Of a DNA stretch of 64,000 nt, positions 1-64,000 are shown one piece after another. Source of the DNA: Lachnospiraceae bacterium (GTDB lineage: Bacteria > Bacillota > Clostridia > Lachnospirales > Lachnospiraceae). The position numbers were made by a program, and so were the translations under genes. The stretch spans positions 1-64,000 of the forward strand of contig JAILGS010000036.1 of the NCBI GenBank assembly GCA_024696615.1, in the 5' to 3' direction. The notes under the pieces are model-generated. The model worked only from the letters and a program-made list of their open reading frames with translations. It was not told the origin of the DNA and did no database searches. Every line of letters begins with the position of its first letter. The first letter of the stretch is position 1.

Positions 1-21
1 TTTTTATGGATTTTTTGACAA

Positions 22-53
22 TAAAAAACCTCATTATCCGAAGATAATGAGGT
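22..53 (-). terminator. Rho-independent terminator of rpmB
   Basis: Perfect 11-bp stem ACCTCATTATC/GATAATGAGGT with a UUCG loop on the minus strand, followed by T6. Confidence 0.85.
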
Positions 54-81
54 CGATTATTTCTCAAGTTAGAAGAGGAGA

Positions 82-267
82 TTAAGCTCTCTCTACAGCA
101 CCAGATCTAAGGCAAGAAGTACAAACATACATCTTCTGAGAACCACCTGCAGTCTTAACACGAACAGACTTAACGTTTGGCTTCCACATCTTATTAGATC
201 TTCTATGAGAATGGCTCACTTTGATACCAAAATGAACACCCTTTTCACAAACTTCACACTTTGCCAT
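82..267 (-). CDS. rpmB: 50S ribosomal protein L28
   Basis: MAKCEVCEKGVHFGIKVSHSHRRSNKMWKPN... typical of L28. Confidence 0.97.
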   Translation of the reverse strand: MAKCEVCEKGVHFGIKVSHSHRRSNKMWKPNVKSVRVKTAGGSQKMYVCTSCLRSGAVERA

Positions 268-345
268 TTTGCTAGCACCTCCTAACCAATGCTGATTTCG
301 TTATCCGGGACGGAAAATTGATACTTCACGCCCACAACATTTGCT

Positions 346-374
346 ATTGTATCAGAAGCTGAAACAAAATGCAA
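346..374 (-). promoter_or_regulatory. Putative sigma-A promoter of rpmB
   Basis: On minus strand TTGCAT-N17-TACAAT. Confidence 0.55.
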
Positions 375-495
375 CACAAAATTTTGAAAAATAAAAAACA
401 TTTTAATTTTTAGAAATATGGGTTATAATCTATTTTGCGAAGGCATGTATATGTCTATTTTGTTGTGCCTAATTTGCATATAAGGAGGACCTACC

Positions 496-855
496 ATGAA
501 GGGTAAAGTCAATAATCCAATGGGTGAAGTTATTATTGATACAGCTGTGATTGCTAAATATGCCGGACTTGCTGCAATTGAATGCTTCGGTATTGTTGGT
601 ATGGCTGCTGTTAGTGTGAAAGATGGTATTGTTAAGTTATTAAAGAAGGACAACTTAACCAAGGGAATTAATGTTGTTCTGGATGAGGATAATAAATTAA
701 CCATCGATTTTCATGTGATCATTTCTTATGGAGTAAATATCCAGACAATTTCAGACAATTTAATTGAAAGCGTAAAGTATAAGGTAGAAGAGTCTACTGG
801 AATCGAAATTAAGAAGATCAATATTTATGTGGATGGAATCCGCGTAATTGATTAA
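496..855 (+). CDS. Asp23/Gls24 family envelope stress response protein (YloU-like)
   Basis: MGEVIIDTAVIAKYAGLAAIECFGIVGMAAV; located before the YloV-like gene; TATAAT at 424-429 upstream. Confidence 0.92.
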   Translation: MKGKVNNPMGEVIIDTAVIAKYAGLAAIECFGIVGMAAVSVKDGIVKLLKKDNLTKGINVVLDEDNKLTIDFHVIISYGVNIQTISDNLIESVKYKVEESTGIEIKKINIYVDGIRVID

Positions 856-884
856 GTAAGGTAATAGATTTGGAGGAAGAACTC

Positions 885-2552
885 GTGTCAGTAACAACAA
901 TTGATGCAAAATTATTACAGAAATTGTTCCTTGGAGGAGCCAGTCAGTTAAATTCTGAGAAGGAACATATTAATGAATTAAATGTATTCCCAGTACCGGA
1001 TGGTGATACAGGAACGAATATGACTCTTACGATTCTTTCAGCTGCAAGAGAAGTAGCTGCTGCAGAAAATCCTGATTTAGCTATGATCGGTAAGGCAATG
1101 TCTTCCGGTGCTCTTCGTGGTGCCAGAGGTAACTCCGGTGTTATCCTTTCTCAGTTATTCCGTGGATTTACCAAGGTAACCAACAAGGTGGAGACCATTG
1201 ATGTAGCAGTATTACAGGAAGCTTGTCAGAAGGCTGTGGAGACTGCTTATAAGGCTGTTATGAAGCCACAGGAAGGTACCATTCTGACCGTTGCTAAGAT
1301 GGTTAGTGATAAGGTTACCGAAATCTACTTAGAGACGGATGATATTGGTGAGGTTTTTGCTAAGGCCATCGAAGCAGGTGAAGATGCACTTGCTCATACT
1401 CCGGATCTTCTCCCAGTATTAAAGCAGGCTGGAGTTGTGGACTCCGGTGGAGCCGGTCTTATGGCTGTATTACACGGTGCATATGATGTATTCATGGGAA
1501 AAGAAGTGGATCTTTCCTTCTTAGAGGATCCATCCAAGGCCAAGGCTGCTAGTAGCGAAGAAGGTGCTAGTTATGGCTATACGTTATCCTGTGTCTTAAT
1601 TCCTAAGAAGGAATTAAGTAAGAATGATGAAGTGGAATTAAAGTCCTTTATTGGTAATATTTCCGGAGAGATCAAGATGATTCCTCAGGGTAAGGAATGT
1701 AAATTTACTCTTTCCACCTCCGATCCTGGTAAGGTTCTTACGAAGATCTTAGAGTATGGTGAAGTAAAGCAGGTTGCGATTACTAATGTAAAGGAAGATG
1801 GAAAGAAGGCTGCAAAGACCGAGGAAGTTAAGGCTGAAACTGCTAAGGACGCTCCTAAGAAGGAAGAAAAACCGGTATTTACGGAAGCTCCTAAGGAATT
1901 TGGCTTTATCTCCGTATCTGCAGGTGATGGACTTTCTGAAATCTTTAAGGGTCTTGGTGTGGACTATGTCATTGAAGGTGGTCAGACTATGAATCCTAGT
2001 ACGGAAGATATCCTAAATGCAGTGGATTATGTAAATGCAAAGACCATCTTCGTACTTCCTAATAATGGTAATATCATCATGGCTGCGAATCAGGCCGCTG
2101 CCATTGTGGAAGGCAAGAAGTTAGTGGTTATCCCAACCAAGACGGTTCCTCAGGGAATTTCAGCAGTGATCGCATTTGAGATGAATAAGTCCGAAGAAAG
2201 CAATGTAGCGGATATGACGGAAGCATTAAAGGCTGTAAAGTCCGGTTCCGTTACTTATGCGGTACGTGATACCGAGATGGACGGTAAGATCATTAAGGAA
2301 AATGATATCATGGGTATTGGCGAGAAGAAGATCTTAGCTGTTGGCCAGGATATTGTAGATACCACAGTGGAATTAGTAAAGAACCTTGCGGATGAGGATT
2401 CTGAATTTATTAGTGTCTACTATGGTGCTGAGGTGAAGGAAAGTGATGCCAATGTTCTTTTGGAGAAGCTTGAAGAAGCCTTCCCTGGTGTGGAAGTTGC
2501 CTTAGAATACGGCGGACAGCCAGTATATTACTACGTATTATCCGTAGAATAA
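885..2552 (+). CDS. DAK2 domain protein, YloV/FakA-like fatty acid kinase catalytic subunit
   Basis: NVFPVPDGDTGTNMTLT and RGARGNSGVILSQLFRG motifs; likely GTG start at 885 behind GGAGG (the ORF track starts at a TTG at 870). Confidence 0.92.
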   Translation: MSVTTIDAKLLQKLFLGGASQLNSEKEHINELNVFPVPDGDTGTNMTLTILSAAREVAAAENPDLAMIGKAMSSGALRGARGNSGVILSQLFRGFTKVTNKVETIDVAVLQEACQKAVETAYKAVMKPQEGTILTVAKMVSDKVTEIYLETDDIGEVFAKAIEAGEDALAHTPDLLPVLKQAGVVDSGGAGLMAVLHGAYDVFMGKEVDLSFLEDPSKAKAASSEEGASYGYTLSCVLIPKKELSKNDEVELKSFIGNISGEIKMIPQGKECKFTLSTSDPGKVLTKILEYGEVKQVAITNVKEDGKKAAKTEEVKAETAKDAPKKEEKPVFTEAPKEFGFISVSAGDGLSEIFKGLGVDYVIEGGQTMNPSTEDILNAVDYVNAKTIFVLPNNGNIIMAANQAAAIVEGKKLVVIPTKTVPQGISAVIAFEMNKSEESNVADMTEALKAVKSGSVTYAVRDTEMDGKIIKENDIMGIGEKKILAVGQDIVDTTVELVKNLADEDSEFISVYYGAEVKESDANVLLEKLEEAFPGVEVALEYGGQPVYYYVLSVE

Positions 2553-2576
2553 GAGTCATTCAAGTAACGAAAGTAT

Positions 2577-2628
2577 TCCCCTTCCTAGGGTGGGCCCTTG
2601 GCCGAAACTCCTAAGAAGGGGATTTTTA
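2577..2628 (+). terminator. Possible terminator/attenuator between yloV and recG
   Basis: TCCCCTTC...GAAGGGGA stem followed by TTTTTATT. Confidence 0.5.
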
Positions 2629-2640
2629 TTATGGTGTGAT

Positions 2641-4695
2641 ATGGAACTTAAAGCGATTAAAGGAGTGGGGGAGAAAACCCAACAACTCCTGGAAAAATTA
2701 GATATTCATTCCGTGGAGGATTTATTATCCTATTATCCCCGTAGCTATGATATCTATGAGCCACCAGTACTGGTGCGGGATATTACGCGTCCGGGAACTT
2801 ATGCCATCTTTGCCGAAGTGGCTTCGGATGTTTCCGTGGTGAATAAGGGCCGGTTAAAACTGATCCGTGTGCTGGTTAAGGACTATGAGGGGAAGGGCTT
2901 GGAATTAGTCTTTTATAATATGCTCTACCTAAAAAGCCAGCTAAAACGCGGCTATCGCATGGTCTTTCGTGGACGAGTGGTTCATAAAATGGGGAAATTA
3001 TCCATGGAACAGCCTGCCATGTACCATTATGGGGAATATGAGGAGAAGATTTCTTCCATGCAGCCAATCTATCGCTTGACTGCAGGGCTTTCCAATAATC
3101 TACTCACCAAATCCGTGCGCTTTGCCATGGAACTTGTGGATCTATGCCATGAATATATGCCATTTTCCATTCGCAACCGCTATCAATTAATGGATTATTC
3201 CCTAGCCATGGAATGCATTCATTTTCCGAAAAATAAGGAAGATTATATTGCGGCCAGATACCGCCTGGTCTTTGATGAGTTCTTCTTTTTTATTCTTGCC
3301 CTTCGGCAAATGAAGCAGGAGAACTCGGTGGCTACGAACGATTTTCATATTCGTCATCATGAGGAAGTGGACCTTCTGTTAAAACATTTGCCCTATGAAT
3401 TAACCGGGGCGCAAAAAAAGGCCTATGAGGCGTTAATGGCGGACTTAACCTCCAAAAAGATGATGAATCGTCTGATTCAGGGAGATGTGGGCTCTGGTAA
3501 AACCATTGTGGCGTTCCTTGCCCTCATTGAAACCGCTCTATCCGGCTATCAGGGAGCCATGATGGTTCCTACGGAAGTCCTTGCCAAACAGCAATATAAG
3601 AATTTGGTGGAGCTTTTAGAGGCCAATCACCTGCCAATTTCCGTGGGATTATTAATTGGTTCCACCACGACGAAAGAAAAAAAGGTAATTTATGAACAGT
3701 TAAAAAAGGGTGAGATTTCCTTAGTGATCGGTACCAGTGCCTTAATTCAGGAAAAAGTGGAATATGAGAATTTGGCCCTGGTAATTACGGATGAGCAGCA
3801 TCGATTTGGCGTAAATCAGCGGAAATTATTGTCGGATAAGGGGACCCTTCCGAATATCTGTGTCATGTCCGCAACTCCGATTCCAAGAACCTTGGCGGTG
3901 ATCTTTTATGGGGATTTGGATCTTACGGTGATGGATGAACTTCCTAAAACCCGATTGCCCATTAAAAACTGTGTGGTGGATTCCTCCTTCCGTCCCAATG
4001 CCTACCGGTTTATGAGAAAACAGGTGGAAGAGGGAAGACAGGTGTATATTATCTGTCCCATGGTGGAAGAAAGCGATGTGGAATCCTCCCAGGAATTAGA
4101 GAATGTAGAAGAATATAGTAAAAAGATGCAGGAAGTTTTTCCGGAGTATACCATCGGCATGCTTCATGGCAAGATGAAGGCGAAGGAAAAGAATGCAGTG
4201 ATGGAAGCATTTGCTTTAGGGAAGATTTCTATTCTTGTATCCACCACGGTAATTGAGGTGGGAGTGGATGTTCCCAATGCTACGGTGATGATGATTGAGA
4301 ATGCGGAGCGATTTGGTCTTGCTCAGCTCCATCAGTTACGGGGGCGTGTGGGACGTGGAGCCCATCAGTCCTACTGCATCTTTATGAGTGATTCCAAGGA
4401 TGAACATACCAAGTCCAGGTTGGAAGTTATGAATTCTTCCAATGATGGTTTTTATATTGCGTCGGAAGATTTAAAAACCAGAGGTCCCGGGGATTTATTC
4501 GGTCTTCGCCAAAGTGGAGATTTTGACTTTGGATTGGGGGATATTTATCAGGATGCCACGGAGCTTGCTTTAGTTTCCCAATGTGTGGAAGCGTATGAAG
4601 CGGAGGAATTATCCGTTACCGAGGCGGAACGCCAGGTAATTGGCCAAAAAGTGGACCTGTATACAAGAAAATGCTTGAATAAATTGAACATATAG
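2641..4695 (+). CDS. recG: ATP-dependent DNA helicase RecG
   Basis: GDVGSGKTIVAFLA, DEQHRFGVNQR, LRGRVGRG motifs; likely ATG at 2641. Confidence 0.96.
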   Translation: MELKAIKGVGEKTQQLLEKLDIHSVEDLLSYYPRSYDIYEPPVLVRDITRPGTYAIFAEVASDVSVVNKGRLKLIRVLVKDYEGKGLELVFYNMLYLKSQLKRGYRMVFRGRVVHKMGKLSMEQPAMYHYGEYEEKISSMQPIYRLTAGLSNNLLTKSVRFAMELVDLCHEYMPFSIRNRYQLMDYSLAMECIHFPKNKEDYIAARYRLVFDEFFFFILALRQMKQENSVATNDFHIRHHEEVDLLLKHLPYELTGAQKKAYEALMADLTSKKMMNRLIQGDVGSGKTIVAFLALIETALSGYQGAMMVPTEVLAKQQYKNLVELLEANHLPISVGLLIGSTTTKEKKVIYEQLKKGEISLVIGTSALIQEKVEYENLALVITDEQHRFGVNQRKLLSDKGTLPNICVMSATPIPRTLAVIFYGDLDLTVMDELPKTRLPIKNCVVDSSFRPNAYRFMRKQVEEGRQVYIICPMVEESDVESSQELENVEEYSKKMQEVFPEYTIGMLHGKMKAKEKNAVMEAFALGKISILVSTTVIEVGVDVPNATVMMIENAERFGLAQLHQLRGRVGRGAHQSYCIFMSDSKDEHTKSRLEVMNSSNDGFYIASEDLKTRGPGDLFGLRQSGDFDFGLGDIYQDATELALVSQCVEAYEAEELSVTEAERQVIGQKVDLYTRKCLNKLNI

Positions 4696-4730
4696 CATAT
4701 CATAGTTTCGGTATGAAAGGAGTATGAAAT

Positions 4731-5285
4731 ATGCGTGTTATTGCAGGAAGTGCAAGAAGTCTTGCTTTAAAAACGGTGGAAGGGTTGGACACAAGACCTA
4801 CCACGGATCGAATTAAAGAAACGTTATTTAATATGATCGCATTTGATATTCCTGGATGCCGATTTTTAGATCTTTTTTCCGGGTCCGGTGCGATTGGGAT
4901 TGAGGCGTTAAGCCGTGGTGCTACGGAAGCGGTTTTTGTGGAGCAGGGAAGTAAGCAGGTGGATGTGATTCGAGAAAATCTTGCCTTTACGAAACTGGCG
5001 GATCGTGGAATCGTGATGCATACGGATGCGGTAACTGCCATTCATCGGTTGGCTGGAAAGGGTAGTTTTGATCTGATCTTTATGGATCCTCCCTATGATC
5101 AGGGATTAGAAGCAATCGCCTTACAGGCTTTACGGGAAACGGATCTTTGTACGGAAGATACCATCATTATCTTTGAAGCATCCCTTTCTACGGATCTGGA
5201 TTTTGTAGAGGAACTGGGATTTGTTCCTTATAAAGTAAAAAAATATAAAACAAATATGCATGTTTTTTGCAGAAAAGATGCATAA
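4731..5285 (+). CDS. rsmD: 16S rRNA (guanine966-N2)-methyltransferase RsmD
   Basis: [34 protein letters not shown]. Confidence 0.95.
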
Positions 5286-5296
5286 AAGGAGTATTT

Positions 5297-5800
5297 ATGA
5301 AAAAAGCAGTTTATCCTGGAAGTTTTGATCCAGTGACCCTTGGACACTTAGATATCATTCAACGTGCGGCCAGTATGTTCGATGAATTAATTGTGGCAGT
5401 ACTGAATAATAATTCAAAATCTCCATTGTTTTCTGTGCAAGAACGTGTTAATATGTTGTTTGAAGTGACGAAAGACATTCCTAACGTCAAAGTGGTTAGC
5501 TTTTCCGGTTTGTTAGTGGATTTCGTCGAGGAAATTGATGCCCATATTGTTGTGAGAGGACTTCGGGCAATTACGGACTTTGAATATGAATTACAGATGT
5601 CCCAGACGAATCGTTTATTGAATTCGAAGGTGGATACCGTATTCTTAAATACGAATTTGAAATATTCGTACTTAAGTTCTAGCATGGTTCGTGAAGTTGC
5701 AGCATTTGGAGGGGAAATAACGAAGTTCGTTCCAGAAACCATTGTTTCGAAAGTCTATGACAAATACGGGGTACATAAGGAGATAGACGATGAGCAATAA
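5297..5800 (+). CDS. coaD: Phosphopantetheine adenylyltransferase
   Basis: [37 protein letters not shown] at 5297. Confidence 0.96.
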
Positions 5801-6383
5801 GATTGATCAGATTATTTCTGAATTCGAAGAGTATTTGGATGGATGTAGTAATGTTCCACTTTCTTCGAGTAAGATCATTGTGGGGAAGGATGAAGTCGAA
5901 GAATTTATTTCGGAACTGAAATTAAAGACTCCTGACGAGATCAAGAAATATCAAAAATTATTACAAAATCGTGATAAGATCATTGATGATGCGAATGAGC
6001 AGGCCAGACAGATTGTGGAAGCAGCTCATGTACATACCACGGAACTGGTAAATGAGAGTGAGATCATGCGCCAGGCTTATGAGCAGGGACAGATCTATGT
6101 GGATAAGTCCAAGAGTGAGGCGGAAGCAATTATCGAGCGTGCAGTGAATGATGCGAATACCATTCGTTTTAATGCCATTCGCTATACGGATGATAATTTA
6201 TCCAAATTACAGCTGATTATTTCCCATGCGATTGAGCAGAATACCAAGCAGTATGAAAGCTTAATGATGGATTTGAATAAGACCATGGAAGTAATCTTAG
6301 CGAATCGGGATGCCCTTCGTCAGCAGGAAGAAGGGAATGAGGCCAAGCCTGAATACAGCGAGGATGATATGCCTGAGGCTTAA
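5790..6383 (+). CDS. Conserved coiled-coil hypothetical protein downstream of coaD (often annotated 'ATPase')
   Basis: Long heptad-like E/K/A-rich segment; start overlaps the end of coaD. Confidence 0.7.
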
Positions 6384-6398
6384 TAAGAAAGGTTTATG

Positions 6399-6429
6399 CG
6401 AGTAGAGTGTATGCTCTACTCGTTTTTTT
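6399..6429 (+). terminator. Rho-independent terminator
   Basis: CGAGTAGAG-TGTATG-CTCTACTCG followed by T7. Confidence 0.85.
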
Positions 6430-6457
6430 GAACAAGGAAGTATATCAAGGAGGAGTT

Positions 6458-7915
6458 ATGGCAAGACAGTTAGAAGGATTAAAGCCGGAACGTGTATTTT
6501 ATTATTTTGAAGAGATCAGTAAGATCCCAAGAGGATCAGGAAATACCAAAGCCATTAGTGATTATCTTGTGGGATATGCCAAAGACCATGGTCTTTCCTA
6601 TCGCCAGGATGAATGGAATAATGTGGTGATTCGTAAGAAGGCTACCCCGGGTTATGAGACCCATCCCGTAGTAATGTTACAGGGACATATGGATATGGTA
6701 TGTGAAAAGACTGCAGAATCCACCCATGACTTTCTGAAGGACCCATTGGATCTATATGTGGAAGATGGTTTTGTGAAAGCTCGAGGAACCACTCTTGGCG
6801 CGGATGATGGAATTGCAGTGGCATATATTTTATCCATCTTAGAGGATGATACCATTCCTTCTCCGGAATTAGAGGCAGTGATTACGGTGGATGAAGAAAT
6901 CGGTATGCTTGGTGCTGCTGCCATGGATATGTCGGATTTAAAGGCTCATTATGTAATTAATATTGATTCGGAGGATGAGGGAATCTTCTTATCAGGTTGT
7001 GCAGGAGGGTTAACCGCGCATTTACATTTGCCATATACCTATGTAGAAGCGCCGGAAGATGCGATTTCTTATGAACTTACCATTGGTGGTTTGACAGGTG
7101 GTCACTCCGGACAGGAAATCCATAAGGGACGCGCCAGTGCACATGTCTTATTAGGCCGTGTGCTTGCTTGCTTTGATGATCATTCCTTAAATTATGGAAT
7201 TGCAGGCTTTCAGGCAGGAACCAAGGATAATGTGATTCCGAATGGAGTAACGTTAGAATTATTCCTAGAACCGGAAGAACTCGGAGAATTCCAAAAACTT
7301 GTGGATGCATTGCAGGAAGTGTTCCTTCAGGAATTTAAAACCACGGATCCAAACCTCTTCTTGTCTTTTAAGGAAAAGAGCATTCCTTCCCGAAAAATCA
7401 TAGATTTTGAGGCGATGGCAAAACTTACCTATATCCTAACCGTATCCCCGGCAGGTGTAGCGCGCATGTCTCCGGATATTGAAGGACTTGTGGAAACCTC
7501 ATTAAATATGGGAATTCTTCATCTGGGGGATGAGGAAATTGAGATTAGTTATCTGATCCGAAGTAGTATTGAAAGTGCCAAATATGCTCTCTATGATAAG
7601 ATTCGCTATATTGGTGCCTTACTTGGTTGTGAAGTGGATTATACCGGAGCATATCCTGGATGGCAGTATCGCAAGGACTCCCTTCTTCAGAAGGCCATCA
7701 AGGACTTATATGAGGAGCAGACGGGAAAGAAAGGCGTGATTGAAGCCATCCATGCAGGTGTGGAATGTGGAATGTTCGATGCGGGACTAAAAGATGCGGA
7801 TATTGTTTCCTTTGGTCCTAATCTTTATGATATTCATACCTTCCATGAGCGAATGGATATTGCTTCTGCCGAGCGTACTTATGATTTATTGGTATCTTTA
7901 TTAGAGCGTTTATAA
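6458..7915 (+). CDS. pepD: Aminoacyl-histidine dipeptidase (M20 family, PepD)
   Basis: HPVVMLQGHMDMVCEK, GTTLGADDGIAVAY, EEIGMLGA; ATG at 6458. Confidence 0.93.
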   Translation: MARQLEGLKPERVFYYFEEISKIPRGSGNTKAISDYLVGYAKDHGLSYRQDEWNNVVIRKKATPGYETHPVVMLQGHMDMVCEKTAESTHDFLKDPLDLYVEDGFVKARGTTLGADDGIAVAYILSILEDDTIPSPELEAVITVDEEIGMLGAAAMDMSDLKAHYVINIDSEDEGIFLSGCAGGLTAHLHLPYTYVEAPEDAISYELTIGGLTGGHSGQEIHKGRASAHVLLGRVLACFDDHSLNYGIAGFQAGTKDNVIPNGVTLELFLEPEELGEFQKLVDALQEVFLQEFKTTDPNLFLSFKEKSIPSRKIIDFEAMAKLTYILTVSPAGVARMSPDIEGLVETSLNMGILHLGDEEIEISYLIRSSIESAKYALYDKIRYIGALLGCEVDYTGAYPGWQYRKDSLLQKAIKDLYEEQTGKKGVIEAIHAGVECGMFDAGLKDADIVSFGPNLYDIHTFHERMDIASAERTYDLLVSLLERL

Positions 7916-7941
7916 GCTTTTTAGAATGGAATAGTTCTTCT

Positions 7942-7986
7942 AAAACCAGATTCTTAGATGGGAAATCTCTAAGAATCTGGTTTTTT
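7942..7986 (+). terminator. Rho-independent terminator after pepD
   Basis: AAAACCAGATTCTTAGA/TCTAAGAATCTGGTTTT stem and T-run. Confidence 0.85.
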
Positions 7987-8097
7987 CTTGGGAAAAATGG
8001 GAAAACCATGGGGAAAATAAGGAAAAAAGGTGGATAAACAGTGGTTTAGAATGTATAATGGAATATATGGTAGGAGAAGATACCAGGGGGGAACACT

Positions 8098-8916
8098 ATG
8101 GAAATTCAATTATGGAAACAGCTTCTAGAACCTTATGAAATTGCAGTAGAAGAAATTACCATGAAATTTCAACATATTCAGAAGCAATATCGTCAATCCG
8201 GTCGGTATAGTCCGGTGGAAGAGGTACATGGTCGTGTGAAGCGTATTGCCAGTATCTTAGATAAGGCGAGAAAGCGCAATATTCCAGAGAATGAGATTTT
8301 AGATCATCTGCAGGATATTGCTGGAATTCGTATCATCTGTCAATTTGAAGAGGATATCTATGATATTGTGGAATTAATTAAGGGCAGACATGATATGAAG
8401 GTGTTAGCGGAGAAGGATTATGTAAAAAATCCAAAGCCAAGCGGATATCGTAGTTACCATGTCATCGTGGAATATACCGTGGAGACCATCTCCGGTAGTC
8501 GAACGATTCCTGTGGAATTACAGATTCGTACTATGGCCATGAATTTCTGGTCCACCATTGAACATTCCCTGCAGTATAAGTATAGTCAGGGTATTCCGGA
8601 TGAAATTCGGGATCGATTGAATTCTGCAGCTTCTGCCATCTTATTACTGGATAATGAGATGAGTAGTATTCATGGTGAAATTATGGATGCACAGAATTCC
8701 TTTACGGTGCGTGCCAATATTGTGGGAGATATTTTAAATAATATTCAGAATCTCTATGGGGTGGCCAATAACCGTGAGGTGGAGAAGATTCAGGATGAAT
8801 TTTTCGTCATCTACCGTAGTGGTAATATGGACCGGTTGATGCAATTTAATCGGGAATTAGATATTATTGCGGAAGGTTATCAAGTACAGAAGGTTAAGAG
8901 AAATACGGAGTATTAA
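8098..8916 (+). CDS. RelA/SpoT-domain GTP pyrophosphokinase (small alarmone synthetase, YjbM/RelQ-like)
   Basis: VKRIASILDKARKRNI, DIAGIRIICQFEEDIY, PSGYRSYHVIVEY, VELQIRTMAMNFWSTIEHSLQYK. Confidence 0.92.
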   Translation: MEIQLWKQLLEPYEIAVEEITMKFQHIQKQYRQSGRYSPVEEVHGRVKRIASILDKARKRNIPENEILDHLQDIAGIRIICQFEEDIYDIVELIKGRHDMKVLAEKDYVKNPKPSGYRSYHVIVEYTVETISGSRTIPVELQIRTMAMNFWSTIEHSLQYKYSQGIPDEIRDRLNSAASAILLLDNEMSSIHGEIMDAQNSFTVRANIVGDILNNIQNLYGVANNREVEKIQDEFFVIYRSGNMDRLMQFNRELDIIAEGYQVQKVKRNTEY

Positions 8917-8922
8917 ATTAGG

Positions 8923-10446
8923 ATGAATTTACCAGAACGTTTTACCCAGGAAATGATTGCTTTGATCGGCGAGGAAGAATATGCCGAATATGAAAAAAGT
9001 TTTGAGAATCCAAGGAAATATGGGCTTCGTGTGAATACGATGAAGATTTCGGTGGAGGATTTTAAGAAGATCTGTCCATTCCCGATCACCCCAATTCCTT
9101 GGATTTCTAATGGTTTCTTCTATTCTGAAGAAGAAAAGCCAGCCAAACATCCATATTATTATGCAGGTCTTTATTATCTACAGGAACCATCGGCCATGAC
9201 CCCGGCCAATCGTCTTCCTATTGAGGAAGGGGATGTGGTATTGGATATGTGTGCTGCCCCCGGTGGTAAGTCCACGGAACTGGCTGCCAAACTTCATGGC
9301 ACCGGTATTCTTTTTAGTAATGATATTTCTGCTTCCCGTGCCAAAGCATTATTAAAGAATGTGGAATTATTTGGTGTATCCAATGGTTGTGTCATCAGTG
9401 AAGATACTGCCAAATTAGTATCCATGTATCCGGAATATTTTGATAAGATCTTAATTGATGCTCCTTGTAGTGGGGAGGGAATGTTTCGGAAGGATGCTAA
9501 ATTAATTAAGGCCTGGGAACAGAATGGCCCTGAATTCTATGGTGCCATCCAAAGAGAAATTATTCTCTATGGTGCGGATATGTTAAAGCCGGGAGGAATG
9601 ATGATGTATTCCACCTGTACTTTTTCGAAATATGAAGATGAAGAAACCGTTGCTTATTTACTGAAGGAACGTCCGGAGATGGAATTAGTATCCATCGAAG
9701 GATTCGATGGTGCTGTTCGTGGTTTTGACGGTATGGAGGAATGTATTCGTCTCTTCCCTCATAAGATGGATGGAGAGGGACATTTTTTAGCACTCCTTCA
9801 TAAAAAAGGAGAATCGGTTCGTTCCAGTGAATATGCCACATGGCAGAATCGCCGGGTGGAAAGCTTTGCAAAACGTGTGGAAGAACAAAGCAGCAGGGAT
9901 GGTAGCAAAAATAAGCGTGGCGCAAGAATTAAGACCACGGAAGTGGATCGAAACTGGAAGGGGGCTTTGAAAGGCTCCAAAAAGGCAGCGAAAGCTTCTG
10001 ACGCCGGAAATGAATTGGAGCAGTTCTTACAGTCCCTTCACTGGAAAATCTCTACCCAGGAGATCCTTAACCGGATTTCCATGGTGGATGGAAGAGTCTA
10101 TCTGATGCCGGAGGGGATGAAGGATTATTCCAACCTCCATAAATTACGTGTGGGACTTCTTCTTGGAGAAGAAAAGAAGAATCGTTTTGAACCAAGCCAG
10201 GCCCTTGCCATGGCTCTTTCCAAGGAGGATTATGAATTATGGATTGATCTTCCTTCCAAGGATCTTTTGGTAACAAGATATTTAAAGGGTGAAACGTTGG
10301 ATGTGAATGATTTCCCAGAAACTGTAACGAAACCTACGAAGGATGGTTATTATCTCATCTGTGTGGATGGATTTCCACTTGGTTGGGGGAAGGTTAGTGG
10401 GGATCAGGTGAAGAATAAGTATCATGCCGGATGGAGAATGATGTAA
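8923..10446 (+). CDS. NOL1/NOP2/Sun-type rRNA (cytosine-C5) methyltransferase, RsmF-like
   Basis: DMCAAPGGKSTELAAKL, DAPCSGEGMFRKD, YSTCTFSKYEDEE. Confidence 0.93.
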   Translation: MNLPERFTQEMIALIGEEEYAEYEKSFENPRKYGLRVNTMKISVEDFKKICPFPITPIPWISNGFFYSEEEKPAKHPYYYAGLYYLQEPSAMTPANRLPIEEGDVVLDMCAAPGGKSTELAAKLHGTGILFSNDISASRAKALLKNVELFGVSNGCVISEDTAKLVSMYPEYFDKILIDAPCSGEGMFRKDAKLIKAWEQNGPEFYGAIQREIILYGADMLKPGGMMMYSTCTFSKYEDEETVAYLLKERPEMELVSIEGFDGAVRGFDGMEECIRLFPHKMDGEGHFLALLHKKGESVRSSEYATWQNRRVESFAKRVEEQSSRDGSKNKRGARIKTTEVDRNWKGALKGSKKAAKASDAGNELEQFLQSLHWKISTQEILNRISMVDGRVYLMPEGMKDYSNLHKLRVGLLLGEEKKNRFEPSQALAMALSKEDYELWIDLPSKDLLVTRYLKGETLDVNDFPETVTKPTKDGYYLICVDGFPLGWGKVSGDQVKNKYHAGWRMM

Positions 10447-11202
10447 ATGAGCCTGTTACGTATGGATAAATACTTAGCGGATATGGGGATCGGAACCCGT
10501 AGCGAGGTGAAAAAATATATGAAGGCCGGACGTGTGAAGGTGGACGGTAATATTTGCAAAAGTGGGGAGATGAAGGTGGATCCCACAAAGCAGAAGGTTA
10601 GCGTGGATGGGGAAGAGATTTCCTATGTGACCTATGAATATTACCTCTTACATAAGCCTTCAGGGGTATTATCCGCTGCCAGGGACCCGCATGCAACCAC
10701 CGTGGTAGATCTGATTTCTTCCAAGGTGAGAGATGATTTATTCCCCGTGGGACGGTTGGATAAGGATACGGAAGGACTTTTATTGATCACCAATGATGGG
10801 GTGTTGGCCCATCAATTACTTTCTCCGAAAAAACATGTGGATAAGACCTATTATGTGGAGTTAGATCATCCACTAGAGGATGGGGAAGCTTTATGCAAGG
10901 CTTTCCAAGAAGGTTTTTCCATTGGGGAAGGAATTATTACGGAGGAAGCGAAATTAGAAATTCTTCCTTCGAAAGGTGGGACTGGCTGTGCACTTCTTAC
11001 CATTCATGAAGGTAAATTTCATCAGGTGAAGCGCATGTTTTCCCATCAGGGATATGAAGTAACATATCTTAAGCGTATTTCCATGGGGCCGCTTATGCTG
11101 CCGGAGGATCTTCTACGAGGGGAGTATCGGAAGTTAACGGATGAGGAAATCGCTTCTTTAAAAGCAATAGGATCAGGAGGAATGGATGTTAGCAAGAATT
11201 GA
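10447..11202 (+). CDS. Pseudouridine synthase, RsuA/RluB family
   Basis: N-terminal S4 domain; VGRLDKDTEGLLLITNDG. Confidence 0.93.
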   Translation: MSLLRMDKYLADMGIGTRSEVKKYMKAGRVKVDGNICKSGEMKVDPTKQKVSVDGEEISYVTYEYYLLHKPSGVLSAARDPHATTVVDLISSKVRDDLFPVGRLDKDTEGLLLITNDGVLAHQLLSPKKHVDKTYYVELDHPLEDGEALCKAFQEGFSIGEGIITEEAKLEILPSKGGTGCALLTIHEGKFHQVKRMFSHQGYEVTYLKRISMGPLMLPEDLLRGEYRKLTDEEIASLKAIGSGGMDVSKN

Positions 11203-11848
11203 AGATTATGAAGCCGTGATTTTTGACTTGGATGGAACCTTAGTGGATTCTATGGGAGTATGGCATGAAATCGATGTGGAATTCTTAGGAAAACGCGGAA
11301 TTCCTGTTCCTGAGGACTTACAGCAGCAGATCGCAGGAAAAAGTTATGAAGAAACTGCGATTTATTTTAAAAATCGTTTTCATCTTCCGGATTCGGTGGA
11401 GTCCATTAAGGAAGAATGGAAGGTGATGAGCATGGAGCGTTATTCCAAGGTTCCTTTAAAGCCGGGAGCCAGGGAATTAATTCTTCGCCTTTATGCGAGT
11501 GACGTTCCCATGGCCATTGCCACTTCCAATAGTCGGGAATTAACGGAAAGCTGTTTATCCGCCCATGGTTTGGATGGATATTTTAAAACCTTAGTGACCG
11601 GCAATGAAGTGATTCATGGAAAGCCCGCACCGGATGTGTTCCTTCGGGCTGCCAAGAATATGAATGTAACTCCGGAACGCTGCGTGGTTTTTGAAGATCT
11701 AGTCAATGGTATCCTTGCAGGAAAGACCGCCAATATGACGGTCATTGCGGTGGCGGATCAGGCAAGTAAGTACCAGGAAGATCAAAAAAGAACCATTGCG
11801 GATCGTTTTATTCGTGATTTTAATGAATTAGGAAGGGTGGAACTATGA
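11186..11848 (+). CDS. HAD family phosphatase (beta-phosphoglucomutase-like)
   Basis: VIFDLDGTLVDSMGVW, GKPAPDVFLRAA, VVFEDLVNGILAG. Confidence 0.9.
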   Translation: MLARIEDYEAVIFDLDGTLVDSMGVWHEIDVEFLGKRGIPVPEDLQQQIAGKSYEETAIYFKNRFHLPDSVESIKEEWKVMSMERYSKVPLKPGARELILRLYASDVPMAIATSNSRELTESCLSAHGLDGYFKTLVTGNEVIHGKPAPDVFLRAAKNMNVTPERCVVFEDLVNGILAGKTANMTVIAVADQASKYQEDQKRTIADRFIRDFNELGRVEL

Positions 11849-12618
11849 GTAAGGAGAATATTGCAATTATTACAGGTGCTTCCTCCGGTATGGGACGGGA
11901 ATTCGTTCACCAGGTCATGGCATTATATCCTAAGTTTGATGCCATCTGGGTGATCGCAAGAAGAGCGGATCGATTAGAATTATTACGCAGAGAATATCCG
12001 GATAAGAAGGTGATCCCTTTTGTGCTGGATCTAACTAAGGCCGAGGATCTAGAAGCCTTCAAGACGAAATTAGAAGTGGAGATGCCAAATGTCCGGCTTT
12101 TAGTAAATGCTGCAGGCTTTGGTCGTGTGGGACGATTTGATGCCAATGATGCAACCTGTGCTTCGGATATGGTAAATCTTAACTGTATGGCATTAACCAC
12201 CATTACCAATCTGGTATTACAGCATATGCCAGGAAGATCTAGAATTATTAATTTAGCTTCCATTGCTTCCTTTGCTCCACAGCCAAATTTTGCTGTCTAT
12301 GCAGCAACCAAGGCTTATGTGCTTAGCTTTTCCCGTGCGCTTCGACAGGAATTAAAGAATCGGGAAATTACGGTTACTGCTGTATGTCCAGGACCTGTGG
12401 AGACGGAATTTTTCACCGTGGCAGATCCAACCCAGGAAACTCCTTGGATCAAGCAATTAATGATGGATGATCCTAAAGCAGTGGTAGAACAGGCTCTTTG
12501 GGATACTTCTTATGGTAAGGAAATTTCCATTCATCTGCCATCCATGAAGGCGTTAGCTGTATTAGAAAAGATCGTTCCACATCGTATCATTCTTGAATAT
12601 ATGGAGAAATTCTTATGA
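11845..12618 (+). CDS. Short-chain dehydrogenase/reductase
   Basis: AIITGASSGMGREF, NAAGFG, YAATKAYVLSFSRAL. Confidence 0.92.
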   Translation: MSKENIAIITGASSGMGREFVHQVMALYPKFDAIWVIARRADRLELLRREYPDKKVIPFVLDLTKAEDLEAFKTKLEVEMPNVRLLVNAAGFGRVGRFDANDATCASDMVNLNCMALTTITNLVLQHMPGRSRIINLASIASFAPQPNFAVYAATKAYVLSFSRALRQELKNREITVTAVCPGPVETEFFTVADPTQETPWIKQLMMDDPKAVVEQALWDTSYGKEISIHLPSMKALAVLEKIVPHRIILEYMEKFL

Positions 12619-13187
12619 AATCCATCTTTATGAATGTGGAAAAAGGGGAGTATAATTACTTTTCTTATTTTCAAAAACGGAAATTATTCTTTACCCTGTT
12701 ATGGTTTGCACTTATTGCAATTATTTTAGATGCGGGGTATATCTATCACGGTACCGTGAATAATGTGATGACCGTGGCTGCCATCGTTTTGGTACTGCCA
12801 GCTTCAAAACTACTGGTACCCCTGCTACTTTCTCTGCGATATAAAGCTGTGGATCAGGAATCCTATGACGAGATGCGAAAGACTTGCGGGGAGGGCATTC
12901 TTTATACGAACTGCTTCTTTAGTGTGAAGGAAAAGCTCGCATTTGCAGATTATGTGCTGATTACGGATTCTGCCATTGTGCTTTATATGTCCCAGGGGAA
13001 ACTTACAAAGCCCTACGTGGAAAGCGGCGTGAAGGAGTTTTTGAGCAAATGTGAAGAACAGGTGGAGGTGTATCTTTATACGGATCTGGAGAAGATGAAG
13101 TCTAAAATTGCGAGCCTTCAAGAAAAGCCTGTGAAACAACATCACAGAGAACGGGTGGAAGCTGCCTTTCAAGTGTTAATCTTATAA
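12615..13187 (+). CDS. Conserved hypothetical membrane protein (two predicted TM segments)
   Basis: Two hydrophobic helices near the N-terminus, soluble C-terminal half; 4-nt overlap with the SDR gene. Confidence 0.7.
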   Translation: MKSIFMNVEKGEYNYFSYFQKRKLFFTLLWFALIAIILDAGYIYHGTVNNVMTVAAIVLVLPASKLLVPLLLSLRYKAVDQESYDEMRKTCGEGILYTNCFFSVKEKLAFADYVLITDSAIVLYMSQGKLTKPYVESGVKEFLSKCEEQVEVYLYTDLEKMKSKIASLQEKPVKQHHRERVEAAFQVLIL

Positions 13188-13206
13188 GGAACGAAAGACG
13201 AAGTTT

Positions 13207-14247
13207 ATGAAAGAATTTGTGATTACTTCCAGGGACGAAGGTGGTCGACTGGATAAATTCTTAAAAGGGATTCTTGGGAATGCCACCGGAGGATTTATCT
13301 ATAAGATGCTTCGGAAAAAGAATATTCTTTTGAATGGAAAAAAAGCGGATGGAACGGAAAAATTAGTAAAAAACGATGTGGTTTGTCTCTATCTTTCCGA
13401 TGACACCTTTGAAAAATTTAAAACAACACTTCCTTCTTCTAAGAAAATCCCTGGGAATGCCAGGAACCTTAAGGAAAAAAGCCAGGGGAAGGAAGAACAA
13501 CAGAAAGCCTTGGATTTATCCAAGGTTTGTGTGCTTTATGAGGATGAGGATCTTTTACTGGTGAATAAGCCCGTGGGAATACTTTCTCAAAAGGCAAGTA
13601 AGGATGATGTATCCATGAATGAACTCTTAATATCCTACTGTATCCAGAAGGGAAGTATGACGAAGGAGGATTTATTAACCTTTACTCCTTCCGTATGCAA
13701 TCGTCTAGACCGGAATACTTCGGGAATTCTCACCTTTGGAAAGACCAGGAAGGGTGCGCAGTATCTTTCTGCTGCCTTAAAGGAGCGAAGTGCTCATAAA
13801 TACTATGTCTGTGTGGTGGAAGGCGTGGTAACTTCCAGAGGAAGAATGGAAGCGGCTCTTAAGAAAAATACGAAGACCAATAAGGTTTCCATTCGTTCCA
13901 TCGCTTCTAAGAAGGAAGTAAAGCCGGAGGAGGAGTATATTCTGACGGAATATATGCCTTTTTCCAATAATGGAAAGTATACCCTGTTAAAGATTCAGTT
14001 ACATACGGGAAAGACCCATCAGATCCGTGCCCATCTGGCATTCTTAGGACATGGAATTGTGGGGGATGTAAAATATGGCTCCCGTCCGGTGGGAGCGCTT
14101 CACCATCAATTGTTGCATTGTATGGAATTATCCCTGCCGGGAAGAGAAGTCATCCATGCACCCCTGCCAAGGGAGTTAGAAACCTATCTTGTAAAGGAAG
14201 GATTATGGGAACCTGGAAAACAAGAGGCCTTAGAGGCTCTACATTAG
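13207..14247 (+). CDS. Pseudouridine synthase, RluA family
   Basis: VCNRLDRNTSGILTFGKT; TGKTHQIRAHLAFLGHGIVGD. Confidence 0.94.
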   Translation: MKEFVITSRDEGGRLDKFLKGILGNATGGFIYKMLRKKNILLNGKKADGTEKLVKNDVVCLYLSDDTFEKFKTTLPSSKKIPGNARNLKEKSQGKEEQQKALDLSKVCVLYEDEDLLLVNKPVGILSQKASKDDVSMNELLISYCIQKGSMTKEDLLTFTPSVCNRLDRNTSGILTFGKTRKGAQYLSAALKERSAHKYYVCVVEGVVTSRGRMEAALKKNTKTNKVSIRSIASKKEVKPEEEYILTEYMPFSNNGKYTLLKIQLHTGKTHQIRAHLAFLGHGIVGDVKYGSRPVGALHHQLLHCMELSLPGREVIHAPLPRELETYLVKEGLWEPGKQEALEALH

Positions 14248-14741
14248 AAGAATTAATTAATCAAAGCAATGAAAAATATCGTGCCAATCATCTGGGATTA
14301 ATTCAAAAAATTCCCACTCCCATTAAGCCCATTGAAATGGACAAGGGAACGGGGCATATTACCTTAGCGTATTTTGATCAAAAAAGTACGGTGGATTATA
14401 TTGGCGTGGTGCAAGGAATCCCCGTATGTTTTGATGCCAAGGAATGTGGGGTGGATACTTTTCCCTTACAGAATATTCATCCCCATCAGATTGAGTTTAT
14501 GAGGGATTTTGAAGCCCAGGATGGAATCGCTTTTATCATTCTTTTTTATACTGCAAGGAATGAATTTTATTATATTCCCTTCCGGGAAATCTTACGGTAC
14601 TGGAACCGAAAAGAAGAGGGGGGGCGTAAAAGCTTCACCTATGAGGAACTGGATAAATCCTTCCCGATTCAAAGTCACAGTGGCGTGATGGTTCATTACC
14701 TGGAAGCAATCCGTAAGGACTTGGAGGGACGGGATGCATAA
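14205..14741 (+). CDS. recU: Holliday junction resolvase RecU
   Basis: RGSTLEELINQSNEKYR, STVDYIGVVQGIPVCFDAKE; ATG at 14205 (the ORF track extends upstream). Confidence 0.92.
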   Translation: MGTWKTRGLRGSTLEELINQSNEKYRANHLGLIQKIPTPIKPIEMDKGTGHITLAYFDQKSTVDYIGVVQGIPVCFDAKECGVDTFPLQNIHPHQIEFMRDFEAQDGIAFIILFYTARNEFYYIPFREILRYWNRKEEGGRKSFTYEELDKSFPIQSHSGVMVHYLEAIRKDLEGRDA

Positions 14742-14765
14742 ATATGCAAAAAATCAAAGAACTAT

Positions 14766-14794
14766 TTGATAAAGCATTCAGATTATGGTAATCT
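14766..14794 (+). promoter_or_regulatory. Putative sigma-A promoter for the his genes
   Basis: TTGATA-N17-TAATCT. Confidence 0.6.
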
Positions 14795-14838
14795 ATAGTG
14801 TGGTTTTGCCATTATATTGGAAGATTTAGGAGTTAGAC

Positions 14839-16026
14839 ATGAATAGTTTGTTACATACACCGGAAGGTGTGCGCGATATCTACGCAGAAGATTGCGCGAA
14901 GAAGCGTTTTATTGAAAAAAATATCAAGAAGACCATTTATTCCCATGGCTATCAGGATGTAGAGATGCCAGGATTTGAATTTTTTGATCTTTTTAATAAG
15001 GAACGTGGAAGTGTTCCAAGCAAGGAAATGTTCAAATTCTTTGATCGCGAGGGCAATACCTTAGTACTTCGTCCGGATATGACACCACAGATTGCAAGAG
15101 TGGCAGCAAAGTACTATGAGAATGAAGAAGCTCCTCTGCGTTTCATCTATCAGGGACGCAAATATGTGAATGGTTCTTCCTATCAGGGTCGTATGAAGGA
15201 AACCACACAGATTGGTGCGGAACTTGTGGGTGATGCAACCATGGATGCGGATGCTGAAGTGATCGTATTATTAGTAAAGTCAATTCTTTCCACAGGATTA
15301 AAAGATTTCCAGGTGGAGATCGGACATATTGATTTCTTCCGTGGACTTGTGGAAGAAGCAGGTTTGGATGAATCAGAAGCGGATCAGATGTTGGAAATGA
15401 TTCAGGAGAAGAATTTCTTTGGTGTGGAAGAATTATTACATGCCAATTCCTTAACCGGGAATGTGGCAGAGGCATTCCGTATCCTTCCTCAGCTTTTTGG
15501 CTCCATCGAAATCTTAGATCGTGCGGATGAATTAACCAGCAATTCCCGCGCAGAAGGTGCGATTAACCATCTTCGTCAATTATATGAGATTCTTACGCAA
15601 TATGGCGTGGAACAATATATTACCTTTGATCTTGGAATGCTTTCCAAGCTTCGTTATTATACCGGTGTTATGATGCAGGCCTTTACCTATGGTTCAGGGG
15701 ATTATATTGCATCCGGCGGCCGTTATGATGAACTTATTGGACAGTTTGGAACCAAGAAGGCATCCATCGGATTTTCCGTTACCGTGGATAATATTCTTAC
15801 GGCAATCACTCGTCAGAAGATTGCTATTGATGCCTATCCAAGAGAACAGATTCTAATTCTTTATAACAAGGAGTGCAGAGCGAAAGCCATTGCGAAAGCC
15901 GATGAACTTCGTAGTGATACAGTGAATGTGATTATGCAGTTAAAGTCTGACCTGTATCAGGATTGCTTTGTATCAGATTATTGTGAGAAGAATCATATCA
16001 GTCAGGTAATAAGGATCGAGGAGTAG
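14839..16026 (+). CDS. hisZ: ATP phosphoribosyltransferase regulatory subunit HisZ
   Basis: HisRS-like paralogue ([28 protein letters not shown]) directly before hisG. Confidence 0.94.
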
Positions 16027-16028
16027 TT

Positions 16029-16679
16029 ATGAAATATATTACATTTGCATTAGCGAAAGGAAGACTTGCGAAAAAGTCCATGGATTTATTCGCTCAGATC
16101 GGAATCACCTGTGAAGAGATGAATGACCCAAATACCAGAAAGTTAATCTTTACCAATGAAGAACTTGGTTATAAATTCTTCCTTGCCAAGGCTTCCGATG
16201 TGCCAACCTATGTGGAATATGGTGCTGCGGATATTGGTATTGTGGGCAAGGATACCATCTTAGAAGAGGGACGAAATCTCTATGAAGTATATGATCTTGG
16301 ATTTGGAAAGTGCCGCATGTGCGTCTGTGGTCCAGAATCAGCCAAGGAATTATTAAATGGTCATGAGATGATTCGTGTTGCTTCCAAATACCCTCATATT
16401 GCCAAGGATTATTTTTATAATAAAAAGCATCAGACCGTGGAGATCATTAAATTAAATGGTTCCGTGGAGCTTGCTCCAATTGTGGGACTTTCCGAAGTGA
16501 TCGTGGATATCGTAGAAACCGGTACCACCCTTCGTGAAAATGGTCTTCAGGTGTTAGAAGAAGTATGTCCATTATCTGCTCGTGTGGTGGTTAATCAGGT
16601 GAGCATGAAGATGGAAAATGAACGGATTACCAAGATTATTCAGGATTTGAGAAAAATCCTAGAAGTAACGGAAGGTTAA
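16029..16679 (+). CDS. hisG: ATP phosphoribosyltransferase, short form
   Basis: [29 protein letters not shown]. Confidence 0.95.
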
Positions 16680-16744
16680 GTACTTCCCGGTCCTTAAAGT
16701 GACGGAAGGAAGGACGAACCGGATAGAAAAGAGGAGAAATTCGG

Positions 16745-18043
16745 ATGAAAAAAGTAAAACTTACCAAGGAATCAAAGAAGAATTTATTAGAGGATCTGTT
16801 AAAGCGTAGCCCGAATAGCTACAGTTCCTACGAAAGTACGGTGAATGAGATCCTTGCAAATGTGCGTGCCAACGGGGACGCAGCATTATTTGAATATGCG
16901 AAAAAGTTCGATCATTTTGACTTATCGGCAGCAAATATCAAGGTGACGGATGCTGAAATTGAAGAAGCATATTCTCTTGTGGGAGACCATCTTCTTTCCG
17001 TCATCCGTAAGGCTTTAAAGAATATTAAAGAGTACCATGAGAAGCAGCGCCAGTATTCCTGGTTTGATGCCAAGGAGAATGGTACCATTCTTGGTCAGAA
17101 GGTAACTCCATTAGCAAGAGTTGGTGTGTATGTTCCAGGTGGACGTGCAGCTTATCCTTCTTCCGTATTAATGAATGTTATTCCAGCCAAGGTTGCCGGA
17201 GTTCCTGAAATCATCATGGTTACCCCATGTAATGCAGAAGGAAAGGTAAATCCTAATACTTTAGTAGCTGCGAAAGAAGCAGGTGCTACCGTAATTTACA
17301 AGGTGGGTGGAGCACAGGCCATCGGTGCGTTAGCATTCGGTACCCAGTCCATTCCTAAGGTGGATAAGATTGTAGGACCTGGTAATATCTATGTGGCTCT
17401 TGCCAAGAAGGCTGTATTTGGTTTTGTAAGTATTGATTCGGTAGCAGGACCTTCCGAGGTTATGGCTTTAGTGGATGAAACGGCTAACCCTCGTTTTGTG
17501 GCTGCAGACCTAATTAGTCAGGCAGAGCATGATCCACTTGCTTCTGCAATTTTAGTAACCACTTCCGAAGAAATGGCAGATCGTGTCATGGAAGAGATTG
17601 ACGGTTTTGTTCCGAACTTAGAGCGTAAGGAAATTATTGAACAGTCCTTAAATACCTATGGTTATGCCTTAGTTGCAGAAACTATGGAAGATGCTTATGA
17701 TGTGGTGAATGAGATTGCTTCGGAGCATCTTGAGATTGTTACCAAGGACCCATTCTATACCATGACCAAGATTAAGAATGCGGGTGCCATGTTCTTAGGA
17801 GAATATAGTTCCGAGCCTTTAGGAGATTATATGGCTGGACCAAATCATGTTCTTCCTACCAATGGAACGGCTAAGTTCTTCTCCGCATTAAGTGTGGATG
17901 ATTTCATTAAGAAGTCCAGCATTATTTCTTACTCCAAGGAAGCATTACAGGAGTTAGCTCAGGATATTCAGGATTTTGCAACGGCAGAACATTTAACTGC
18001 ACATGCCAATTCTATTAAAGTACGTTTTGAAAACGAGAACTAA
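16745..18043 (+). CDS. hisD: Histidinol dehydrogenase
   Basis: GVYVPGGRAAYPSSVLMNVIPA, VDKIVGPGN, AGPSEVM. Confidence 0.96.
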   Translation: MKKVKLTKESKKNLLEDLLKRSPNSYSSYESTVNEILANVRANGDAALFEYAKKFDHFDLSAANIKVTDAEIEEAYSLVGDHLLSVIRKALKNIKEYHEKQRQYSWFDAKENGTILGQKVTPLARVGVYVPGGRAAYPSSVLMNVIPAKVAGVPEIIMVTPCNAEGKVNPNTLVAAKEAGATVIYKVGGAQAIGALAFGTQSIPKVDKIVGPGNIYVALAKKAVFGFVSIDSVAGPSEVMALVDETANPRFVAADLISQAEHDPLASAILVTTSEEMADRVMEEIDGFVPNLERKEIIEQSLNTYGYALVAETMEDAYDVVNEIASEHLEIVTKDPFYTMTKIKNAGAMFLGEYSSEPLGDYMAGPNHVLPTNGTAKFFSALSVDDFIKKSSIISYSKEALQELAQDIQDFATAEHLTAHANSIKVRFENEN

Positions 18044-18064
18044 TCTAGATTAAAGGAGGCAACC

Positions 18065-18655
18065 ATGAAGAAGAGAATTGCAACGGTTCATCGAACCACG
18101 GGAGAAACAGATATTGAGATTACCTTAAATCTGGACGGCAAGGGTCAGAGTGATATTGATACGGGTATCGGTTTCTTTGATCATATGCTGGATGCATTTG
18201 CAAGACACGGTTTATTTGATTTAACAGTGAAATGTGAAGGAGATCTTCATGTGGATTGTCACCATACCATCGAAGATGTGGGAATTGTATTAGGTGAGGC
18301 GATTAAAGAAGCTGTTGGGGATAAGAGAGGCATTAAGCGTTATGGCTCCTTCCTTCTTCCCATGGATGAAACGTTAATTTTAGCTGCTGTGGATCTTTGC
18401 GGCAGACCATACCTTGCTTTTGATGCCAATTTCACCACGGATCGTGTGGGATATTTTGATACGGAGATGGTAAAGGAATTCTTCTATGCCGTATCCTATG
18501 CAGCCATGATGAATCTTCACTTGAAGGAAATGTATGGTGAGAATAATCATCATATTATTGAAGCCATGTTTAAGGGATTTGCCAAGGCTTTAGATCAGGC
18601 TACCAGCTTGGATCCTAGAATTGAGGATGTGTTATCTACGAAGGGAGTTATTTAA
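18065..18655 (+). CDS. hisB: Imidazoleglycerol-phosphate dehydratase
   Basis: [35 protein letters not shown]. Confidence 0.96.
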
Positions 18656-19059
18656 TGGAAGACTTGCGTGTGATTCAACTAGAAGATGGTTCTTTTCGTC
18701 CGGTGGTGGAGAAGGCTCTAAAGGCTTCTTTTACCTGGGAAGATATGAAATTAAATTCCGATGGTTTAGTTCCTGTCATTGTACAGGATGCCCAAAATAA
18801 TGATGTGTTAATGATGGCCTATATGAATGAAGAAGCATTCAATGCCACTTTAGATACGGGAGTAATGACTTATTATTCCAGATCCCGTAATGAATTGTGG
18901 ATTAAGGGCTTAACTTCCGGCCATTTTCAGTATGTACAAAGTATTGCTATTGATTGCGATAATGACACTTTGCTTGCCAAGGTGGATCAGGTGGGTGCAG
19001 CCTGCCATACAGGAAATCGTTCCTGTTTTTATCGTGATTTAGCAGTCTTAGAGGATTAG
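18655..19059 (+). CDS. hisI: Phosphoribosyl-AMP cyclohydrolase (no fused HisE domain)
   Basis: [66 protein letters not shown]. Confidence 0.95.
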
Positions 19060-19066
19060 GAAGGTT

Positions 19067-20341
19067 ATGAATTCACTGATCATTACCCGTTATAAGAATC
19101 AAATAGTAACTGCGTTGTATGATTATTATACGATGTTGGAGGCCTCTTTGCATGAAGAAGAGGCTTCTTTCATGCTTGGAAATATCTATGTAGGGCGTGT
19201 GGAGAAGGTGGTAAAATCCATTCAGGCTGCCTTCGTAGAAGTGCTTCCAGGGCTCAAATGTTATTACTCCCTGCCAGATAATCCCAACAGCATATTCTGC
19301 CACAGGAAGAATACCTCCGCTGTATGTGAAGGAGACTTGCTCTTAGTACAGGTGGAGCGGGAAGCAGTTAAGACGAAAGCACCCATTGTTTCCAGTTATT
19401 TAAACTGTTCCGGAACCTATGTGGCAATCACCAGGGATCGAAAATTGCCGGGGTGTAATATTTCTGTGTCCAATAAGATTACTCCCAAGAAGCAGGAAAC
19501 AATCCTTCGTAATTTTTTAAAGCAGGCCGTGGAAGCGGAGCCTTTGATCGAAAAGATTCTTTCCCTGGACTCCTTAGGAGTGCAGGTGGTTGCAAGAACC
19601 AACTGCGAAGAACTTCTTACCAAGGGGGATTTAGCTCCTTTACAGGAAGAATTTACACTTCTGGTAAAACGGTATTATGAAATCTTACTCCATGCTCCAA
19701 CCAGAAAGGGCTGTACTTGCATGTACCAGATGGAGCCGGAATATGTGAAGGTGGTAAGGGATACCCGAATGGAGGAATTATCCGAAGTCGTTACGGATCT
19801 TAAAGAAGTATATGATCTGTTAAAAGAACTTCCCATTCCTTCCCTTAAGGAAAAACTTCGTCTCTACCAGGATGATTTACTTCCTTTAGACAAATGTTAT
19901 TCCTTAGCCCACCGTATGGAGGAAGCATTAAGAAAAAATGTATGGCTAAAATCCGGCGGATATTTAGTCATTGAACCGACGGAAGCTTTAACGGTAATCG
20001 ATGTAAATACAGGAAAATACATTGATCCTTCGGGAGTAAAAAAAGGATTAACGAAGGAAGCTCAGGAAGCGATTCGGGAAAAGGGATTTTTTAAGATTAA
20101 TTGCGAAGCGGCAGTGGAGATTGCTGCACAGTTACGACTTCGGAATTATTCCGGAATCATTCTTGTGGATTTTATCGATCTTTCTTCCAAGGAGCATGAA
20201 GAAGCTCTCTTAGAGCTTTTAGAACAGGAACTACAAAAGGATCGGGTAAAGACAAAGATCATTGATATTACCGGGCTTGGACTGGTGGAAATCACCAGAA
20301 AGAAAGTAAAAAAGCCATTACATGAGCAGTTAAAGAAATAG
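19067..20341 (+). CDS. rng: Ribonuclease E/G family protein
   Basis: GNIYVGRVEKVVKSIQAAFVEV; LTVIDVNTGKY; IILVDFIDL. Confidence 0.93.
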   Translation: MNSLIITRYKNQIVTALYDYYTMLEASLHEEEASFMLGNIYVGRVEKVVKSIQAAFVEVLPGLKCYYSLPDNPNSIFCHRKNTSAVCEGDLLLVQVEREAVKTKAPIVSSYLNCSGTYVAITRDRKLPGCNISVSNKITPKKQETILRNFLKQAVEAEPLIEKILSLDSLGVQVVARTNCEELLTKGDLAPLQEEFTLLVKRYYEILLHAPTRKGCTCMYQMEPEYVKVVRDTRMEELSEVVTDLKEVYDLLKELPIPSLKEKLRLYQDDLLPLDKCYSLAHRMEEALRKNVWLKSGGYLVIEPTEALTVIDVNTGKYIDPSGVKKGLTKEAQEAIREKGFFKINCEAAVEIAAQLRLRNYSGIILVDFIDLSSKEHEEALLELLEQELQKDRVKTKIIDITGLGLVEITRKKVKKPLHEQLKK

Positions 20342-20385
20342 GAGAGAGAAAGAAAATCTTCTATGTATTGTATTTTATACATATT

Positions 20386-20411
20386 ATCCCAAGAAAATAT
20401 GGGATTTTTGT
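20386..20411 (+). terminator. Possible terminator after rng
   Basis: ATCCCA-N8-TGGGAT followed by TTTTGTTT. Confidence 0.5.
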
Positions 20412-20440
20412 TTGACATTTGAAATAGTGAATGTTATTAT
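20412..20440 (+). promoter_or_regulatory. Sigma-A promoter for rplU
   Basis: TTGACA-N17-TATTAT. Confidence 0.75.
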
Positions 20441-20516
20441 CATTGAGTGTGCCGCACAGCGAGGTATAAGTATGTTTCACATCACCATAGCTGGCGAGTA
20501 AGTATTTAAGGAGGGT
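20441..20516 (+). ncRNA. Putative L21 ribosomal protein leader (autoregulatory 5'UTR)
   Basis: ~75-nt structured-looking leader (GTGCCGCACAGCGAGGTATAAGTATG...GCTGGCGAGTAAG) between a strong promoter and rplU; position matches the known Firmicute L21 leader. Confidence 0.6.
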
Positions 20517-20520
20517 CCAT

Positions 20521-20829
20521 ATGTACGCAATTATTGCAACAGGTGGTAAGCAGTACACAGTTAAGGAAGGCGACGTGATCAGAGTTGAAAAGCTTGGCGT
20601 AGACGCTGGCGAGACTGTAACTTTTGACCAGGTTCTTTTCGTTAATAACGGCGAAGCTAAGGTTGGTAATCCAACAGTAGCTGGTGCTTCTGTTGTTGCT
20701 TCCGTAGTTAAGGAAGGCAAGGGCAAGAAGGTCGTTGTTTACAAGTACAAGAGAAAGATCGGCTACCATAAGAAGAACGGCCACAGACAGCTGTTCACAG
20801 AAGTTAAGATCGACAAGATCAACGCTTAA
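20521..20829 (+). CDS. rplU: 50S ribosomal protein L21
   Basis: [25 protein letters not shown]...[17 protein letters not shown]. Confidence 0.97.
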
Positions 20830-20843
20830 TCGGGTAACTGATT

Positions 20844-21173
20844 ATGATAACTGTCACACTTTTAAAAAAGGCTGACAAAATTGTAGGCTTTATCTCTGAA
20901 GGTCATGCGGCTTATGATGATTCCGGTAAGGATATTGTCTGTGCTGCGGTTTCGATTTTAGTGATTAATACCGTTAATTCCATTGAGCGTTTTACGCTGG
21001 ATGAGTTTGAAGCGGATCAGGATGCCGAAGATGCAACCATTACATTCTCACTAAAGAATCCGGACTTGGTCAGCGAGAAAGCAGAAGTCTTACTGAATGC
21101 ACTGGAACTTGGAATCAAGGGAATTAGTGCTGGTAATGACGAGTATTTACAAGTAATTTCCAAGGAGGTGTAA
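20844..21173 (+). CDS. prp: Ribosomal-processing cysteine protease Prp
   Basis: [25 protein letters not shown]; located between rplU and rpmA. Confidence 0.93.
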
Positions 21174-21178
21174 TTCCT

Positions 21179-21463
21179 ATGTTATATCTTGATCTTCAAT
21201 TCTTCGCACATAAGAAGGGTGTAGGTTCTACTAAGAACGGTAGAGATTCTGAGTCTAAGAGACTTGGCGCTAAGAGAGCAGATGGCCAGTTCGTTTTAGC
21301 TGGTAACATCCTCTACAGACAGCGTGGTACTAAGATTCATCCAGGTACAAATGTTGGTCGTGGTAAGGACGATACATTATTTGCACTTGTTGATGGTGTT
21401 GTTCGTTTCGAAAGAATGGGCAGAGATAAGAAGCAGGTTTCTGTATATTCTACAGAAGCTTAA
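21179..21463 (+). CDS. rpmA: 50S ribosomal protein L27 with Prp-cleaved N-terminal extension
   Basis: [37 protein letters not shown]. Confidence 0.97.
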
Positions 21464-21489
21464 TTCTTTGAATTAATGTACGAACTATG

Positions 21490-21524
21490 GAGCTCCAAAT
21501 CGTCTTGGTTTGGGGCTCTTTTTT
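21490..21524 (+). terminator. Rho-independent terminator after rpmA
   Basis: GAGCTCCAAA...TTTGGGGCTC followed by T6. Confidence 0.8.
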
Positions 21525-21551
21525 CTAGAAATGAGTTTAGGGAGGTAGACC

Positions 21552-22844
21552 ATGTTTGCCGATAGTGCGAAAATATTTATTAAATCTGGTAAAGGCGGCG
21601 ATGGCCATGTGAGCTTCCGTCGTGAATTATATGTTCCGGACGGAGGTCCGGATGGCGGCGATGGCGGCCGTGGTGGAGATATTATCTTTGTCGTGGATAA
21701 GGGATTAAATACCTTAACAGATTTTCGTCATGTTCGTAAGTATGTTGCGGAAAGTGGCGAAGAAGGCGGCAAGAGACGTTGTCATGGAAAAGATGGTGCT
21801 GACCTCATTATTAAAGTGCCGGAAGGAACTGTGATTAAGGATGATGAATCCGATAAGGTGATTGCGGATATGTCCGGTGACAATGTGCGGGAAGTGATTT
21901 TAAAAGGTGGTCGTGGTGGAAAGGGCAATATGAATTTTGCTACCCCTACCATGCAGGCGCCAAAATACGCACAACCAGGACAGGAATCCAAGGAATTATG
22001 GGTTCGATTAGAGTTAAAGGTAATTGCGGATGTTGGTTTGGTAGGATTTCCAAATGTGGGTAAATCCACCCTTTTATCCCGTGTTACCAATGCCCGTCCA
22101 AAGATTGCCAATTACCATTTCACCACCATTTCGCCAAATCTTGGAGTGGTGGATCTGGAAGGAAATAAGGGCTTTGTTATGGCGGATATTCCAGGTCTGA
22201 TTGAAGGTGCCTCCGATGGCATCGGCCTTGGAATTCAGTTCTTAAAGCATATTGAGCGATGCAAAGTGTTAATTCATGTGGTGGATGCTGCCGGTGTGGA
22301 AGGCCGAGATCCGGTGGAAGATATTCGTCTCATTAATGCAGAACTTGTAAAATATAATCCAAAATTATTGGAGCGCCCTTGGGTGATCGCAGCCAACAAG
22401 ATGGATTCCTACTATGATGATGGAGAAACCAAGTCCCCTGTAGCACGGTTAGAAGAGGCTTTTGGAGGGGAGAATGTAAAGATTTTCCCAATCTCTGCAG
22501 TATCCGGTCAGGGTGTGAAGGAATTACTCTATCATGTATATGACTTATTACAGACCTGTGAAGAGGCTCCAGTGATCTTTGAACGTGAATTCTTCCCAGA
22601 AGAATTTCAGGATAATCCGGAAGATCCATTTACCATTGAAAAGGATGTGGATGGAGTTTATCTTGTATATGGTCCTCGTATTGATAAGATGCTTGGTTAT
22701 ACGAATTTGGACTCTGAGAAAGGATTTGCATTCTTCCAGAAGTTCTTATATGACGCAGGTGTTATTGATAAATTAAAAGAAGCTGGAATTCAGGAAGGCG
22801 ATACGGTTCGCATCGACTTTATTGATTTTGAATTCTATGAATAA
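21552..22844 (+). CDS. obgE: GTPase Obg
   Basis: MFADSAKIFIKSGKGGDGHVSFRRE, GFPNVGKSTLLSRV. Confidence 0.97.
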   Translation: MFADSAKIFIKSGKGGDGHVSFRRELYVPDGGPDGGDGGRGGDIIFVVDKGLNTLTDFRHVRKYVAESGEEGGKRRCHGKDGADLIIKVPEGTVIKDDESDKVIADMSGDNVREVILKGGRGGKGNMNFATPTMQAPKYAQPGQESKELWVRLELKVIADVGLVGFPNVGKSTLLSRVTNARPKIANYHFTTISPNLGVVDLEGNKGFVMADIPGLIEGASDGIGLGIQFLKHIERCKVLIHVVDAAGVEGRDPVEDIRLINAELVKYNPKLLERPWVIAANKMDSYYDDGETKSPVARLEEAFGGENVKIFPISAVSGQGVKELLYHVYDLLQTCEEAPVIFEREFFPEEFQDNPEDPFTIEKDVDGVYLVYGPRIDKMLGYTNLDSEKGFAFFQKFLYDAGVIDKLKEAGIQEGDTVRIDFIDFEFYE

Positions 22845-22886
22845 GATTTTTTGATCAAATAAGAGTTTTGGATAACATGGAGGTCG

Positions 22887-23207
22887 ATGATGACTAGTAA
22901 GCAGCGTGCCTATTTAAAGGGGTTAGCAATGACGATTGATCCTATTTTCCAGATGGGAAAGGGAAGTGTAACTCCTGAAAATACCAAGGCGATCAGTGAA
23001 GCTTTGGAGAAGCGGGAATTAATTAAGATTACTGTATTAAAGAATTGTGATGATGATCCAAGAGCCATTGCAGAGGTTTTAGCAGAACGTACCAGATCCG
23101 AAGTGGTTCAGGTGATTGGTCGCAAGATTGTATTATATAAGCAGGCGAAGGAAGAAAAGAATCGTAAGATTGAGCTTCCTAAGACCAAGAAGAAGGACGA
23201 AGAATAA
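22887..23207 (+). CDS. yhbY: YhbY/CRS1-YhbY RNA-binding protein
   Basis: SKQRAYLKGLAMTIDPIFQMGKGSVTPENTKAISEALEKREL. Confidence 0.93.
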   Translation: MMTSKQRAYLKGLAMTIDPIFQMGKGSVTPENTKAISEALEKRELIKITVLKNCDDDPRAIAEVLAERTRSEVVQVIGRKIVLYKQAKEEKNRKIELPKTKKKDEE

Positions 23208-23245
23208 GTTTTGCTCTTAATCTGATCGAAAACGGGAGGCAGCGT

Positions 23246-23848
23246 ATGAAGATTGGAATTATGGGAGGAACCTTTAATCCCGTGCATTTAGGCCATATTG
23301 CCATGGCAAAATGTGCATTGGAACAATATCATTTGGACCGAATCATGTTTCTTCCAAGTGGGGATCCGCCTCATAAGAAGGGGGCTAAAATCCTTTCCGC
23401 CAAAGACCGGGTGGCCCTACTTGAAAAGGCCATTTTAGATTTTCCGCAAGGGTATATTGATACCATGGAGATTGAACGGGAGGGCTATAGCTATACCGTG
23501 GAAACCATGGAAGAACTCACTGCCCTTCATCCGGAGGTGGATTATTACTATATCATCGGCGGGGATTCTCTGGCTCAGTTTTCCACCTGGAGAAGGCCGG
23601 AGGATTTAGCAAAGCTTTGCACCTTCTTAGTGGCTCCCAGGGAGGGAATGGAAGAAGAGGAGTTTTATGCCACCTTGGAGTCCATGCGCCATCGTTATCA
23701 GGCTACCATGTATCCTTTAGCCATGGAATTAATTCCGGTTAGTTCCACCAAGATTCGGGAGCAAATTGCAGACCTTATGGAATATATGGATCCCAAGGTT
23801 CTTTCTTATATTGTGGAGCAAAAATTGTATCAATCGGAGGAAGAATAG
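23246..23848 (+). CDS. nadD: Nicotinate-nucleotide adenylyltransferase
   Basis: KIGIMGGTFNPVHLGHIAMA; ISSTKIRE-like VSSTKIREQI. Confidence 0.95.
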   Translation: MKIGIMGGTFNPVHLGHIAMAKCALEQYHLDRIMFLPSGDPPHKKGAKILSAKDRVALLEKAILDFPQGYIDTMEIEREGYSYTVETMEELTALHPEVDYYYIIGGDSLAQFSTWRRPEDLAKLCTFLVAPREGMEEEEFYATLESMRHRYQATMYPLAMELIPVSSTKIREQIADLMEYMDPKVLSYIVEQKLYQSEEE

Positions 23849-23944
23849 GGGATAGTCTACATAAATTCTTTATGACAACTCATGTGAATTGCTGCTATAC
23901 GTTTGGTCTACATAAAATATTTATGTAAAATATGGAGGAGCATT

Positions 23945-24586
23945 ATGGCAAATGTATTACATGAATATAATGAATTTCGATATCATCTGATGGAAGAAGA
24001 GGACGAGAAGAAGCGTCTGAAGATGATTCGGAAAGAATTAAAAGAGGATTTGGATAAGGAGCGTTATGAACATACCATGGGTGTGGCTAATACCGCAGTA
24101 TCCTTAGCCATGAGTGTTTCCTACGATTATCATAAGGCATTCTTAGCAGGATTATTGCATGATTGTGCCAAATGTATCCCAAATCCGGAAAAAATTACAA
24201 TCTGTGAGAATAATGGGATTGAAATTACGGAGATTGAATATGAGAATCCATCCCTGTTACATTCGAAACTGGGGGCTTTATTAGCCAGAGAAAAGTATGG
24301 GGTTAGTGATGAGGAAATCCTTGGAAGCATCATTTATCATACCACGGGAAAACCGGATATGAATCTTCTTGAAAAGATTATTTTTGTTGCGGATTATATT
24401 GAGCCTGGCCGGGATAAACAGCCGAATTTAACGGAACTTCGTGCTTTGGCATTCCATGATTTAGATCAGGCAGTATATCGTATTAGTGGGGATACTTTGG
24501 AGTACCTAAAGAAGAAGGAACTTACACTAGATCCCATGACCCAGAAAACATATGAGTATTATCAAGAATGGATCAAGAAGCGTTAA
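23945..24586 (+). CDS. yqeK: HD-domain hydrolase YqeK (Ap4A hydrolase-like)
   Basis: RYEHTMGVANTAV, LAGLLHDCAKCIP; ATG at 23945. Confidence 0.92.
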   Translation: MANVLHEYNEFRYHLMEEEDEKKRLKMIRKELKEDLDKERYEHTMGVANTAVSLAMSVSYDYHKAFLAGLLHDCAKCIPNPEKITICENNGIEITEIEYENPSLLHSKLGALLAREKYGVSDEEILGSIIYHTTGKPDMNLLEKIIFVADYIEPGRDKQPNLTELRALAFHDLDQAVYRISGDTLEYLKKKELTLDPMTQKTYEYYQEWIKKR

Positions 24587-24646
24587 TATATGGGAATCGA
24601 AGATCCATTCCAAGAATCCATACATTTGGATAGAAAGGCAGGAATT

Positions 24647-25000
24647 ATGACCTCGAAAGAAATGGCAAAAATTGCAGCAAGTGCATTGGATGAAAAGAAA
24701 GGTGTGGATCTTCGAATTATCGATATTTCGGAAGTATCCATTATGACGGACTATTTTATTGTGGTATCCGGTAATTCGGATCGCCAGGTACAGGCTTTAG
24801 CGGACTCCGTACAGGAGGAACTTGGAAAAGTAGATGTTTTTCCTCGAAACGTGGAAGGATATCATGGTGCGAATTGGATTTTATTGGACTTTAACGATGT
24901 GGTTGTGCATATCTTTGATCAGGAAAACCGGGCATTTTATGATATTGAACGTATTTGGAGGGATGGAACCTGGATTTCTGCCAATGAATTTTTACCATAA
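24647..25000 (+). CDS. rsfS: Ribosome silencing factor RsfS
   Basis: MTDYFIVVSGNSDRQVQALADSVQ, GYHGANWILLDFNDVVVHIFDQENRAFYDIERIW. Confidence 0.94.
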   Translation: MTSKEMAKIAASALDEKKGVDLRIIDISEVSIMTDYFIVVSGNSDRQVQALADSVQEELGKVDVFPRNVEGYHGANWILLDFNDVVVHIFDQENRAFYDIERIWRDGTWISANEFLP

Positions 25001-25095
25001 ATCCCTTTCTGGCATCGGGTTTCTTCTTGCAACCCATAGTACAAATAGGATATAATTGGAACGCAGTGTTTTAACTGGAATCATATGAAATAAAG

Positions 25096-25716
25096 GTGGA
25101 TAAAAAAATGAGTGACATGAATATTGTATGTTTGGATCTTGAAGGTGTTTTAGTTCCTGAAATCTGGATTGCCTTTGCAGAAGCTTCCGGTATTCCAGAG
25201 CTAAAGAGAACCACTCGTGACGAACCAGATTACGATAAGTTAATGAAGTGGAGAATTGGAATTTTAAAGGAGCATGGACTTGGATTAAAGGAAATCCAGG
25301 AGACCATCGCAAAGATCGATCCCCTTCCAGGTGCGAAGGAATTCTTAGATGAGCTTCGTTCCATCACTCAGGTGATTATTATTAGTGATACATTTACTCA
25401 GTTCGCAACCCCATTAATGAAGAAGCTTGGTTGGCCAACCATTATGTGCAATACTTTGGAAGTTGCCGAGAATGGGGAAATTACCGGTTTTAAGATGCGT
25501 TGTGAGAAGTCCAAGTTAACCACAGTGAAGGCTTTACAGTCCATCGGATTTGAGACCATTGCCAGTGGTGATAGCCATAATGACCTTGGAATGATCGAGG
25601 CTAGTAAGGCAGGATTCCTCTTTAAGAGTACGGATGCTATTAAGGCACAGTACCCACAGTATCCAGCATTCGAAGAATATGATGAATTACTGGATGCAAT
25701 TAAGAAGGCATTATAA
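25096..25716 (+). CDS. thrH: ThrH-like bifunctional phosphoserine phosphatase/homoserine phosphotransferase
   Basis: VCLDLEGVLVPEIWIAFAE; ASGDSHNDLGMIEASKAGFLF. Confidence 0.88.
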   Translation: MDKKMSDMNIVCLDLEGVLVPEIWIAFAEASGIPELKRTTRDEPDYDKLMKWRIGILKEHGLGLKEIQETIAKIDPLPGAKEFLDELRSITQVIIISDTFTQFATPLMKKLGWPTIMCNTLEVAENGEITGFKMRCEKSKLTTVKALQSIGFETIASGDSHNDLGMIEASKAGFLFKSTDAIKAQYPQYPAFEEYDELLDAIKKAL

Positions 25717-25737
25717 GAAAAATAAGAATTTGGAATA

Positions 25738-25786
25738 AAAAAGCACAAGGTATACATAAAGTATTTATGTATACCTTGTGCTTTTT
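25738..25786. terminator. Bidirectional terminator hairpin between convergent genes
   Basis: Perfect 23-bp stem AAAAAGCACAAGGTATACATAAA-GTA-TTTATGTATACCTTGTGCTTTTT. Confidence 0.9.
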
Positions 25787-25873
25787 CACATTTATTTCGT
25801 ATTATTCATCGTATTACTCATTCGGATTATTTTATATTATTTTATAATATTTCGGATCCTTACTTATTTCGTA

Positions 25874-26947
25874 TTATTCTTTGGAATCTTGCTCGGTTCG
25901 TAAGCGAACTGCATCCTTGGCACGGCGCTTGGTTTCATCCAAAACATCCGCATAATGCTTTCTGGTAGTATTCACGTCTTTATGTCCTAATACATCGGCC
26001 ACTAAGTAAATATCCCCGGTTTCCTGATATAAATTGGTACCATAGGTACTTCGTAATTTATGGGGAGTGATTTTCTTTAATGTGGTAACGGTGGTGGCAT
26101 ATTTCTTTACTAAAATCTCCACGCTACGCACGGTAATCCTGCGATTCTGGCGGGAGAGGAAGAGTGCCTGTTCATGGCCCTCATTCGGTGTGAGAGTGCC
26201 CCTTTCTTCAAAATAATCTGCCAAAGCATCCCTTACTTCATCTCCAAAGTATACAATATCTTCATATCCGCCTTTTCGGATCACCTTAATGCATTGATTT
26301 TCAAAATCCACATCCGTTAAATCCAGTCCAACACATTCGGATACACGAATTCCTGTACCTAATAACAGGGTTAAGATGGCCATATCCCTGGTTTTTAATT
26401 TTTCATGATAAACCTGCTGTAATTTGCTTAATTGTTCCCCGGATTCCACATGATCCAAGAGTTCGGATACTTCGTTAATTTCTAGACGAACTATATTTTT
26501 TTCATGAATCTTAGGAATTAATACCTGTTCCGAAGGATTCACATCAATTCGCTTGGTTTGATGAAAATATCGATAAAAACTACGTATGGAGGATAGTTTT
26601 CGCTTAATAGCTCGATCATTATTGGTATAAGTTTTTCCGTCTTTTTCATAATAACGAATATAACTTAAATATTCCTCAATATCATAGGATGTAATTTGCT
26701 CTAGAATCGAAATAGGGAACTGATGCATGGGCATATTCTTATAGATGGGATTATTTTCTTGAATATAGCTAAAGAAGGTTTTTAAATCTATGGCATAGGA
26801 TAATCTGGTACGGGATTCGGTGGTAAATTCAATACCACGGAAATAATCCGCAACAAATGCAGGAAGTTCCTTTAATAATTCCCGAAGTTTCACCATATTC
26901 TGAATCGTAACCTGATCATGATAGGTTTTATTAGAATTCGATGCCAT
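25874..26947 (-). CDS. Tyrosine-type recombinase, XerS-like single Xer recombinase
   Basis: 357 aa; TGIRVSE, IRKGG, HKLRSTYG, LGHKDVNTTRKHY supply the R-K-H-x-x-R-H-Y constellation; no integrase-associated genes nearby. Confidence 0.85.
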   Translation of the reverse strand: MASNSNKTYHDQVTIQNMVKLRELLKELPAFVADYFRGIEFTTESRTRLSYAIDLKTFFSYIQENNPIYKNMPMHQFPISILEQITSYDIEEYLSYIRYYEKDGKTYTNNDRAIKRKLSSIRSFYRYFHQTKRIDVNPSEQVLIPKIHEKNIVRLEINEVSELLDHVESGEQLSKLQQVYHEKLKTRDMAILTLLLGTGIRVSECVGLDLTDVDFENQCIKVIRKGGYEDIVYFGDEVRDALADYFEERGTLTPNEGHEQALFLSRQNRRITVRSVEILVKKYATTVTTLKKITPHKLRSTYGTNLYQETGDIYLVADVLGHKDVNTTRKHYADVLDETKRRAKDAVRLRTEQDSKE

Positions 26948-26986
26948 AAGACAATACCTCCAATATTCCTGAAATTTCCTATATGA

Positions 26987-27014
26987 ATTTCGTAAAACTA
27001 TGGTTTAGCGAAAT
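26987..27014. promoter_or_regulatory. Candidate dif-like recombination site upstream of the Xer recombinase
   Basis: ATTTCGTAAAA-CTATGG-TTTAGCGAAAT: 28 bp, two 11-bp arms matching 9/11 as an inverted repeat around a 6-bp spacer. Confidence 0.6.
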
Positions 27015-27088
27015 AACCTATATCCCTATCTTACTCCCCTTTTTGGGGTTTGTAAAGAAAAATAATGGATAAATTACGGATTCTTTCT

Positions 27089-28249
27089 TTATTTGGAGGA
27101 AATCTTTAACTTTCCATGTTCAAAAAATGCTTCCTGAAAATGAATGGAAAATTGATTTTCTAATTCGGAAAGACGCTTGGATTCATTTATGGTTAATAGA
27201 TTCATACAAATTCCAGGTTTTCCCTGACGACCACAACGGCCGGCACGATGGAGATAATCCCTGGAATCCGTAGGAAGGTATAGATTAATAACACCATAGA
27301 TATCGGAAATATCCATGCCCCTGGCAGCTAAATCCGTAGAAATTAAGATCTGATACTTTCCGGAGAGAAATCCTTCCATAGCATCCTTACGTTCTTTTTT
27401 ATCCTTGGTTCCCACCAGATTACATACTTTATAATGATGGAACGAAAGCTTTTCATATACTTCCTCCGCATCATAAGTACGATTCACAAAGAGCATGATT
27501 TTTTGATCCTTACATTCCTCGGTGCTTAATAAACTGCGCAGAGCCTCGATTTTCTCGTTTCTAGGCGCTTTAATATAAAGATGGGTAATGGATGCAGGAA
27601 TCCGTTCCTCTTCCTTAGAAAGGGCAAGAAAAGGCTCTGTGGATAATTCTTTAGCAATACGAATCGCTTTCTCATTCATGCTGGCAGAAAAGAATGCAAT
27701 CTGTGTGTCCTTATAAAGGCATTTCTTTACTGCTTTTAAGCCATCCAAATTATACTTATCCATCATATGATCCGCTTCATCCACCACTAATGTGGCAATG
27801 GTAGGTCCGGAGATCTTCTTCATCTGAATTAATTCCAACACTCTTCCACTAGTGCCAATAATGATTTCAGGCTTTCCCTTTAATGCATCCACCTGATGTT
27901 TGATATTAGCATTTCCAGGAAGTGCCACACTTCGAAGATCCAGCTGGCTTTTTTGTAATAATTGTAAGGTGACATGCTGAACCTGCATCACTAATTCATA
28001 GGTTGGTAAAAGAATGATGGTTCGACATCGACTATGATCTTCCTCCATGCGAGCCAGGGCCCGTTCAATGCATGGAATTAAATATGCTAAGGTCTTTCCA
28101 GAACCGGTCTTATCCTTGGCAATAATATCCTTTCCTTCCATGAAGGCGCCATATACAGCTTCCTGTACCTTGGTAGGATTGGTAATCTTCATAGCCTCCA
28201 GTCCTTTGGAGAGTTTTTTTGATGTTAATAATGTGCTAAATGTGTTCAT
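27089..28249 (-). CDS. DEAD/DEAH-box RNA helicase
   Basis: AKDKTGSGKTLAYLIP, VVDEADHMMD, FSASM, STDLAARGMDI, HRAGRCGRQG. Confidence 0.95.
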   Translation of the reverse strand: MNTFSTLLTSKKLSKGLEAMKITNPTKVQEAVYGAFMEGKDIIAKDKTGSGKTLAYLIPCIERALARMEEDHSRCRTIILLPTYELVMQVQHVTLQLLQKSQLDLRSVALPGNANIKHQVDALKGKPEIIIGTSGRVLELIQMKKISGPTIATLVVDEADHMMDKYNLDGLKAVKKCLYKDTQIAFFSASMNEKAIRIAKELSTEPFLALSKEEERIPASITHLYIKAPRNEKIEALRSLLSTEECKDQKIMLFVNRTYDAEEVYEKLSFHHYKVCNLVGTKDKKERKDAMEGFLSGKYQILISTDLAARGMDISDIYGVINLYLPTDSRDYLHRAGRCGRQGKPGICMNLLTINESKRLSELENQFSIHFQEAFFEHGKLKISSK

Positions 28250-28262
28250 GGGATTCTCTTTT

Positions 28263-28309
28263 CTTGCTTATTCTATATAACCTTGCTTATTCTATATCAT
28301 CTTGCTTAT
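28263..28309. repeat. 19-bp tandem repeat (about 2.5 copies) upstream of the helicase gene
   Basis: CTTGCTTATTCTATATaac / CTTGCTTATTCTATATcat / CTTGCTTAT at 28263, 28282, 28301. Confidence 0.85.
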
Positions 28310-28333
28310 GTTGGGAAATAGGAAATCATAAAG

Positions 28334-28362
28334 ATAGCAGGCAAGGAATCTGCCTGCTATCC
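28334..28362. terminator. Terminator-like hairpin
   Basis: GATAGCAGGCA-AGGAATC-TGCCTGCTATC. Confidence 0.6.
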
Positions 28363-28402
28363 TGGGATTGTTTTTTATTATATCTTATGGAGTGGAAACT
28401 CC

Positions 28403-28705
28403 TTATTCCTCCACAATTTCAAAACGAAGTGGGAATTTATCCTGTCCAACTACATGCTTGGTACCATCATCTTCAATAATAATATAGTCTCCATCGCCAA
28501 TAAAGGTTCTGCCCCTGCGATGAGTAATATATGGACAAACAATGGTTCCATCTTCCCGCTGTACTTTAATTAAATTCGTGGTTACAATCCAACCCTTGGT
28601 AATGATATCGGTCCAAAGCTCGAAGCCATCTTCCAGGCCCTTGCCTAATTCATATCGCTCTGCATCACCAATAATTGGAGTTCTTCTACATTTCATTGTG
28701 AACAC
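28403..28705 (-). CDS. Conserved hypothetical protein
   Basis: Complete 100-aa ORF; beta-rich, EDGTIVCPYITHRRGRTFIGDGDYIIIEDDGTKHVVG. Confidence 0.6.
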   Translation of the reverse strand: MFTMKCRRTPIIGDAERYELGKGLEDGFELWTDIITKGWIVTTNLIKVQREDGTIVCPYITHRRGRTFIGDGDYIIIEDDGTKHVVGQDKFPLRFEIVEE

Positions 28706-28779
28706 CCCCGATCACCAGTAAAAATAACTCCTTGTTACACCTTAAGTATCGGTTATTTCGGGAATAAAATCAACTAAAA

Positions 28780-29160
28780 TTATTCATTTAACGTAAAAAT
28801 AATTAATTTCTTGCCACTGACAATCTGATTATTGGTAATATGATTCATCTCTTTCATTTCCTTCATGTAGGATTTCACGCTCATATTGCAAGAAGGTGCA
28901 TAAATACTTGCAATCTCCCACAGACTATCCCCCGGCTGAACTTCATAGCTATAATAGGAACGCTCCAAAGTGGTATTGGCAGCCCATACATGATTATGAA
29001 TTCCAAGAGCTACTAAGATTAATACGATCACAGCAATTACGGATGCTATACGGATCTTACGGATCATAGCTTTCTTTCTACGAAGCGCCTTCTTCTTAGA
29101 AGAAGTATATCTTCTCCGTCCATTCACTTTATCTTCCATTACAATTACATCTCCACTCAT
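28780..29160 (-). CDS. LysM-domain membrane protein, YneA-like (candidate SOS cell-division inhibitor)
   Basis: One TM helix then YEVQPGDSLWEIASIYAPS...NQIVSGKKLIIF; divergent from lexA. Confidence 0.85.
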   Translation of the reverse strand: MSGDVIVMEDKVNGRRRYTSSKKKALRRKKAMIRKIRIASVIAVIVLILVALGIHNHVWAANTTLERSYYSYEVQPGDSLWEIASIYAPSCNMSVKSYMKEMKEMNHITNNQIVSGKKLIIFTLNE

Positions 29161-29205
29161 TCTTCCATCTCCCTTGAATCCTAAAAATAAGTTACATGCA
29201 TCTTA

Positions 29206-29219
29206 CGAACATCTGTTCG
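29206..29219. promoter_or_regulatory. LexA box
   Basis: CGAACATCTGTTCG, perfect CGAAC-N4-GTTCG. Confidence 0.9.
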
Positions 29220-29243
29220 TTATCTTGAACATAATATATCATT

Positions 29244-29257
29244 CGAACAAATGTTTG
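29244..29257. promoter_or_regulatory. LexA box
   Basis: CGAACAAATGTTTG. Confidence 0.8.
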
Positions 29258-29269
29258 TCAACAAGAAAT

Positions 29270-29283
29270 CGAACATTTTTTCG
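29270..29283. promoter_or_regulatory. Degenerate third LexA box
   Basis: CGAACATTTTTTCG. Confidence 0.45.
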
Positions 29284-29293
29284 GAAAATATGT

Positions 29294-29322
29294 TTGCTTT
29301 TTATGATGGGGTATGCTATCAT
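29294..29322 (+). promoter_or_regulatory. Putative lexA promoter
   Basis: TTGCTT-N17-TATCAT. Confidence 0.45.
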
Positions 29323-29368
29323 GAGTTAGAAACATGATAACAAAGGGCTTTGTTATGGAGGTAAAGCG

Positions 29369-29989
29369 ATGAAAAATGGTAGAATTTCAGACAAACAGAT
29401 GGAAATTCTAGAATTTATTAAATCTGAGATCCTTCATCGAGGTTATCCGCCATCCGTTCGAGATATCTGTGATGCGGTGAATCTTAAATCCACCTCTTCC
29501 GTCCACTCTCATCTTGAGACACTGGAGAAGAATGGATATATTCGAAGAGATCCAAGTAAGCCAAGAACCATTGAGATTATTGATGATTCCTTCAATTTAA
29601 CCCGTAGAGATATGGTCAATGTTCCTATGTTGGGAGATGTGGCTGCAGGGGATCCAATCCTGGCAGTACAGCATATTAATAATTTCTTCCCAATTCCAAC
29701 GGAGTTTTTACCCATGGGAGAAATCTTTATGTTGGAAGTACATGGGGATAGTATGATCAATGTGGGTATTTTCGATGGGGATCATATTATTGTGCGAAAG
29801 CAGAATACCGCTTCCAATGGTGAAATTGTGGTGGCTTTAATTGATGATTCCAGTACTGTGAAGCGTTTTTATAAGGAAGGGGACCATATTCGTCTTCAGC
29901 CAGAGAATGATGCGCTAGATCCAATTATTGTACCGGATTGTCAGATTATGGGAAAAGTGGTTGGTCTTGTGCGACTAGACATACGATGA
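29369..29989 (+). CDS. lexA: LexA repressor
   Basis: SDKQMEILEFIKSEILHRGYPPSVRDICDAV; HGDSMINVGIFDGDHIIVRKQ. Confidence 0.97.
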   Translation: MKNGRISDKQMEILEFIKSEILHRGYPPSVRDICDAVNLKSTSSVHSHLETLEKNGYIRRDPSKPRTIEIIDDSFNLTRRDMVNVPMLGDVAAGDPILAVQHINNFFPIPTEFLPMGEIFMLEVHGDSMINVGIFDGDHIIVRKQNTASNGEIVVALIDDSSTVKRFYKEGDHIRLQPENDALDPIIVPDCQIMGKVVGLVRLDIR

Positions 29990-29994
29990 GAATC

Positions 29995-30033
29995 AAAAAA
30001 CTCGTTCATCCGTAAGGATGAGCGAGTTTTTTT
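29995..30033. terminator. Terminator after lexA (likely bidirectional)
   Basis: AAAAAACTCGTTCATCC-GTAA-GGATGAGCGAGTTTTTTT. Confidence 0.9.
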
Positions 30034-30183
30034 CTACAATATACAGATGGTAATCAGCCAGGCAGAAATTAAAGTAATCCCACCAATTGCATAAAGATAA
30101 GGTCCACATAAAGGATCCTTACTCCATTCCTTCAAGCGATTTCGCTTTGACTGATAAACTGTATGGGATTGCATGGTATTCAT
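30034..30183 (-). CDS. Small membrane protein, 49 aa (not in supplied ORF track)
   Basis: Manual translation: MNTMQSHTVYQSKRNRLKEWSKDPLCGPYLYAIGGITLISAWLITICIL*; purine-rich AGGAG upstream; one TM helix. Confidence 0.6.
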   Translation of the reverse strand: MNTMQSHTVYQSKRNRLKEWSKDPLCGPYLYAIGGITLISAWLITICIL

Positions 30184-30210
30184 GTCGATTTCCTACTCCT
30201 GTATGTGATA

Positions 30211-30834
30211 TTATTTACGAGCCTCAATAAAGGCCTTAATGACAGCAATACTTCCTTCTAATCCAAGCTTGGAACTATCAATGGTAAGATCATAAGTCTT
30301 AGCCTCGCCCCATTTCTTAGAAGAATAATAATTATAATAGTTGGCACGACTCTTATCCGTCTTGGTAATCAGCTCAAATGCCTTATTATCGTCCACTCCC
30401 CTACGTTCTTTAATCCGTTCTACACGACTCTTGTAAGGCGCATGTACGAAGACGCGAACCACATTCGGATATTCTTCCAGGGCATAATCCGCGCAACGAC
30501 CAACAATCACGCAGCTTTCCTTCTCTGCTAATTTTTTAATGGCATCAAACTGTGCCAGGAATACCTTGTGATTAATGGGCATATCAATATAATTGGATAC
30601 TGCGGAATATCCCAAAGAATAGGTGTCCATTACCAAATTATATAAAAAACTATTGGTTGGACGCTCGTCATGATGTTCTAAAATCTCAGAACATAATCCA
30701 CTATCTTTTGCAGCAAGTTCCAATAATTCCTTATCGTAGCACTTTACACCCAATTGTTTCGCAAGTTGTTCTCCAATTTCATGTCCACCGCTACCATATT
30801 CGCGACCAATTGTAATAATTAAGTTGTCTGTCAT
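30211..30834 (-). CDS. Cytidylate kinase-like family protein
   Basis: IITIGREYGSGGHEIGEQLAKQLGVKCYDKELL. Confidence 0.9.
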   Translation of the reverse strand: MTDNLIITIGREYGSGGHEIGEQLAKQLGVKCYDKELLELAAKDSGLCSEILEHHDERPTNSFLYNLVMDTYSLGYSAVSNYIDMPINHKVFLAQFDAIKKLAEKESCVIVGRCADYALEEYPNVVRVFVHAPYKSRVERIKERRGVDDNKAFELITKTDKSRANYYNYYSSKKWGEAKTYDLTIDSSKLGLEGSIAVIKAFIEARK

Positions 30835-30981
30835 AGAATGCACCTCCGCTCATTGATCCACGCCCCATAGGGTTTTGCCTTTTTAGACTCTTCTATTATA
30901 GCACAAATATGTTAAAACTTCCACGAAAACCCTTGCCCCATATGGGAAAAAAGAGAATTACGTACGTTTACTACATTTGCA

Positions 30982-31011
30982 GAAAAAAAGGGCGCCGCAA
31001 TTGCGACGCCC
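30982..31011 (-). terminator. Terminator of cstA
   Basis: GGGCGTCGCA/TGCGGCGCCC stem with one mismatch, then T7 on the minus strand. Confidence 0.75.
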
Positions 31012-31034
31012 CAAAGCCTTCTTACAAGAAGGGA

Positions 31035-32753
31035 TTAGTTCTTTTCAACCGGCTTCTTCTTAAAGATTACCTGAGCTCCCTCAACAGCAAGGAATAATGA
31101 AAGGATAATCAATAAGATACCAAGTACAGCCTGTACATATGGACCCCAGTCTGCTCCACCTGCTTTAATTACCTTGAACTGATCTAAGGTATTAATAGCA
31201 AGGGAAGAAATGGTTACTAACAGCATGAAGATGGTTGGGAGAATTAACATCTTATTGTTCTTTCCAACATTTGCACACCATGCTGCAACAGCAAGTAAAC
31301 CAAGTGCTGCAAGTAACTGGTTCGCAGATCCGAACAATGCCCAGATCTTAGCATATCCACCCATACCAAGTGCAATACCAAGAACTACAGTGATGATGGT
31401 TGCAACATATGGGTTTGCAAGGAACTTCTTGTAACCGGTAACATTTTCAACGGTCTCACCCTTGGTAGAATCAATCCAGAATTCCTGGAACATGAAACGT
31501 GCAAGACGAGTTGCGGTATCCAAAGAAGTTAAACAGAATGCAGAATAAGTAAGTACTAATAAGGTGTAAAGTACATGATAAGTACCTGGAATTACATCAT
31601 CGATCATATGAGCAATACCACCACCAAAGATTGCAGTAGCACCCTTTAATGCAGAATCTGGATTGGCTGCATTGTACTGATATGCATAAGCAATCGCACA
31701 TAAGGTTAATACAGCAAGTACACACTCTAATAACATTCCACCGTAAGCGATTGGCTTTGCATCGCTTTCCTTATCCAACTGCTTGGAGGTGGTACCGGAA
31801 GAAACCAAGGAATGGAAACCGGAAATCGCACCACAGGCAATGGTGGTAAAGAGAACTGGGAATACTGGCTTAGAAGCATCTGCAGCCTGAATTACTGGAA
31901 GGCTATCCATGGATGGATGAGCAAGGAATACAGCAACCACTGCAAGTCCAAGCATTGAATAAAGTAAGAAGCTGGACAGGTAGTCTCTTGGCTGTAATAA
32001 AATCCATACAGGAGTTACAGAAGCAACGGTAATATATATACCAACAAGGATCATCCAAGTCTTGTTAGAAAGATAAATTGGATGCCAGTTAATACCGATT
32101 GCAATAATTGCAACAATGGCAACAATACCAATTAAAGTAGCCACTGGCATTGGCATATTCTTACGATATACGCAGAAACCAAATACGATTGCAATTAAGA
32201 TAAAGAGTAAAGATACCATAGCAACCTGTGCAGGAGCTTCTGAAGCTGCCACATCAAGTACACCATCCGTATACTTTGCTGCAAATGTAGATGCTACAAT
32301 AGCACCGAATGCTGCAACTACAAGGATTAAGGTAAGGTAAGAGAAAATAATGAATAATCTCTTAGCTCTACGGCCCATGTTAATTGCAATGATTTCACCG
32401 ATGGACTTACCACCGTGACGAACGGATGCAAATAATGCACCAAAATCATGGACACCACCGAAGAAAATACCTCCGATCAGAATCCAAAGAACGCAAGCGC
32501 CCCAGCCAAAGCCAAAGCCGATTGCGGAAATTGGTCCGGTAATAGGACCTGCTCCGGCAATTGATGAAAAATGATGTCCCATCAGTACAGGAGCGCTGGC
32601 TGGAACATAATCAATGCCGTCCTGCATGGTATGTGCAGGTGTTTCTAAGTTTCCTTCACCAACACCCCACTGCTTAACGAGGTATCTTCCGTAAAAGATA
32701 TAACCTACGACAAGTACAGCGATGCTGAGAAGTAAAAGTACAACTGTGTTCAT
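31035..32753 (-). CDS. cstA: Carbon starvation protein CstA (peptide/pyruvate transporter family)
   Basis: GHHFSSIAGAGPITGPISAIGFGFGWG; many TM helices; ATG at 32753. Confidence 0.95.
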   Translation of the reverse strand: MNTVVLLLLSIAVLVVGYIFYGRYLVKQWGVGEGNLETPAHTMQDGIDYVPASAPVLMGHHFSSIAGAGPITGPISAIGFGFGWGACVLWILIGGIFFGGVHDFGALFASVRHGGKSIGEIIAINMGRRAKRLFIIFSYLTLILVVAAFGAIVASTFAAKYTDGVLDVAASEAPAQVAMVSLLFILIAIVFGFCVYRKNMPMPVATLIGIVAIVAIIAIGINWHPIYLSNKTWMILVGIYITVASVTPVWILLQPRDYLSSFLLYSMLGLAVVAVFLAHPSMDSLPVIQAADASKPVFPVLFTTIACGAISGFHSLVSSGTTSKQLDKESDAKPIAYGGMLLECVLAVLTLCAIAYAYQYNAANPDSALKGATAIFGGGIAHMIDDVIPGTYHVLYTLLVLTYSAFCLTSLDTATRLARFMFQEFWIDSTKGETVENVTGYKKFLANPYVATIITVVLGIALGMGGYAKIWALFGSANQLLAALGLLAVAAWCANVGKNNKMLILPTIFMLLVTISSLAINTLDQFKVIKAGGADWGPYVQAVLGILLIILSLFLAVEGAQVIFKKKPVEKN

Positions 32754-32754
32754 C

Positions 32755-33285
32755 TTATAATCTTCTCCTTTTCTTTGTTGATAATAGAACACTTTTCAAC
32801 ACTTTTCCCACAGATTTGCCACTGCGATTGGTTGTGATGGTATTACTGTTATTAACCTCCAACATGGCGGCGTGGACTTCCATCCAACCGTGGAAAGAGA
32901 ATCGAAAACTTTTGAAAATACGGATCTTGCGAAGAGCTTTGATAGCCTCTTCGTCGCTGGTCTCACAGATGATTACAGGAGTTAGATAGGTAAACATATG
33001 TCCCTGTCCCACATTCATGCGCTCTGCTCCATCCGTCTGTATATATGCAAGGAATTTGTTTAAGGTTTCCAAGGTAAGATGCTTACATTGGAAAAGATAG
33101 ATAAATTCTTCCGAGTAGGTGCGATAGGAAGGATCATTTTTGGATAATAATTTTCCTTCCGTATGAGAAAAATAATCACATCGAGCAACCAATTCTTCCA
33201 TCGGTCCCTCCATGGGATGCACATTATAATATGCTTCATAACTAGAAAGCATTTTGTTCGTTGCTTCGGATACAGTATAGGTCAT
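32755..33285 (-). CDS. Conserved hypothetical protein directly upstream of cstA
   Basis: Complete 176-aa ORF ending 1 nt before the cstA start codon. Confidence 0.7.
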   Translation of the reverse strand: MTYTVSEATNKMLSSYEAYYNVHPMEGPMEELVARCDYFSHTEGKLLSKNDPSYRTYSEEFIYLFQCKHLTLETLNKFLAYIQTDGAERMNVGQGHMFTYLTPVIICETSDEEAIKALRKIRIFKSFRFSFHGWMEVHAAMLEVNNSNTITTNRSGKSVGKVLKSVLLSTKKRRRL

Positions 33286-33416
33286 GTCAATAACTCTCGT
33301 CTCATTTCATTTCACACTATTTAAAACTATATACCCATTTCACAGAAAAAACAATACAAAACAGACACATTTTTTTCACAATTTTAAGTAAAATTTGCTT
33401 TCAAGTTAAAAAAGAA

Positions 33417-33442
33417 AATCCCACCAGAAAATCCGATGGGAT
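33417..33442 (-). terminator. Terminator-like hairpin
   Basis: Minus strand ATCCCATC...TGGTGGGAT then TTTTCTTTTTT. Confidence 0.65.
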
Positions 33443-33459
33443 AAACTTAAGATTCTTAA

Positions 33460-33783
33460 TTAAATTCGAATTCCTTCATAGGCGATTCGGGTAAAACACA
33501 AAAATTTCTTAAGTGAGAAGCTGATATGCTCCGCTAATTCTAATTTCATGGGCGGAAATAATATGGTTCCATGTTCTGTTTCCTTACAACCATACCCCTT
33601 CTTTTGAAGGAAAAAGTTCTTTCGCTTTTCATCCACCAGATAAACATGGAGTTCACAGATTTCAATTTCTGTATTATTACATTCACAGGCTTCCACTAAA
33701 ATACAATTCTTCTTTTTTAGCTTCATATAATCAAGTAATTCTTCCGAATAGGAAATCGTCATGGTACTCTCCTCTTTCGCCAT
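33460..33783 (-). CDS. Conserved hypothetical protein (about 100 aa)
   Basis: ORF starts immediately after the rluD-like stop codon, consistent with translational coupling. Confidence 0.65.
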   Translation of the reverse strand: MAKEESTMTISYSEELLDYMKLKKKNCILVEACECNNTEIEICELHVYLVDEKRKNFFLQKKGYGCKETEHGTILFPPMKLELAEHISFSLKKFLCFTRIAYEGIRI

Positions 33784-34719
33784 TTAGATGGAACTAAAAC
33801 GATGAAGCAAGTTCTCAAAATACTCCGGGCGCTTTGCATGAACTTCTATATATTCTCCCGTTCTTGGATGAATTAACCCCAAGGTTCTTGCATGGAGGCA
33901 CTGTCCTTCTAAAGAGAAAGGACATTTTTTCGGTCCATAGAGTTCATCCCCTAATAAAGGATGATGAATGGAGGCCATATGCACACGGATCTGGTGGGTT
34001 CTTCCCGTCTCAAGACGACAGAGAATATGGGCATAGCCGCTAAAATTAGTCAGTACTTCATAATGGGTAACGGCACGCTTTCCCATCGGATCAATAGCCA
34101 TCTTCATTCGATCATTCTTTGCCCTTGCTAAAGGCGCATCCACGGTACCGGATACATTCTCACCAAAGGAATTCATACAGATTGCTTCATATTCCCTGGT
34201 AATACTATGCTTTGCTAATTGCGCTGCCACATGCTGATGGGCTTCATCATTCTTACAGACAACTAAAACCCCAGTGGTATTCATATCGATCCGATGCACA
34301 ATGCCGGGACGAAGTACTCCATTAATGCCGGATAACTGATCCTTACAATGATACATAATCGCATTCACTAATGTACCGGAATAATGCCCTGGAGCAGGAT
34401 GTACCACCATTCCCTTAGGTTTATTAATAAATAATAAATCCTCATCTTCATATAAAATATCTAGGGGAATATCTTCCGGTTCAATATCAAGTACTTCCGG
34501 ATCCGGAATATGAATATGCAATTGGTCATTTGCTGCAAGCTGTACACTGGCCTTAATGGGCTTTGGAATGCCACCGGACTTTTCGGAGGCTACCAGAATT
34601 TCCTGTTCCTTAATAAGTTTTTGAATATAGGAACGAGAAAGATCGGGGAATAAGCTAGAAATGTATTTATCCAAGCGTTCGCAAACTTCCTCTTCAATTT
34701 CCAATACTAATTCCCGCAT
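33784..34719 (-). CDS. Pseudouridine synthase, RluA/RluD family
   Basis: S4 domain, GIVHRIDMNTTGVLVVCKND, GRTHQIRVHM. Confidence 0.95.
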   Translation of the reverse strand: MRELVLEIEEEVCERLDKYISSLFPDLSRSYIQKLIKEQEILVASEKSGGIPKPIKASVQLAANDQLHIHIPDPEVLDIEPEDIPLDILYEDEDLLFINKPKGMVVHPAPGHYSGTLVNAIMYHCKDQLSGINGVLRPGIVHRIDMNTTGVLVVCKNDEAHQHVAAQLAKHSITREYEAICMNSFGENVSGTVDAPLARAKNDRMKMAIDPMGKRAVTHYEVLTNFSGYAHILCRLETGRTHQIRVHMASIHHPLLGDELYGPKKCPFSLEGQCLHARTLGLIHPRTGEYIEVHAKRPEYFENLLHRFSSI

Positions 34720-34721
34720 TC

Positions 34722-35249
34722 CTACCTCACTTCTGTTTGATTCTCCTTCTTCGATTTCAGATAGTCAAAGTCCTTCTCATCCTTATTTACTGTAAAAAGT
34801 AAAATAATGAATAAAAATACAGAAATTACCACATACATATCTGCCACATTAAATACTGGAAAATCAATCATATAAAAATAGATAAAATCACGAACAAATC
34901 CGAATAAAATTCGATCAATTAAATTGCCAATGGCTCCTGCAACCAATAAAATCATGGAACATAATACAGGAATATAGTGGGTTGTCTTAGGGGTCTTGAT
35001 AAATGCCCACACACAAAATCCCATCACCAGGATGGTAAAGGGAATAAAGAAGAGTCTCGCTCCCTGTAACATGCCAAATGCAGAACCATAATTTTTTAAA
35101 TTATAAAAACCAAATACTCCTGGAAGTACATCCATTAAATCATGAAGTTCATGATGGGAAAACATCCAGATTTTGGTCCATTGATCTAAGAGAATCAACA
35201 GGGTAACACTGCATAGTCCCCCAAGACTCCACCATAGATTTTTCTTCAT
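34722..35249 (-). CDS. lspA: Lipoprotein signal peptidase
   Basis: LLDQWTKIW, KNYGSAFGML, AGAIGNLIDRILFGFVRDFIYF, FNVADMYVV. Confidence 0.96.
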   Translation of the reverse strand: MKKNLWWSLGGLCSVTLLILLDQWTKIWMFSHHELHDLMDVLPGVFGFYNLKNYGSAFGMLQGARLFFIPFTILVMGFCVWAFIKTPKTTHYIPVLCSMILLVAGAIGNLIDRILFGFVRDFIYFYMIDFPVFNVADMYVVISVFLFIILLFTVNKDEKDFDYLKSKKENQTEVR

Positions 35250-35266
35250 TCTCTGCCACTCCTTTA

Positions 35267-36355
35267 CTAGCGTAATACGGAAGTTAAAGATTCTTTCATC
35301 TCTTCTTCGCTTACGGTAAGATCGATAAAGGCCTGACCAATGGAATTGGCCAGAATAAATTTAATCTTTCCAGAAAGTGCCTTCTTATCATTCTTGGTGG
35401 CAGCAATCACTGCCTGCGCATCCACACCGGATACGGTGAGTGGGAACTGAAAATCCTGACATAGTTTGATAAAATCCTGAAATTCTTCCTCAGTTACTAA
35501 TCCACGCTTTAAGGAAATCTGCATGGCTGCAATCATACCAAGAACAACGCATTCTCCATGATAATAATGTTCATAAATCTGCTTTTCCATGGCATGACCC
35601 AAGGTATGACCGAAATTTAAGAGAGCACGTTCCCCCTTCTCCTTCGGATCTTTTTCCACTACCTGGCGCTTAATCTCATCACTGATGCGAATCATATATT
35701 CTAAAGTATCCACATCCAAGGACTTAATCTCCTTCACATGGGACTGTAACCAAGCATAATATGCAGCATCCTTAATAATTCCATGCTTAATGATTTCTCC
35801 AAGACCGGAATTAAACTGGCGTTCATCCAAGCTCTTTAAGGTATGAAGAGCCGTATATACCAGTTTTGGCATATGGAAGGCACCAACCATATTCTTATAG
35901 GACTTAAAATCCACTCCCGTCTTTCCTCCAATGGAAGAATCCACCTGGGATAAGAGGGTGGTTGGAATCTGAATAAAGGAAACTCCACGAAGATAGGTGG
36001 CAGCTGCATAACCACATAAATCACCAACCACACCACCGCCTAAAGCCACTAAGCAGTCCGTCCGATCGAATTGATTGGCAATTAAAAATTCATACACCTG
36101 TTCCACAGTATTTAAATTCTTATTCGCTTCTCCCGCTGCAAATGCATAAGTAAATACCTTATTTCCCGCAGACTCCAATATGGAAGCTACTTCCTTGGCA
36201 TATAGGGGCATTACATGGGAATCCGTAATAATTGCAAGTTTCTTTCCTGTAATAGAAAGTTTTAACAATTCATCCTTTAATAAAGAAAAATCCGGTGCAA
36301 TAACGATATCATAACATGGTTGATTTTCATAAGATACGGTGATCTTCTGGGACAT
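35267..36355 (-). CDS. aroB: 3-dehydroquinate synthase
   Basis: LVALGGGVVGDLCGYAAATYLRGVSFIQIPTTLLSQVDSSIGGKTGVD; ATG at 36355. Confidence 0.97.
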   Translation of the reverse strand: MSQKITVSYENQPCYDIVIAPDFSLLKDELLKLSITGKKLAIITDSHVMPLYAKEVASILESAGNKVFTYAFAAGEANKNLNTVEQVYEFLIANQFDRTDCLVALGGGVVGDLCGYAAATYLRGVSFIQIPTTLLSQVDSSIGGKTGVDFKSYKNMVGAFHMPKLVYTALHTLKSLDERQFNSGLGEIIKHGIIKDAAYYAWLQSHVKEIKSLDVDTLEYMIRISDEIKRQVVEKDPKEKGERALLNFGHTLGHAMEKQIYEHYYHGECVVLGMIAAMQISLKRGLVTEEEFQDFIKLCQDFQFPLTVSGVDAQAVIAATKNDKKALSGKIKFILANSIGQAFIDLTVSEEEMKESLTSVLR

Positions 36356-36419
36356 AGATAAGCCTCCTCTTTCAAACGAATTCGTTTCTTCTTTTATTTT
36401 TTTCCGATAAGATAAAATT

Positions 36420-36450
36420 AGCTGCATTGATTCGTACAATCAATGCAGCT
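36420..36450 (-). terminator. Terminator-like hairpin downstream of sepF
   Basis: AGCTGCATTGATT-CGTAC-AATCAATGCAGCT perfect stem. Confidence 0.65.
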
Positions 36451-36468
36451 AGCAAATACATCATCCAA

Positions 36469-37188
36469 TTAATAGCGATAACGATTCTGATTAAAAGAAC
36501 CAGAAGTATTGGAAGAATTAGATCCAGATGCACCACCATAATAATTCGTAGAACCTGGATAACCTGTTCCGGAAGTAGCCCCATAATTGGAGTTCGTATT
36601 ATAATTCGAACTAAACTGACCACCTGCATTATAATTCACATTGGCAGTCTGCTGGGACTGGGAAACAGCATTCATAATACTACTGATATCTCCAGAAACA
36701 TCAATGCTTGAAGGGGTAACAACAAAGATATAAGTAGAAATCTTTAATAAATTACCACCGATGCTATAACATGCTCCGGAAGAAAAATCAATAATTCTCT
36801 GTGCAAGATCTGCATCCACATCTTCCAGATTTAATACAACGGCACGGCCAGAGGTTAAGGTGTCAGAAATATCACGACCATCCTCTAAGGATACTGGCTT
36901 AATTACACGAAGTAATAACTGGGATGAAGTCTTAGCTGCCGGCTTCTTGGCTGGCTGATTGTAAGAAACGATGTTATTGGAAGCAGGACGTTTTGAAGGA
37001 GCTGGTTCATCATCCAAATCCTCTTCCCGTGCCTTACTTCTCTTATTACGACTGAAGAAGGATGGTTTTACATCTTCTTCTTCATCATCGTCATCCTCTT
37101 CTTCATCATAATCATCTTCATCATAATCGTCATCTTCTTCATCAAGAAAATTAAACGCACTAAATACTCTGTTAAAAAAATTAGCCAT
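36469..37188 (-). CDS. sepF: Cell division protein SepF with acidic linker and Asn/Ser/Gly/Tyr-rich tail
   Basis: DGRDISDTLTSGRAVVLNLEDVDADLAQRIIDFSSGACYSIGGNLLKIST; ATG at 37188. Confidence 0.94.
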   Translation of the reverse strand: MANFFNRVFSAFNFLDEEDDDYDEDDYDEEEDDDDEEEDVKPSFFSRNKRSKAREEDLDDEPAPSKRPASNNIVSYNQPAKKPAAKTSSQLLLRVIKPVSLEDGRDISDTLTSGRAVVLNLEDVDADLAQRIIDFSSGACYSIGGNLLKISTYIFVVTPSSIDVSGDISSIMNAVSQSQQTANVNYNAGGQFSSNYNTNSNYGATSGTGYPGSTNYYGGASGSNSSNTSGSFNQNRYRY

Positions 37189-37302
37189 AATAATAAACTC
37201 CCATCTTCTGTTACTGGTGAAACACACAATAACGCACTATATACTATACCTAAATACCATAATATTATGGGGCATGAAGCTTATGATGTCAAGTATTAAT
37301 TC

Positions 37303-38832
37303 TTAATAGATAATCTGGTTTTCTTCTACCTTAGTACCATCCAATACGATGTGGTCATAGGCGGATAAACCAAATCTTGTGGAGTCAGAACAGATTGCAT
37401 ATTCTGTATTCTGCTCGATGATATCGATATTCTTAAATACGGCATAGCCCTTATCCACGGAATATACACCGGTAAGAAGGTCAATCTTCTCGATGCGATA
37501 CATCTCCTCAATCAGGTCCTCACTCTCTTCGGAAATCGTTCCCACTTTGGTGCTATAATTTGCACTCTGTGGCGCCGCATCCGGAGAATATACAATGACA
37601 TCTCCCGGAGAAATATCATTCTTACTGATATAGTACAGATCATCCTTTAAGGCGAATACCGTAATATATTCTTCCGATGGAGTGGTCTCCCCCTCACTAT
37701 AATGAATGATATTAAACTGTACACGATTCGTATTGGCGTCCAGGGCATAGACTGCAGGAATGGTATAACATTCCTTCTCCACGATGGAGGAAATCGGAAT
37801 CTTTAATCCGGCAGTTTCCGAGGTAATTAATTCAATATCTACAAATCGTTCGGAACAATATTGAATCATGTATTTATTTAAGGAAAGCACACCATAGGTC
37901 TGTCCATTCACCGGAGCAATGGTGAAATTGGCATTGGTGGTGATATCCTCATTAATAAAGCGGATTGCTACGGTCTTTCGTTCATTTAACCGTTGTTCTT
38001 CAATGGCTTCATTGGTCAGTGGAATGACAATCTTCCAATCCTCACTGGTAATTAACTTATATACGGGGTCCGATTCGGCTACTAAATTCGTCTTACGCAG
38101 ATTATTCTTCGTATAAGTACCCTTATCAAACATTTCCTCGGTAATCTGATCCAAGGTAAGTTCTTCATAACCATCCACCATATAGGAAATCAATCCGGTG
38201 GCAGTACTTCGCACATAATTAAAATACTGTTGACTACCGGTATCCGCAATCATGGTATCTAAGTTGGCTACAATATTCTCATTCACAGAATCCGCAATTA
38301 CCTGATTTAATTTTTCGGATAAATTATATAATTCATAGAAATTCTCAGGAGTTCTGGCGGTCTTATAGGAGGATAAGGTATTCCGGACAATTCCCTGGTT
38401 GGATTCGGACATGGACTGTTCGGAAGCATTCATACTTTCAATCATGGAAGCTACACGTCCTGTTTCATCGATGGTATAAACCACGGATTCTACACCAACT
38501 CTCTCTCCTTCTCGAATGAAGTAATTAATATTACCGGAATAATCCGTATAATAAATCTTTTCATTTCGAAGGATTAATCCCGTATAGGTGTTATTGGTAG
38601 AAATAGCACCTTCCGTTACTTCATGAATATCCACCTTTTCCTTGGTAAGATATACCAGGAAAAAAGCACTTAAGTATAACAAAATCATTACGAAAATAAT
38701 TCCCATGACACGGGACTGATTGCCCATAAAGGACTTGTAGATCTGCTTTCCTATGATAAATGGGCGATTCTTAGAATGATTTGTCTTCGAATTCTTATGT
38801 TTTCCATTGGACGAACGTCTTCTTCTAGACAC
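37303..38832 (-). CDS. HlyD-like/periplasmic-adaptor-like membrane protein of unknown function
   Basis: Basic N-terminus, one TM helix (VMGIIFVMILLYLSAFFLVYL), barrel-sandwich-like region (TGLILRNEKIYYTDYSGNINYFIREGERVG). Confidence 0.75.
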   Translation of the reverse strand: MSRRRRSSNGKHKNSKTNHSKNRPFIIGKQIYKSFMGNQSRVMGIIFVMILLYLSAFFLVYLTKEKVDIHEVTEGAISTNNTYTGLILRNEKIYYTDYSGNINYFIREGERVGVESVVYTIDETGRVASMIESMNASEQSMSESNQGIVRNTLSSYKTARTPENFYELYNLSEKLNQVIADSVNENIVANLDTMIADTGSQQYFNYVRSTATGLISYMVDGYEELTLDQITEEMFDKGTYTKNNLRKTNLVAESDPVYKLITSEDWKIVIPLTNEAIEEQRLNERKTVAIRFINEDITTNANFTIAPVNGQTYGVLSLNKYMIQYCSERFVDIELITSETAGLKIPISSIVEKECYTIPAVYALDANTNRVQFNIIHYSEGETTPSEEYITVFALKDDLYYISKNDISPGDVIVYSPDAAPQSANYSTKVGTISEESEDLIEEMYRIEKIDLLTGVYSVDKGYAVFKNIDIIEQNTEYAICSDSTRFGLSAYDHIVLDGTKVEENQIIY

Positions 38833-38933
38833 TTCTTTTAGTTCCCCTTTGTTCTTAATTCAATCAAATCCTATTAACAAGAATAAAGGATGCGAAACGC
38901 ATCCTCTCCTCTCCATCTTACGCTATACGAGGA

Positions 38934-39329
38934 TTATTTATAAATCTCTCGCCATTCCAAATCTCCACGATCCAAAGATTTGATTAATAATTCCGCAGTT
39001 GCAAGATTCGTTGCAAGAGGGATGTTATACATATCACATAATTTAAAGATATTGGAAATACCCGGTTCCGTAGCTTTTGGCTCCAATGGATCTCTTAAGA
39101 AAATCACTAAATCAATCTGATTATTCTCAATCTCCGCACATAACTGCTGTTCTCCACCAAGATTACCTTCCAGGAACTTGGTTACAGAAAGATTGGTTGC
39201 TTCTTCAATTAAGCGTCCCGTGGTTCCTGTAGCAAAAAGCTGATTCTTACTTAAGGTTCCTCGATATGCAATACAGAAATTCTGCATTAAACTCTTCTTC
39301 GCATCATGTGCGATCAAACCAATATTCAT
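38934..39329 (-). CDS. mgsA: Methylglyoxal synthase
   Basis: MNIGLIAHDAKKSLM, ATGTTGRLI, GNLGGEQQLCAEI, LVIFLRDPLEPK; ATG at 39329. Confidence 0.95.
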   Translation of the reverse strand: MNIGLIAHDAKKSLMQNFCIAYRGTLSKNQLFATGTTGRLIEEATNLSVTKFLEGNLGGEQQLCAEIENNQIDLVIFLRDPLEPKATEPGISNIFKLCDMYNIPLATNLATAELLIKSLDRGDLEWREIYK

Positions 39330-39399
39330 AATACCCTCCAATATGGAGTTCATCTTTTCAGAACGAACTGAAAATCTTCTTCACCATAAGCATTATATT

Positions 39400-40530
39400 T
39401 TAATTCAGACGTCTTCTTCGTTGTAAACTAACATTGAGGACAATCCCGGCTCCACCAAATAAAGACATCAGAGAACTCAAACCCTGACTTACAAATGGAA
39501 GTGGTAAACCAGTATTTGGTAACAACTCCGTCACCACACCGATATTAATAAAGGTGGAAAAAGCTATCAAAGCCGCATAACCACAACAGATTAACCGCCC
39601 TTGATAATCTTTCGCATATACGGATACTATTATACACTCAAAGACTAAAAATGCCAATAGCAAAATCAAAAAACAACAGCCTACAAAGCCCAATTCTTCG
39701 CCAATTACAGCGAATATAAAGTCACTTTCCTGTACCGGAATGGCACCGGAATTTTTCTGGGTATTGGGATCGTCACTATTATATCCTTTTCCATACAACT
39801 GACCGGAACCAATGGCCTTTAAAGCCTGATCCTGCTGATACTTTAAGTTATTGTATTCTTCATTATCCGGATATCGGAAGGCGAGAATACGATTTCTTTG
39901 ATATGGCTTTAACAGGGTCTGGTTCGGTGTCTGGATATAGATAAATAACGTAACCACCACAGGAATAACACATAATAAAATAATAAAAATATTCCGATAA
40001 CTCAGGCCATTACAATAAATCATCATAATCAATACGGCAAAAATCAAAATGGTGGTGGAAAGATCCGGCTGCTTATATAAAAGCAATAATGGAAATCCCA
40101 TAACTATGGCAGTAATTCCTAAAAAGCGGAAGGAATTAATCTTTTCCCGGTAAACCGTAAGAAATTTTGCCATGAATAGAATCATTAAGATCTTTACAAA
40201 CTCCGATGGCTGAATACTAAAGGTATCTGTAATTTTTATCCATCGATAGGCACCGGTTTCCAGGTCCGTACCAAAGGTACGAACGAAAATTAAGATTCCG
40301 ATAATACCAACATAAATCAGCCAGAAAAATTTCAAAATAAAATTATAATCAATTAAGGATACGACAATCATGATTGTGGTACCGATAATAATACCAATGA
40401 TCTGTCGAAAAAACATGGAAGTATCGCCGGCACTATTAATCATTAAACAGCCAAATCCTGCAATGGCAAGAATTACCAATACTAAAAGCAGATTATACTG
40501 TTCAAAATGGTATCGTTTTAACCGATTCAT
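39400..40530 (-). CDS. rodA: FtsW/RodA/SpoVE family peptidoglycan glycosyltransferase (RodA by context)
   Basis: YRWIKI...QPSEFVKI; QESDFIFAVIGEELGFVG; LPLPFVSQGLSSL. Confidence 0.93.
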   Translation of the reverse strand: MNRLKRYHFEQYNLLLVLVILAIAGFGCLMINSAGDTSMFFRQIIGIIIGTTIMIVVSLIDYNFILKFFWLIYVGIIGILIFVRTFGTDLETGAYRWIKITDTFSIQPSEFVKILMILFMAKFLTVYREKINSFRFLGITAIVMGFPLLLLYKQPDLSTTILIFAVLIMMIYCNGLSYRNIFIILLCVIPVVVTLFIYIQTPNQTLLKPYQRNRILAFRYPDNEEYNNLKYQQDQALKAIGSGQLYGKGYNSDDPNTQKNSGAIPVQESDFIFAVIGEELGFVGCCFLILLLAFLVFECIIVSVYAKDYQGRLICCGYAALIAFSTFINIGVVTELLPNTGLPLPFVSQGLSSLMSLFGGAGIVLNVSLQRRRRLN

Positions 40531-40555
40531 GAAATTGTCCTCCTTTCCTCTTTTC

Positions 40556-43423
40556 TTATTGAGCTACTGCCCCTTCTGTCACGGTTCCTTCTGTTTCCGA
40601 ATTTTTCGTGGTAACTTCGGAAGGGTTGGATAATCCATAATAAATATTTAAAATATTGGCTGCAACTTTCGCAGCATTACCGGAAGTATATCCATTCTGA
40701 ATAACGATGGATAATCCGATCTCCGGATTTTCATACGGTGCATAACAGATAAAGTCACAGTGATCGGGAAGTTTGGTATTTTCCTGAGCCGTACCCGTCT
40801 TACTAGCGGTGGAAACCGTGGTATTCGTAATCAGGGAAGAAGTATTCTCACTCACCATTCGCATACCTTCATGAACCGTATTCCAAGTAGAGCTGGACAC
40901 ATCATTCATGGTACTACTAATAATTGGAATGGATTCGAAAATTACGGTACCGGAACTATCTACGACACGATCAATGAGGGTCAAATCATAACATACGCCG
41001 GAATTGGCAATGGTGGACACATAGTGACAGAGATTTAATCCCGTATAGGAATTTCGACCCTGACCAATGGCCGATGCAACCGCATTCTCATTGGAAGCAA
41101 TCGGGGTCTGTTCATAGATCTCAATTCCCGTTGTAACAGCAAGTCCCATACGCTTTGCATAATCCGCTAAAATATCCGTTGCACGGTTACTATCGTATTT
41201 TTCCGTCATATTATTGGTGGCTAAACGGTAACCTACTTCATAAAAGTACACATTGCAGGAATCCCGAAGAGCTGTTTTCACATTTTCATTCCCATGGCGG
41301 CTCGGATATACCCAACATTTTGGATTTGGCGTAACCGTTTCATAAATACCATTACATTCAATGATTTCCGAAGCAGTAATAATCCCCTCTTCCAGTCCTG
41401 CTACGGCAGAGACCATCTTAAAAGAAGAACCCGGCGCAGTACGTGTGGTGGTTGCATTATTTACTAATGGCAGGGACTTATCATTTAATAATTGATTATA
41501 ATAAGCCGCATCCACGGAACCGGAAAAATAATTGATGTCATAACTTGGATAGGAAACCATGGCAAGGATTCGGCCCGTATCATTATCAATAATCGTGGCA
41601 GAACCGGAGCAAGGCTTCAATGCAAGCATGGCTGGAGTGATTTCGCAGGCTGCAATCTTATTCACCATAAAGGAATAAGCGGAGGTGGAACCCATAATTA
41701 ATTTTCCATAGGTTTCCTCATCGTATTTTAAAATACCCTGATCATAGAGAAGTACGCCCAACTGACTACCGGACAGGGAACGATACTTAATCATGTATTT
41801 ATAAATCTTTTTGGAGAAGGAAGACTCCTTCTTTACATCCTCTAAAATATAAGCCACTAAAGCCTCATAACTTTCAGAAAGGCTGGTATAATTGCTATCC
41901 GTAAATTTGCTTACATCAATCCAGTTTTTAGCAAGGGCATAGGACAAAAATTCCTTAAAGGAAATCGTTTCTGCGATCCACTCCTCATATACCGTATCGG
42001 AAGTATCAATATTACTACGAAGCAGGACGCCATTGGCCCCAAGAATTTCATAGATGGTATAGATATAATTTTGCATCTCTTCGGAAAGATGTGCATAATC
42101 CGTATCCGATACCAATAACTCTGTGGATAAGCGATCTAAGACTTCCTTCTGCTTATCTAAAAAGCTATGATATACCGTGCTTTCCGTAGCAGTTTTACAG
42201 GAAGCAATTTCACTCATGGAGATTACATTATTGTCAATTAAAGCAAAATACACATCTTTAATTGGAATATTAATGGTGGAAATGGTGGTTCCATCACTCT
42301 TGTAGACATATTGCTCATCACTATCCACAATATGGGACACTAAGATGTCTGCAATCTGTTGCTCCAAGGCCTTATATACCTTCTTTTGAAGCTCGATATC
42401 AATGGTTAAGTATACATCGGAACCCATGATTGGATCCTTCTCTTCTAGTACTTCCGTAATTCGACCTACATGGTCCACATATACTTTTCGAGAACCTTTC
42501 GTTCCCTGTAAATACTGTTCCATGGACTGTTCAATCCCGGATTTTCCCACAATATCGCTGGCGGTATACTGACTATCTTCTTCCTGTAATACTTCTAACT
42601 CGTCGGAAGAAATCATACCCGTATAGCCTAAAATATGTGCCACATAGAAACCATCCACATATTTTCGAATATATTCCTCGCATACATCCACACCAATTAA
42701 ATCCTGGCTATTTTCTAGAATCTCTGCAACGGATTCGTCACTGACATCACTGGCCATGGTAAACTGGGTGGAACGCTGATAGGAATTGGCGCTCATGTAG
42801 GAACGATAATTTAAGATATAAAGAACCATTTCCGGTTCATAGAATTGCTCAATTTCTCCATCCTTATTCTTTTGATTAATCTGGTATGTCTTTTCACAGA
42901 CAAAATCAATCACATCGGAGGCGGAGGCATTTAACTCTTCCGGTGTTAATTCACTGATACTACGATGTCCATAGGCATCACGAAGAAAACGCTGCTTGGC
43001 AGAATCGGATACATTGAATTCATAATGACCATCCTCATTTAAAATAATGGGATAATCACAATTCACATTTTCTCCATGACGTAAAAGAATGGTCACAGCG
43101 TCAGCAATTACCTGATTTAAGATTTTATTCTTTTCGGATACGGATGAATACTTACCACTATCAGAGATCTTTACAGCAAAAGCAAGATCATTATAGGCAA
43201 GCAGAACACCATTACAATCATAGATATTACCGCGGGTTGCAGTAATACTCTGGACTTCTTCCGTCTTCACATTCATGGACTCCACATAGGCTTCGCCCTG
43301 AATAATCTGAAGGTCGAATAAACGGTGTATTAATATGATAAATAGAATAATAAAAAGCGTCACAACTGGAAATAAGCGTGAACGCAGAATACTCAAGATA
43401 TAATCTTTAATTTCTTGATACAT
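40556..43423 (-). CDS. Penicillin-binding protein 2 (class B PBP), unusually large at 955 aa
   Basis: ATRGNIYDCNG; SSFKM (SxxK), SCN (SxN), SKTGTAQ (KTG); upstream neighbour mreD. Confidence 0.94.
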   Translation of the reverse strand: MYQEIKDYILSILRSRLFPVVTLFIILFIILIHRLFDLQIIQGEAYVESMNVKTEEVQSITATRGNIYDCNGVLLAYNDLAFAVKISDSGKYSSVSEKNKILNQVIADAVTILLRHGENVNCDYPIILNEDGHYEFNVSDSAKQRFLRDAYGHRSISELTPEELNASASDVIDFVCEKTYQINQKNKDGEIEQFYEPEMVLYILNYRSYMSANSYQRSTQFTMASDVSDESVAEILENSQDLIGVDVCEEYIRKYVDGFYVAHILGYTGMISSDELEVLQEEDSQYTASDIVGKSGIEQSMEQYLQGTKGSRKVYVDHVGRITEVLEEKDPIMGSDVYLTIDIELQKKVYKALEQQIADILVSHIVDSDEQYVYKSDGTTISTINIPIKDVYFALIDNNVISMSEIASCKTATESTVYHSFLDKQKEVLDRLSTELLVSDTDYAHLSEEMQNYIYTIYEILGANGVLLRSNIDTSDTVYEEWIAETISFKEFLSYALAKNWIDVSKFTDSNYTSLSESYEALVAYILEDVKKESSFSKKIYKYMIKYRSLSGSQLGVLLYDQGILKYDEETYGKLIMGSTSAYSFMVNKIAACEITPAMLALKPCSGSATIIDNDTGRILAMVSYPSYDINYFSGSVDAAYYNQLLNDKSLPLVNNATTTRTAPGSSFKMVSAVAGLEEGIITASEIIECNGIYETVTPNPKCWVYPSRHGNENVKTALRDSCNVYFYEVGYRLATNNMTEKYDSNRATDILADYAKRMGLAVTTGIEIYEQTPIASNENAVASAIGQGRNSYTGLNLCHYVSTIANSGVCYDLTLIDRVVDSSGTVIFESIPIISSTMNDVSSSTWNTVHEGMRMVSENTSSLITNTTVSTASKTGTAQENTKLPDHCDFICYAPYENPEIGLSIVIQNGYTSGNAAKVAANILNIYYGLSNPSEVTTKNSETEGTVTEGAVAQ

Positions 43424-43934
43424 AATCCGTCACTTTCCTTCGGTCCCGAGGGTCAAACAATCTATCCAAATAATGCATTGGACGATATAACAAAATCATC
43501 ATGGCACAGGTATACATGGTGCCTGGAATAATAATTCGTCCTAAATAATAAAGCATATTTAATCGGTTATATAAAAGGAAACCACCCACATAGATTAAGA
43601 AATCATAGGAAAAGGTGGATACTAAGGTGATTAACAGAGGAATGATAATACGTTCCTGGTTATACTCCTTGGTAAAGGTTCCAGCCATATAGCCAATCCA
43701 GGCCAAAAAAAGAACCGAAAAGCCAAAAATTGAGGTATAGAAGGCATCCATAAGGATTCCTCCCACCACTCCAGCAAAGATTCCTTCCTTGGAGCCTTTA
43801 AAGAATCCAAAACAAATTGGAATCACTAACATAATGTTTGGTGAAATGTCCGCAATGGCAATGGACTTACATAAAGTGGTCTGTAAGCAATAAAAACAAA
43901 TTGTCAAAAGAATGATACAGATTTTTCGTTTCAT
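43407..43934 (-). CDS. mreD: Rod shape-determining protein MreD
   Basis: Multi-TM protein between mreC and pbp2; FFKGSKEGIFAGVVGGILMD. Confidence 0.9.
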   Translation of the reverse strand: MKRKICIILLTICFYCLQTTLCKSIAIADISPNIMLVIPICFGFFKGSKEGIFAGVVGGILMDAFYTSIFGFSVLFLAWIGYMAGTFTKEYNQERIIIPLLITLVSTFSYDFLIYVGGFLLYNRLNMLYYLGRIIIPGTMYTCAMMILLYRPMHYLDRLFDPRDRRKVTDYVSRN

Positions 43935-43942
43935 GGATTTAA

Positions 43943-44794
43943 CTATTCTTCAATCTCTTTCTGATCCAGAATAATCAGTACTTCCTGCAAATGTTCAAAA
44001 TCCACCACAGGTACTAAATATCCGGACTTGGTTAAATTATTGGAATCCATGGTCACATCTTTAATATAACCAATTAAAATTCCTTCCACGTATTTACTAC
44101 TGATATTGGAGGTTACCACACGGTCCCCATCCTTTACTTCCACGGAGGAATTCAGATACTTCACATAAACATATCCATCATCCATCAGACTTAAGGAGCC
44201 TTCCACGGTACAGGTATCACCACTGTTAATTAACATACCACTCACATTATTATTATCATCAATAATGGAACGAACAATGGCATAATTTGGACCAACTTCC
44301 GTGATAATTCCCACTAAACCACCATCGGCGATAACATTCATATTCACCTCAAGGCCGTCCTCACTACCCTTATCGATGGTGAAGACATAGTACCAGTTTC
44401 CGCTTTCTTTCGCGATGACTCTGGCAGCAGTTTTTTCATAGGAAGCATATTGGTCATCCAGGGCATAAAGCTCACGAAGTCGCTGTAATTCAATCTGATT
44501 CTGATTTAACAGACTGTTCTCCTCCGTTAACTGAGCCACCTTTTCTTTCAGTTCCTTATTTTCTTCCGTGACATTTTTTAAATTGGCGATCATCTCCACA
44601 CGGCTATATACATAGGTGCCGATGGTATTAATTCCTTTCTGCATGGGAACTACCACCACGGAAACACCCTGTCGAATGGGATTACGGATGGCATCCGTAA
44701 AAATCGATACCGCCATTAAAGTCAAGCTGACAATGGTAATTACAATAATCCACTGTCTGGATGAAATCTCAATTTTTCGAAAACGTTTCCACAT
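43943..44794 (-). CDS. mreC: Rod shape-determining protein MreC
   Basis: Single TM helix, coiled coil, AARVIAKESGNWYYVFTIDKGSEDGLEVNMNVI. Confidence 0.94.
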   Translation of the reverse strand: MWKRFRKIEISSRQWIIVITIVSLTLMAVSIFTDAIRNPIRQGVSVVVVPMQKGINTIGTYVYSRVEMIANLKNVTEENKELKEKVAQLTEENSLLNQNQIELQRLRELYALDDQYASYEKTAARVIAKESGNWYYVFTIDKGSEDGLEVNMNVIADGGLVGIITEVGPNYAIVRSIIDDNNNVSGMLINSGDTCTVEGSLSLMDDGYVYVKYLNSSVEVKDGDRVVTSNISSKYVEGILIGYIKDVTMDSNNLTKSGYLVPVVDFEHLQEVLIILDQKEIEE

Positions 44795-44812
44795 GTTAAC
44801 TACCCTTTATCA

Positions 44813-45832
44813 TTATCCAATATAGGTCTTTTCCTTTGGTGCATGAGCAAGTTTACGGTAGGATGGCGTACTGATAATGCTACGAATCCCATTGACTACA
44901 CTTTCTGAACCATTGGGAATGATATTGGCCTTTAGATTGGTCTCCATCTCAAAGAAGCTTTGCAGATCACGAATGGCTGAAGTTCCACCCGTAATATTAA
45001 TTCCATAAGCAATAATATCCGCAGCAAGTTCTGGTGGAGTAATCTCCAAAGTCATCTTCACCGCATCCACAATGGAACGAAGGTGATCAATAATAGAGTC
45101 ATAAACCACATCGCTGGAAACATCCATGGCCACAGGCAGACCCGACATAATATTTCTACCGAATGCCTTAGCAAATGTTTCTTCGCCCTGTAATGCAGAA
45201 CCAATCTGCTTCTTAATATTTTCCGCAGTCTTTAAGCCGATGACTAAGTTATAGGAACGACGCACACCACTGACAATGGACTCATCCAACTTATTTCCAC
45301 CAATCTTAATGGACTTACTCTTTACAATACCACCTAAGGACATCACAGAAATTTCGGTGGTATCCGCGCCGATATTAACCACCATCACGCCCTTAGAATC
45401 CGTCACATCAATTCCTGCACCGATTCCATCCGCAATTGGCTTATCCACAATATAAACATTACGAGCCTTAACCTTGGCATTGGTAACCAGTTCGTAGAAC
45501 GCACGCTGCTCCACTTCGGTAATATCCGTAGGAACGGCAATATAGAAATCATTACCGCCACTCATCTTTCCATGAGTCATTTTTCGGAAGAAATTCTCAA
45601 ATAATTTCTCCATATTATCAATATCTGCAATTACTCCGTATTTTACCGGATATGAGACTGTGATATAGTCCGGTGCCTTTTCATACATTTGGAATGCATC
45701 ATCACCAAAGGCCATTAATTCATCTTTATTAGCAATGGCAATGATATTCTTCTCATTTAATACTTCATCCCTTTCCTTGGAAAAGAGCTTCATATTACTG
45801 GTTCCGATATCACATCCATATACATTTGCCAT
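44813..45832 (-). CDS. mreB: Rod shape-determining protein MreB family
   Basis: VYGCDIGTSNMKLF; MVVNIGADTTEISVMSLGGIV; GGNKLDESI. Confidence 0.94.
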   Translation of the reverse strand: MANVYGCDIGTSNMKLFSKERDEVLNEKNIIAIANKDELMAFGDDAFQMYEKAPDYITVSYPVKYGVIADIDNMEKLFENFFRKMTHGKMSGGNDFYIAVPTDITEVEQRAFYELVTNAKVKARNVYIVDKPIADGIGAGIDVTDSKGVMVVNIGADTTEISVMSLGGIVKSKSIKIGGNKLDESIVSGVRRSYNLVIGLKTAENIKKQIGSALQGEETFAKAFGRNIMSGLPVAMDVSSDVVYDSIIDHLRSIVDAVKMTLEITPPELAADIIAYGINITGGTSAIRDLQSFFEMETNLKANIIPNGSESVVNGIRSIISTPSYRKLAHAPKEKTYIG

Positions 45833-45853
45833 AGTTTCTTTCTCCTTAAGTTC

Positions 45854-46531
45854 CTATTCATGTTCTGCGAAACTGTAAAAATCACGGTCCGCAATAATAA
45901 TATGATCTACCAAGGTGATGCCAATCAGCTCCCCGGCCTTTTGTACAGCCTTGGTTAGCCGAATGTCCTCACTGCTTGGTTTTGCTTTGCCACTGGGATG
46001 ATTGTGAAGTAAAATGACATGCACCGCGTTCGCCCGTAAGCCCTCCATCATAATTTCCCGAGGTGAAGCAATGGTACGGTCCACAGTACCTAAAGACACT
46101 TCATATTCTGAAATATATTGCATCGCAGTATCCACATATACTGCTAAAAAACGTTCCCGTGACAAATGTCGAAAATCTTCCATGAAATAATTCGCAATGG
46201 TTTTTGGAGAGGAAAATACCGGACGCTTTGCGTGACTGGTTTTGGCAATCCGCCTTGACAGTTCGCCAACGCACTTAATCTGCATGGCTTTCACCTCTCC
46301 CACCCCTGGAATCGATTTTAATTCTTCCATGGATCGCTGATAAATATTTAATAAACTACTTTCTTCCGTTCGTAAGGAAAGAATTTTCTTCGCTAAGGTC
46401 ACCGAATCCTCATTACGGTTGCCACAGCGAATAATGATGGCAAGTAATTCCTCATTACTTAATTTCTCCACTCCCATATTGTGAAATTTTTCATAGGGGC
46501 GAAGGTCCTTACAAGTTTCTTTGATTGTCAT
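45854..46531 (-). CDS. radC: RadC/JAB-domain DNA repair protein
   Basis: LSNEELLAIIIRCGNR, VILLHNHPSGKAKPSSEDIRLTK. Confidence 0.95.
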   Translation of the reverse strand: MTIKETCKDLRPYEKFHNMGVEKLSNEELLAIIIRCGNRNEDSVTLAKKILSLRTEESSLLNIYQRSMEELKSIPGVGEVKAMQIKCVGELSRRIAKTSHAKRPVFSSPKTIANYFMEDFRHLSRERFLAVYVDTAMQYISEYEVSLGTVDRTIASPREIMMEGLRANAVHVILLHNHPSGKAKPSSEDIRLTKAVQKAGELIGITLVDHIIIADRDFYSFAEHE

Positions 46532-46604
46532 ATGCTACTGCTCGATCAAACAATCTAACTTCCCCCTAAAGCAAATGTTTTACCAGGGGAAAATCTCCTC
46601 ATTC

Positions 46605-46847
46605 TTACATATAATGATAACAGATAATGGCAATCACAATACCAATCAAACTTCCCACGGTAATATGAATCGTAAGACCAATGGTTAATACAATGAGTCC
46701 AAGATCCAATACCAAGGGCGTGGTTGAACCAAAGGTCTGACCATAATTCAACCATTCGATTGTGGTGATATGGGCAAGAAAGCCGCCTATCACAATTCCT
46801 GCTAACATTAAGAGTAATAATACCCATCCATTTTTGCTCTTTAACAC
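46605..46847 (-). CDS. DUF4321 family small membrane protein
   Basis: 80 aa with two TM helices; preferred over the overlapping alternative frame 46555..46827. Confidence 0.75.
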   Translation of the reverse strand: MLKSKNGWVLLLLMLAGIVIGGFLAHITTIEWLNYGQTFGSTTPLVLDLGLIVLTIGLTIHITVGSLIGIVIAIICYHYM

Positions 46848-46876
46848 CTTGGTTCTCCTTCTCTTACAACAACAAT

Positions 46877-48877
46877 CTATTGTAACATATCTTTAGGGCT
46901 TTTCCAATGAAATTTCTGATCCACTTCGGCTTTCGTAAGGGTTAGGAAGGTTGGTCGGCCAAGAAGTCCCTTGGCACTTTCCTTACAGGATAATACCCGG
47001 TCCATTAATCGCATAATCTCTGCTTCCGTACAGGTCAGTTCCTCTCTTTGATGGATCTGACACAGGGCAGAAATAAAACGTTCCTGTACTCCACTTCGAT
47101 TTCCCGAAAGTACCTCCAGGATGTCTAGAAAATCCTTTCCTCGAAATTTTCCATGGAGAAGGGATGGAATCGCTGTAATAGAATAATCTTTTCCACCAAA
47201 TTCTTCTAAAACAAAGCCAAGTTTCTCGAAGTTTTCCTTTTGTTCCTGGAAGGTCTGATGCTCTGTGGCGGATAAATTCACAATCACAGGAACGATGAGA
47301 TCTTCCGAAGATAATTCCTCACAGAATCCCTCCTCTTGAAGGGCTTCATAGAAAATCCTCTCCCGACAAGCGCATGGATCTAATAGATACAAGCATTCCT
47401 GATGCTCCACCACCCAATAATTAGAAAATGCTCTTCCAAGAACCCGGATTTTACGACGGGGTGCAGTATTGGAAGGATTTTGCATTGGTTTTGCTACGGC
47501 TTTCTCTTGATTAACCTCAGTGGTCTCTTTTTCCTGGCTAAGGTCTTTCGTTTCTTTTACTTGTCTAAGTTCTTTCGTCCCTTCCTCTTGGGTAAGGTCT
47601 TTTGTCTCTCTATAAGTCGCAGGCTCCTTTACAATAGCGGTGGAGTCGTCGGTTAACGGACTAGAATCCTCCCTCGCAACATAAAGAGGCTTGGAAGGCT
47701 GTTTTGTAGCCCCATCTGCTTGGGATGGAACCTCGTCTACTTGAGATGTTGCCCAATCCCTTTGAAGAAGGATCACTTCCTCGGCGGGCTTTGTTGTATA
47801 TTGCTTCTTTGGCTCCAGGAATTGATCTCTCTCTTTTTGCAGGCGCAATTTTTCCTTGGCGACAAGATCTAATTCCGGAGTTTCCGGCTCCCGGCGATGT
47901 CCTAAAAGATTACTGATACTATTCACAAGACGATCATAGATTTCCTGTCCATTACTAAAGCGCAGTTCCATCTTCGTAGGATGCACATTGACATCAATGG
48001 TTTCCGGATCCAGTTCAAAATATAAACAACAGAATGGATACTGTCTTGCCATCATATAGGGAGCATAGGCATCTTCCACCCCTCGATGAATAATATTGCT
48101 TTTAATATATCTGCCATTGATATAGTAGATGATATAATTGCGATTTCCACGATGAATTACAGGCTTTCCAAGATAGCCCCATACCTTCATCCCCGGAAAT
48201 TCTTCCTTGATTTCTAATAAATTATGATAGATGTCCCTACCATAAAGATGGTAAATAATGTCTTTACATTTGCCATTTCCCGCGGTTTTAATCTTAAGCT
48301 GGCCATTATGAATAAAGGTGAAGGCAATCTCTGGATGGGAAAGACACATCTTTTCCATAAGATCCGCAATATAATTGCCTTCCGTGGTCTCGGACTTTAA
48401 GAATTTCTTACGTGCCGGGGTATTGTAAAACAGATCCCGAATAATGAAAGTGGAGCCTTCTGGACAACCGGTGGACTCCACACTCACTTCCTTCCCACCG
48501 TCAATACAGTAGCGTACGCCATCAATCGCTCCGTGGGTTTTGGTGATTAATTCCACCTTTGCTACGGATGTGATACTGGAAAGTGCCTCCCCTCGAAAGC
48601 CCATCGTTTGAATGGTTTCAAGGTCTTTTACCGTTTCAATTTTACTGGTAGCATGGCGCAAGAAGGCAATTGGAATCTCTCCCGGTTCAAATCCCATACC
48701 GTTATCCGTGATACGGATCATGCTGCATCCTCCATGGGAAATCTCCACAGTGATGGCAGTTGCCTTGGCATCCATGGCATTTTCCACTAACTCCTTCACC
48801 ACGGAAGCCGGTCGTTCGATCACTTCTCCGGCAGCAATTTGATTAATTGTAAGGTTGTCTAATACTTTAATTGCCAT
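46877..48877 (-). CDS. mutL: DNA mismatch repair endonuclease MutL
   Basis: INQIAAGEVIERPASVVKELVENAMDA, GFRGEALSSI. Confidence 0.97.
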   Translation of the reverse strand: MAIKVLDNLTINQIAAGEVIERPASVVKELVENAMDAKATAITVEISHGGCSMIRITDNGMGFEPGEIPIAFLRHATSKIETVKDLETIQTMGFRGEALSSITSVAKVELITKTHGAIDGVRYCIDGGKEVSVESTGCPEGSTFIIRDLFYNTPARKKFLKSETTEGNYIADLMEKMCLSHPEIAFTFIHNGQLKIKTAGNGKCKDIIYHLYGRDIYHNLLEIKEEFPGMKVWGYLGKPVIHRGNRNYIIYYINGRYIKSNIIHRGVEDAYAPYMMARQYPFCCLYFELDPETIDVNVHPTKMELRFSNGQEIYDRLVNSISNLLGHRREPETPELDLVAKEKLRLQKERDQFLEPKKQYTTKPAEEVILLQRDWATSQVDEVPSQADGATKQPSKPLYVAREDSSPLTDDSTAIVKEPATYRETKDLTQEEGTKELRQVKETKDLSQEKETTEVNQEKAVAKPMQNPSNTAPRRKIRVLGRAFSNYWVVEHQECLYLLDPCACRERIFYEALQEEGFCEELSSEDLIVPVIVNLSATEHQTFQEQKENFEKLGFVLEEFGGKDYSITAIPSLLHGKFRGKDFLDILEVLSGNRSGVQERFISALCQIHQREELTCTEAEIMRLMDRVLSCKESAKGLLGRPTFLTLTKAEVDQKFHWKSPKDMLQ

Positions 48878-48896
48878 TCCATCATCCTTCTTTATA

Positions 48897-48930
48897 GGGT
48901 AAAAACATTATTTGGGGTAAAAACATCATT
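48897..48930. repeat. Tandem 18-bp direct repeat upstream of mutL
   Basis: GGGTAAAAACATTATT (48897) and GGGTAAAAACATCATT (48915). Confidence 0.8.
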
Positions 48931-48938
48931 GGTCTTAT

Positions 48939-51638
48939 TTATTGTAACTTCTTTACATCCCGCTGTAACTCATAGAGGGTATTTAAAGCTTCTAAAGGAG
49001 TTAAGGTGGAAATATCTAAGGCTAATAACCGCTCATAAATCTTGGAGGAATCCACCGGCTCCTCTTTTGGTAAGTCAAACATGGATAGCTGAACCACCTG
49101 GGAATCCTGTTCCTTCACAAGGGGCTGTTTCACAATTGGGGCACTATGGGAGGAACCACAGGTCTTTGCGATTTCTCTTGCCTTAGCAGAAATATCCGCA
49201 TGACTTAATTCTTCCACCAATTCCTTGGCCCGCTGTAATACTGGCTCCGGTACTCCTGCAAGTTTTGCCACCTGAATACCATAACTTCGGTCCGCACCAC
49301 CGGGAATGATCTTACGAAGGAAGACAATATCCTCCCCCTGCTCTTTCACTGCGATACAGTAATTATTAACCCCCTGAATCGAACCTTCCAGTTCCGTCAA
49401 TTCATGGTAATGGGTTGCAAATAAGGTCTTAGCTCCCAGGGTTTTGGGATTGGCAATATGTTCCACCACAGCCCAGGCAATGGAAAGACCATCAAAGGTG
49501 GAAGTACCACGACCGATTTCATCTAAGATGATCAGGGAGCGACTGGTGGCATGACGGAGAATATTGGCCACTTCATTCATTTCCACCATGAAAGTACTCT
49601 GTCCGGAAGCTAAATCATCGGAAGCGCCCACACGGGTAAAGATTCGATCCACAATTCCAATATTGGCCTCGGAAGCCGGTACAAAGGAACCAATCTGGGC
49701 CATTAATACGATTAATGCGGTCTGACGCATATAGGTGGATTTACCAGCCATATTTGGACCTGTAATAATGGAGATTCGATTGGATTGATTATCTAATAAG
49801 GTGTCATTGGCAATAAAGAGGTCATGCTTTAACATCTTCTCCACCACTGGATGACGACCATTTTTAATATCAATTACCCCCTGGGTATTAATCTTTGGAC
49901 GAACATAGGAATTTTGTTCTGCCACATAGGCTAAACTTAGGATGGCATCCATACGGGCAATGGCATGGGCCGTATCCTGAATTCGCACCATATGATCCGC
50001 AATTTCATTACGGATCTGGCAGAATAAATCATATTCTAAGAGGTATAATTTATCCTCCGCTCCAAGAATCGTATCTTCTAATTGCTTTAATTTCTCCGTC
50101 GTATAACGCTCCATATTGGAAAGGGTCTGCTTACGGATATATTCCTCCGGTACAAGGGATAAATAAGAATTGGTTACTTCAATGGTATAACCAAAGATCT
50201 TATTATATTTCACTCGGAGATTTTTAATACCGGTACGCTCTTTTTCTTCCCCTTCAAAAGCAGCTAACCAGTTCTTTCCTTCCCTTTTAGCCTGACGCAG
50301 TCGATCCACTTCTTCATGGAAACCGTCTTTAATAATACCACCTTCTCGGATCACAAGGGGTGGTTCTTCATGAATTCCATCTTCAATTAACTGATATACA
50401 TCCCGTAATTCATCCATGGAATCCGCAAGTTCCGTAAGTAATGGATTCTGGAAGGAATACAGGGTCCTCTTAATATCCGGAATAAAATGTAAGGACTGCT
50501 TTAAGGATAATAAATCCCTGGGATTTACCGTCTGAGTAGCAACCTTACTCATAATTCGCTCAAAATCATATACGGGACCTAAATATTCCCGCAGTTCTTC
50601 CCGGTCCGCATAGGCATTATTTAATGCCTCAATGGCATCCTGACGGCGAAGAATCGCCTCCCGGCTAAGAAGGGGTTGTTCCACCATATTTCGAAGGAAA
50701 CGCGCTCCCATGGCAGTCTTTGTTTTATCTAAAACCCATAAAAGACTTCCTCGCTTTTGCTTATCCCGCATGGTTTCCACCAGTTCAAGGTTTCTGCGGG
50801 AGGAGGAATCAATAATCATATATTGTCCCGTGGTATAGATTTTTAAATTCGTAATATGCTCTAGAGAATTCTTCTGTGTTTCCACTAAGTATTCTAATAA
50901 CGCCCCTGCAGCCACGGTACCCGTAGGATAATCCTGAAGACCCAGTCCGGATAAGTTCTGAATCTTGAAATGATTGCATAACATTTGCTCGCAAGCATTA
51001 TCATTAAAATACTTGGAAGGAAGGGAACTTACTGCAATATGATTCTTCTCCACCAAATCAGAAATATCGATCCCGCTCATTAAAAAGCTCTCATTATATA
51101 CGATTTCCGCTGGAGAAAAACGAAAGATTTCATCATAAAGAAGGCGCTCCTTCTCCAGTTCCGTCACATAATATTCCCCCGTGGACACATCACAGATGGA
51201 AAGTCCAATGGTGTCTGGACTGTAGGCAATACACATGAGGTAGTTATTCTTGCTCTCGTCAAGGGACAATAAATTCATATTGGTTCCCGGGGTTACCACG
51301 CGAATGACTTCCCGCTTCACAAGCCCCTTAGCAAGCTTGGGATCCTCCACCTGCTCACAGATGGCAACACGATACCCCTTTCCCACTAAGCGGTCAATAT
51401 ATCCGTCCGCCGCATGATAGGGAATACCGCACATGGGTGCACGTTCTTCTAAGCCACAGCTTTTTCCCGTTAAGGTTAATTCCAATTCCCTCGATGCAGT
51501 CACCGCATCATCAAAGAACATCTCATAAAAATCCCCTAAACGGTAGAATAATACTGCATCCGGATATTCTAATTTGGTTTCGATATATTTTGCCATCATA
51601 GGCGTCACTTGGGAAAGTAATGCCGATAAATCAGTCAT
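48939..51638 (-). CDS. mutS: DNA mismatch repair protein MutS
   Basis: TPMMAKYIETKLEYPDAVLFYRLGDFYEMF; ITGPNMAGKSTYMRQTALI. Confidence 0.98.
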   Translation of the reverse strand: MTDLSALLSQVTPMMAKYIETKLEYPDAVLFYRLGDFYEMFFDDAVTASRELELTLTGKSCGLEERAPMCGIPYHAADGYIDRLVGKGYRVAICEQVEDPKLAKGLVKREVIRVVTPGTNMNLLSLDESKNNYLMCIAYSPDTIGLSICDVSTGEYYVTELEKERLLYDEIFRFSPAEIVYNESFLMSGIDISDLVEKNHIAVSSLPSKYFNDNACEQMLCNHFKIQNLSGLGLQDYPTGTVAAGALLEYLVETQKNSLEHITNLKIYTTGQYMIIDSSSRRNLELVETMRDKQKRGSLLWVLDKTKTAMGARFLRNMVEQPLLSREAILRRQDAIEALNNAYADREELREYLGPVYDFERIMSKVATQTVNPRDLLSLKQSLHFIPDIKRTLYSFQNPLLTELADSMDELRDVYQLIEDGIHEEPPLVIREGGIIKDGFHEEVDRLRQAKREGKNWLAAFEGEEKERTGIKNLRVKYNKIFGYTIEVTNSYLSLVPEEYIRKQTLSNMERYTTEKLKQLEDTILGAEDKLYLLEYDLFCQIRNEIADHMVRIQDTAHAIARMDAILSLAYVAEQNSYVRPKINTQGVIDIKNGRHPVVEKMLKHDLFIANDTLLDNQSNRISIITGPNMAGKSTYMRQTALIVLMAQIGSFVPASEANIGIVDRIFTRVGASDDLASGQSTFMVEMNEVANILRHATSRSLIILDEIGRGTSTFDGLSIAWAVVEHIANPKTLGAKTLFATHYHELTELEGSIQGVNNYCIAVKEQGEDIVFLRKIIPGGADRSYGIQVAKLAGVPEPVLQRAKELVEELSHADISAKAREIAKTCGSSHSAPIVKQPLVKEQDSQVVQLSMFDLPKEEPVDSSKIYERLLALDISTLTPLEALNTLYELQRDVKKLQ

Positions 51639-51641
51639 GTT

Positions 51642-53060
51642 CTATGCCTCAATTTCTCCAAAATAATAGAATCCCTTGGATTCTTTCAGGGTCACATTCA
51701 CCATGGAGCCAATCAAACTCCGATCCCCCTTAAAATGTACTAAAAGATTGCTATCCAAGCGACCGGTGAGAAGGGTTTCATCCTGCTCACTTACGGATTC
51801 CACTAACACTTTCTGGGTGGTTCCCACGAAGCGTAAGGACTCCTTGGCAGAAATGGTTTGGATCAAATGTAATAAATAGTCAAATCTTCTCTTGGACACA
51901 TCTGCTGGAACCTGATCCGGAAACTTCGCTGCAGGAGTTCCCACACGTGGGGAGTAGATGAAGGTATAGGCCGCATCATAACGAGCTTCGCGAACCACAT
52001 CACAGGTATCCTCAAAATCTTCCTCCGTCTCTCCTGGAAATCCCACAATAATATCCGTGGTTAAGGATACATCGGGAAGGATTTCTCGAATCATTCGAAC
52101 CACTTCTAAGTACTGTTCCTTAGAATATACGCGATTCATACGCTTTAAAAGACTGGTGCTGCCGGACTGTAATGGCATATGGATCTGATGACAGATCTTC
52201 TTACTATCCCGCATCACTTCTAAGACTTCCCTGGTAAAATCCTTCGGATGTGGGGACATGTAACGAATTCGCTCCAATCCCTCGATCTGATCCACTTCCC
52301 GAAGGAGATCGGCGAAGGAAAATCCATCCTTAAAGTCATTGCCATAGGAATTCACATTCTGTCCAAGTAACATGACTTCCTTGACGCCGTCCTTTACTAA
52401 TGCACGAATCTCATTCACAATATCCCTTGGTTCTCTGGAATGCTCACGGCCACGTACATGGGGAACAATACAGAACGTACAGAAATTATTACAACCAAAG
52501 GTAATATTCACACCGGACTTGAATGGGAATTTACGAACACTTGGAAGATCCTCCACAATCAGTGGATTCTTATCCATCAGTTCAATCACCAGTTCATCGG
52601 ATAATAAACTTTCATAGAGCACCTGTGCAAATTGATACAGATTATGGGTACCAAAGATCAGATCCACATGGGGATAGGATTTCTTAATCTTTTCCACCAC
52701 ATGGGGCTCCTGCATCATGCATCCACACAGGCCAATACGCATATCTGGATTCTTTCGTTTAAATTTTTTAAGATTTCCTAAATGACCATACAATCTGGTA
52801 TTGGCATTCTCACGAATGGAGCAGGTATTAAAGATAATAAAATCCGCCTGTTCCTCATCTTCAATGATCTCATAGCCAGCTTCCGTTAACACACCCACGA
52901 TTTTCTCGGAATCTCTGGCATTCATTTGACAACCAAAGGTTACCACACAGGCAGTAAGCGGTTTCTTGCGCTTAGCATCCTGGGCGGTAATAATCTCTTT
53001 AATTTTCTGAATATATTCTCTTTGTTTCTTAGCTTCTTCAATTGCTTCAAGTGTTGCCAT
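51642..53060 (-). CDS. miaB: tRNA-2-methylthio-N6-dimethylallyladenosine synthase MiaB
   Basis: VVTFGCQMNARDSEKI; GCNNFCTFCIVPHVRGREHSR. Confidence 0.96.
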   Translation of the reverse strand: MATLEAIEEAKKQREYIQKIKEIITAQDAKRKKPLTACVVTFGCQMNARDSEKIVGVLTEAGYEIIEDEEQADFIIFNTCSIRENANTRLYGHLGNLKKFKRKNPDMRIGLCGCMMQEPHVVEKIKKSYPHVDLIFGTHNLYQFAQVLYESLLSDELVIELMDKNPLIVEDLPSVRKFPFKSGVNITFGCNNFCTFCIVPHVRGREHSREPRDIVNEIRALVKDGVKEVMLLGQNVNSYGNDFKDGFSFADLLREVDQIEGLERIRYMSPHPKDFTREVLEVMRDSKKICHQIHMPLQSGSTSLLKRMNRVYSKEQYLEVVRMIREILPDVSLTTDIIVGFPGETEEDFEDTCDVVREARYDAAYTFIYSPRVGTPAAKFPDQVPADVSKRRFDYLLHLIQTISAKESLRFVGTTQKVLVESVSEQDETLLTGRLDSNLLVHFKGDRSLIGSMVNVTLKESKGFYYFGEIEA

Positions 53061-53091
53061 GGTAAAACCTTTCCTAAAACCTAACTCATAC

Positions 53092-53664
53092 CTAGTTCTT
53101 TATCCTTTGGGATTCTGTAATCACAAGATCCAATCCCCGGTCCCATTCCCCGCGAGGGACTTGGGATACCAACTGAAAATCAAACCCCAGTCCAATGGTA
53201 AAAAACTCGGGGTAACGTTCCAAATACTTATCATAAAAACCGCCGCCATAGCCGATTCGCCCTCCCATGGGGTCAAAAGCAAGCCCTGGCACGATCATAA
53301 CGCCCCGGGGATTTAAGGCTTTGTTACAATCCTCCACCGGTTCTAAAATCCCCTTACATCCGGAAGCTAAGTCCTTCATGGAATGCACCTCATAGAAGTT
53401 CATCTCCTCCCCTTCCACTTTGGGCAGATAGACTTTTCGTCCCTGTTCCCAGAGGCGTTCGATGAGGGATTGCATGTGAACTTCCGCATTGTAATTCATA
53501 TAGGCGTAGATTTCATCGGCTTTTATGAACTCCTCGCATTCTTGCAAATGTTTAAAAATCCTTTCACTTCGTATCAGAATTTCATCTGCCGATAGCTCTT
53601 TTTTCTTCTTCGAAATGCTTCTTCGAAGTTCTTTTTTGGCTAATTCTAAGGCCTCTCGTTCCAT
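53092..53664 (-). CDS. 5-formyltetrahydrofolate cyclo-ligase
   Basis: MIVPGLAFDPMGGRIGYGGGFYDKYLE. Confidence 0.93.
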   Translation of the reverse strand: MEREALELAKKELRRSISKKKKELSADEILIRSERIFKHLQECEEFIKADEIYAYMNYNAEVHMQSLIERLWEQGRKVYLPKVEGEEMNFYEVHSMKDLASGCKGILEPVEDCNKALNPRGVMIVPGLAFDPMGGRIGYGGGFYDKYLERYPEFFTIGLGFDFQLVSQVPRGEWDRGLDLVITESQRIKN

Positions 53665-53678
53665 AACTGCCTTCCATT

Positions 53679-53918
53679 CTAATTATGATGTTCTGGACGC
53701 TTCATCATCTCATCATGTCGTTCCTTCACAGAAATTCTGCTTCCGTCCGGATTCTCGATGGTGATGGACTCTAAATTCGCCTTCATATTGGCCTTCATGG
53801 CATCAATATAGGTTCTGCGAAGCATTTGCTGTTCGCTTGCTTCTTCGGCGGTAAGTTCCCGCTGCTTTTTCAGATGCGCCAGCTCATTAATACGCGCAAT
53901 TTGTTCCTTGGTTATCAT
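53679..53918 (-). CDS. DUF896 (YnzC-like) small protein
   Basis: MITKEQIARINELAHLKKQRELTAEEASEQQMLRRTYIDAMKANMKANLESI; ATG at 53918 overlaps the preceding stop. Confidence 0.9.
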   Translation of the reverse strand: MITKEQIARINELAHLKKQRELTAEEASEQQMLRRTYIDAMKANMKANLESITIENPDGSRISVKERHDEMMKRPEHHN

Positions 53919-55558
53919 TCCAAAATCCTCTCTAAATCTTCCATAACCCATTCTGCAGTACGAATTCCATCCACCGCTGCAGAGGTGATTCCTCCCGCAT
54001 ATCCAGCACCTTCCCCACAAGGATAAAGGCCCCCAATATTACTTTCCCCATGTTCATTCCGAAGCATGTGAACCGGGGAAGAGGTCCTGCTTTCCAGTCC
54101 CACCATCAGCGCATCCCCATCGTCAAAGGAAGGGATCTGCTTTCCAAAATGATGGACTCCCGCAATAATTGGTTGGATCATTTCCTCTGGAAGAATATGC
54201 CACAGATTGCCAAGGGCATAGGCTCCCTTAATACATGGGGTAACCCTTCCTAAGGAAGTACTTGCACATCCCTTGGAAAAATCTTCAAATCGCTGCACCG
54301 GAATTTTTCCATCACATTCCTCATAGGCCTTCTCTTCCAAGGCTTCCTGATATTCCACTCCTGCAAGAGGGTTGGAGTCTTTAGCATAGTCCGATGGCTT
54401 TATGGTAACAACAATGGCAGAATTAGCATTCTTACTATTTCTACCGGAATAGGACATACCATTAACACATAATCTGCCAGGCTCAGAGGAGGCATTCACC
54501 ACATATCCTCCGGGACACATACAAAAAGAATACACCCCTCTACCGGACTCCTTATGCTTATAAGTCACTTTATAAGGCGCCGCAGGTAAATCATAGGAAG
54601 CATTCTCCACGCCGTAAGCATAGGCATTAATCACTTCCTGGGGATGTTCCATACGAACCCCCATGGCAAATGCTTTCTGCTCCATGGCTACTCCAAGCCC
54701 ATATAAAACACGAATGGTATCCCTGGCACTATGACCAATGGCAAGAATCACATGGGAGCAGGGAAGAATTTCACGATCATTCACTTCAATTCCTGTAATC
54801 CGATTCTTTTCTAAGCATAATCCGGTCATCTTGGTGTGAAATAACACTTTGCCTCCGAGGGAAATAATTTCTTCCCGAATACCGGAAACACATTCCACCA
54901 ATTTATCCGTTCCCACATGGGGTTTTGCATCATAAATAATCTCAGGATTTGCTCCATACAAAACAAAGGTGTCCATAATAAAGCGAAGTTTTCCCGTATT
55001 TTCCTTAATCTGGGAATTTAATTTGCCATCGGAAAACGTACCTGCGCCTCCCTCCCCAAATTGCACATTGCAATCCGGGGATAATGGCTTTCCATCCCAA
55101 AACTCCGATACGGTTTTGGTTCGTTCCGTTACATTACCGCCCCGATCAATTAATATTGGACAAAGTCCTGCTCTTGCTAAAACTAATCCGGCAAAAAGAC
55201 CGGCAGGACCGGTTCCCACAATGACGATGGATGGTTTTGCATCCCCCGCCGCATGGTACTTTTTAAGAGCCTCCTTGGATAATTCTTTCGGCTCATAGGT
55301 TCGATGCTCCACCAGGGTAATATCCCTGTCATGTAAGCGTTCCACCAATCGTTCTTCTGCTTCTTTGGAAGTATTCTCCAGAGAAACATTCACGGAATAG
55401 ATATAATAAAGCTTTGGCTTTTCTCTTGAGTCTAAGGAACGGCGAATAATATCCATGGTCCATGGAGTTTTTGGATGTTTTAATCTTTTGGTTACCAGGG
55501 CCTGTAAGTCATTCAGTGTTCCAGACACCGGTAATTTTAACTGTGTAATTCGTATCAT
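53915..55558 (-). CDS. FAD-dependent dehydrogenase / NAD(P)/FAD-dependent oxidoreductase
   Basis: IVIVGTGPAGLFAGLVLARAGLCPILIDRG. Confidence 0.92.
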   Translation of the reverse strand: MIRITQLKLPVSGTLNDLQALVTKRLKHPKTPWTMDIIRRSLDSREKPKLYYIYSVNVSLENTSKEAEERLVERLHDRDITLVEHRTYEPKELSKEALKKYHAAGDAKPSIVIVGTGPAGLFAGLVLARAGLCPILIDRGGNVTERTKTVSEFWDGKPLSPDCNVQFGEGGAGTFSDGKLNSQIKENTGKLRFIMDTFVLYGANPEIIYDAKPHVGTDKLVECVSGIREEIISLGGKVLFHTKMTGLCLEKNRITGIEVNDREILPCSHVILAIGHSARDTIRVLYGLGVAMEQKAFAMGVRMEHPQEVINAYAYGVENASYDLPAAPYKVTYKHKESGRGVYSFCMCPGGYVVNASSEPGRLCVNGMSYSGRNSKNANSAIVVTIKPSDYAKDSNPLAGVEYQEALEEKAYEECDGKIPVQRFEDFSKGCASTSLGRVTPCIKGAYALGNLWHILPEEMIQPIIAGVHHFGKQIPSFDDGDALMVGLESRTSSPVHMLRNEHGESNIGGLYPCGEGAGYAGGITSAAVDGIRTAEWVMEDLERILE

Positions 55559-56841
55559 CCCTCTTGCACCTTCTTACTTCCTGCAATCATACCACTGGCA
55601 AAGGCCCATTGTAGATTATATCCACCACAGATTCCATCTACATCCACAAGTTCACCAACCACATATAATCCCGGATGATCCTTACATTCCATGGTGCCCC
55701 ACACTAAGGCATCCGTAGGAACGCCACCCTGGCATACCTGACAAAAATCATATCCGCGATATCCCGATACCGTAAAAGACAGATTCTTTAATTGCCGGAC
55801 AAATCCTTCGAAATCCTTATCCTGTAAGCTTTCCACCGGGGTGCTTTTCTTAAGTCGACATAGACCAAGAATCGTATTCGTTACTTTCTTTGGTACAATT
55901 CCATCAAAGAATTGCTCCGCATGATAATTGGACATAAAGCCTTCTTCCATGGTCTTTTTCTTTTGCTGTAGGAAGGCCACACCTTCCTCTAAGGAAACCT
56001 TAGGCCATAGATCCACAAGAATCCGAAGATCCCCATTGGTCTGCTTTTTCAATTGTGCCTTGGCTTCCACATCCTGTACAACATAACGGCTAATCTGAAA
56101 CATGGGAATGCCGGATAGGCCATATTCGGTAAATTGAATCTCTCCCATACTCTCATACATTTGCACGGTGCCATATTTTATACAGCCCTCCGTACGTACA
56201 CCGGAGAGGTTTTTAACATATTCTTCTTCACATTCCACGGAAGTCAGGGCTGGAAGCACCTTCTTTAGCGGAAGGGAAAGCTTTTCTAACAGCGGGAACA
56301 CGGAGCCATCGGAACCGGTCTTAGGATGGGATAAAAGTCCTGTGGCAAGAACAAGATGCGGTGCAATCAGGCAATATTCTCCCTCCCCCGTTGTAATATG
56401 CAGCTCATACTTTCCTTTAGCATTCTTTTTTCCGTCTAAAATCTTACTATGAAGGTAAATTGCCACCTTCTGGTTAGCTAGCAAGGAAACCAAATGGTCC
56501 CTGACGGAAGCTGCCTGATTGGAATAGGGATAGATATATCCATCCCGGTCCTTTAAGGAAAGTCCGGTGTGTTCCAACCATTCCATAAGTTTGCTTGGGG
56601 AAAACTTTTCTATAATTCCCATGGCATAGTCATTTCCTTCGGGATTATAGGCCTCTTTGGTCAAATGGGTATTGGTGATATTACAACGCCCATTTCCTGT
56701 CAGGAGAAGTTTTTTTAAAATCATCTCTTTCTGTTCCACAATACATACTGTCATTCCAGCCTTGGCTGCAGCAAGGGCTGCCATACATCCAGCGGCTCCA
56801 CCACCAAGGATGATCTTATCATAATGGATTGTCGATGCCAT
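55555..56841 (-). CDS. NAD(P)/FAD-dependent oxidoreductase, HI0933/YhiN-like family
   Basis: IILGGGAAGCMAALAAAKAGMTVCIVEQ; LLLTGNGRCNITN. Confidence 0.93.
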   Translation of the reverse strand: MASTIHYDKIILGGGAAGCMAALAAAKAGMTVCIVEQKEMILKKLLLTGNGRCNITNTHLTKEAYNPEGNDYAMGIIEKFSPSKLMEWLEHTGLSLKDRDGYIYPYSNQAASVRDHLVSLLANQKVAIYLHSKILDGKKNAKGKYELHITTGEGEYCLIAPHLVLATGLLSHPKTGSDGSVFPLLEKLSLPLKKVLPALTSVECEEEYVKNLSGVRTEGCIKYGTVQMYESMGEIQFTEYGLSGIPMFQISRYVVQDVEAKAQLKKQTNGDLRILVDLWPKVSLEEGVAFLQQKKKTMEEGFMSNYHAEQFFDGIVPKKVTNTILGLCRLKKSTPVESLQDKDFEGFVRQLKNLSFTVSGYRGYDFCQVCQGGVPTDALVWGTMECKDHPGLYVVGELVDVDGICGGYNLQWAFASGMIAGSKKVQEG

Positions 56842-56941
56842 CTTCTTCTCCTTTCAATCCATAATACACTAATATATTATTTTATTCCAAAAACCCAGAT
56901 TTGGCAAGGAAAACGAGGCCTTTTCATGGAAAAAAAGCCGT

Positions 56942-56986
56942 AAAAAAGAGCTTTCCAGAAAGAATCTCTCTTTCTAAAAAGCTCTT
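56942..56986 (-). terminator. Terminator of the DUF3048 gene
   Basis: AAGAGCTTT-TT-AGAAAG...CTTTCT-GG-AAAGCTCTT then TTTT on minus. Confidence 0.8.
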
Positions 56987-57037
56987 AGGTCATTCGCATT
57001 CTTTGGCTAAGGAAAACCCTTGCAAGGGACCTACTTC

Positions 57038-58141
57038 TTATTCGAAGTAAACATCCTCTAAATCATCCACATTGATGATATTCACAAATGTCTTACCCTG
57101 ATTCAGGATCACATCGGAACCATCTGAATAAGTATACTTCACAGGTCCTAATTCATCCACCTTCATCCAGTGAATTGGGCATAACTTACCATTGGTAATA
57201 TAATATCCTTCACCTTCACCCTGGTTATTTAATAATGGAGTACCATTGGAATACTTATCACCGGTTACAAAACGTACAATAATATTCTTAAATGCTAACT
57301 GTTCGCCACTTTCCATATCCACATGCTCTTCGCCATACTGCCAACGATAGTATAATCCATCGGACTCGTTATAACGGAATTCTGGCTTGTTACGTACAAA
57401 TCCAGGCTTAAAGAGGGTACAATCCATACCATTCTCAAACTCGATTTCCTTCGTATCATACTGGGTGAACTGGAATGTGGTCTCCACATCATCATCCAAA
57501 TCTAAGTCAAAATTATAACGGCTTGCTGCATTTAATAAGCCCTTGGTAGAGGTGTAAGCATTGTGAGGTGCCACACGGTCGGTGGTACGATAGAAATCAG
57601 AACCATCCAACTTCATACCATCGATATGCTCTACGCGATCCAAAAGACTTGCTGCAAGTGGGGAGAATCCAAAGTGCGTATAGATACCGCCAAATTCATA
57701 TGCATAATATACATAGAATTCACGACAGCTACGTACTGGTCCGATCTTCTCCAAACCATCATAATTTTGCATCACAATCATCAGACGAGTAATCTGAGAT
57801 TCTACATATGCTTCATAAATAATCTCTGCATGATCAATTCCTGACTGAGGAATGGCATCTTCAATATTATTGATCATGATACATAAAGGACGACGCTTAG
57901 CAACTTCCTCATCCACCCATTCACCGGTGGTGATACTACGAAGCATACCGGCCTTCTCTAATACAGGCTGTTCTTCCTGTGTATTAACGGTTGGAGCTTC
58001 TGTGGTGGTAGGTGCTTCTGTAATCGCCACTACATCCGTTGGTAATGTATCCGCTTCCCCCGTTGGATTAGACTTGCCACAAGCAGTCATACTAAGACAT
58101 GCACATGCCATGGCAACAATCGCGTACTTTCTTAAATTCAT
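57038..58141 (-). CDS. DUF3048-domain lipoprotein (YerB-like)
   Basis: Lipobox LSMTAC; RPLCIMINNIEDAIPQSGIDHAEIIYEAYVE; IGPVRSCREFYVYYA. Confidence 0.92.
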   Translation of the reverse strand: MNLRKYAIVAMACACLSMTACGKSNPTGEADTLPTDVVAITEAPTTTEAPTVNTQEEQPVLEKAGMLRSITTGEWVDEEVAKRRPLCIMINNIEDAIPQSGIDHAEIIYEAYVESQITRLMIVMQNYDGLEKIGPVRSCREFYVYYAYEFGGIYTHFGFSPLAASLLDRVEHIDGMKLDGSDFYRTTDRVAPHNAYTSTKGLLNAASRYNFDLDLDDDVETTFQFTQYDTKEIEFENGMDCTLFKPGFVRNKPEFRYNESDGLYYRWQYGEEHVDMESGEQLAFKNIIVRFVTGDKYSNGTPLLNNQGEGEGYYITNGKLCPIHWMKVDELGPVKYTYSDGSDVILNQGKTFVNIINVDDLEDVYFE

Positions 58142-58145
58142 ACAC

Positions 58146-58646
58146 TTATCTCCTTATATCCAAATGTTCTAGTATTTCTTCCTGTTTTCGCTCCATCACC
58201 TGTCGTTCCTCATCGGTTTCATGATCATATCCAAATAAGTGTAACATGCTATGGGCAACAAGAAAGGCGGTCTCCCTTTTTTCGCCATGTCCATAATTAT
58301 AAGCCTGTTCTTTGATTTTGTCCACCGAAAGAACAATATCTCCAAGCATTAATTCGCCACTTTCCGGGTTAAAATCAAAGGCTCCCACCTCATCAATTTC
58401 AGAAAAAGCGGATGGACTACTAAGGGATAACATAGGAAAGGATAATACATCCGTAGGACGGTCGATTCCTCGCTGCTCCTTATTAATTTCCCAGATTCCT
58501 TCATCGTCCGTGAATAAAACATTGACTTCTGCATCATAGGGACAATTCTCATAATCAAGGGCTTCTTCAATCACGTCCCGAATTAATTGTTCCACATCTT
58601 CCACCTCTGGGCGTTTTGTGGTTTCATATTCAAAATTAACGGTCAT
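58146..58646 (-). CDS. ybeY: Endoribonuclease YbeY
   Basis: TDVLSFPM; HSMLHLFGYDHETDEE. Confidence 0.96.
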   Translation of the reverse strand: MTVNFEYETTKRPEVEDVEQLIRDVIEEALDYENCPYDAEVNVLFTDDEGIWEINKEQRGIDRPTDVLSFPMLSLSSPSAFSEIDEVGAFDFNPESGELMLGDIVLSVDKIKEQAYNYGHGEKRETAFLVAHSMLHLFGYDHETDEERQVMERKQEEILEHLDIRR

Positions 58647-59713
58647 ACGAATCTCCTGCCATTTCCCTTTCTATTCGGATCTGCCATGGAACCATTGGAC
58701 TTATAACGACGGTCTGAAGAACCATGGTAACCTTCTTTTTGCTTGTTATGTCTTGCTTCTTTTTCTTCATAGGCTTCATAGGCCTTCACAATCTTTTGTA
58801 CCAGAGGGTGACGCACCACATCCGCATTGGTTAACGTGCAGATTCCAATATCATCCACATGCTCTAATACCTTTAATGCCACATCCAAACCGGACTGCTG
58901 ATCTTTCGGAAGATCTTTTTGGGATAAATCGCCGGTCACAATCACCTTGGAACCAAATCCGATTCTGGTTAAAAACATCTTCATCTGGGCCGGTGTCGTA
59001 TTCTGCGCCTCATCCAGAATAATATAGGCATTATCCAAGGTTCTACCACGCATATAGGCTAAAGGAGCCACTTCGATCAGGCCCTTCTCCATATTATTCT
59101 GGAAATTTTCCGCCCCCATGATCTGATACAGCGCATCATATAATGGTCTTAAATAAGGATCCACCTTACTCTGAAGATCACCAGGAAGGAAACCAAGTTT
59201 TTCCCCGGCTTCAATCGCAGGACGAGTCAGAATAATTCGCTGCACTTCATCCCTACGAAAGGCATTGATCGCCATGGCCATGGCAAGATAGGTTTTACCC
59301 GTACCTGCAGGACCAAGACCAAACACAATCATCTTCTCCTGAATGGTTTTAATATATTCCTTCTGACCCAGGGTCTTTGGCTTAATAGGTTTTCCAAGAA
59401 TGGTTCTGGCAACCACGTCCCCATCCAGTTCCACCACAGAACTTTCCTTATCATCCAAGGAAAGGGAAATCGCATAATCCACATTCTGTTCCGTAATTTG
59501 ATTGCCCCGTCTGGATAATTCAATCAAATTTAAAATCACACTTTTGGCTTTCTTTGCGGCAATCTCGCCACCGATCACCTTTAAGGATCCATCCCGCTCC
59601 ACCAGTGTTACGTGGAATGCTCTCTCAATCTTTTTTAAATACGCATCATACTGTCCAAATACATTCTGTTCATGAGATGCCATAATCTCAATTGTTTCTT
59701 CCGTAATTCCCAT
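58643..59713 (-). CDS. phoH: PhoH family protein
   Basis: KMIVFGLGPAGTGKTYLAMAMAI; LTRPAIEAGEKLGFLPGD; ATG at 59713. Confidence 0.95.
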   Translation of the reverse strand: MGITEETIEIMASHEQNVFGQYDAYLKKIERAFHVTLVERDGSLKVIGGEIAAKKAKSVILNLIELSRRGNQITEQNVDYAISLSLDDKESSVVELDGDVVARTILGKPIKPKTLGQKEYIKTIQEKMIVFGLGPAGTGKTYLAMAMAINAFRRDEVQRIILTRPAIEAGEKLGFLPGDLQSKVDPYLRPLYDALYQIMGAENFQNNMEKGLIEVAPLAYMRGRTLDNAYIILDEAQNTTPAQMKMFLTRIGFGSKVIVTGDLSQKDLPKDQQSGLDVALKVLEHVDDIGICTLTNADVVRHPLVQKIVKAYEAYEEKEARHNKQKEGYHGSSDRRYKSNGSMADPNRKGNGRRFV

Positions 59714-59785
59714 GGAATCGCCTTTCTGGTGTACGCTTTTGCTACACGGCATACATTGTATCATAGTTTCTATGAGACAACAAGA

Positions 59786-59813
59786 AAGCCGGTAGAAATT
59801 CATCTACCGGCTT
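59786..59813 (-). terminator. Terminator-like hairpin after rpsU
   Basis: AAGCCGGTAGA-AATTCA-TCTACCGGCTT. Confidence 0.7.
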
Positions 59814-59826
59814 AGACATAACCTAA

Positions 59827-60003
59827 TTAGTTATATTTTCTTTTTCTAGCTGCCTCAGACTTCTTCTTACGTCTAACGCTTGGCTTCTCATAGTGCTCTC
59901 TCTTACGGATTTCCTGCTGGATACCGGCTTTCGCACAGTTTCTCTTGAATCTACGTAATGCGCTATCTAAAGTCTCGCCATCCTTAACGATAACATTTGA
60001 CAT
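59827..60003 (-). CDS. rpsU: 30S ribosomal protein S21
   Basis: [55 protein letters not shown]. Confidence 0.97.
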
Positions 60004-60063
60004 CTGGAACCTAACCACCCTTCTATATTGGGATTAAATGATCTTAAAAATCACACATCTGCA

Positions 60064-60091
60064 ATTATAACACAAAAAACATGTTCGTCAA
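60064..60091 (-). promoter_or_regulatory. rpsU promoter
   Basis: Minus strand TTGACG-N16-TATAAT. Confidence 0.7.
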
Positions 60092-60116
60092 GCAAATTTT
60101 ATAAAAATTTTAAAAA

Positions 60117-62777
60117 TTATGCTAACTGGGAAGCAATGACAGCCTCTGCCTTGGCTAAAGCATCCGCAATACCTGCTGGATTCTTACCACCGGCCTGAGC
60201 CATATTAGGGCGTCCACCGCCGCCACCACCAACAAGGGTTGCAGCTTCTTTAATAATATTACCGGCATGTGCGCCCTTCTTTACTGCAGCGTCACTTGCC
60301 ATGGCAATCAGATTCACCTTACCATCCACATCGGAAGCAAGAACAATGACGCAATCACCATTCTTCTCCTTTAACTGATCTCCTAATTCACGAAGACCAT
60401 TCATATCCACACCACTTAAGGAAGTAAGCACAACCTTAATTCCGTTCACATCCTTAGCAGCTACATCACCCATAGCATCCTTAGCAGCCTTACTCTTTAA
60501 TGCTTCTAATTCACTACGAAGTTCCTTATTCTCCTGCATAACATGGGTAGCCTTCTCTAATACATTGGAAGGATTACTCTTTAATGCCTTGCTTACTGCA
60601 TCTAATTTCTCTTCTAATTCCTTATAGTATGCAGCCACATTGGAGCCTGTTAAAGCTTCAATACGACGTACACCTGCAGCTACACCGGTCTCGGAGATGA
60701 TCTTAAACTGACCAATTAAAGAGGTGTTGGATACATGGGTACCACCACAGAATTCGATGGAATAATCCCCCATACGAACTACACGAACAACCTCGCCATA
60801 CTTCTCACCGAATAACTGCATTGCGCCGGTCTTCTTAGCTTCCTCCAAGGTCATAACATCCGTTACAACAGGAATTGCTTCTGCAATCTTCTCATTCACA
60901 GCCTTCTCCACTGCATCTAATTCTTCCTGGGTTAATGCCTGGAAGTGAGAGAAGTCAAATCTGGTACGATCTGCATCCTGATAAGAACCAGCCTGCTCTA
61001 CATGAGTTCCAAGAACATCACGAAGGGCCTTCTGAAGAAGGTGGGTTGCACTATGGTTGCGGCAGGTCTTCATACGATTCTCTGCATCCACAGAAAGCTT
61101 GGCAACATCGCCAACCTTTACCATTCCCTGAACTACAACACCAACATGACCAATCTTACCACCCATTAACTTGATGGTATCCGTAACCTTAAAGCTACCG
61201 CCTTCCGTGGTGATCATACCAAGGTCAGCCTGCTGTCCACCCATGGTTGCATAGAATGGGGTTTCATCCACAATAATGGTACCCTCATCGCCCTCAGCCA
61301 ATGCTTCCACAATTTCTTCGGAATTTGTAATAACAGTAATCTTAGAACTTGCTTCTAAGTGATCATAGCCATTAAAAGTGGAAGTAATGCAACTATCAAT
61401 CTTATCATATACGGTTTCTTCAGAACCACTATAGGAATGCTCACCAAAAGTACCTGCGGAAGCCTTCTTAGCAGCTTCCTTAGCCTTCTCAAAGCCTTCT
61501 AAATCATAGGAGAAATCCTTCTCCTGTAAAATCTCATCCGTAAGATCCACTGGGAATCCATAGGTATCATAAAGACGGAATACATCCTCACCGGAAAGAA
61601 CGTTCTTTCCTTCGGCCTTCATCTTCTCTTCCATATCATTTAAGATAGCAAGACCCTGATCGATGGTGGAATTGAACTTTTCTTCTTCCTGGGTCATTAC
61701 CTTTAAGATGAAATCCTTCTTTTCCTCTAATTCTGGATATCCATCCTTGCTTTCATTAATTACCGTCATCGCAAGCTTTGCCATAAAGGTTCCATCAATA
61801 CCAAGCATACGTCCATGACGTGCAGCACGTCGAATGATACGACGAAGTACATAACCACGGCCGGAATTGGATGGCATAATACCATCGGAGATCATAAAGG
61901 TTGAAGAACGAATATGATCCGTAATCAGACGAATGGAAACATCATCCTTATCATTCGCTTCATACTTCTTATTGGACAATTCACATACCTTATCACGAAT
62001 TGCCTTCATGGTATCGATATCAAATACGGAATCCACATCCTGCATTACTACTGCAAGACGTTCCAAACCCATACCGGTATCAATATTCTTATTCTCAAGT
62101 TCGGTATAATTTCCCTTACCATCCCCATCGAACTGGGTAAATACGTTATTCCAGATCTCCATAAAACGGTCACAATCGCAACCAACCTTACAATCCGGCT
62201 TTCCGCATCCATATTTTAATCCACGATCATAATAGATCTCAGAACATGGACCGCAAGGCCCTGCGCCATGCTCCCAGAAATTATCACATTCTCCAGTTTC
62301 CGGATCACGATAGAAACGAGTAATCTTCTCCGGTGCCACACCGATTTCCTTCGTCCAGATGTCAAATGCTTCATCATCTTCTCCATAAATGGATGGATAA
62401 AGACGGTCCGGATCCAACTCCATTACCTTGGTTAAGAATTCCCAGCTCCAAGCGATTGCTTCATGCTTAAAATAATCACCAAAAGAGAAATTACCTAACA
62501 TTTCAAAGAAGGTAAGGTGACGAGCAGTCTTACCAACATTCTCAATATCACCCGTACGAATACACTTCTGACAAGTAGTCACTCTCTTTCTTGGTGGAAT
62601 CTCCGCACCAGTAAAATATGGCTTTAATGGAGCCATACCTGCATTAATTAACAGTAAGGACTTATCACTTGCTGGTGGAACCAATGAGAAACTATTCATC
62701 TTTAAATGTTCCTTGCTCTCAAAGAATTCCAAATAACTTCTTCTTAAATCATTAACACCTGTCTTTACCACTTTCAT
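60117..62777 (-). CDS. alaS: Alanyl-tRNA synthetase
   Basis: LRRSYLEFFESKEHLKMNSFSLVPP; CRNHSATHLLQKALRDVLG; ATG at 62777 preferred over the GTG at 62786 that overlaps the RBS. Confidence 0.97.
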   Translation of the reverse strand: MKVVKTGVNDLRRSYLEFFESKEHLKMNSFSLVPPASDKSLLLINAGMAPLKPYFTGAEIPPRKRVTTCQKCIRTGDIENVGKTARHLTFFEMLGNFSFGDYFKHEAIAWSWEFLTKVMELDPDRLYPSIYGEDDEAFDIWTKEIGVAPEKITRFYRDPETGECDNFWEHGAGPCGPCSEIYYDRGLKYGCGKPDCKVGCDCDRFMEIWNNVFTQFDGDGKGNYTELENKNIDTGMGLERLAVVMQDVDSVFDIDTMKAIRDKVCELSNKKYEANDKDDVSIRLITDHIRSSTFMISDGIMPSNSGRGYVLRRIIRRAARHGRMLGIDGTFMAKLAMTVINESKDGYPELEEKKDFILKVMTQEEEKFNSTIDQGLAILNDMEEKMKAEGKNVLSGEDVFRLYDTYGFPVDLTDEILQEKDFSYDLEGFEKAKEAAKKASAGTFGEHSYSGSEETVYDKIDSCITSTFNGYDHLEASSKITVITNSEEIVEALAEGDEGTIIVDETPFYATMGGQQADLGMITTEGGSFKVTDTIKLMGGKIGHVGVVVQGMVKVGDVAKLSVDAENRMKTCRNHSATHLLQKALRDVLGTHVEQAGSYQDADRTRFDFSHFQALTQEELDAVEKAVNEKIAEAIPVVTDVMTLEEAKKTGAMQLFGEKYGEVVRVVRMGDYSIEFCGGTHVSNTSLIGQFKIISETGVAAGVRRIEALTGSNVAAYYKELEEKLDAVSKALKSNPSNVLEKATHVMQENKELRSELEALKSKAAKDAMGDVAAKDVNGIKVVLTSLSGVDMNGLRELGDQLKEKNGDCVIVLASDVDGKVNLIAMASDAAVKKGAHAGNIIKEAATLVGGGGGGRPNMAQAGGKNPAGIADALAKAEAVIASQLA

Positions 62778-62806
62778 ATCCTCCACAACAATTTAGGCGT
62801 GAAAAA

Positions 62807-62840
62807 TGCGCAAAATACCCCGTAAGAGTTTTGCGCATAG
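62807..62840 (-). terminator. Terminator-like hairpin upstream of alaS
   Basis: ATGCGCAAAA/TTTTGCGCAT inverted repeat followed by TTTT on minus. Confidence 0.65.
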
Positions 62841-62847
62841 AATTTCA

Positions 62848-63030
62848 TTATTCTGCTTTCGCAGCTTGTGAAACCTGCTTGGTTTCCATCTCCTTCTTCG
62901 CCTTACGTGCATCCATCAACTGACGGAAACATTTTCCAGCAAATACTCCGGCTACCATGACTCCTGCCATGAATACAAATCTTACTGCCTCAAATAATAA
63001 ATCTGATACAAATGCATTTAACAAAATCAT
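62848..63030 (-). CDS. Small single-TM membrane protein, hypothetical
   Basis: 60 aa; hydrophobic N-terminal half, K/E/A-rich C-terminus. Confidence 0.6.
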   Translation of the reverse strand: MILLNAFVSDLLFEAVRFVFMAGVMVAGVFAGKCFRQLMDARKAKKEMETKQVSQAAKAE

Positions 63031-63078
63031 GTGACACCTCCATTTGCCTTTAATCTAAAGTATTCTACCACTTTTTGC

Positions 63079-64000
63079 TTAAAATAACAATGATTTTTGT
63101 GCTCTTTTCCATGCCGCATCCACAATTTTTTCATCAAAACCAATCTGTGCTAATAACTTAATGGCGTTGCGACTTGTGGCCGGTCCTGGAAGGATTTCAT
63201 AGGAATAATGAATATCTTCTTTTACAAATCCTTCTTCAAAATGATAATTGGAATATTCCTCACTTAGATCCGTGGTTAATTCAATATCATGGGTGGCTGC
63301 AAAGCAGAGACTCTTCTTACTTAATGCACGAAGCACCTCTCCCGAAGCTGCAATTCGTTCCATGGTATTGGTACCCCGAAGCACTTCATCCAAAAAGCAT
63401 AATAATGGCGCACTGGCATGATCTTCATTGGCTGCATCCACGATCTGCTTTAGTGCTTTAATTTCCACCATATAATAGCTATCCCCAGAAGCAATGGCAT
63501 CCCGATGGGACATGGAGGACATCATGCGATAAAAACATCCATGATATTCTCTGGATGGACTGGTGGCTAAACTTTGACTAAGTAATGCATTTAAGGCGAT
63601 GGCTTTTAAGAAGGTGGATTTTCCAGAGGCATTGGAACCAGTAAGCAAAACGGACTTTTTGGTATCCATGGAATTCGCCACCGCATCCTTCACTAAAGGA
63701 TGGATCACATCCACTACCCGGTAGTTTTCTTCCAGGGAATTCGTTAAATCCGGGAAGGAATAATATGGCAGTTTATTACGAAAAGCTGCCGTTGCAATTC
63801 CACATTCCAGATATCCCAAAGCTTCGTATAATTGGAAAAAGTTCTCTTCCTTTTTTTGAATCTTTTTAAGCACCTTGGAAAAATGAATTAAATCCACATG
63901 GAATACAATGCGCACATAATCCATGAAAGAATCCAATAAGGAGCCGGAAGCATCCGCTCCACAGGCAATCGTAAACATTCCAGGAAGAATCTCTTTCGAA
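63079..64000 (-). CDS. MutS-family ATPase (MutS-related), partial at the window edge
   Basis: LLTGSNASGKSTFLKAIALNALL, FLDEVLRGTNTMERI; frame is open through position 64000. Confidence 0.88.
   Translation of the reverse strand, partial: SKEILPGMFTIACGADASGSLLDSFMDYVRIVFHVDLIHFSKVLKKIQKKEENFFQLYEALGYLECGIATAAFRNKLPYYSFPDLTNSLEENYRVVDVIHPLVKDAVANSMDTKKSVLLTGSNASGKSTFLKAIALNALLSQSLATSPSREYHGCFYRMMSSMSHRDAIASGDSYYMVEIKALKQIVDAANEDHASAPLLCFLDEVLRGTNTMERIAASGEVLRALSKKSLCFAATHDIELTTDLSEEYSNYHFEEGFVKEDIHYSYEILPGPATSRNAIKLLAQIGFDEKIVDAAWKRAQKSLLF

Follow-up and report, generated by a model that had tools for sequence, protein, structure and literature searches.

A probable single-Xer chromosome dimer resolution system with a 28-bp dif-like site at the replication terminus of Lachnospiraceae

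Introduction

Among the bacteria of the gut and the rumen, the Lachnospiraceae form a major family, and no account of their chromosome dimer resolution, nor of the module described here, was found in a search of open-access papers, outside which most subscription journals fall. The question is raised by a 64-kb stretch of Lachnospiraceae DNA, hereafter the window, in which a tyrosine recombinase gene adjoins a short palindrome: do the two form a chromosome dimer resolution system, and of which type, or does the pair represent a gene with its operator, or an integrase with its attachment site? The initial annotation of this locus had favored a compact single-Xer dimer-resolution module in Clostridia, comprising a XerS-like recombinase and a dif-like site, and distinct from a phage integrase.

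The recombinase gene and its adjoining site

The initial annotation described a 357-aa minus-strand tyrosine recombinase ending at 26947 and, 40 bp upstream of its start codon, a 28-bp dif-like site of 11-6-11 layout with arms inverted at 9/11 positions. Both descriptions hold: the ORF is complete, with an ATG start, and the coordinates and arm match of the site are confirmed (Table 1). The recombinase has the full catalytic set, with all six residues found (R201, K225, H296, R299, H322, and Y332). An N-terminal search against PDB sequences retrieved no relative. Read in the orientation of the gene, the site is ATTTCGCTAAA-CCATAG-TTTTACGAAAT.

Table 1. Coordinates of the features of the recombinase locus within the window
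Feature	Position	Strand	Details
Tyrosine recombinase gene, single Xer-type	25874-26947	minus	357 aa; PF00589, 119.6 bits
28-bp dif-like site ATTTCGTAAAA-CTATGG-TTTAGCGAAAT	26987-27014		11-6-11 layout
Gene-proximal arm ATTTCGTAAAA	26987-26997		inverted-repeat half
6-bp centre, putative strand-exchange zone	26998-27003		varies among species; identical at relatives' prophage junctions
Gene-distal arm TTTAGCGAAAT	27004-27014		inverted-repeat half
Candidate recombinase promoter TTTACA-N17-TAAGAT	27028-27056	minus	consensus match only
Replichore switch	25769-27014		GC skew and ORF strand

The palindrome alone is weak evidence, because 11-6-11 palindromes with an arm match of at least 9/11 occur at 19 positions in the window. 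The sequence of the site is nevertheless unique there (one match at up to 3 mismatches, 0 expected), and the whole genome, a 2.0-Mb assembly of 105 contigs that is 81% complete, matches the family consensus exactly at a single place and, on another contig, once more with 2 mismatches. CCTATAT direct repeats do flank the site at 26978 and 27017, as annotated, but their role as a functional element was rejected; they are probably incidental, since they are not kept in the closest relatives (L035-L037).

Conservation of gene and site in the family

Full-length orthologues of the recombinase, with 43-64% identity, are encoded in 53 of the 59 other family genomes, the six genomes without one (G006, G016, G018, G023, G048, and G052, which display weak matches only) being mostly incomplete assemblies. 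A further 80 named loci, mostly from Lachnospiraceae and including Roseburia, Butyrivibrio, Eisenbergiella, Agathobacter, Lachnospira, and Lachnoclostridium phytofermentans, among others, encode recombinases with 57-78% identity. The window carries a LysM protein gene and a divergent lexA near the recombinase (28780-29989), and the link to this SOS locus is conserved, because the same neighbors recur beside the recombinase in another family genome (G022, L342). One genome harbors two recombinase copies, of which the additional one has diverged further (51% identity; G003:C2:103222-104241, L341 6226-7242) and is located between the site and the main gene.

The family sites include two classes. 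The class-I consensus, TATTCGYNAAA-N6-TTTNRCGAATA, is matched with at most one mismatch in 28 of 52 relatives, 25 of which have just one such match, so that 26 of the 29 genomes having class I, own genome included, carry a single copy, the number expected for a dif site; a reversed pattern used as a control gave 8 matches in all. A diverged class-II site, TATACGACAAA-N6-TTTTTCNAAWA, lies near the gene in several relatives without class I, and among the 53 relatives whose recombinase is full-length, neither pattern detects a site in about 13. The predicted conservation of the motif upstream of orthologues is borne out: where site and gene share a contig, 36/36 sites, own genome included, are 5' of the recombinase, 17 of them within 300 bp and 31 within 3 kb. 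Many genomes place 0.4-28 kb, and some 6-28 kb, with other genes, between the two; a few have them on different contigs, and a single site downstream of the recombinase was found among the named loci (L114).

The three closest relatives (75-78% identity) carry GGTTCGCTAAA-CCCGAG-TTTTACGAATA 25-89 bp upstream of the gene. In several diverged sites the two arms change jointly and stay inverted, as in ACGTCG/CGACAT, TCTTCG/CGAAGA, and TATCGG/CCGATA, and the 6-bp centre varies freely between relatives. In one genome two extra class-I sites lie away from the recombinase (G039:C99:10978 and G039:C154:4388), the genes around the first resembling a mobile element.

Position at the replication terminus

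Near the site, GC skew in the window drops from about +0.2 to about -0.15, its cumulative maximum at 25769 lying 1.2 kb away. Of the ORFs with 200 aa or more, the 18 before this point all lie on the plus strand, and 22 of the 23 after it lie on the minus strand; local GC skew partly follows gene strand, and these two signals are thus not independent. The same location is observed in two relatives with single-contig genomes, each sampled at 20 points: (i) in G046, the site (3.28 Mb) falls within the stretch from 3.15 to 3.50 Mb over which the skew flips, and (ii) in G035, the site (93 kb) falls within a flip that spans 14 to 140 kb. The linkage of the recombinase gene to a site near the terminus is a trait shared with XerS/difSL.

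Partner recombinases and FtsK

A two-recombinase system would require XerC and XerD. XerC does not exceed the model cut-off in any of the 60 family genomes, where the top XerC matches are XerD genes, and XerD does so in 23 of the 60, nine more having full-length or near-full-length matches just below; about half of the relatives keep an intact XerD. Several genomes of 96-100% completeness lack it, among them G009, G012, G022, G035, G036, G039, G043, and G054, and it is present in all six genomes with only weak matches to the window recombinase. The window's own genome encodes one other tyrosine recombinase only, in an 81%-complete assembly: a 267-aa XerD-like frame (G000:C104:12640-13365; L002 1084-1887) truncated before the catalytic HxxR/Y region. 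It was rejected as a functional XerD, as translation of the frame terminates at NALRKRS, short of the catalytic tyrosine, and, judging from its sequence, is a relic of a two-recombinase system. The search for a separate XerC/XerD pair thus returned none, although a second recombinase could be missing from an assembly of this completeness. The canonical Firmicutes dif core has no match at 1 mismatch in this fragmented assembly, and FtsK-gamma is present in all 12 genomes tested, own genome and 11 relatives.

Filamentous prophages and viral copies of the site

Filamentous prophages occupy the site in several relatives. In G054, two dif-like sites in direct orientation enclose a 5.8-kb element (L332 3700-9553, G054:C34) that encodes an assembly ATPase of the Zot family (PF05707) and a replication protein of the G2P type (PF23343); the recombinase gene begins 160 bp past the second site. 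A viral record (L345 354-14312) comprises two filamentous prophages in tandem, delimited by TATTCGTTAAA-CTAGAC-TTATCGCGAAT, TATTCGTTAAA-CTAGAC-TTTCGCGAATA, and CTTACTGATTA-CTAGAC-TTTCGCGAATA, three sites identical in their CTAGAC centre and differing in their arms. A further filamentous prophage of this kind (L232 2363-8618) terminates at an intact site, beyond which lies the recombinase gene; this 28-mer also occurs, with no prophage at it, in an Agathobacter MAG (L104) and in G033 (L023). The junctions of L345 and L232 share the centre CTAGAC and one or both arms. This is the pattern that would be expected if the host Xer recombined the site across its 6-bp centre, as occurs with CTX-phi at dif. 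An extra class-II site in G013 (G013:C2:11644; L340 7645-7672) is located beside a filamentous-phage replication protein with 47% identity to that of L232.

The class-I site also occurs in at least 120 IMG/VR stretches (viral contigs L163-L282), compared with 6 for the reversed pattern. Many of these contigs belong to tailed phages and carry the site close to their terminase genes, and an unnamed ORF about 130 bp from the site is common to 52 of the 120. The tailed-phage sites were rejected as attP partners of the host site: their centres match the host in 2 of 115 cases, with 7.6 expected, and integration of these phages at the host site is unlikely because the centres do not match. One idea is that the copies serve phage multimer resolution by the host Xer.

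Comparison with known Xer systems and alternative explanations

The alternative that survives best, though an improbable one, is a true XerS/difSL system, the window enzyme being a Clostridia member of the streptococcal family. The proteins have the same size, the gene adjoins its site in both, XerS is the best-scoring NCBIfam model for the recombinase, and the phylogenetic tree recovers a joint grouping with Bacilli XerS (91/83). The score against this model (NF003462) is however 205.8 bits, below the cut-off of 267, and the recombinase shares only 28.5% identity with Bacilli XerS (L115) at a bit score of 111, no closer than the 115 obtained with a Lachnospiraceae XerD and lower than the 157 obtained with other recombinases of the phylum. 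In the tree, the recombinase forms its own clade (100/98), separate from that of Bacilli XerS (100/99), with other proteins of the phylum closer to it; sampling was partly by XerS score, so that the tree would, if anything, exaggerate how near the recombinase stands to XerS. The sites point the same way: difSL is 31 bp long with an 11-bp centre (PMC5357621), whereas the family site retains 28 bp and a 6-bp centre, and difSL as recovered beside the L115 xerS gene, used as a positive control, differs from it. A XerS-like identity for the recombinase is accordingly not sustained, and the core likeness to difSL once proposed for AAAACTAT was rejected, the overlap falling mostly in the freely varying 6-bp centre.

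Less probable still is that the palindrome is an autoregulatory operator, or the site of another regulator, and takes no part in recombination. In favor of this reading, a promoter-like sequence immediately precedes the palindrome, which, wherever it shares a contig with the gene, is found on the upstream side. Given the candidate promoter, whose AAGATAG string recurs before the site in L035 and L036, the site would fall in the 5' UTR, which weakly suggests that the recombinase may limit its own expression. An operator is nevertheless hard to reconcile with the many sites separated from the gene by intervening genes, with a site that tracks the terminus, and with prophage junctions that fall inside the palindrome and share its centre; operator and recombination roles could coexist. 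The least probable reading is that the recombinase is the integrase of a phage or integrative element and the palindrome its attachment site, since, although a tyrosine recombinase stands by a palindromic site at which relatives' prophages reside, nearly every genome has one orthologue of the gene, its chromosomal neighborhood by lexA and the LysM gene is conserved, it is located at the terminus, and the prophages adjoin the gene without carrying it.

The preferred reading, a single-recombinase dimer resolution system, resembles several known systems. It shares with XerS/difSL of Streptococcus and Lactococcus one recombinase of about 356 aa, a site by the gene and at the terminus, and no need of a XerCD pair, and differs in a protein only 28% identical and of another clade, in the arms, in the 28-bp instead of 31-bp site, and in a gene-site distance that reaches several kb. 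XerH/difH of Helicobacter and Campylobacter likewise comprises one recombinase of similar length and a linked site with a hexanucleotide centre (PMC2731167), and its arms differ; XerH lay outside the tree, and in pairwise comparison the recombinase scores 45 bits with H. pylori XerH, weaker than the 81 bits with E. coli XerD. With XerC/XerD-dif of E. coli and B. subtilis it has in common a 28-bp 11-6-11 terminus site, FtsK-gamma, and filamentous phages that integrate at the site. Two recombinases act there versus one here, where XerC is absent, XerD is lost or decaying, and the canonical dif core was not found in the own genome. The prophages resemble CTX-phi-type IMEX in that filamentous phage genomes are inserted at a dif-like site, in tandem in L345, and differ in that only one Xer protein would serve as the host recombinase and in that the integrated copies are seen in Lachnospiraceae. 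Recombinases of about 310 aa in other families of the phylum (L128-L141) may resemble archaeal XerA.

Proposed mechanism and implications

A conserved one-copy site at the terminus, one conserved Xer protein, and FtsK-gamma, the features of single-Xer dimer resolution, thus occur together. We consider it about 90% probable that the recombinase and the 28-bp site constitute a system at the replication terminus that resolves chromosome dimers with a single recombinase, because the site is conserved and at the terminus, XerC is absent and the XerD of this genome a relic, and prophages are found at the site. The module would function like XerS/difSL without being XerS. The near-universal gene, the conserved terminus site, and the lack of a XerC and XerD pair uphold that part of the original proposal which placed a compact single-Xer module, and not a phage integrase, in Clostridia.

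In the mechanism envisaged, (i) one Xer protein would bind both 11-bp arms as a dimer; (ii) the two sites of a dimeric chromosome would be brought together at the septum with FtsK, which would activate the recombinase; (iii) the R-K-H-R-H-Y chemistry would cut and exchange strands across the 6-bp centre; and (iv) this exchange would turn the chromosome dimer into two monomers. A broader scenario is put forward tentatively, as doubtful in its entirety: Lachnospiraceae may have evolved single-Xer resolution independently of XerS and in place of XerCD, the window's genome showing XerD in the course of decay. Recombinase and arms would have co-drifted, giving rise to at least two classes of site; phages, both filamentous and tailed, would take advantage of the site, and the variable centre may partly reflect escape from phage integration.

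The pairing of a defined enzyme with a 28-bp site offers a marker for the terminus and a setting in which to study how a single protein can do the work of the XerCD pair, and the site provides a natural integration point for genetic tools in anaerobes that are hard to engineer. The recombinase would also be a host factor for filamentous phages of Lachnospiraceae. The family seems to separate fused chromosomes with a single enzyme and site where two enzymes are usual, and it is at this site that filamentous viruses appear to enter the chromosome.
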